Made by a program: the position numbers and the translations under genes
Origin: a virus
Direction: 5' to 3' (one strand)
Virus record (IMG/VR): IMGVR_UViG_3300017971_000736
Coordinates: 1-24,838 of that record
DNA: 24,838 nt
Shown here: in pieces, positions 1-24,838 of the stretch
How the letters are laid out: each line of letters starts with the position of its first letter
Position numbering within the stretch: the stretch's first letter is position 1
Notes under the pieces: generated by a model
Told to the model about the DNA's origin: nothing
Database searches by the model: none
The model's input: the letters and a program-made list of their open reading frames with translations, nothing else

Positions 1-4
1 ACTC

Positions 5-172
5 ATGAACATCGAACCGTTCCGCGAGGAGTTGCGGGCGCTCATCAACCGGCACAACCTGGAGGGCGGGTCCAGCACGCCGGACCACATCCTCGCGGAC
101 TACCTCGTGGACTGCCTGCTCAACTACGAGCGCGTCGTCATCGCACGCGCAGACTGGTACGGGGCGGTCTGA
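5..172 (+). CDS. Small conserved phage protein, paralogue A (55 aa)
   Basis: The reading frame starts at an ATG four bases into the window and ends at TGA 170-172. The protein matches the next gene along most of its length: a hydrophobic-basic start, then NRH, LE, a TPD block followed by I.A.YL, and DCL. This pattern belongs to a widespread family of tiny actinophage proteins of unknown function, usually 50-60 residues. There are no catalytic motifs, membrane segments or signal peptide. The frame stays open to the window edge, so an upstream start is possible, but the ATG gives a length like its neighbour. It overlaps the next gene by one base (TGATG), which points to translational coupling. 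Function unknown. Confidence 0.7.
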   Translation: MNIEPFREELRALINRHNLEGGSSTPDHILADYLVDCLLNYERVVIARADWYGAV

Positions 173-327
173 TGTACAGCACTGCCTTCCACAAGGAACT
201 GCTGAAACTCCTCAACCGGCACACCCTGGAGAAAGAGTCCCGCACGCCGGACTACATCATCGCGGCCTATCTCATGGATTGCCTGGCCGTGTACGACGAG
301 CGCGCAGCAGGGCACGGGGAGGGCTGA
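172..327 (+). CDS. Small conserved phage protein, paralogue B (51 aa)
   Basis: ATG at 172 overlaps the stop of the previous gene (TGATG), and the gene ends at 325-327 overlapping the next start in the same way. It is a clear paralogue of the upstream gene: both share LNRH/INRH, LE, S.TPD, I.A.YL and DCL in the same order and spacing, and differ mainly at both ends. I infer a tandem duplication followed by divergence. The protein is probably all-helical and soluble. Family members are common in the early or right-arm regions of actinophages, but I know of no established function. Confidence 0.7.
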   Translation: MYSTAFHKELLKLLNRHTLEKESRTPDYIIAAYLMDCLAVYDERAAGHGEG

Positions 328-455
328 TGGACGGGCTGTGCGACAGGGCAAACGACCCCCACTACTGCTGCCTGCCGATGGCCCACGACGGGGCGCACTG
401 CTGCCGCTGCGGTCAGGAATGGGTGCAGGCGCAACCGCTAGGAGGACGGCCATGA
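327..455 (+). CDS. Cysteine-rich small protein (42 aa)
   Basis: ATG at 327 overlaps the previous stop (TGATG) and the frame ends at TGA 453-455. Five of the six cysteines form two clusters (a CC pair near residue 14 and CCRC near residue 25), with histidines between them. This arrangement suits binding of one zinc ion, as in small zinc-finger or zinc-ribbon proteins. Length, coupling to both neighbours and the Cys/His spacing support a real gene. No specific family is recognised. A DNA- or protein-binding role is only an inference from the metal-binding pattern. Confidence 0.55.
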   Translation: MDGLCDRANDPHYCCLPMAHDGAHCCRCGQEWVQAQPLGGRP

Positions 456-625
456 GCCGCGAATGCCGGATGATCTGCGACAGGTGCGGGTCCACGCATG
501 ACGACAGCGACTGGAGCAACCTCAACGTAGAGGTCGGTCATCAACGGATACAGAAAGACCTATGCCGAGGATGCGGCATGAGTCTCATGCGCTGGCTGCG
601 GAAGTTCGAGGAGGATCAAGGATGA
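452..625 (+). CDS. Putative zinc-ribbon protein (57 aa)
   Basis: The start chosen is ATG at 452, which overlaps the previous stop (ATGA) and has a GGAGG Shine-Dalgarno motif seven bases upstream. A longer in-frame reading from 338 would run through the previous gene in another frame and is rejected. The protein has a CDRCG knuckle near residue 9 and a CRGCG knuckle near residue 38, a classical pair of CxxC motifs spaced for a zinc ribbon, then a basic, amphipathic C-terminal helix. Such phage proteins usually bind nucleic acid or protein partners; the partner here is unknown. The stop overlaps the next start (ATGA). Confidence 0.65.
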   Translation: MSRECRMICDRCGSTHDDSDWSNLNVEVGHQRIQKDLCRGCGMSLMRWLRKFEEDQG

Positions 626-741
626 AAGAAGATCGAGAGAACATGTTCAGCAACGGATGCCTACCAGCATTCCTGATCATGTTCTTCATGTCCGGCAGCG
701 CCATCGCATGGGGAGGACTGATCGCATGGCTGCTCCGGTAG
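622..741 (+). CDS. Small hydrophobic membrane peptide (39 aa)
   Basis: ATG at 622 overlaps the previous stop (ATGA), and an AAGGA-like motif lies just upstream. After about 12 polar residues the protein is hydrophobic to its end, with a Gly/Ser-rich kink in the middle and a final arginine. It could be one long or two short membrane-spanning segments. The next gene starts 16 bases before its stop, and that gene's ribosome site (GGGAGGA) lies inside this one. Function unknown. Membrane peptides of this size are common in phage early operons. Confidence 0.5.
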   Translation: MKEDRENMFSNGCLPAFLIMFFMSGSAIAWGGLIAWLLR

Positions 742-941
742 AAGGCACCGCGCAAAACGAAACACTCATCACGCACCTGGAAGGACTCACACCCGAGATA
801 CTCCGCGACGACACAGCACTCGCCAGCACCGTCCGACAAGCAATCGGGAAACTCAGCCTGAAGGCGCGCAAAGAACACGGCGGCGACCCCACCTGCATAA
901 CGCTTGCAGTCACCGCATTCATCGGAGGAGAGAACACATGA
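726..941 (+). CDS. Hypothetical protein (71 aa)
   Basis: The start at 726 is chosen because GGGAGGA sits eight bases upstream and because the longer reading from 657 would cover most of the preceding membrane peptide in another frame. The product is soluble and mostly helical, with an acidic N-terminal half and a basic segment (KLSLKARKEHGG) in the second half, ending in an alanine/threonine-rich helix. No motif that I recognise is present. Its stop overlaps the start of the winged-helix gene (ATGA), so the two are probably translated together. Confidence 0.65.
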   Translation: MAAPVEGTAQNETLITHLEGLTPEILRDDTALASTVRQAIGKLSLKARKEHGGDPTCITLAVTAFIGGENT

Positions 942-1501
942 CCGCGAACCCACTGAACCCCACCGGAAACCCGCACGCCCTGTACAGGTACACCATCGGC
1001 AGCACCCGCAACAGCGCAGGCGGCTACTCTGGATCACGCGGAGAAGCAGCAGCGAAGTGCAAGTGCGGCGCTCAACTCGTCGGAGAAGACGACATTCGCA
1101 AGCACCAGACGATCCAGGAAGCATGGCGCACCCCGCCAGCAGCAAGAGCCACCGACCCGTCCACCAGCCACCAGGCCGCTGAACGCACCATCGGCAGGCA
1201 GTCGCAGATGATCACCCTCCTCCGCGCCTACGCAGCCGCAGCCGATGGGTTGACGAACGAGGAAGCCGGACTAGCAACCGGCTTGGCCGACGACCCCACC
1301 ATCTGCTACTGGAAGCGGTGCAGCGAACTGCTCCAGATGGAATACATCGCGCCCCGCATCACCGACGGCAGCGTAAAGAAGCGCATGAGCCGGTCGGGAC
1401 GGCGGCAACGGGTCAACACGATCACCCCGTCAGGACGGCAACTGCTGGAGTACATGGACGAACTGCACGAATACGGGGTGGTGCCGGATGGGCGCTCATG
1501 A
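938..1501 (+). CDS. Winged-helix-like phage protein with N-terminal metal knuckle (187 aa)
   Basis: ATG at 938 overlaps the previous stop (ATGA). Residues 1-45 are polar and include CKCG near residue 42 and a nearby histidine, a possible metal site. Residues about 70-170 resemble a recurrent actinophage winged-helix module: DPSTSHQAA, a helix, GLTNEEAG (helix two), a segment holding CYWKRCSEL (likely recognition helix), then a basic wing with repeated R/K and ITPSGRQLL. The family is known as a DNA-binding-like domain in phage genomes, often near replication genes. I infer nucleic-acid binding; the target is unknown. It is the largest gene of the left operon, and its stop overlaps a possible microprotein start. 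Confidence 0.7.
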   Translation: MTANPLNPTGNPHALYRYTIGSTRNSAGGYSGSRGEAAAKCKCGAQLVGEDDIRKHQTIQEAWRTPPAARATDPSTSHQAAERTIGRQSQMITLLRAYAAAADGLTNEEAGLATGLADDPTICYWKRCSELLQMEYIAPRITDGSVKKRMSRSGRRQRVNTITPSGRQLLEYMDELHEYGVVPDGRS

Positions 1502-1569
1502 CCTTGACACCATGCACACCCGAGATGTCCCACCGCCAACAGCGGAAGACCGGAGGCGTGCGATGCTGA
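1498..1569 (+). CDS. Possible 23-residue microprotein
   Basis: An ATG overlapping the stop of the winged-helix gene (ATGA) opens a 23-codon frame rich in basic and polar residues, with two cysteines. The only upstream ribosome-site candidate is a weak GGATGGG. The ATGA junction matches the coupling used by every other gene pair in this operon. It may be a real microprotein, or only a translated leader that carries ribosomes to the next start. No function can be assigned. Confidence 0.3.
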   Translation: MTLTPCTPEMSHRQQRKTGGVRC

Positions 1570-1637
1570 CGATCTGCTCACTCGCGGACGACATCGAGGA
1601 TGCCCGCTATCTGATCGACATCCTGGCGTTGCGGTGA
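1563..1637 (+). CDS. Possible 24-residue microprotein
   Basis: ATG at 1563 has a strong GGAGG Shine-Dalgarno motif six bases upstream, better than most genes of this operon, and overlaps the preceding short frame. The product is 24 residues, acidic in the middle and amphipathic (DDIEDARYLIDILALR). It is the last frame before the convergent hairpin. The ribosome site is the main support. The product could be a short helical peptide that binds another protein, but that is speculation. Confidence 0.35.
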   Translation: MLTICSLADDIEDARYLIDILALR

Positions 1638-1642
1638 ACGGC

Positions 1643-1656
1643 TTGCAACGTTGCAA
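1643..1656. repeat. 14-bp perfect palindrome between convergent operons
   Basis: TTGCAACGTTGCAA is a perfect inverted repeat with no spacer, six bases after the last plus-strand stop. It is followed at 1661-1669 by CTAGACTAG, a second short near-palindrome. It is too loop-poor for a normal terminator and fits a dimeric DNA-binding site better. It lies outside every gene. Confidence 0.6.
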
Positions 1657-1675
1657 CCATCTAGACTAGGTGACT

Positions 1676-1717
1676 GTCTGGGGGTGCGGTGGAGGGGAAG
1701 CCACTACACCCCCAGAC
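1676..1717. terminator. Hairpin terminator between convergent operons
   Basis: GTCTGGGGGTG (1676-1686) pairs perfectly with CACCCCCAGAC (1707-1717). An inner GTGG/CCAC stem extends it after a two-base mismatch. The right arm contains the last codons and lies across the stop codon of the minus-strand fibre-like gene. There is no clear U-tract on either strand, which is common for terminators of GC-rich phages. Its place between two facing operons suggests it stops transcription from both sides. Confidence 0.65.
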
Positions 1718-2261
1718 CAGTCTTCTGCAGCAGCGCAACCCGCAGCGCAGCAGCCTGGAAGTTGCATGTCGCGATCACCTGCACACGGCCCTGGATACTC
1801 ACCACCTGACCAGCGGTCAGCACAGCCATCGCATTCATACGTACCGTCGTTGAGAAGTTCGGCTGCATCGCGTAGCCGTTGACCATCCCGAGCGAAGAGG
1901 GGCCAGCCATCACCTGCAGACCGCAGAAACCACCCTGTGCACCAGTCAGGAACGAACCTGACACGTCCAAGTTGTACAAGCCGGTTGTGTCGATAGCGAA
2001 GGCGCTGCCCTCAACCCAAGAGATCGGGGTGGTCCCGACGGGCTGCTCCTCCTTCGACTCGAAGTTCCCAGGATTCAGCCAGTTGTCACCAGGGGTGATC
2101 GTCACCCAGGTGTCCCTACGGACGCCCTGGTAAAGCACCTCATGGCGGTCAAGCAGCGCAGCCTGCGTCGCATCCGCCAACCCCTTGATGTCACGCGGCA
2201 CATCCGGTGTGTCCGTGTCGAACGGGAACGGCAGAGAATCAGGACTAGTGAAGTCACCCAT
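1704..2261 (-). CDS. Minor tail / receptor-binding-like protein (185 aa)
   Basis: The N-terminus has the FPFDTDTPDVPRDIKGLADA pattern found at the start of many actinophage minor tail and fibre proteins, where it probably anchors the protein to the tail tip. From about residue 50 the sequence is rich in beta-strand-forming residues (W, V, T, G) with a compact C-terminal domain, like a trimeric jelly-roll or TNF-like head domain. It is the last gene of the late operon and lies after the lysis genes, apart from the other fibres. The upstream ribosome site is weak (AGATAGG). Its stop codon lies in the terminator hairpin. Tail function is inferred from the N-terminal pattern; receptor binding is a guess. 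Confidence 0.6.
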   Translation of the reverse strand: MGDFTSPDSLPFPFDTDTPDVPRDIKGLADATQAALLDRHEVLYQGVRRDTWVTITPGDNWLNPGNFESKEEQPVGTTPISWVEGSAFAIDTTGLYNLDVSGSFLTGAQGGFCGLQVMAGPSSLGMVNGYAMQPNFSTTVRMNAMAVLTAGQVVSIQGRVQVIATCNFQAAALRVALLQKTGLGV

Positions 2262-2288
2262 AGGTGCAGCCTATCTCTTCTAACCCTA

Positions 2289-2639
2289 CTACGTGCATGA
2301 CGTAGGGATGATCTGATTGATCCACACATCGTACGAAGGCCCGCCGCCGCTGGCGTAGTAGCGGTCCAGGTACAGCAGGTACAGCGGCTCACCAGCCTGA
2401 CCATCCGCGACACGGCCACAGAACTCGAACGCGGGAACCCAGCCGCCCTCGACAGGATCAGGGGAAACCTCAGCCAGCGGAGCGAGGACACCGAAATCTT
2501 CCGGTGGCGCAGCCCCGCCAGACACAGGCGCGTCCACAGGATCGTCGTCCGACTCTGCTACAGATGCCCACACGGTGAACAGCACACCGGCAAGCAGCAC
2601 CGCCAACACGGCAATCGGGATCGCATACCGTCCAGTCAC
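2289..2639 (-). CDS. Membrane-anchored exported protein of unknown function (116 aa)
   Basis: GTG at 2639 overlaps the endolysin stop (TAGTG). Residues 6-28 form one strong membrane segment after a short basic start (MTGRYA), so it looks like a signal anchor or uncleaved signal peptide, with the rest outside the cell. A Pro/Asp/Ala-rich linker (about 30-60) leads to a small C-terminal domain with two cysteines (FCGR and the final SCT) that could form a disulfide. There is no lipobox cysteine. Its place right after the endolysin suggests an accessory lysis or cell-surface role such as superinfection exclusion. No family recognised. Confidence 0.65.
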   Translation of the reverse strand: MTGRYAIPIAVLAVLLAGVLFTVWASVAESDDDPVDAPVSGGAAPPEDFGVLAPLAEVSPDPVEGGWVPAFEFCGRVADGQAGEPLYLLYLDRYYASGGGPSYDVWINQIIPTSCT

Positions 2640-3310
2640 TAGAGTGTCACCCCGAAGGCTTCCAAATCGTCAACGTCCTTGCCCGCCGACCATTCAACGA
2701 TGCGCCCACCGACCTTCTGGGTGATCGACTTGATCGCGGACTCCTCCTTCGGTGAGCGAATCTTCCGCTTGGTGCCCGCAGCCGGATAACAGGCGTAGCG
2801 GGTGCCCTTGTGCTGGATCAGAATGACGACCACTTCGTCCTCCTCAGGTTGCGGCGATGGTGACGGTGACGGTGACGGTGACGGTGCACCCGTCGGCTTC
2901 CAGTTGAACATGTCCTGCGGGTTCAGCATCACACCGCAGTTCCACGCCTGCTTGCGGCTATGCCGCTCGAAGTGCCCGTGGGGGCCTGTCGCATTACCGT
3001 CGGCTCCAACACGGGCGATGTGCTGGCCCGCCTTCACCTCGGTGCCGTTCGGCAGGCGATCAAGAGTATGCGCGACGAAGAACTCCTCGTTCGCGAACGG
3101 CTGCCCCTTGGAGGGGCTGATGACGAACTGGCTCCTGCCGAAGGAACCGCCGTAGTTCCGCCAACGGATCGTGCCCGCGATGGGGGCCTTGATCGAGGTG
3201 CCCTTCGGCGCGGCGATGTCAGTACCCGTATGCCAGCCGCAGGCTCTCCAATATTGCCCTCGGATGCCATACGCCTGGTTGATGGAGTAACCAGGAATCG
3301 GCCAGACCAT
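2639..3310 (-). CDS. Endolysin, M23 metallopeptidase (223 aa)
   Basis: Residues 1-138 form an M23 (lysostaphin-type) zinc peptidase. The expected residues are all present: H27 and D31 in HTGTD, H81 in the VAHTLD segment, and H111/H113 in GPHGHFE. Such enzymes cleave peptide cross-bridges of peptidoglycan. A flexible Ser-Pro linker (143-155) joins a C-terminal domain (about 158-223), rich in basic and aromatic residues, probably a wall-binding module; I do not recognise its family. No signal peptide is present, so release should depend on the holin just upstream, whose stop overlaps this ATG (TGATG). The domain order catalytic-linker-binding is standard for endolysins. Confidence 0.9.
   Translation of the reverse strand: MVWPIPGYSINQAYGIRGQYWRACGWHTGTDIAAPKGTSIKAPIAGTIRWRNYGGSFGRSQFVISPSKGQPFANEEFFVAHTLDRLPNGTEVKAGQHIARVGADGNATGPHGHFERHSRKQAWNCGVMLNPQDMFNWKPTGAPSPSPSPSPSPQPEEDEVVVILIQHKGTRYACYPAAGTKRKIRSPKEESAIKSITQKVGGRIVEWSAGKDVDDLEAFGVTL
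2861..2884. repeat. Four tandem copies of a 6-bp unit in the endolysin linker
   Basis: TGACGG is repeated perfectly four times on the plus strand, with a diverged copy before it. On the coding strand it encodes the Ser-Pro repeats of the endolysin linker. A hexamer keeps the frame, so copy-number change would alter linker length only. Confidence 0.85.
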
Positions 3311-3582
3311 CAGACCCCCCCGTCGTATTCCTCATCCACGGTCAGTTCCCCGACCCAGATAGGTTCCTGCGAAGGTTCAGGAATCGCATTGGTTGTGAAG
3401 TAGACGCCGGTCCAAGTAGCCGTAGCCGTACTGAACAATGCCCACAGCCCAGCCAGCAGCACCACCCACCAGTCAGCGTCAGGATACGCGACAACCACCC
3501 CGAGTACCGTGGAGAACCCAGCAGTCAACCCGCCCAGGATCGCACCAACAAGTGCCTTGCCCTGCTCATCGACTCTCGTCAT
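3310..3582 (-). CDS. Holin (90 aa, two membrane segments)
   Basis: Two hydrophobic segments lie at about residues 10-32 (ALVGAILGGLTAGFSTVLGV region) and 37-62, joined by a short turn with YPDADW. The N-terminus is charged and the C-terminus is acidic. This layout and its place directly before the endolysin, with a one-base overlap (TGATG), are typical of actinophage holins. I chose the ATG at 3582 because AGAGGA lies five bases upstream. An in-frame ATG at 3588 and a longer reading from 3615 have poorer sites. Holins form membrane pores that let the endolysin reach the wall. Confidence 0.75.
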   Translation of the reverse strand: MTRVDEQGKALVGAILGGLTAGFSTVLGVVVAYPDADWWVVLLAGLWALFSTATATWTGVYFTTNAIPEPSQEPIWVGELTVDEEYDGGV

Positions 3583-3679
3583 CTTCATCCTCTCCCTCGA
3601 ACCAGAATAGAACAAACGCTACCAGTGATGCCGTCGCTATAGCAGCCATAACCAGCAGCGGCGCGAACCAGCACGTCAC
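3566..3679 (-). CDS. Small single-span membrane protein in lysis cassette (37 aa)
   Basis: A GTG at 3679 overlaps the stop of the HTH gene (GTGA), and the frame runs 37 codons to TGA 3568-3566, overlapping the holin start by 17 bases. The product has one clear membrane segment (about residues 4-26, LLVMAAIATASLVAFVLFWF) and a strongly acidic C-terminal tail (EGEDEDDESR). Without it the stretch 3583-3675 would be an unusual gap in a tightly packed operon. The holin's ribosome site lies within it, so the two are probably coupled. An antiholin or second holin is plausible; this is inferred from position and topology only. Confidence 0.6.
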   Translation of the reverse strand: MTCWFAPLLVMAAIATASLVAFVLFWFEGEDEDDESR

Positions 3680-3966
3680 TGAATCTTCTCCAACGGCGGG
3701 AACAGGTCAGACAACCGTACCCCTAAGGCATCGGCGCACAGGTACACGTCATACACACTCCAACGGACATGACCGTTATAACGTGTACTCAACGCCTTCG
3801 ACTGCAACCCAGTCTGCTGCACCAGCCACGACCAGTTCTTATCTTCTTTCCGCAGAAAGAAACTGATACGCCGCGTGATCTCCTCATGCAACCACAACTC
3901 AGTCGCATCAGCCTGCCACTTGCGCTCATTCCCCACTGCCACGATCCTCGTCGTCGCAGTCATCAT
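3676..3966 (-). CDS. XRE-like helix-turn-helix protein (96 aa)
   Basis: Residues about 30-92 look like a compact Cro/C1-type HTH: ITRRISFFLRKE, then SWLVQQTGL (helix two), SKALSTRYNG (recognition helix), then WSVYDVYLCADALGVRLSDLF, the usual final helices. Length and architecture match small phage regulators. ATG at 3966 (with AAGGGA eight bases upstream) overlaps the preceding membrane gene by 41 bases. A GTG at 3936 with GAGGA eight bases upstream is an alternative start giving 86 residues and a shorter overlap. It lies among lysis genes in the late operon, which is odd for a repressor; it may set lysis timing or shut down other promoters. Confidence 0.65.
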   Translation of the reverse strand: MMTATTRIVAVGNERKWQADATELWLHEEITRRISFFLRKEDKNWSWLVQQTGLQSKALSTRYNGHVRWSVYDVYLCADALGVRLSDLFPPLEKIQ

Positions 3967-4156
3967 CGTGATGGTCCCTTCCGAACCTGTCGTGCAACTC
4001 CACCGTGATCACCACACCAAGCAGTATCATCGCCGCAGCCCACAGCGCCGTCCCGTCCCGACCATCCTGGGACAGCCGGTACGACCCAGACAGCATCAGC
4101 AGCACGACACCGGACAGGGTGCCGAGTTTCCAGAACAGGTCGGATTGGTTCTTCAT
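3926..4156 (-). CDS. Small membrane protein, possible holin-like (76 aa)
   Basis: ATG at 4156 overlaps the previous stop (ATGA). Two membrane segments are visible, about residues 8-25 and 37-54, followed by a very acidic and histidine-rich tail (HDRFGRDHHDDDCDDEDRG). Two-span topology and its position just before the lysis genes suit a holin or holin partner, but the charged tail is also like other phage membrane proteins. The tail could bind divalent metal. No family is recognised with certainty. Confidence 0.6.
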   Translation of the reverse strand: MKNQSDLFWKLGTLSGVVLLMLSGSYRLSQDGRDGTALWAAAMILLGVVITVELHDRFGRDHHDDDCDDEDRGSGE

Positions 4157-4404
4157 CCCACTAGCAACCCCTGCACAGCAGCCAGGATCATCGCGTCAGA
4201 GATGACCGCAGGATCGCGTCCTGGGTCTTCCACCCCGCCAGCCAGCGCGGATGCGTAGGCGTCGGCCAACCCTGGCGCGGCGGCGACACGGATAGTGTTG
4301 TCCACCACCCAGCCGAACGTCGCGCCCTCCTGGATCGCGCAGAACTCCACGCGGGCCTTGAAATCCTCGTCTATAGCGAGCAGGTGCCCGTCCCAGTAGG
4401 CCAT
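4153..4404 (-). CDS. Conserved hypothetical protein (83 aa)
   Basis: ATG at 4404 has AGAGGA eight bases upstream, and the stop overlaps the next start (ATGA). The protein begins MAYWDGHLLAIDEDFKARVEFCAIQEG and is alanine-rich and mostly helical, without membrane segments. Small proteins of this kind follow tail fibre genes in several actinophages, where they may be minor tail or fibre-assembly components. I cannot name its function. Coupling to the membrane gene downstream suggests it belongs to the transition between tail and lysis genes. Confidence 0.6.
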   Translation of the reverse strand: MAYWDGHLLAIDEDFKARVEFCAIQEGATFGWVVDNTIRVAAAPGLADAYASALAGGVEDPGRDPAVISDAMILAAVQGLLVG

Positions 4405-4417
4405 CAGCGGTGTCCTC

Positions 4418-5224
4418 TCATGCTGTACCCCATGCGGTCGCGTAGATCGTCACCTCGGTGCCGGTGAGCCGCGACACGGTGCCGCTGGTGAGCGGGTTCG
4501 CCGACCACACCAGCACCTGCACCGTCGTGCTGTTGCCGAGCCGTGCGGTGGCCCAGTGCGGCAGGTTTCCGGCGAGTCCGAAGCGGACGCTCGCCACCGC
4601 TCCCTCCAAAGTCGTCAGCCCGAGCGTGGCCGCGCTCACCGACACCATGCCGTTGCCGTCGGTGTTCGCCGTGACCGTCACCGAACGGTGGGCCTTGCCG
4701 CCGAGCGCATCCTCCACCTTGCCGTCCACGTATCCCTTGTCCACCGCCGTCCTATCGGTGAGCGGGATGCTGCCGCTGAGCATGAGAACGCCGGTCATGA
4801 TGCCGCCGCTGTGCGGCACCACATACCCTGCCGGTGCCGGTTCCAGTGGATCGGTCGGCTCGCCCGTGTCGGCGAGCAGCATCTTGCCGGTCATCGTGCC
4901 GCCGCTCAGCGGCAGATAGTCACCGCCGCCACCGCCGCCCTCCACGTCGTCCGGCACCCACATCGAACCGTTCCATACCAGCGCCTGGCCGTCAGTGGGA
5001 GGCGTCGTGGAAGTGTCCACATCGGTGAGGTTGTCCAGCGCGGCGTTCCCGCGACCGTGGGTGTGGTCATGCCTGGACGCACGATCCGATGTCCCAGGGT
5101 CGTTCCACAGACCGATCGGATTCGGGTAGGCGTCCGCAAGTTCGGGCTTCCCATCCAGGCCGTCGTCCACGTACTTCTTCGTGGGGATGTCCTGCGGCCC
5201 GTCGATGGGCGAGAGGTTGTCCAT
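4418..5224 (-). CDS. Tail fibre protein (268 aa)
   Basis: The N-terminus has IPTKKYVDDGLDGK, a pattern that appears in phage fibres before triple-stranded shafts. A HDHTH motif (residues 52-56) follows, then a DGQALVWNGSMWVPDD unit, a Gly linker, and two copies of the GG.MTG fibre repeat (GGTMTGKMLL and GGIMTGVLML). The last 90 residues are beta-rich and probably form the trimeric tip. ATG at 5224 has GAGGA upstream. It is the third of three fibre genes in a row; together they should form or decorate the tail tip and contact the host surface. Confidence 0.75.
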   Translation of the reverse strand: MDNLSPIDGPQDIPTKKYVDDGLDGKPELADAYPNPIGLWNDPGTSDRASRHDHTHGRGNAALDNLTDVDTSTTPPTDGQALVWNGSMWVPDDVEGGGGGGDYLPLSGGTMTGKMLLADTGEPTDPLEPAPAGYVVPHSGGIMTGVLMLSGSIPLTDRTAVDKGYVDGKVEDALGGKAHRSVTVTANTDGNGMVSVSAATLGLTTLEGAVASVRFGLAGNLPHWATARLGNSTTVQVLVWSANPLTSGTVSRLTGTEVTIYATAWGTA

Positions 5225-5237
5225 GCGCTACATCCTC

Positions 5238-6908
5238 TCAGCGGCCCGGAGGATAATCCGGGCTGGCGACGATCACGGTGCGGTACTGGCCCGCTGTCAC
5301 AGCCGTGGCGAACCTCAGTGTCACCGTATCCATAGAAGTGCGCTCCACGTCGCATATTACCGTGTCGTACGGAGCCGCGTTGCGGTACACCGTCACAATC
5401 ACATTGCGGGTGCCCAGGGAATGGTCGATCACGGGAGAGGAACCCGAGGGAACGGCGCTCGTGAAGTGCGTGGCGCGGGTGGTGATCCACTGGTCGGTGT
5501 AGGAACGATCCGAAGCCGAGTGGATGTCGTCCTGGGCGTCGGCATAGTCCTGATCCTCGGCAGAATGCACAACGTCCTGGGAATCGGCATACGCCCGATC
5601 AGCCGTGGAATGCAGGTTGTCCTGGCCGTCCGCGTAGGCTTCCGCGTCGCTGAGGACGACAGCATCGCGGTCGTCCGCATACGTCTTCGCCGCAGCCTCG
5701 GCAGCATCCGCTGCGCCCAACGGGTCGTAGTCGCCGTCGTGATTGTGGTTGATCGGTGCTTTTCCGGCCAGAGCGGAGTTCAGGCCGGTGACCGCGCCCA
5801 TCGGGTGGGCATCGGCTGCGTCCCTGCCGTCCAGGTCGTTGTGGTCGGTGATCCCGCCCTCGACCACCGTCGCGGCCAGCGACATGTTGCCCGAGCCGTC
5901 GATGGAGACACTGCCCGTCACATCGCCGGTGAGGCTCAGCGTGCGCGCCGTCGTCCACTTCGGAGCGGAGATGACCGACACCTGATCGGCAGCCACGTCC
6001 AGGTTGGCGTCGCCCACCACGTTGAGCGTGACATTGCCCGACAGCGCCCCGCCGCCGGTCAGGCCGTTTCCGGCGACCACCTGCCTGGAGGTCGGCACCG
6101 CGCCGAGCGATGCGGCGTCGATGACGATGACCCCTGTCTGGCCGTTGACGGAGATGACCTGGCCGGTCGCCTGCACCTCCTTCCAGTCCTCCAGGGTGGT
6201 CGGGTCGTCCGACGACAGCACATACGTCCTGGAGTTGTCGGTGCGGATCGCCATGTCGCCGCGCTCCGCGACGAGATCGAGCATCTCCGCTTCGCTATCC
6301 ACGGTGAACACTTCGTTGATCGCCAGCGGAGGCAGATGCACCGTCGGGATGTGCGAGTCGGCGTCCAGCGGCGCATAGCCGCCTGCCGCGCCCTTCTCCG
6401 AACGCTCCTGGTAGTTCGTATCGAAGTACGAAGCGTCCACCGAGACTGCGGTAGGAGTGACCGTGATGCCGGTGCCAGCACCCACGGCGAGACTGCGGTT
6501 CGCGGACAGATCGCCGCCACCCGTAAGGCCGTTGCCCGCAGCGACCGTCGTGGCCTTGAGCGCCTTCGCGGCGAGATCGTCTTCCAGGTCAGCGATCTTC
6601 GACTGCGCGATGTCGGCAGAGGCGCTCACGTCCGCGTTGACGATCACACCAGGCTTGAGCGTCGGATTCGGGTACACACCTGCGAGGTCGCCGCCCGCCG
6701 GTCCCGTGGGCGGCGCTCCAGCATCGGCCAGCCCGAACGTCACCCACTTCGTGCCGTCCCACTGCAGGAGTTTCTTCGTCGTCACGTTGTAGAAGAACTG
6801 CCCCATGGCGGGGCTGGTGACCGCCGTCTCGTCGGTGCCGCTGGGCGGGACGAACGCGATAGCGGGCAGCCCGTTGAAGTTGATCGCGCTCAGGTACGAG
6901 ATGGACAT
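5238..6908 (-). CDS. Large tail fibre / minor tail protein (556 aa)
   Basis: The protein is built of fibre modules in order: an N-terminal segment with YNVTTKKLLQWDGTKWV, the G.LAGVYPNPTL unit near 73-85, two AGNGLTGGG.LS units (about 124-136 and 279-291), a NHNHDGDY metal-type motif near 387, a stalk of four 15-residue repeats (409-468), and a C-terminal beta domain beginning at HSLGTRNVIVTV (496). These units are well known in tail fibres and form trimeric shafts. GGAG lies six bases before the ATG. It should be the main structural fibre, with host contact at the C-terminus. The host receptor cannot be told from sequence. Confidence 0.8.
   Translation of the reverse strand: MSISYLSAINFNGLPAIAFVPPSGTDETAVTSPAMGQFFYNVTTKKLLQWDGTKWVTFGLADAGAPPTGPAGGDLAGVYPNPTLKPGVIVNADVSASADIAQSKIADLEDDLAAKALKATTVAAGNGLTGGGDLSANRSLAVGAGTGITVTPTAVSVDASYFDTNYQERSEKGAAGGYAPLDADSHIPTVHLPPLAINEVFTVDSEAEMLDLVAERGDMAIRTDNSRTYVLSSDDPTTLEDWKEVQATGQVISVNGQTGVIVIDAASLGAVPTSRQVVAGNGLTGGGALSGNVTLNVVGDANLDVAADQVSVISAPKWTTARTLSLTGDVTGSVSIDGSGNMSLAATVVEGGITDHNDLDGRDAADAHPMGAVTGLNSALAGKAPINHNHDGDYDPLGAADAAEAAAKTYADDRDAVVLSDAEAYADGQDNLHSTADRAYADSQDVVHSAEDQDYADAQDDIHSASDRSYTDQWITTRATHFTSAVPSGSSPVIDHSLGTRNVIVTVYRNAAPYDTVICDVERTSMDTVTLRFATAVTAGQYRTVIVASPDYPPGR
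5505..5684 (-). repeat. Four 15-residue repeats in the fibre stalk
   Basis: Residues 409-468 of the large fibre divide into four units of exactly 15 residues with consensus xYADxQDxLHSxxDx. The aromatic Y at position 2 and the aliphatic residue at position 9 alternate at spacings of 7 and 8. Units two to four are closest; the first is more diverged. At the DNA level these are 45-base tandem units with substitutions. Confidence 0.8.
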
Positions 6909-6917
6909 ACGAATCTC

Positions 6918-7562
6918 CTAGTTGCAGACAGCCGTGCCGGTGATGGGGAACTCAAAGTACAGATCGCACCTGTTCTCATTCGGATAGACGATCTCCCCAT
7001 AAATCACCGCTCCACCGGCATCAGTGACCGACACGGACGGCCTCTTCCCCAGATTATGGACCACAGTCCAGACTTTAGACGATGCCTCCTGCTGATGCAG
7101 GTAGTGCTTATCGGCCTCACCCATCTGCGATTCCAGGTATGCCCTCGTGACCGGCTCATGATCCTCCGCAGCCATGAGCGGCTGGTAGGAGGAGCCGTTG
7201 TGCCGCCAGAACCCTACGGCTCGGCTCGGCATAGTCGCCGGATCGTGGTACGACTCGAAACCGCCGCTGATGTTGGCACCGCCAACGTTGCCGCCGTCCA
7301 CCGACAGGAACCCAGAGTCGATGGAAACACCACCGTCGGTCACCCAAATCTCATCGTCGGACTGGATACCTCCCTTGGCTTCGATGCTGAATCCGGCAGT
7401 GTGGTCGATCACCAGTTGGCCGGTCATCGTGTCACCAGCGACCTCGACATACCTCTCATCGGCCTGGGACAGGTTCACCGCATCATTCGGGTCAGTGCCA
7501 TCCGCCACATCAGTGATCTTGTTCCCGTCGTGGGAGACAGGCCCATGAAACTGGGTAGCCAT
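6918..7562 (-). CDS. Tail fibre / minor tail protein (214 aa)
   Basis: The N-terminal KITDVADGTDPNDAVNLSQADERYVEVAGDTMTGQL is the classic fibre repeat that ends in a TMTG turn. A glycine-rich shaft-like middle (IQSDDEIWVTDGGVSI, GGNVGGANISGG) follows. The C-terminal domain begins with WTVVHNLGKRPSVSVTD and ends in TGTAVCN, a common phage knob fold also suggested in the 556-residue fibre. A purine-rich site (GAGGGGGG) lies just before the ATG. It is the first of the three fibre genes after the tail hub. A role in adsorption is inferred from the family. Confidence 0.8.
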   Translation of the reverse strand: MATQFHGPVSHDGNKITDVADGTDPNDAVNLSQADERYVEVAGDTMTGQLVIDHTAGFSIEAKGGIQSDDEIWVTDGGVSIDSGFLSVDGGNVGGANISGGFESYHDPATMPSRAVGFWRHNGSSYQPLMAAEDHEPVTRAYLESQMGEADKHYLHQQEASSKVWTVVHNLGKRPSVSVTDAGGAVIYGEIVYPNENRCDLYFEFPITGTAVCN

Positions 7563-7616
7563 CAGCCCCCCTCACCAAAGATCACGACACGCACCGATGC
7601 CATCAGCCTACCCGCC

Positions 7617-7964
7617 TCACGGAACCACATAGAAGATGTGGACAGGTCGAACACCATCCGACACCGAAGCACGCAGATTCACCTGACTACCGTCATACGA
7701 CGCAGAGACTCCAGCCTCGATCCCAGCATCGAACGAGAACGAAGCGAACGCCACAGCACCGGACGGGACACCATTCAGAGCAGTGACAGACGCGCTGCCA
7801 CCCGTGAACGACGCCGACGCAACCTGCACAAACGCATTCGATATCCCAGCACCAGGGCTGGACGTTCCACCACTACCACCGATAGGACGCCGCTCCAGCC
7901 GCAGCACACGCTTCTCGATGTGACGTGTCCACGACTCGAAATCGTCAACCCTGCGGCCCATCAT
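7617..7964 (-). CDS. Small minor tail protein with N-terminal coiled coil (115 aa)
   Basis: I chose ATG at 7964, which overlaps the hub gene's stop (ATGA). A longer in-frame reading from 8108 would lie inside the hub gene and is rejected. Residues 3-27 (VDDFESWTRHIEKRVLRLERR) look like a short coiled coil that could trimerise. A Gly/Ser linker follows, then a beta-rich domain to the end. Short proteins of this type often link the hub to the first fibre in actinophages. That role is inferred from order and architecture. Confidence 0.65.
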   Translation of the reverse strand: MMGRRVDDFESWTRHIEKRVLRLERRPIGGSGGTSSPGAGISNAFVQVASASFTGGSASVTALNGVPSGAVAFASFSFDAGIEAGVSASYDGSQVNLRASVSDGVRPVHIFYVVP

Positions 7965-9046
7965 GTCGGGTCCACGAAGTTGTTCGGAGCCTTCGACATG
8001 CTGACCCGAAGTTCTTCCTTCGACTGGTCGTATGTCACATAGGTGGTATTGATCCGCTGCCACTGCAGCACCTTGCGCGGCGTCAACGTCGATTGCACGG
8101 GAACCCAACTCCCAGGAAGCAGATCGGTGAACTCCGAAGCACTACCAGGGACCACCAGCGAGTTCGACGGCACCAGAATATCCACAGGCGACGGGTAAGA
8201 AACCTCAAGCGCCCGCTTCGCCTGCGCGGCCAACTCCGCAAAGGGCTGCTGCTCGTCCTCTCCCTCTTCCTCAGTGTCAGCGTTACTCACCTTGTCGATA
8301 TACCCGTAGTAGTCCAGCCACCGGCTGTCAGCGATAGCGACACCAGTCGCCCCACGGTTGTTCGCCGTGTAATAGCGGGTACACAACTCCGACCCGTACT
8401 CCACCACCTCAAGGTCCGAAGCAAAATCCTCGTTCCACATCTGAGGAGACACATGCATCCGCGTGTTCGTGTCAGAAATCACGATGCGACGGCCACGGAC
8501 CACATAATCCAACCCGCCGTTCTGCGCCAACTGGTCGATCAACTCCCACACCGTCTTGGACCCAGCAGCATGCAGCGAAGCCGTCCGCGCATCCTCACCT
8601 GTCTCCAGCACCGTCACGTACTGACCGATATTGAACGGATCACCGCTACTGGGGTAATGGTCTTCCATCACCTTCTCGCACAGACGGACAGCGGAACCCT
8701 GGTTCGGGTAGCGCCGGTCATAGTCGTATTGCAGGGCACGCCGCGACAGATACCAGGCCACATCGGACGCCGTTATCTGCAACTCCGTCCGCGTGTAGTT
8801 GAGACGGGTCAACGGACCCTCGAACACGCGAACACCGTTCCGGTACAGCACCAACTCGTGCCGCCCAGTACGGAGATCGGAGAGGAACTCCTCAGTCTCA
8901 GGAGTTACCGCCACCCGCACGTCGGCAGTGCCGATATCGTCCCGCTGCCACCTCGCTGTCATCCGCAGCACATCGGACAAAGGCCCGATCCGTGACACCC
9001 CGCCACGGTCTGTGATGACAGCGTCGTAGACGCCGACGCCCAGCAT
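7961..9046 (-). CDS. Tail hub / minor tail protein, Gp37-like (361 aa)
   Basis: The sequence fits the tail-hub family of siphoviruses (known in actinophages as ReqiPepy6 Gp37-like minor tail proteins, related to the gp27 fold). It shows the VYDAVITDRGGVSR start, a beta-rich first domain, then DVAWYLSRRAL, IDQLAQNGGLDYVV and GRRIVISD, which match the usual order in that family. I chose ATG at 9046, which overlaps the previous stop (TGATG); a GTG one codon earlier is possible. The hub closes the tail tube at the tip and binds fibres. No lytic domain is visible. Confidence 0.75.
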   Translation of the reverse strand: MLGVGVYDAVITDRGGVSRIGPLSDVLRMTARWQRDDIGTADVRVAVTPETEEFLSDLRTGRHELVLYRNGVRVFEGPLTRLNYTRTELQITASDVAWYLSRRALQYDYDRRYPNQGSAVRLCEKVMEDHYPSSGDPFNIGQYVTVLETGEDARTASLHAAGSKTVWELIDQLAQNGGLDYVVRGRRIVISDTNTRMHVSPQMWNEDFASDLEVVEYGSELCTRYYTANNRGATGVAIADSRWLDYYGYIDKVSNADTEEEGEDEQQPFAELAAQAKRALEVSYPSPVDILVPSNSLVVPGSASEFTDLLPGSWVPVQSTLTPRKVLQWQRINTTYVTYDQSKEELRVSMSKAPNNFVDPT

Positions 9047-10644
9047 CACATGTCCCTGGCGACGAGCCTGACATTGGTCGCCAACGCCCTGATATCGCTG
9101 CCCTGAGGCACCGAAACCACCAGGGACAGTTCATCAGGGCAGACCAACTCTGGGTAATCGAACTGCGTTCCCGACTCATCCAACACCACCAGATGACCAG
9201 CAGGCACCAGTGTCAGATCAGCGATACTGGTGGTGAACGGGATCGCCGTCGTCCGACGCGCCTTCGAGTCGATGATGATCGTTGACAGAGGCGGCAGGTA
9301 CGTCACCCAGAACTCCAGGCTCGTCCCATCACCTTCAAACGAACCAGTCCTCGGCACAAGCGACACACGGATATTCCGCATCTCCTCGAACGCAGTCATC
9401 TGCATCTGCACCGCCAATGGCAGATACTTCGGCACATTCACGTTGTCCAACACGTACACACGACGATCACCATCGGCCACCAACGGCGCACACAACAGAT
9501 CGTCCTGTGGGGTCGGGGGGAACTGCGGCACCGGAGGGCACAGAGGGTCGATTATCTCAACAATGGATGACACCCCAGCCTGCTCCGCAGGATTCGGTAA
9601 CGGAGTGATCTTCCGGTCGTAGATTGTTGCCTGCAAACCCGAATATGTTCGCGTCCGCGACGTGAACGGCGGGCCGTTGAACACATCATCATCGACCGTT
9701 GTGTCGGCGTCCTTGTACCGCAACCACTCCACGGGGAAATCCGAATACGCGAAATCGGTCAACAGTTCATCCAGACCCAAACTGTCATGCCAGATACCAG
9801 GAGAACCTGCACTCATCGCGAACTCGATCTCGATCCAATGACCGGCACCGCAATCGGAGTCACCCACCGAATGCTCAGAGATCACTGCAGGGCCGATAGT
9901 GCACCCAACATCGACCATGTGCCGCCAGGCGTTCTTCTCACGTTCCAGATCAGGGCACACCGGCAGGTAATCCAGGCGACGCCCAGGCCCAGTACGCAGG
10001 TCAGGGAACGTCTCCACCTGCTCCACCGGCACCAGATTCGACAGCGCCGCACGGAAACCTCGATACGAATGCTCGAAATCGTAGACCAGTGGCAACTGGT
10101 ACACGTTGTCCGGTAGTGGGTCCACCTCGGAAGCCCGCTTGTAGAAGTCCAGATTCAGGTACACATCAGAGTAGGTGTTCTGGTACTTCGACTTGCCACG
10201 GCACACATCCCCGCCAGTCAGGATCGACGTGATCCACGTCAACCCGTAATGCGCGGCCAACTCGTTCTTCCCGATCAGCAGGGCACGGAACAGCATCTCC
10301 CGAGACTGACGACGCCTCGGCAGCAGCACCCCGCCATCCACCGACCGCTCCTGCACCGTCCCGACATGCGTCGATGAATGCTGCATCGTGGCATCCAGGA
10401 GTACCATCCCCGCGAACTCGGCGCTGTACGGGTAGGCGGGGTCGTACCACGGAGCCGTCTCCGCAGGGCTGGCATATTCCTGACTAGGCTCTTTCCAGCC
10501 ACGCGACTCCAACGCTGGCACAAGATCGTCGCACAGATCAGGGCACGTCCAGAAACTGATCCCTAACTGATCCACGTATGACTCGGTGCGAGCCGTGTTC
10601 GTGATCTCCACACCGTCGTATGCGTAGAACCCGAAGTAACTCAC
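9046..10644 (-). CDS. Distal tail / minor tail protein (532 aa)
   Basis: GTG at 10644 has GAGG five bases upstream, overlapping the tape-measure stop. The first gene after the tape measure normally encodes the distal tail protein (Dit), which forms the ring between tube and hub. The N-terminal third contains RRRQSREMLFRALLIGKNELAAHYGLTWITSIL, a block seen in many actinophage minor tail proteins at this position, and the C-terminal part is beta-rich. It is longer than simple Dit proteins, as is usual in actinophages, and probably includes carbohydrate-binding-like insertions. Eleven or so cysteines are present. Confidence 0.7.
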   Translation of the reverse strand: MSYFGFYAYDGVEITNTARTESYVDQLGISFWTCPDLCDDLVPALESRGWKEPSQEYASPAETAPWYDPAYPYSAEFAGMVLLDATMQHSSTHVGTVQERSVDGGVLLPRRRQSREMLFRALLIGKNELAAHYGLTWITSILTGGDVCRGKSKYQNTYSDVYLNLDFYKRASEVDPLPDNVYQLPLVYDFEHSYRGFRAALSNLVPVEQVETFPDLRTGPGRRLDYLPVCPDLEREKNAWRHMVDVGCTIGPAVISEHSVGDSDCGAGHWIEIEFAMSAGSPGIWHDSLGLDELLTDFAYSDFPVEWLRYKDADTTVDDDVFNGPPFTSRTRTYSGLQATIYDRKITPLPNPAEQAGVSSIVEIIDPLCPPVPQFPPTPQDDLLCAPLVADGDRRVYVLDNVNVPKYLPLAVQMQMTAFEEMRNIRVSLVPRTGSFEGDGTSLEFWVTYLPPLSTIIIDSKARRTTAIPFTTSIADLTLVPAGHLVVLDESGTQFDYPELVCPDELSLVVSVPQGSDIRALATNVRLVARDM

Positions 10645-10651
10645 CGCAGCC

Positions 10652-13348
10652 TCACATCCTCGCCAGAGCGATAGCCCTGTTCATAGCAGACGCTGCAACA
10701 TTATTCGGATCGGCGTGCATCGGTGTGATGTGCTGCGTCAGGTTGATCGTCTTACTGTTATCCACCTTCTCACCAGACTTGGACTGCTTCGGCCCGCGCA
10801 GCGAACGGCTGATCTCACGGACGATAGGGTCAACGTCCCCGATCTGCCCTTTCAACGGGATGATCAACTCAGGTCCGACCTCGCCAAGGATCGTCTTCGT
10901 CGGCTTGTCGATCACACCGCCATCACGGCGCAGCAGGCTAGTTCGCCATGACAGGTCCGGTGTACGCGCCGCTGCCGGAGGAGTGGAAGGTCGTGCAATA
11001 GAGGCAGGTGGACCCTGCGAGGAAGGTTTGATGACATAGGGGTCAGTCTTACTTGTTGCACGAACGCCATCCTGTGCCCTCCTCGCCGCAGCCGCACTAC
11101 TCTCAACACCACCGAATGCCCGCGCCAGCGCGGCAAGACCCGTCAAGATGCCGCCCCCGAACAGTAGGGGAATATCTCTGATCAAGGATTGGACAGTACC
11201 CAACAGGTCCAATGCCAAACCGGCCAGCGTCCCGAACCCTTCGACAACATCCAGCAACCACTGCTGATTCTCGGGCGTGTTCCAATCCGCGAACGCCTTG
11301 ACTATGCCCTTGATGGCATCCCACACCGCATCAGCGAACGCTGTCGCATCAGCGAAGAAACGTTCCAACGCATCAGGATTCTCATTCAGCCAGGTAATCG
11401 CCCGCTCCAGAACACCCTCGATCTTTGAAAGGATGCCCTCGTTCGCGGACAGCGGGCCTTGCGACTGGGTGAATACCGTGATGATCAGTTCGCCCAACAA
11501 CTTGATGATGTTGAACACCTTCCCCCCGACATCGAGGGCACCGTTGAAGAAGTTCAGCACTCCCGCACGGTTCTCATCGGACTCCGACCACAGCCTGAAC
11601 CCCTCCGCGATACCAGCAATCGCTGTGGACAACCGTTCAGCGGCAGGAGAAGCACCAGCAAAGATGTTCGTGAACCCGACGAACACGTCAGCGACGATGA
11701 AGCCGATGTCATCAATAATGTTCCTCGTGGAGAGGAGCAGCGTGTTGAGGCTCTCCACTGCGATCTCATTGTCGAAGATGCCGTCGAAGATACGGTTGAA
11801 CGTATCGCCAGATGCCTCAGCGATCCCGAGAATCTCTTCCTTGAACCCCTGGATCGGGCCGACTGCACGCTCGAACGTCTCATCCAGGCCACGGAAGAAC
11901 AGTTCCTCGATCTCATCCTGCACGCCCTTGAAACTCTTCGCCAACGGCTCCAACGCTTGCGCTGTACGTTTGGCCGCAGGCCCGAGATTCTCCAACGACT
12001 CAACGTAAGCCTGCCAATCCTTAGGATCACCAGAAGCACCTGCTTTGAACAGTGCCTGCGCCGAACCTGTGAAGTCCTTCAACGCCACCGCAGTTACGGC
12101 AGCACCGACACCAAGAGCGATGAAGATCGGCACGAACAGCGCCAGCGCCGATGCGGCATTACCGACAGCAGCACCCAACAAGGTGATAATCCCAGCAATG
12201 TTGATCAGCAGAGGGGAAAGCAGCACCGCGAAGTTGACCAATGCCCCCAACCCAGCAGCAAACGTGACGATAGAAACGATCAGGTTCGACTGGACTACTG
12301 AAGCGATGACTCCAAAGCCCTTACCGATACTGCCGAATGCACGGCTAGGGAACCCACCTACCACCTGCGATAAGGCACCGAATCCTTTGGAGAACCCTTC
12401 GAGGACTTTGCCAAGAGCCAGCGTCTGCAACTTGGCGGCAATCTCGAAGAACGAGGTGAAGCCGCGAGCCGAACCACCAAGCACACGGGTGAACGTCCCA
12501 CCTCTACGACCGCTCTGTGCGATGCGTACCGAGACAGCGGTGAATAGTGCCTCACGCCGCTTCGCGACCACCACATCTGCTTTGATCTGTGCGTCAGCGA
12601 TCTGCTTCGCAACTCTCGCAGCGTCACGAGCCTCTTTCCGCACACGCGCAGCGTCAGCCCTCTCCTCAGCAGCGATCCGTTGCTCTGCACGCCTGTCGGC
12701 TCTTTCAGCAGCCCTCTCCTTGATCTTCTCTGCTCTTTCAGCAGCCCTCTCTGCGATCTGCGTGGCTCTTACCGCAGCCCTCTCCGCATCACGAATCTGC
12801 CTCTGGGCAAGGCTCCTGGCAGCCGCCTCCGCTGCGCGGGTTTCCCTGTCCAATCTTGCCTTGTTCTCGCGCTCCTGCTGCTTCGCGAGTTTCTCGGCCT
12901 CTGCAGCGACCGCGTTGGCGGCCTTGACCGCATCCTTCTCAATCTGGTCCAACGCCTTCGAGAACGAAGCACTGATCTGATCCCCGACCTGAGCAGACAC
13001 CTTGTTGAAGTTGAGGCCGTACTGCTTGGCGAGTTTACTGATCTCGGCCTTGACCTTGCGGGAATCAAGGACGAACGCAGTGCCTTCCTTGCCAGACTTC
13101 GCGAACTCTGCAGCGAACTCCTCGCCGTACTTCTGCCCGACTTTGCGAATCGCACGGCTCGCAGACTGCTTCTGCAACTTGCTGGTGAGGTTCCTGTCGA
13201 ACTGGTTGCCTGCCTTCTTGCCGCCAGCAGCACCAGCCTCCCCAGCATCGTCCTCGATCTTGTCCTTCATGCCGGACGTATCCGCTAGGACGTTGACGTA
13301 AATCCAGCCGACCGAACCTGCTCCGCCACCCAAGCCGCCGATGGTCAC
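10652..13348 (-). CDS. Tape measure protein (898 aa)
   Basis: It is the longest gene of the tail region and directly follows the two chaperone frames, as in nearly all siphoviruses. Residues about 130-265 are an Ala/Arg/Glu-rich coiled coil, 355-425 are strongly hydrophobic (likely a membrane-insertion segment used in DNA entry), and the C-terminal part is polar with a Pro-rich stretch near 770-790. GTG at 13348 overlaps the chaperone stop (GTGA). Tape measures fix tail length at roughly 1.5 angstroms per residue, so a tail near 130 nm is expected. No peptidoglycan-degrading domain is recognised. Confidence 0.9.
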   Translation of the reverse strand: MTIGGLGGGAGSVGWIYVNVLADTSGMKDKIEDDAGEAGAAGGKKAGNQFDRNLTSKLQKQSASRAIRKVGQKYGEEFAAEFAKSGKEGTAFVLDSRKVKAEISKLAKQYGLNFNKVSAQVGDQISASFSKALDQIEKDAVKAANAVAAEAEKLAKQQERENKARLDRETRAAEAAARSLAQRQIRDAERAAVRATQIAERAAERAEKIKERAAERADRRAEQRIAAEERADAARVRKEARDAARVAKQIADAQIKADVVVAKRREALFTAVSVRIAQSGRRGGTFTRVLGGSARGFTSFFEIAAKLQTLALGKVLEGFSKGFGALSQVVGGFPSRAFGSIGKGFGVIASVVQSNLIVSIVTFAAGLGALVNFAVLLSPLLINIAGIITLLGAAVGNAASALALFVPIFIALGVGAAVTAVALKDFTGSAQALFKAGASGDPKDWQAYVESLENLGPAAKRTAQALEPLAKSFKGVQDEIEELFFRGLDETFERAVGPIQGFKEEILGIAEASGDTFNRIFDGIFDNEIAVESLNTLLLSTRNIIDDIGFIVADVFVGFTNIFAGASPAAERLSTAIAGIAEGFRLWSESDENRAGVLNFFNGALDVGGKVFNIIKLLGELIITVFTQSQGPLSANEGILSKIEGVLERAITWLNENPDALERFFADATAFADAVWDAIKGIVKAFADWNTPENQQWLLDVVEGFGTLAGLALDLLGTVQSLIRDIPLLFGGGILTGLAALARAFGGVESSAAAARRAQDGVRATSKTDPYVIKPSSQGPPASIARPSTPPAAARTPDLSWRTSLLRRDGGVIDKPTKTILGEVGPELIIPLKGQIGDVDPIVREISRSLRGPKQSKSGEKVDNSKTINLTQHITPMHADPNNVAASAMNRAIALARM
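12656..12787 (-). repeat. 11-residue coiled-coil repeats in the tape measure
   Basis: Residues 188-231 split into four units of 11 residues (AERAAVRATQI, AERAAERAEKI, KERAAERADRR, AEQRIAAEERA). Two copies of a 20-base sequence (12699-12718 and 12732-12751) are identical and 33 bases apart, matching the 11-codon period. Confidence 0.75.
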
Positions 13349-13629
13349 GTCGCACCCACCTTCCCGACCAGAGCAGAGAACTCATTGAGTTCACGGTCAA
13401 CATCCGTCTGCTTCACTCTACCTGGCAACGGACGCTCAAGGTGGAAGAAGAACTGCTCACGATCCTCAACCCTCTCCAACATCCACACGAGGGCAGCATT
13501 GATGAACCTGTCCAGGCGCAGGTTCATTAGGTTTACACCACTGAAGGCTGCTTGGCCGTCGAGTTCCGGCCAGTATTCCGCCGCGAGGAAGAAGACTCTT
13601 GCGGCGACTGTGTAGGGCGGGCCGACCAC
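13345..13629 (-). CDS. Tail assembly chaperone, frameshifted C-terminal part
   Basis: This frame is -1 relative to the first chaperone and opens just after an in-frame TGA (13635-13633), so it is unlikely to start on its own; GTG at 13629 has no good ribosome site. It contains FSGVNLMNLRLDRFINAALVWMLERVEDREQF, similar to the second part of GT-type chaperones. It is expected to be made as a fusion, the first frame shifting back by one base. If the slip is at the CCT codon 13616-13614 the fusion would be 199 residues. Its stop overlaps the tape-measure start. The shorter and longer chaperones together bind the tape measure during tail assembly. Confidence 0.75.
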   Translation of the reverse strand: MVGPPYTVAARVFFLAAEYWPELDGQAAFSGVNLMNLRLDRFINAALVWMLERVEDREQFFFHLERPLPGRVKQTDVDRELNEFSALVGKVGAT

Positions 13630-13632
13630 TCC
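13533..13632 (-). promoter_or_regulatory. Window for programmed -1 frameshift
   Basis: Both frames are open only between the -1 stop (13635-13633) and the 0-frame stop at 13533, so any slip must lie here. No perfect X-XXY-YYZ heptamer is visible. The best single-codon candidate is GCCCT at 13618-13614, where a proline tRNA on CCT could re-pair with CCC one base back. A TCTTCTTCC run further on is a poorer candidate. Confidence 0.5.
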
Positions 13633-13943
13633 TCAACCAGGAACTCAAGGATCGCTTGCACCGTCTCGAAAGAGAACGAATCCTCACGACTCATCAGCCG
13701 AGAACGCAAGAGCATCTGATCGTTCTCGGACAGCATGCCGTTGAAGAAGTCGATCAGCGCAGCGATCTGATCAGCAGTCTGGGAATGGGTGGACTGCGCC
13801 GCGAGGAACAGTGCGAACTGCGACGCGGTCGGTGGGAACGCCGTGAACGTATCCTGATCCACCTGGAAGGTGATAGGTTCGGCCCCCTCGAACTCTGAAT
13901 CGCCAGTATTCGACGCTGCCGTTGTGAACTGTTTCATGGTCAT
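13533..13943 (-). CDS. Tail assembly chaperone (136 aa)
   Basis: The protein fits the G-type chaperone placed before the tape measure: a beta start (ITFQVDQDTFTAFPP), then helices (FALFLAAQS, ALIDFFNGML, LLRSRLMSREDSFSFETVQAILEFLVEEW), ending in RPTQ and a Ser/Pro-rich tail. The RPTQ block after EEW is common in actinophage members. GAGGAG sits five bases before ATG 13943. The chaperone coats the tape measure before the tube protein polymerises and is absent from the mature particle. The next frame overlaps by about 100 bases in the -1 register. Confidence 0.85.
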   Translation of the reverse strand: MTMKQFTTAASNTGDSEFEGAEPITFQVDQDTFTAFPPTASQFALFLAAQSTHSQTADQIAALIDFFNGMLSENDQMLLRSRLMSREDSFSFETVQAILEFLVEEWSARPTQSPQESSSSRRNTGRNSTAKQPSVV

Positions 13944-13967
13944 ATGTACTCCTCTCCGACCCTCAAT

Positions 13968-14567
13968 CTACCTGATGATCCACTCGTCCGGCGCAACATT
14001 CGGACCCCTGAACCCCTGCAGATTCTCGGCAGCCGCCAACGTCTGCCCAGCACTGCGGAACGTTGTCGAAATCTTCTTCCCCACACCTCTTGCAGAAGCA
14101 TTCGCAAGCGCGGTACTCAAGACCTTCGTACCGAGGAAGCCGGAAGTGCCCTTGGTGCTGATGATCCTGCCCCCCTTGTGGCGGGTTGAGTATGTCTCCC
14201 ACGCAGGACCGGACGGGGCACGGCCAGCCTCAACGAAGTACGCATGTGGAGCGGTGTTCCCGATCAGACGGTTACGCACATGGTTACCACCGAACTTCGT
14301 CAGTTTGAACGACCGCTTGTACTCGCCAGGGACGTATGCGCCGCCCATGTGCAGGTGGTCCGCGAACTTGCCCTCAGGAGCGAGTCTGACCGCCTCAGCA
14401 ATAACCCGATTCGCGAACGTCGTCTGCCACCGGCCAACTCCACCAGTTGAGAACTCAGGATGGGTGTTGAAGATGATCAACTGGTCGGAGATGAAGACGC
14501 CGTACTTGTACGTCCCCTTCTGCGAACGGCCAGTGGGGAACGGGATCGGTGGCTTGAACCTAGCCAC
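13968..14567 (-). CDS. Neck / tail-completion protein, HK97 gp10-like (199 aa)
   Basis: The middle of the protein carries the usual marks of the HK97 gp10 type family: a helix with ANRVIAEAVRLAPEGKFADH, then GAYVPGEYKRSFKL, and IGNTAPHAYFVEAGRAPSGPAW. The last is the 'near-boundary' loop typical of these proteins. GTG at 14567 follows GGTGGGTGA. It lies between the connector genes and the chaperones, the usual place for the tail-completion or tail-terminator protein. It should act at the top of the tail tube. The N-terminal 60 residues and the tail after 150 are extra relative to short family members. Confidence 0.75.
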   Translation of the reverse strand: MARFKPPIPFPTGRSQKGTYKYGVFISDQLIIFNTHPEFSTGGVGRWQTTFANRVIAEAVRLAPEGKFADHLHMGGAYVPGEYKRSFKLTKFGGNHVRNRLIGNTAPHAYFVEAGRAPSGPAWETYSTRHKGGRIISTKGTSGFLGTKVLSTALANASARGVGKKISTTFRSAGQTLAAAENLQGFRGPNVAPDEWIIR

Positions 14568-14570
14568 GGC

Positions 14571-15065
14571 TCACCCACCCAAATCCAGAACAACCTGCCA
14601 GGCACCCCCGACACAGCCGCCATCGGGACCGATCTGCGTGTACTGGCCCAGGATCACATCCTGCTTGTAGCAGCACATGATCGCCTTCCGCATCAACAGC
14701 ATGTCCTGCATCAGCAGCAGCGCCACGTCAGCGGATTCCTCCATCGACGGCGGCGAACCGTCCTCCTGCAGCGGATAACATCTCATAATGCCGACCTGCG
14801 CCTCAGACTGCAGCATAGAATCACACTGCCCCGACATCATCGGCTGCGGCTGCCCGAATGTCCTGTACCCAGTCACATTGCCCAGCGTCACGAACCCCAT
14901 GCCGCACGCATCACCGCTGCACGGATTGCAATAGTCATACGCAGGAGTACCTCCAGGCACCACCCCGCACCAGCACAACCCGACATCAGACTCTGCGACG
15001 ACCGTGTCGCACAGGCAGTGCACGAGTTCCTCCAACTTCGGGAGGAAGAACGGGTCAGGAGCCAT
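14571..15065 (-). CDS. Head-to-tail connector protein (164 aa)
   Basis: I chose ATG at 15065, overlapping the preceding gene by 11 bases; a longer frame from 15107 would overlap more. The protein is cysteine-rich (LVHCLCDTVV, LCWCGVV, YCNPCSG, IMRCYP, IMCCYK, GGCVGG), a hallmark of an actinophage connector family found between adaptor and tail-completion genes. The last third (TQIGPDGGCVGGAWQVVLDL) is beta-rich. It probably forms the stopper or tail-terminator ring. The exact ring is uncertain, since sequence families in the neck diverge strongly. Confidence 0.65.
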   Translation of the reverse strand: MAPDPFFLPKLEELVHCLCDTVVAESDVGLCWCGVVPGGTPAYDYCNPCSGDACGMGFVTLGNVTGYRTFGQPQPMMSGQCDSMLQSEAQVGIMRCYPLQEDGSPPSMEESADVALLLMQDMLLMRKAIMCCYKQDVILGQYTQIGPDGGCVGGAWQVVLDLGG

Positions 15066-15852
15066 GACGACTATCCACCGTGGGCGTAGGCGTGTAACGG
15101 ACCTCATGCTGGTCCGGCGACCATACGCGGGGAGGCACCTTCAACCGATTCGGGTTGATCGACAGCACATACGCATCCACCTCGCGGATACCAGTCTGCC
15201 CGTTCGAGAACATCGAGTTGTCGAACTCGTACGACACACCCTGCCGCGTCATCGAAGTCACCGACGACGGGAGACGACACTTCGCGCCTGTGCACGCCTT
15301 CGCGAACTCGCATGCCAACACGCCGACAGCCCACAAGCCAGCAGCGTCCGGCTTCACGCCAGGCACATAGGACACCGTGAACGCATCCACATGGTCGTTA
15401 GGCAGGTTCATGTTCTGGCAGTGCGGCCACGACTCGCCATCAACACGGACCAGGCGACGGCCATCATCAAGCCGATACGACGTTGGCGGCATCACCTCCC
15501 CGTACAGGAACACCTCGCTGATCTCAGCGACCTTCCCAGAGAGCAGCACCTCTGACACCGCTCCGCAGGAACAGCCATCGTTCCCGCAACGGTAGCCGTT
15601 GTACCAGTTGCCGTCGCGGAGGTACGGCGACAGATGCCACTGGTCCCAGCAGGAGTTGCAGAGACGCGCCGCGCACGGACGCAGGTGCACTTCGCACGAA
15701 CCGAGCATGCCCGCCGACAGGAACCGCATCGCGGCCCACGCCAGCGCGACAGCCCTGTCCTGCAGTTCAGTGGGATGATCGTCCCAGTCGGGGCAACAAC
15801 CCATGTTTGGTGCCCAGGGTACGCATGCATCGTACTGGTAGGTCACCATCAT
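15055..15852 (-). CDS. Head-to-tail adaptor protein (265 aa)
   Basis: The protein follows the pattern of actinophage head-to-tail adaptors: a N-terminal CVPW..N..CCPDW, an alanine-rich helix (RAVALAWAAMRFLSA), HLRPCAARLCNSCWDQW, CGNDGCSCG, then DDGRRLVRVDGESWPHCQN and ACEFAKACTGAKCRLPSSVTSMTRQGVSYEF. It has about 16 cysteines, some probably in disulfides or metal sites. ATG at 15852 is chosen; TTG at 15861 and ATG at 15849 are alternatives, the latter with GGAG six bases upstream. It should dock below the portal and hand over to the stopper protein. Confidence 0.75.
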   Translation of the reverse strand: MMVTYQYDACVPWAPNMGCCPDWDDHPTELQDRAVALAWAAMRFLSAGMLGSCEVHLRPCAARLCNSCWDQWHLSPYLRDGNWYNGYRCGNDGCSCGAVSEVLLSGKVAEISEVFLYGEVMPPTSYRLDDGRRLVRVDGESWPHCQNMNLPNDHVDAFTVSYVPGVKPDAAGLWAVGVLACEFAKACTGAKCRLPSSVTSMTRQGVSYEFDNSMFSNGQTGIREVDAYVLSINPNRLKVPPRVWSPDQHEVRYTPTPTVDSRHGS

Positions 15853-15891
15853 GGACTCCAACCTCGACTGGGACGAACCTCCGCTCCTACC

Positions 15892-16854
15892 CTACTTGCG
15901 GCGGGATCGAACGTCAGCACCAGCCGCAGGAGCCACGCCAGCAACCCACGCGGAACCATCCCAGTAGGCGCTTGAGGCGTCACCCAGCACGATGTACTCG
16001 CCGGTCTGCCACGCATCAGTCGGCTTGTTCGAGCCGCTGTCACCGATCACCGGATCGGCCTGCAACGCTGCCAGATCGGCTGGCACACTGGCGTTCGCCG
16101 GAACGAGCGCACCTGGGCTGCCAGCGGTCACACCCTGGATCACGATAGCGGGCGGCGCAGGAATCTCCAGGCAGCCGTCCGTCTCATCGGGCGGCGCGCA
16201 GGAAGTCCACACCACGTACAGGTGGTCGTCGCTGTCCAGCGGCTCAGGCAGGATCGTGCAAGACCCGTCCACACCAGGCACAACCTCGTACGGGCCAGCA
16301 CCCCAACCGTTGCCGTCCTTCGTGGACGCACCGGACACGACGAAGTTGATCGCCGCGTTCTCCACCGTGAAGTCCCCGACCACGCCAGGCGTGACGAACG
16401 GCACCAGGATGTACCCGAACGAACCGGAAGCCTCGTCCTGATCCGGCGAGCATTCCACGCCAGGGACACCGGCCCACAGTTCAAGGGCGAACGCACGAGT
16501 CGTAGTGTCTACGCTGGAGTTCATCTTGAACCCGACCACATCACCCACCGCGTCACGGACGGGCGGCTGACCAGTCAGCATCTCGATGATGCACGCCTGC
16601 ACACCACAGAACGTGATCTCCAGTTGGTAGCCGTTGAACTCTGGGGAGCCAGGGTCACGGGCGCATGTCTTACCACCAGCGTTGGTGACCGTGATCTCTT
16701 CGGCCTCAGTAGTCTGCGACGTGAACCCGACGGAGATGAAACCCTCCGACACGGCCATGCCCTCTTCGCCCGTGACCGGACGGCCACAACCGTCCAGTCG
16801 GGTGATCCGCATGCGACGACCACGGATCAGTGTGTAATCGTTCTTCGTAGCCAT
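15892..16854 (-). CDS. Major tail (tube) protein (320 aa)
   Basis: GGAGG lies six bases before ATG 16854; a longer reading from 16911 crosses the previous gene and is rejected. The sequence matches the actinophage tail-tube pattern: RRMRITRLDGCGRPV, VSEGFISVGFTSQTTEAEEI, VTNAGGKTC, ITFCGVQACIIEMLTGQPPVRDA, FALELWAGVPGV and GSFGYILVPFVTPGVVGDFTVENAAINF. The C-terminal 80 residues (PGALVPANASVPADLAAL, AWQTGEYIVLGDASSAYWDGSAWVAG) form an extra small domain found on several actinophage structural proteins. The tube protein polymerises as hexamer rings along the tape measure. Its place before the connectors is less usual. Confidence 0.8.
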   Translation of the reverse strand: MATKNDYTLIRGRRMRITRLDGCGRPVTGEEGMAVSEGFISVGFTSQTTEAEEITVTNAGGKTCARDPGSPEFNGYQLEITFCGVQACIIEMLTGQPPVRDAVGDVVGFKMNSSVDTTTRAFALELWAGVPGVECSPDQDEASGSFGYILVPFVTPGVVGDFTVENAAINFVVSGASTKDGNGWGAGPYEVVPGVDGSCTILPEPLDSDDHLYVVWTSCAPPDETDGCLEIPAPPAIVIQGVTAGSPGALVPANASVPADLAALQADPVIGDSGSNKPTDAWQTGEYIVLGDASSAYWDGSAWVAGVAPAAGADVRSRRK

Positions 16855-16876
16855 CAGCGGCCTCCAAGGTTGTGAA

Positions 16877-17638
16877 TCATGCTGTCGGCACCTCCGACCA
16901 AGTGCCGACACACTCGGTCAGCAGTACCACCTGCTGCTGCAAATGGAAGCGTGCAGGCTTGTCCGCGAGCGGCGGCGTCTGCGTGAACAACGCAGGCCCG
17001 CGCAGGATCACCACACGACCAGCGCCACCAGCCCAATACTGTCCCGTGTTGCGGGTGTATCCGCGACCCAGTGACATCGGGGTGCCGTTGATCGTCTGCA
17101 CCCGCATGTCGGGATCGTGCGGTTCTTCGATCAAGTTCTGCCCGTACAGTGCCAGCGATGTGAACCGATCCGTGTGCAGCGTCCCACGCCCCGCGTAGTT
17201 CGCGGCGAGTTCCGTCTCCAGCACCGACACCATCTCCAGCAGCGCACCGGAAGGAGCGGGAATCGCCGCTTCCGCCATCAGCAACTGCTGGAACCGCGCC
17301 TCGATGGTTGCTTCTGCCTTCACGTCGAACGTGTCCTGCAGACGACTCTCGTACTCCGCAGGGTCGGCAACAGCAGCCGTATCGCATTCAAGCCCGTCGT
17401 ACACGGCGAACGAGTCGCCCTGGACAAGGGCCAGCGTCGCCCACTCCTGCACGTCGGGCGGCAGGCAGAAATCGAGCCACTCTTTGCTCTGCGTGCAACG
17501 GTTCGACTGGTACTCGGCACCCAGCCCGATGTGGGCATCAGTTGTGTCGTACACCTCGGCCACGGAGAAGAGTCCCCGAACAGGGGCTTCCTTCGGACCT
17601 GGCTCCCAGTAGGCGTAGGCGTTCTGGATAGTAGCCAC
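16877..17638 (-). CDS. Conserved head-region protein of unknown function (253 aa)
   Basis: GTG at 17638 is preceded by the best ribosome site of the window, so the product is probably abundant. The first third contains LFSVAEVYDTTDAHIGLGAEYQSNRC, then WLDFCLPPD and FAVYDGLECDT, and the last half LETELAANYAGRGTLHTDRF, INGTPMSLGRGYTRNTG and GGAGRVVILRGPAL. Proteins with this order occur next to capsid genes in actinophages and may have a capsid-like or decoration fold. I cannot assign a role with certainty: a second capsid subunit, a decoration protein and a neck component are all possible. Confidence 0.6.
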   Translation of the reverse strand: MATIQNAYAYWEPGPKEAPVRGLFSVAEVYDTTDAHIGLGAEYQSNRCTQSKEWLDFCLPPDVQEWATLALVQGDSFAVYDGLECDTAAVADPAEYESRLQDTFDVKAEATIEARFQQLLMAEAAIPAPSGALLEMVSVLETELAANYAGRGTLHTDRFTSLALYGQNLIEEPHDPDMRVQTINGTPMSLGRGYTRNTGQYWAGGAGRVVILRGPALFTQTPPLADKPARFHLQQQVVLLTECVGTWSEVPTA

Positions 17639-17641
17639 CTC

Positions 17642-17650
17642 TCACCTCCT
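17642..17650 (-). promoter_or_regulatory. Strong ribosome binding site of the 253-residue gene
   Basis: The coding strand reads AGGAGGTGA, a full match to the 16S rRNA tail, six bases (counted from AGGAGG) before the GTG at 17638. It makes the GTG the clear start. Confidence 0.85.
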
Positions 17651-17664
17651 ATCAGGTAGGTGGG

Positions 17665-17709
17665 GTCCCCCCTGGGCGGGTGGAGAGGAGTGCCGCCCAG
17701 GGGGGGGAC
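17665..17709 (-). terminator. Strong GC hairpin just after the capsid gene
   Basis: GTCCCCCCTGGGCGG (17665-17679) pairs with CCGCCCAGGGGGGGGAC (17693-17709) with a 13-base purine-rich loop and a small offset in the G/C run. It starts two bases after the capsid stop. There is no U-tract on the coding-strand side. It may act as a partial terminator, or it may protect capsid mRNA. Confidence 0.6.
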
Positions 17710-17711
17710 TG

Positions 17712-19454
17712 CTACTTGCTGCTGGGCTTCGCGGCGACCTGCTTCGGCCCGCCAGCGGCAGCACCGCCAGCGCCGTCCACACCCAGGTACTCGATGAGGA
17801 CGCTGGAGCCGGTCTGGCCGGACACCTGGACGGGGATGGTCAGTTCCTGCGTGGACAGGCACCGCTGCACCGCCAGTTGGCCCTGCTCAACGAACAGCGC
17901 CGTGTACATGTTCGACTCCAGGCCCGTGGAGTCGTAGACGGCGTCCAGGTTGATCACATCCGTGACACCCTTCGTCCATGTGCCAGCGGGGTACATGATC
18001 ACGTTGACCGTGTCGGGGATATCCACGAGAGCGGGGTACGTGGTCAAGTCCTGGTAGTTGTACACGAACTGCACCGACAGGTGCCGCACCGTGAACCACT
18101 CGGTGATCTCCGCATCGCTGACCGACCACGCCATGACACCGTTGCGGCGGGCGAGTTCAGCGCGGATCAGCGCCTTCAGCCACAGCGGCGCGACGATCTC
18201 GATGGTGCTGGTCGTCGGGAGCCGGTACGAGTACCGCATCGCAATCGACTGGAACTCCAGCGCGTCCAGGTTGAACAGGAGCGTCCGCTGCGGGATCGCA
18301 GTGACCGACGTAGCCGCAGCAACCATGCTCGCGATGACCTTCGCGGACATCTTGTGCTGGTGAGCGACGAGCGCCCCCTCGATGTACCGACGCACCAACT
18401 CGGGGTAGGCCGCGTTCGTCAGGATCGGGGCCTTGATGCAGAGGCCGACGGCGTCCAGACGAATCTCATCGAAGTCGGGGCAGTCCACCTCGCAGCAGTT
18501 CTTGGTGACGCCCGAAATGATCTCAGCCTCGGTATGGTCGAAACCGCAGTCGGTGTAGATGTCGGAGAAGTCCGGCCCGCTGGTGTAGCGGATGCCGCCA
18601 CGGGTCACCTGGAACTCGGGGAGATCGAGGATGCCGTCGGTGGACTCGTACTGACAGAGGTCGTACAGCGTGTCGGACGGGGCGCACCAGCCACCGGCAG
18701 CGGTGAGGCTGCCGCCCTGGAGGCGCGACTCGATACCGGCCTTCTGCACCAGCCCGTAGTCATCGATGTCGCGGCCCTGCGTCAGGCCCTCGTAGCCGGT
18801 CAGTTGAATCTTCGACACACCGAACTGCAGTCGGGTATTCGGCTGGCGACCGGACGGCATCGCCCGCATCCGGTTCACGAGCGCCTGACCCGCCACATCC
18901 AGGGAGTCGAACTCCTGGCCTGCGGGGAAGCCTGGCACATCAGCGGCAGCCGTGATCACAGCAGCCGAAGTTGACTTGGGCATCTTCACCTCCGGTGCAT
19001 GAGCCACCGCACGCTGCGCGGGGCTGGTCTTGGTCTGTGCGGACGCCGCGACCGGCTCCGCAATATCTTCCGCCACGACGGCGGGAGCCTCGTCTGCGGA
19101 CTCGGTAGTCTCATCCTCATGAGCCTCCGTGTCCTCGTCGGCAGTGTCGTTCGCCTCTTCGACCGCTTCCTCAGCGGTGTCCTCGGCAACTTCATCGACG
19201 GTGTCGGCTGGCTCTTCGTCCTGCGCGAACGCCTCACCGATGGTGGCGATGTGCGCGGCGCGCTCGGCGGCAGCAGCCTCACGGGTGGACAGTTCCTCGC
19301 GGAGCGAGCGGACCTCGGTGGCGAGCGCCTCGCCCGTGGTCACGTCTTCCTCGCTGGACTCAACCGATAGTTCGAGCGCAGCGAACGAGGAGACGATCTC
19401 CTCGATGCGCTTGTTGATCTGCTCGGTGCTGAGTTCTTCGATGTTCTCAGACAT
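17712..19454 (-). CDS. Major capsid protein with fused scaffold-like N-terminus (580 aa)
   Basis: ATG at 19454 has GGAGG five bases upstream. An ATG at 19466 overlaps that ribosome site and is rejected. Residues about 1-85 are a likely coiled coil (TEQINKRIEEIVSSF, LREELSTREAAAAERAAH), 88-150 are very acidic, and 190-580 hold the HK97-type capsid with RLQGGSLTAAGGWCAPSD (near 250) and the usual late IPDTVNVIMYPAGTW region. The N-terminal part matches the delta/scaffold domain of HK97-like capsids and is expected to be cut by the protease. The mature subunit builds the icosahedral head. At 580 residues it is long for the family because of this fusion. Confidence 0.85.
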   Translation of the reverse strand: MSENIEELSTEQINKRIEEIVSSFAALELSVESSEEDVTTGEALATEVRSLREELSTREAAAAERAAHIATIGEAFAQDEEPADTVDEVAEDTAEEAVEEANDTADEDTEAHEDETTESADEAPAVVAEDIAEPVAASAQTKTSPAQRAVAHAPEVKMPKSTSAAVITAAADVPGFPAGQEFDSLDVAGQALVNRMRAMPSGRQPNTRLQFGVSKIQLTGYEGLTQGRDIDDYGLVQKAGIESRLQGGSLTAAGGWCAPSDTLYDLCQYESTDGILDLPEFQVTRGGIRYTSGPDFSDIYTDCGFDHTEAEIISGVTKNCCEVDCPDFDEIRLDAVGLCIKAPILTNAAYPELVRRYIEGALVAHQHKMSAKVIASMVAAATSVTAIPQRTLLFNLDALEFQSIAMRYSYRLPTTSTIEIVAPLWLKALIRAELARRNGVMAWSVSDAEITEWFTVRHLSVQFVYNYQDLTTYPALVDIPDTVNVIMYPAGTWTKGVTDVINLDAVYDSTGLESNMYTALFVEQGQLAVQRCLSTQELTIPVQVSGQTGSSVLIEYLGVDGAGGAAAGGPKQVAAKPSSK

Positions 19455-19491
19455 CTTGGCCTCCATTAGCAGTGCAGGGTCGGACTACAAC

Positions 19492-19506
19492 CCTCGCTCC
19501 GCGAGG
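19492..19506. other. Small 6-bp hairpin upstream of the capsid gene
   Basis: CCTCGC (19492-19497) and GCGAGG (19501-19506) are perfect inverted repeats with a three-base loop, in the 107-base gap before the capsid start. It is weak as a terminator and may only shape the mRNA leader. Confidence 0.35.
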
Positions 19507-19546
19507 CCACCGGCAGAGTTACTTCATGCCCATGCGTATGAAACGC

Positions 19547-19573
19547 AGGATAACAGAACTTTCAGCGTTTCAA
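19547..19573 (-). promoter_or_regulatory. Weak promoter-like sequence upstream of the capsid gene
   Basis: On the minus strand TTGAAA (five of six to a -35 box) is followed after 15 bases by TATCCT (four of six to a -10 box), about 90 bases before the capsid start. Spacing is short. The match is by eye and could be chance. Confidence 0.2.
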
Positions 19574-19696
19574 CTGCCAACGTCCACCCTGTTCGCGCAC
19601 CAGGCGCAGCGCCTCCGACTGGGTAGGCACTTCAGTCTCGGTCCCATCCTTCGCGATATGGACGAACTTCTTCTTCTTGCCGCAGTTGCAACCCAT
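19562..19696 (-). CDS. Small CxC-motif protein (44 aa)
   Basis: ATG at 19696 lies two bases after the protease stop and the frame ends at 19564-19562. The N-terminus is MGCNCGKKKK, then a beta-strand-like FVHIAKDGTETEV, a helix (TQSEALRLVREQGG) and RWQLKR. Tiny proteins beginning with a CxC motif and a lysine run are found next to capsid genes in many actinophages (the DUF7196-like type). The two cysteines may bind metal or form part of a larger site. Location suggests a head or head-assembly role, but none is known to me. Confidence 0.75.
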   Translation of the reverse strand: MGCNCGKKKKFVHIAKDGTETEVPTQSEALRLVREQGGRWQLKR

Positions 19697-19698
19697 AT

Positions 19699-22419
19699 CT
19701 ACTGCCCGCCTTCCTTGGCGCATGCTGGTTCGTTGCACATCATGTCAGACAGCAAGCGCAACCGCTCCTCACGGATCACGGATGAGGCTTCGGCTACCTT
19801 GCCCCGCTTCTCCGTGCGCGCTTCCAGGGCCGCGACCACCGCCTCCACGATGCTGTCGTCCACAGGCGCACCGTCCACCTGCACGACGGGCTGCGTGCCG
19901 AACACGATCAGCGAGGTCTGCACGCCCTGCTGCACCGCCATCTCGGTGCGCGGGATCGGGAAGCCCTGCACGTTTACAGCGAGCGCGCCCACCAGTTCCA
20001 GGCTGCCGCCGATGGCCCGCCAGTCACCGGACGGGGGAGCGGCCATCACCGTCGCCACATCAGCGCCATCGCGAACCGCACCGGAGAACCAGATGCCGTA
20101 GTCGTCCTCGCCGCACACGATGTCGGCTGCGACCGTGCCGGTGTCGTCGTAGTGGGCGACCGTCGCCTTCGCGCTGAGGTCGCCGCCCGCGTGGCCGGTG
20201 TTGTAGGTCAGGACGCCAGCCGCGAGCCAGCCCTCGTCGGTGTACACCGCGCCCGTGTGGAAGTAGGCGTAGTTGTGCTGCGACTTGGGTGCCCTGGTGC
20301 AGACGTTCTGGATGCCGATGTGGCACTGGTCCCACGGGGCGAGGTGCCCGTAGATGCGGGTGTGCCCAGCCTGCTCCTTCACCGTCATCGGGGTGACGGT
20401 GTCGAAGCCGGGATCGGAGAACAGTTCCCAGGGCAGGGGTTCCGGCATGGCTGCCGCCACCAGATGCACCGACTCCACATCGGCGGATGCCACACGGGAC
20501 TCGCCGCACGGCGGGTTCCCAGGCTTCCCGCACTCGCCAGGCCAGTAGCCCAGTGCGTCCTTATGCCACTGGGCGACCGTCCGGTTCAGGTAGATCGGGT
20601 TGATGTACTTCGCCAGCGCCCGCCGCAGCCGCCGGAAGTCGCCTGGGGTGCCCCAGCGAATCTTGGCAGCACCCTTGCCCTTCGTCCAGTAATGGTGGAG
20701 GCGGCGGGTTTCGGTCGGGTTCGTCACCCATCCTGGTCCCCGCTTGAACTCGTGGCCCCCAGCAGTCAGCGCCCATGTGTCCGGCAACTCCACTTCCTCG
20801 CAGCCGAGTTCGCGCTTGCGCTTGCGGATGTGCGCCTTCACCTTGTCGGGGTCGCTGGCCCGCCCGATCGCCTGGATCGCGTTCCGCAGGTCTTCGCAGT
20901 CGTTGATCGGGTACGACCCCCCAGGCATTGCATTGCCCTTGTCTTCAGCCCGCCGACGCTGCTCTGGCGTGTAGTCCTTGTACTCGTCGGTTTCGGACTC
21001 GCCGCCACGGTACTCGCCCAGCGCCAGGAACGCCTGGGGGAACGCGGGGATCGCGACCGCTGTCGCAGCGCACACACGGCCCTTCGCGAACTCCACCTCG
21101 CCGTCCTCGCCAGGCTCTGCGGCGAGTTCCGCGTCATCCACATCGACGGAGATGCCACGGGCCGCACCGACCATCACCTGTCCGACGAACGTGTCGGCTT
21201 CCTGTGAATCGAGCAGTAGGCCGGACCCCATGTACAGGCCGTCCTGCCGCCAGATGTTGTCGATGGTGCCGATGGTGATCGCCCCGTCGTGCCCTCCGGT
21301 GTCTGACTCCTGCCAGCGGAACGGCAGCGGCAGGTCGCGGTGGGTGAGCGCGTCTGGGGAGAACCTGCGCCCGTCGCCGGATCGCTCGCCCTCCGGTGCC
21401 AGCACCCCGTACCAGGGGATCATGTCGGGGATGACACCGAAGTCGCCGTCCTCCATGCCGCCGCCCAGTTCGTCGTCGTCCCACTCCCAATCCTCGTCGT
21501 CCAGCATGTCGTCGTCCACGCCTTCAACGTCGATGGTGTCATCGTCGGGCCGGTCGCCTGGGGCGAATGCGGCAACATCGTCCTCGGTGATGGTCATGTC
21601 GCCCTCCAGCGAGTTGTTCTGCGGCCTGATCTTCGACTTCTTCGATTCCTTGTACCCTGGGTCGCTCGGTGTCTTCCCGCTCGGGGATACCCGCACCCAG
21701 CCGCCGTCGCGGATCGTCTTCTCCTCGTCGGCGGTCGCGGCGCGGCGCTTGACGACCTTGCCAGCGGCCTTGTCCGGCCCGCACTTCTTCGACGGCTGCC
21801 CTTTGCGGACCACCTCGGGCGTGCGTCGGCCCTCGCACCAGACGAGGTCGTGACCGGACTCTGCGTGTTCGTCCACGGACGCCACGATACCGTTTCCATC
21901 CGCAGCGGCGGCGAGGTTCGCGGGCGCAGCGACGCACCGGCAGTTGATCCAGCACTCCGGTGGCCCCACAGGTTCCCCTGGGAACATCATCTGCACGCCG
22001 CCGCAGACGACGAACGGCTCCTGGTCGCCCACTTCCTGCCCATCGGCCTCCCGATGGGTGGTCCGCACCCTGTTGTCCCTGCGCGACAGCCAAACCCTGC
22101 TGTTCGTGGTGCGTGCGATCCTGCCGCCGTTGACGGTTGCTGTTCCCAACCAGTCAGCGACGGTCGATGCGACAGTGCTGCCGCCGATAGCGTCGATCCC
22201 AGGCCGGATACGGTCCTTGAACCAGTCCCAGGCGTCCCGCCAGTTGTCCGTCAACCCGAAATCGGCTTCCCAGACACGCACGAACTCCGTTTCGATGGCG
22301 AGGTACAACTCATCCTCGGATAGTTCACCGTTCAAGTAGTTTTGCACTGTCGGTTTCAGCCGCAGCGACACCTCATCCATCACCGCGACCCTGTCCAGGC
22401 GGAACTCCTCACGGTTCAT
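19699..22419 (-). CDS. MuF-like minor capsid protein fused to capsid maturation protease (906 aa)
   Basis: ATG at 22419 overlaps the portal stop (ATGA); a longer in-frame reading from 22686 is rejected because it lies inside the portal gene. Domains in order: MuF/SPP1 gp7-like (1-163, ending MFPGEPVGPPECWINCRC); acidic linker (275-330); HK97-type protease-like domain with H377 (GGHDG) and S424 (RGISVD); a GNAMPGGSYPI..DLRNAIQAIGRA unit (496-548); a HHYWTKGKGAAKIRWG unit (574-640); and a second protease-like domain with H692 (GHLAPW) and S806 (GGSLELVGALAV). It should sit inside the prohead and cut the capsid N-terminus. A second start at 21597 is likely. Confidence 0.8.
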   Translation of the reverse strand: MNREEFRLDRVAVMDEVSLRLKPTVQNYLNGELSEDELYLAIETEFVRVWEADFGLTDNWRDAWDWFKDRIRPGIDAIGGSTVASTVADWLGTATVNGGRIARTTNSRVWLSRRDNRVRTTHREADGQEVGDQEPFVVCGGVQMMFPGEPVGPPECWINCRCVAAPANLAAAADGNGIVASVDEHAESGHDLVWCEGRRTPEVVRKGQPSKKCGPDKAAGKVVKRRAATADEEKTIRDGGWVRVSPSGKTPSDPGYKESKKSKIRPQNNSLEGDMTITEDDVAAFAPGDRPDDDTIDVEGVDDDMLDDEDWEWDDDELGGGMEDGDFGVIPDMIPWYGVLAPEGERSGDGRRFSPDALTHRDLPLPFRWQESDTGGHDGAITIGTIDNIWRQDGLYMGSGLLLDSQEADTFVGQVMVGAARGISVDVDDAELAAEPGEDGEVEFAKGRVCAATAVAIPAFPQAFLALGEYRGGESETDEYKDYTPEQRRRAEDKGNAMPGGSYPINDCEDLRNAIQAIGRASDPDKVKAHIRKRKRELGCEEVELPDTWALTAGGHEFKRGPGWVTNPTETRRLHHYWTKGKGAAKIRWGTPGDFRRLRRALAKYINPIYLNRTVAQWHKDALGYWPGECGKPGNPPCGESRVASADVESVHLVAAAMPEPLPWELFSDPGFDTVTPMTVKEQAGHTRIYGHLAPWDQCHIGIQNVCTRAPKSQHNYAYFHTGAVYTDEGWLAAGVLTYNTGHAGGDLSAKATVAHYDDTGTVAADIVCGEDDYGIWFSGAVRDGADVATVMAAPPSGDWRAIGGSLELVGALAVNVQGFPIPRTEMAVQQGVQTSLIVFGTQPVVQVDGAPVDDSIVEAVVAALEARTEKRGKVAEASSVIREERLRLLSDMMCNEPACAKEGGQ
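21595..21607 (-). promoter_or_regulatory. Internal ribosome site and ATG inside the MuF/protease gene
   Basis: GGAGG at 21607-21603 is followed after five bases by an in-frame ATG at 21597 (residue 275), exactly between the MuF part and the acidic linker before the first protease domain. Translation from here would give a 632-residue protease/scaffold protein without MuF. Confidence 0.5.
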
Positions 22420-24197
22420 GCCATCAACTCCGCAGCCCGCAGCGCCCTCCGCAGCCGGTCCACGGAATGTTCGGCCTTCGTGCCGATCAGGGTCGCCGTG
22501 TACGAGTCGAGGACGGAGATCACATCGGAGGTTTCCTCGGTGAACGCGCCTAGGACCGGCGTCGCGGTGTCCCAAGCACCCTGCAGGCATGTCACGGAAC
22601 TGGGACCGGACGTTCCGGTGCGGTGCATGTACCGTTCGTGGGCCGGATATTCGCCCAACCCGTTCGCTTTCGCCTTCGCGTCGCACATCTTGTTCCCCGC
22701 ACGCTCCAATGCGCGGTACACGAGTGCGTTGCAGGCGGCGAGGAGGGCAGCGGACTCCCTCCCCTCAGCGACCCGCTCCTGCCTGCGGATGGCCCGCCCG
22801 ATACGAGGCTCCCTCGGTGTCGTCTGCGGCTCCGTATCGGTGCGGGTGGCGTCGTTGATACCGACCGTCTCCCCTTCACCGGCAAGACCCAGGTCAGCGC
22901 CCAGGCGGCGCAGCGCCTCCATCGTGGCTTCCGGCGTGGTCTGCCCTGTCGCGGTCTTCCGCAGCAGCCACAGCACGAACTCGGTCTGGTCTGGGGTGTC
23001 CTCAGGCTCGAACCCTGTTTCGCGGCGCAGCGCGTCGCCGGACAGTTCACCACGGTCGTACAGGTCGATGGCCTGCGTGGAGAGGTCGGGCCGCAACCGG
23101 ATCGCTGACGTGTCCGCGACAACATGCCAGTCCTCTGGGTTCGGGACGATCCCTTGGATCGCGGGCCGCAGATACTTCGTGGTCACCGCAGCGGACACCA
23201 CCTGCAGCCTCGGCTCCAGATGCGACTTCACCGCCGCTTCGTCCACCAGCCACGCATTCCAATGGTTCGCGTCCGCGACACCCATCAGCACTTCGGGCGG
23301 GGTGTCCAGGCCCAGCGCCAGATGCTTCACCGCAGAATCACGCATCTGCAGGACGGCTGCGTCCAGCGGCGACCAGAACGTCAGGTGCTGCACCTTGTCC
23401 AGCGCCTCGCCTGGCGCGGTGACGACGAGGGGCACCACTTCCGCTGCTGTCCCGCGCTGCCCGCCCTGGATCGCTGACAGCATCGTCTCGCCCAGCACCT
23501 GCATGAACGCATCTGCCTGGTTCGCCTGCGGGTCCACGCCCTCGGGTGCGGCGAACTGAATCTCCGACGGGATGAACAGGATGCCGGAACCGGCGAGCCG
23601 CGAATCCAACTGCGCGGAGATATGCTGGTTGAGTCGGGTGATCTCCCGCAGCGTGGACAGGTTGGACCTGACAGGGGAGTCCGCTGCGATAGGGTCGCGG
23701 GGATGGGGCACCCACACGCGGATGCACAGTTCCTTCTTGGTGAGTGGGCGTCTCCCGTCACCGAAGTCCGCGTACAGCGTGCCCTGCTGCTGGGTGACAC
23801 GACCGGAGGACAGTGTGTGCCACTCCTCGTCCTCGGTCATGATGTGGTAGCCCTCACCGGCAACGGTCAGGTTGATGCCGGTGGCCTGCAGCATCGCCGC
23901 CTGGCCCTCCAGCGACCCGAAGTACGCTTCCATCGCTTCCGCGACTGGGCCTTCCTCAGCGACACGCATCGCACCGCCGTCGTTGACGGCAGCCTTCAGC
24001 ACGGCGCGGGACATGACGTTGCCGACCCAGTTCGCGACGTAGCGGAGTTCACCGACGGTGTCGTAGTACCGCCAGCCCTCCTCCATCCACTGCTCGCTGC
24101 CGTGGTATCGGGTCAGCCCCTTCTCGGGGAGCCTCGCCGCCGACGCCACGAACCCGTTGGGCGGCGAGGGTCGCGCCGTCTTCCGTACTGCCATCAT
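22416..24197 (-). CDS. Portal protein (593 aa)
   Basis: The sequence follows the actinophage portal pattern: GEL RYVANWVGNVMSRAVLKAA near the start, GYHIMTEDEEW, IRVWVPHPRDPIAADSPVRSNL, then LREITRLNQHISAQLDSRLAGSGILFIPSEI, and later FWSPLDAAVLQMRDSAVKHLALGLDTPPEVLMG. The last are the wing and stem segments. Its start (ATG 24197, repeated at 24194) overlaps the previous stop (ATGA). The C-terminal 150 residues continue beyond the core and carry a helical extension. Portal dodecamers form the DNA entry channel at one vertex and bind the terminase. Confidence 0.9.
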   Translation of the reverse strand: MMAVRKTARPSPPNGFVASAARLPEKGLTRYHGSEQWMEEGWRYYDTVGELRYVANWVGNVMSRAVLKAAVNDGGAMRVAEEGPVAEAMEAYFGSLEGQAAMLQATGINLTVAGEGYHIMTEDEEWHTLSSGRVTQQQGTLYADFGDGRRPLTKKELCIRVWVPHPRDPIAADSPVRSNLSTLREITRLNQHISAQLDSRLAGSGILFIPSEIQFAAPEGVDPQANQADAFMQVLGETMLSAIQGGQRGTAAEVVPLVVTAPGEALDKVQHLTFWSPLDAAVLQMRDSAVKHLALGLDTPPEVLMGVADANHWNAWLVDEAAVKSHLEPRLQVVSAAVTTKYLRPAIQGIVPNPEDWHVVADTSAIRLRPDLSTQAIDLYDRGELSGDALRRETGFEPEDTPDQTEFVLWLLRKTATGQTTPEATMEALRRLGADLGLAGEGETVGINDATRTDTEPQTTPREPRIGRAIRRQERVAEGRESAALLAACNALVYRALERAGNKMCDAKAKANGLGEYPAHERYMHRTGTSGPSSVTCLQGAWDTATPVLGAFTEETSDVISVLDSYTATLIGTKAEHSVDRLRRALRAAELMA

Positions 24198-24514
24198 TCA
24201 CCACCAGGGATGTCGCGGGCCACGACCATCGCGGCTACGTAGGACACTGCGAGCCAGCCGTTGAACGCCCACCATGCAGGATGCAGGTCGCTGACCCATC
24301 CTGTCGTGAGGACCAGTACCGCCATCCAGGGGGCCATGCAGAACGGGCAGACGAACAGTTCCCCCCACCCGCTGTCGTTGAACCTGTCCACCCAGCGGTC
24401 GCGCAGCCACGCGGCTGGGGGCCACGTATCCTCGGTGAGGAGTTTCGTCAATCGGGCGACGGCCAGTACAGCCACGAGTGCTGCGGCTGCCCATGTCAAT
24501 GCGTCTTCCGGCAC
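24194..24514 (-). CDS. DUF1360-type membrane protein (106 aa)
   Basis: GTG at 24514 lies nine bases after the terminase stop, with GGTGAG upstream. The protein has a hydrophobic N-terminal helix (about 8-20), a RLTKLLTEDTWPP segment, an FVCPFCMAPW motif near residue 55, and a membrane segment near 80-100. The CPFC and R.T.L.t.D pattern matches DUF1360, a small family found in actinophages and actinobacteria, often near terminase and portal. The function is unknown. The two cysteines could be a redox or metal site. Its stop overlaps the portal start. Confidence 0.75.
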   Translation of the reverse strand: MPEDALTWAAAALVAVLAVARLTKLLTEDTWPPAAWLRDRWVDRFNDSGWGELFVCPFCMAPWMAVLVLTTGWVSDLHPAWWAFNGWLAVSYVAAMVVARDIPGGE

Positions 24515-24523
24515 GATCTCACC

Positions 24524-24838
24524 CTAAACCACGAGCCGCAACGGGGATGCGATCTCTGCACGGCCACCGCTGGACAGGCTCGTCACCGCGTACACCATCG
24601 CATCCAACCTGTCCGGCGAGTGCCCCTCGAACGGCACCCACTCCGTCATCTGCTCCTCCAGGGTCGGCAGCGAACCGACATGCTTCACCTTCCCCTGCTC
24701 GTACAGGCCGACGACGGGTTCCGCACGCAGCGCCTTCGACCGGCGCGCATTCACCTTCAGCAGCCGCGCCTTCACCCCAGATGTCCGCAGGGTGTGTTCC
24801 ACCATCTCCCCGCCGTAGTTCGTCTCAGCGATGACAGC
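24524..24838 (-). CDS. Terminase large subunit, C-terminal part (at least 104 aa)
   Basis: The frame is open to the window edge, so the start and the ATPase domain lie outside. The visible 104 residues are the end of the RNase H-like nuclease domain: AVIAETNYGGEMV (strand and metal-site region), LLKVNARRSKALRAEPVVGLYEQGKV, EEQMTEWVPF and SPDRLDAMVYAV, whose final aspartate is the usual last metal ligand. The large subunit cuts concatemeric DNA and drives it into the prohead. It is the first gene of the late operon visible here. Stop TAG at 24526-24524. Confidence 0.9.
   Translation of the reverse strand, partial: AVIAETNYGGEMVEHTLRTSGVKARLLKVNARRSKALRAEPVVGLYEQGKVKHVGSLPTLEEQMTEWVPFEGHSPDRLDAMVYAVTSLSSGGRAEIASPLRLVV

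Follow-up and report, generated by a model that had tools for sequence, protein, structure and literature searches.

XhlA of Bacillus subtilis PBSX is a single-span protein of about 90 amino acids that is encoded immediately before the holin XhlB and the lysin, and it acts together with the holin. In the phages Girr and NormanBulbieJr (NBJ) the single-span protein LysF1b is encoded downstream of its two-span partner LysF1a with an ATGA overlap, and deletion of LysF1b changes the timing of lysis (PMC13056207). Triggerable holin activity was found in the single-span protein of these phages, while the two-span protein depends on it (PMC13056207). LysF1b, a protein of 124 amino acids, has four basic residues behind the helix as well as a long charged helix in the cytoplasm; LysF1b-like single-span holins range from 92 to 150 amino acids, and the link of LysF1b to Pfam DUF2746 (PF10874) is based on HHpred (PMC13056207). 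Single-span proteins are combined with multi-span ones in many actinophage cassettes, and the single-span holin-like proteins of Gordonia rubripertincta phages (79-145 amino acids, with C-terminal domains of 52-115 residues) are always arrayed with multi-span proteins in the cassette (PMC9671378). HolP33 of the Bacillus phage Deep-Purple, a protein of 98 amino acids, is also encoded in a lysis cassette and has a short N-terminal segment, an N-terminal single span and a charged C-terminal part (PMC9327680).

The DNA analysed here, called the window below, is a 24.8-kb viral record in which the portal, major head, major tail and tape measure genes lie on the minus strand. The portal has relatives in Arthrobacter, Microbacterium and other actinobacterial phages. 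The operon on this strand is compact, with overlaps of 4 nt, and the genes of the lysis region are transcribed in the order orf83, TM76, HTH gene, ORF37, two-span holin-like gene, M23 endolysin and sec116. The first of these, orf83 (4153-4404, minus strand), is a conserved neighbour gene which served as a synteny marker. Homologues are found in L037 (57% identity), G001/L021, L111, L099, L047, L048 and Microbacterium phages including Nicole72 and Zanella, and the identity is about 30-60% in several viral contigs and the Microbacterium phages. The protein (...PGxADAYASALAG...DPAVISDAxILAAVQ...) is a conserved hypothetical one encoded near the lysis cassette in many actinophages, Microbacterium phage Ariadne among them, and in G001 two diverged stretches resembling orf83 are separated by about 3 kb (L021 4248-4472 and 7256-7459).

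TM76 (3926-4156, minus strand) encodes a membrane protein of 76 amino acids with two predicted spans and an acidic tail overlapping the start of the HTH gene; it gave no significant match to PHROG, Pfam or NCBIfam families. The Cro/CI-like HTH gene (3676-3966, minus strand; alternative starts GTG 3942 or 3936) matches the PHROG transcriptional repressor family phrog_4583 (E = 1.2e-5). A gene of this kind inside a lysis cassette, flanked by genes for membrane proteins, is unusually placed. A small MerR/excisionase-like HTH frame is also found directly 3' of the M23 lysin in L048 (5005-5187, plus strand), so HTH genes may be recurrent in such cassettes.

The putative holin gene (3310-3582, minus strand) encodes 90 amino acids with two predicted spans, the second of them weak (19-residue Kyte-Doolittle means, KD19, of 1.95 and 1.46). 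Alternative starts exist at ATG 3588 and TTG 3615, and ATG 3582 is best backed, by the purine-rich sequence GAGGGAGAGG (3589-3598, minus strand), which is likely the ribosome-binding site. The holin label is weakly supported: the protein aligns weakly with the PHROG holin family phrog_11087 (E = 0.06 over residues 1-84), and no holin match was found in Pfam or NCBIfam. The gene is small, predicted to encode two spans and adjacent to the endolysin gene, which it overlaps by 1 nt. The M23 endolysin (2639-3310, minus strand) matches PF01551 above the Pfam cut-off (4.5e-14) as well as several PHROG endolysins, and is up to 63% identical to its relatives (L047). A run of GGTGAC repeats on the plus strand (2855-2890) encodes a (Ser-Pro)n linker which joins the M23 domain to the C-terminal part of the protein. 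The adjoining gene, sec116 (2289-2639, minus strand), encodes 116 amino acids with an N-terminal span (KD19 2.52) followed by a presumably exported domain. It has no significant match in the PHROG and Pfam families, and its position makes it a candidate for a lysis protein that acts on the envelope, LysZ-like or otherwise. A start of the type SPDGLRYPVDxDxPDVPRDFKNLAEDVQAAL is common to the frame at 1704-2261 of the window and the tandem frames L021 3053-3580 and 3661-4206.

ORF37 (3566-3679, minus strand) is a candidate gene for a single-span membrane peptide of 37 amino acids, starting with GTG at 3679 and stopping at 3566, with the translation MTCWFAPLLVMAAIATASLVAFVLFWFEGEDEDDESR. The original prediction had described this frame correctly. 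The GTGA at its start overlaps the TGA stop codon of the HTH gene (3676-3678), and it ends 17 nt into the holin frame when ATG 3582 is taken as the holin start. The single membrane helix (KD19 2.44) and the very acidic tail that had been reported were confirmed as well. The tail, EGEDEDDESR, consists of 10 residues of which the terminal arginine is the only basic one; the basic residues that usually fix an N-out/C-in arrangement are missing from it, and the charge pattern is ambiguous. The sequence upstream of the GTG is GCCGTTGGAGAAGATTCA, and a GGAG Shine-Dalgarno-like motif (3688-3691, minus strand) is located 8 nt before the GTG, within the last codons of the HTH gene.

The arrangement resembles that of XhlA in that both proteins have a single span and are encoded ahead of a holin and a lysin, although XhlA is more than twice the size at about 90 amino acids. 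The likeness to the Girr and NormanBulbieJr pair lies in adjacent single-span and two-span genes within a lysis cassette, the short overlap and the charged C-terminal tail. Like the genes of LysF1b-like proteins, ORF37 adjoins a two-span gene, here of 90 amino acids, in a cassette with an endolysin, here of the M23 type. It is, however, placed upstream of the two-span gene, has only 37 amino acids against the 92-150 of LysF1b-like proteins, and carries a 10-residue acidic tail with no basic residues directly after the helix. No match at E ≤ 1 was obtained for ORF37 in Pfam, including DUF2746 (PF10874), and no family or phage-database match to LysF1b was seen. It may work somewhat like LysF1b, but by size and charge it is not a member of that group. 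The Gordonia proteins (PMC9671378) share with ORF37 the one helix, the very short N-terminal part and the charged C-terminal part, while ORF37 is far smaller. HolP33 is likened to it by its description (PMC9327680), and belongs to another host group. The published single-span proteins of 79-150 amino acids have cytoplasmic domains, and ORF37 has no such domain.

The original prediction argued that ORF37 is a real gene from its overlaps and from the gap it fills. The gap is indeed anomalous: without ORF37 it would be 93 nt long and the largest in its stretch, where the other gaps are about 0-27 nt by ORF coordinates. The overlaps turned out to be frequent by chance. The 93-nt gap was shuffled 5000 times with dinucleotides preserved; 29% of the products were open from the GTG into the holin, and the open frame and the end overlap alone are therefore little evidence. 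Frames both open and as hydrophobic as ORF37 arose in only 0.08% of the shuffles (0.5% at a threshold of 2.0). A match of the same grade as the GGAG is found at about 25% of random positions. Codon usage failed as proof that ORF37 is coding and points the opposite way. The synonymous codon usage scores -0.225 and differs from that of the other genes in the phage; a score as low is reached by only 0.1% of in-frame windows of 35 codons, and this counts against ORF37 being a gene. The end of the HTH gene, next to ORF37, also drifts low in this score. The mRNA is less folded than shuffled sequences (z = +1.78), and neither an attenuator, sought by mRNA folding, nor a promoter or terminator was found near ORF37. 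The intrinsic evidence for a gene is thus mixed.

Searches for homologues of ORF37 in phages with tblastn gave none, the best match being to a Lactobacillus phage (E = 0.3 over 21 residues). No homologues of ORF37, the holin, the HTH gene or TM76 were found in phage records and viral contigs. A weak holin match in G003 was rejected, as it sits in a 938-amino-acid frame resembling a tape-measure protein, and a match between ORF37 and L055 (E = 0.22) was rejected as homology since it reflects shared architecture and low complexity. The L055 frame (5251-5424, plus strand) lies after the lysin and encodes a single-span peptide of 49-57 amino acids whose tail of 25 residues is very acidic. An ATGA overlap comes next, and the acidity of this tail does not come from an overlapping start. 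The lysin alone as query found no close relative. Bacterial genomes scanned with orf83 held no close relative, and a scan with the lysin alignment returned mainly distant Streptomyces M23 proteins.

Comparable cassettes were therefore located by means of the two conserved neighbours, the endolysin and orf83. Divergent phages with the same M23 endolysin, several of them also with orf83, carry single-span frames of 32-45 amino acids in comparable positions, and these are overlap-coupled to a membrane gene or the lysin. In G001, a relative with 53% capsid identity, a 32-amino-acid frame begins inside the 3' end of the lysin gene and has a GTGA overlap with the next membrane gene. Its homologue in L028 is 53% identical (E = 2e-11) and has the same place and the same overlap, as does a related 45-amino-acid frame in L092, and a W-W-x-L-D-x-x-E-Q motif is common to the three. 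ORF37 has no such motif, displays F-W-F-E-G-E instead and gives no BLASTP alignment with L028, and hence it does not belong to this family. The L021/L028 peptides are the one homologous pair where selection could be tested, and purifying selection on them was not demonstrated (pS 0.33, pN 0.39; no clear synonymous excess). In L111 a single-span frame of 41 amino acids has an acidic tail; its upstream overlap is with a multi-span gene and its downstream overlap with the lysin. The homologous frame in L099, possibly 59-61 amino acids long, follows the equivalent multi-span gene, with the lysin 2 kb further on. A 36-amino-acid frame in L037 lies between a membrane gene and the lysin. All these frames resemble ORF37 in size, single helix, overlap coupling and a location in or near an M23-lysin cassette, and most of them have a charged tail as well; the L021 family differs in following the lysin, while ORF37 precedes the holin and the lysin. 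No significant similarity was detected between ORF37 and these analogous peptides.

Single-span frames of 25-60 amino acids fitted between their neighbours were sought in 73 non-redundant lysin loci: 13 lie near the lysin (179 kb), against 1 elsewhere (323 kb) and 4 antisense near the lysin. Not all of the matches are secure: the L095 frame belongs to a longer one, L115, L117, L118 and L120 make up a single family whose members probably have a second span, and L061 has 26 amino acids only. About five distinct families are left after curation, and the enrichment of tiny single-span frames beside the lysin persists, less dramatically.

Membrane genes of similarly small size stand at corresponding sites in other phages with a cluster of this kind. 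For this reason ORF37 is probably a genuine gene that has been overlooked in the lysis cluster, and its kind is a recurrent one. The gene status proposed originally is thus upheld, mainly through the hydrophobic helix and the analogous frames in other phages and not through the overlaps. Of the other explanations, the one that survives best is that the 93 nt before the holin are an untranslated spacer, in which the ORF37 frame is open by chance and hydrophobic by accident. This would agree with the share of shuffled gaps that open into the holin, the codon usage that does not fit the phage, the commonness of GGAG-grade matches and the searches that gave no homologue. It is nevertheless unlikely, given how rarely the shuffles yield such a helix (0.08-0.5%), how tightly the operon is packed elsewhere and how other phages repeatedly carry tiny single-span frames in their cassettes.

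The acidic tail had been taken as support for a role in lysis, and this argument has to be discounted. All 10 residues are encoded by sequence that serves the holin in another frame, five codons lying in its purine-rich ribosome-binding region and five in its first codons; GAGGGAGAGG itself codes for EGE and supplies the first base of the D codon. When 20 gene starts of the window are read at an equal offset, Asp/Glu make up 18% of the residues on average, compared with 8% at random; the 67% of the ORF37 tail is the highest among the starts examined. The holin ribosome-binding site thus explains part of the acidity. Since this site and the start codons largely dictate the residues, the acidity is weak and non-independent evidence of function. 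The acidic tail of TM76 over the HTH start calls for the same caution and is no independent sign of function.

A tail dictated in this way, together with the overlaps at both ends and the atypical codons, would also suit a coupling leader, whose translation would serve to pass ribosomes on from the HTH gene to the start of the holin, with the peptide sequence mattering little. Coupling would, however, not need a strong helix, which is rare by chance and kept in all the analogous peptides. Moreover, the holin has its own purine-rich site, and the weakly folded mRNA offers no hairpin for coupling to open. We therefore regard a mere leader as quite unlikely. That ORF37 is itself the effector, serving as co-holin or depolarising the membrane while the two-span protein is its partner or antiholin, as proposed for LysF1b/LysF1a, would accord with the holin activity of the Girr/NBJ single-span protein and its two-span dependent (PMC13056207) and with the mixed cassettes of many actinophages (PMC9671378), but is improbable for a peptide that has neither the basic residues which follow the helix in LysF1b-like proteins nor their long charged cytoplasmic domain.

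In the favoured reading ORF37 is a real gene for a lysis accessory acting through the holin, which is about as likely as not. A role in lysis timing is plausible, in that it fits both the position beside the two-span holin-like gene and the M23 endolysin and the published pairs. Ribosomes that terminate at the HTH stop would begin again at the GTG overlapping it, and on reaching the end of ORF37 they could move 17 nt back to the holin start, so that peptide and holin would be made together. The peptide would most likely insert into the inner membrane beside the two-span holin and pair with its helices. Such pairing would shift the holin concentration at which triggering occurs, making ORF37 an antiholin-like or co-holin accessory that would either restrain or help the holin.

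As one orphan frame ORF37 is a modest finding, while the recurrence of tiny single-span frames is a useful and testable generalisation. Tentatively, actinophage-type cassettes may commonly hold unannotated single-span peptides of 32-45 residues, ORF37 being one, that act as minimal holin partners and set the time of lysis. It is an equally speculative part of this proposal that the peptides form a class of mostly unrelated sequences, alike in size, position and translational coupling. Lysis control by the single-span partners of two-span holins was only recently shown in mycobacteriophages, and the partners described from mycobacteriophages and Gordonia phages have at least 79 amino acids. If peptides of 32-45 amino acids do the same job, many lysis cassettes would be incompletely annotated, genes this short being often missed, and the minimal unit for modulating a holin would become directly testable.
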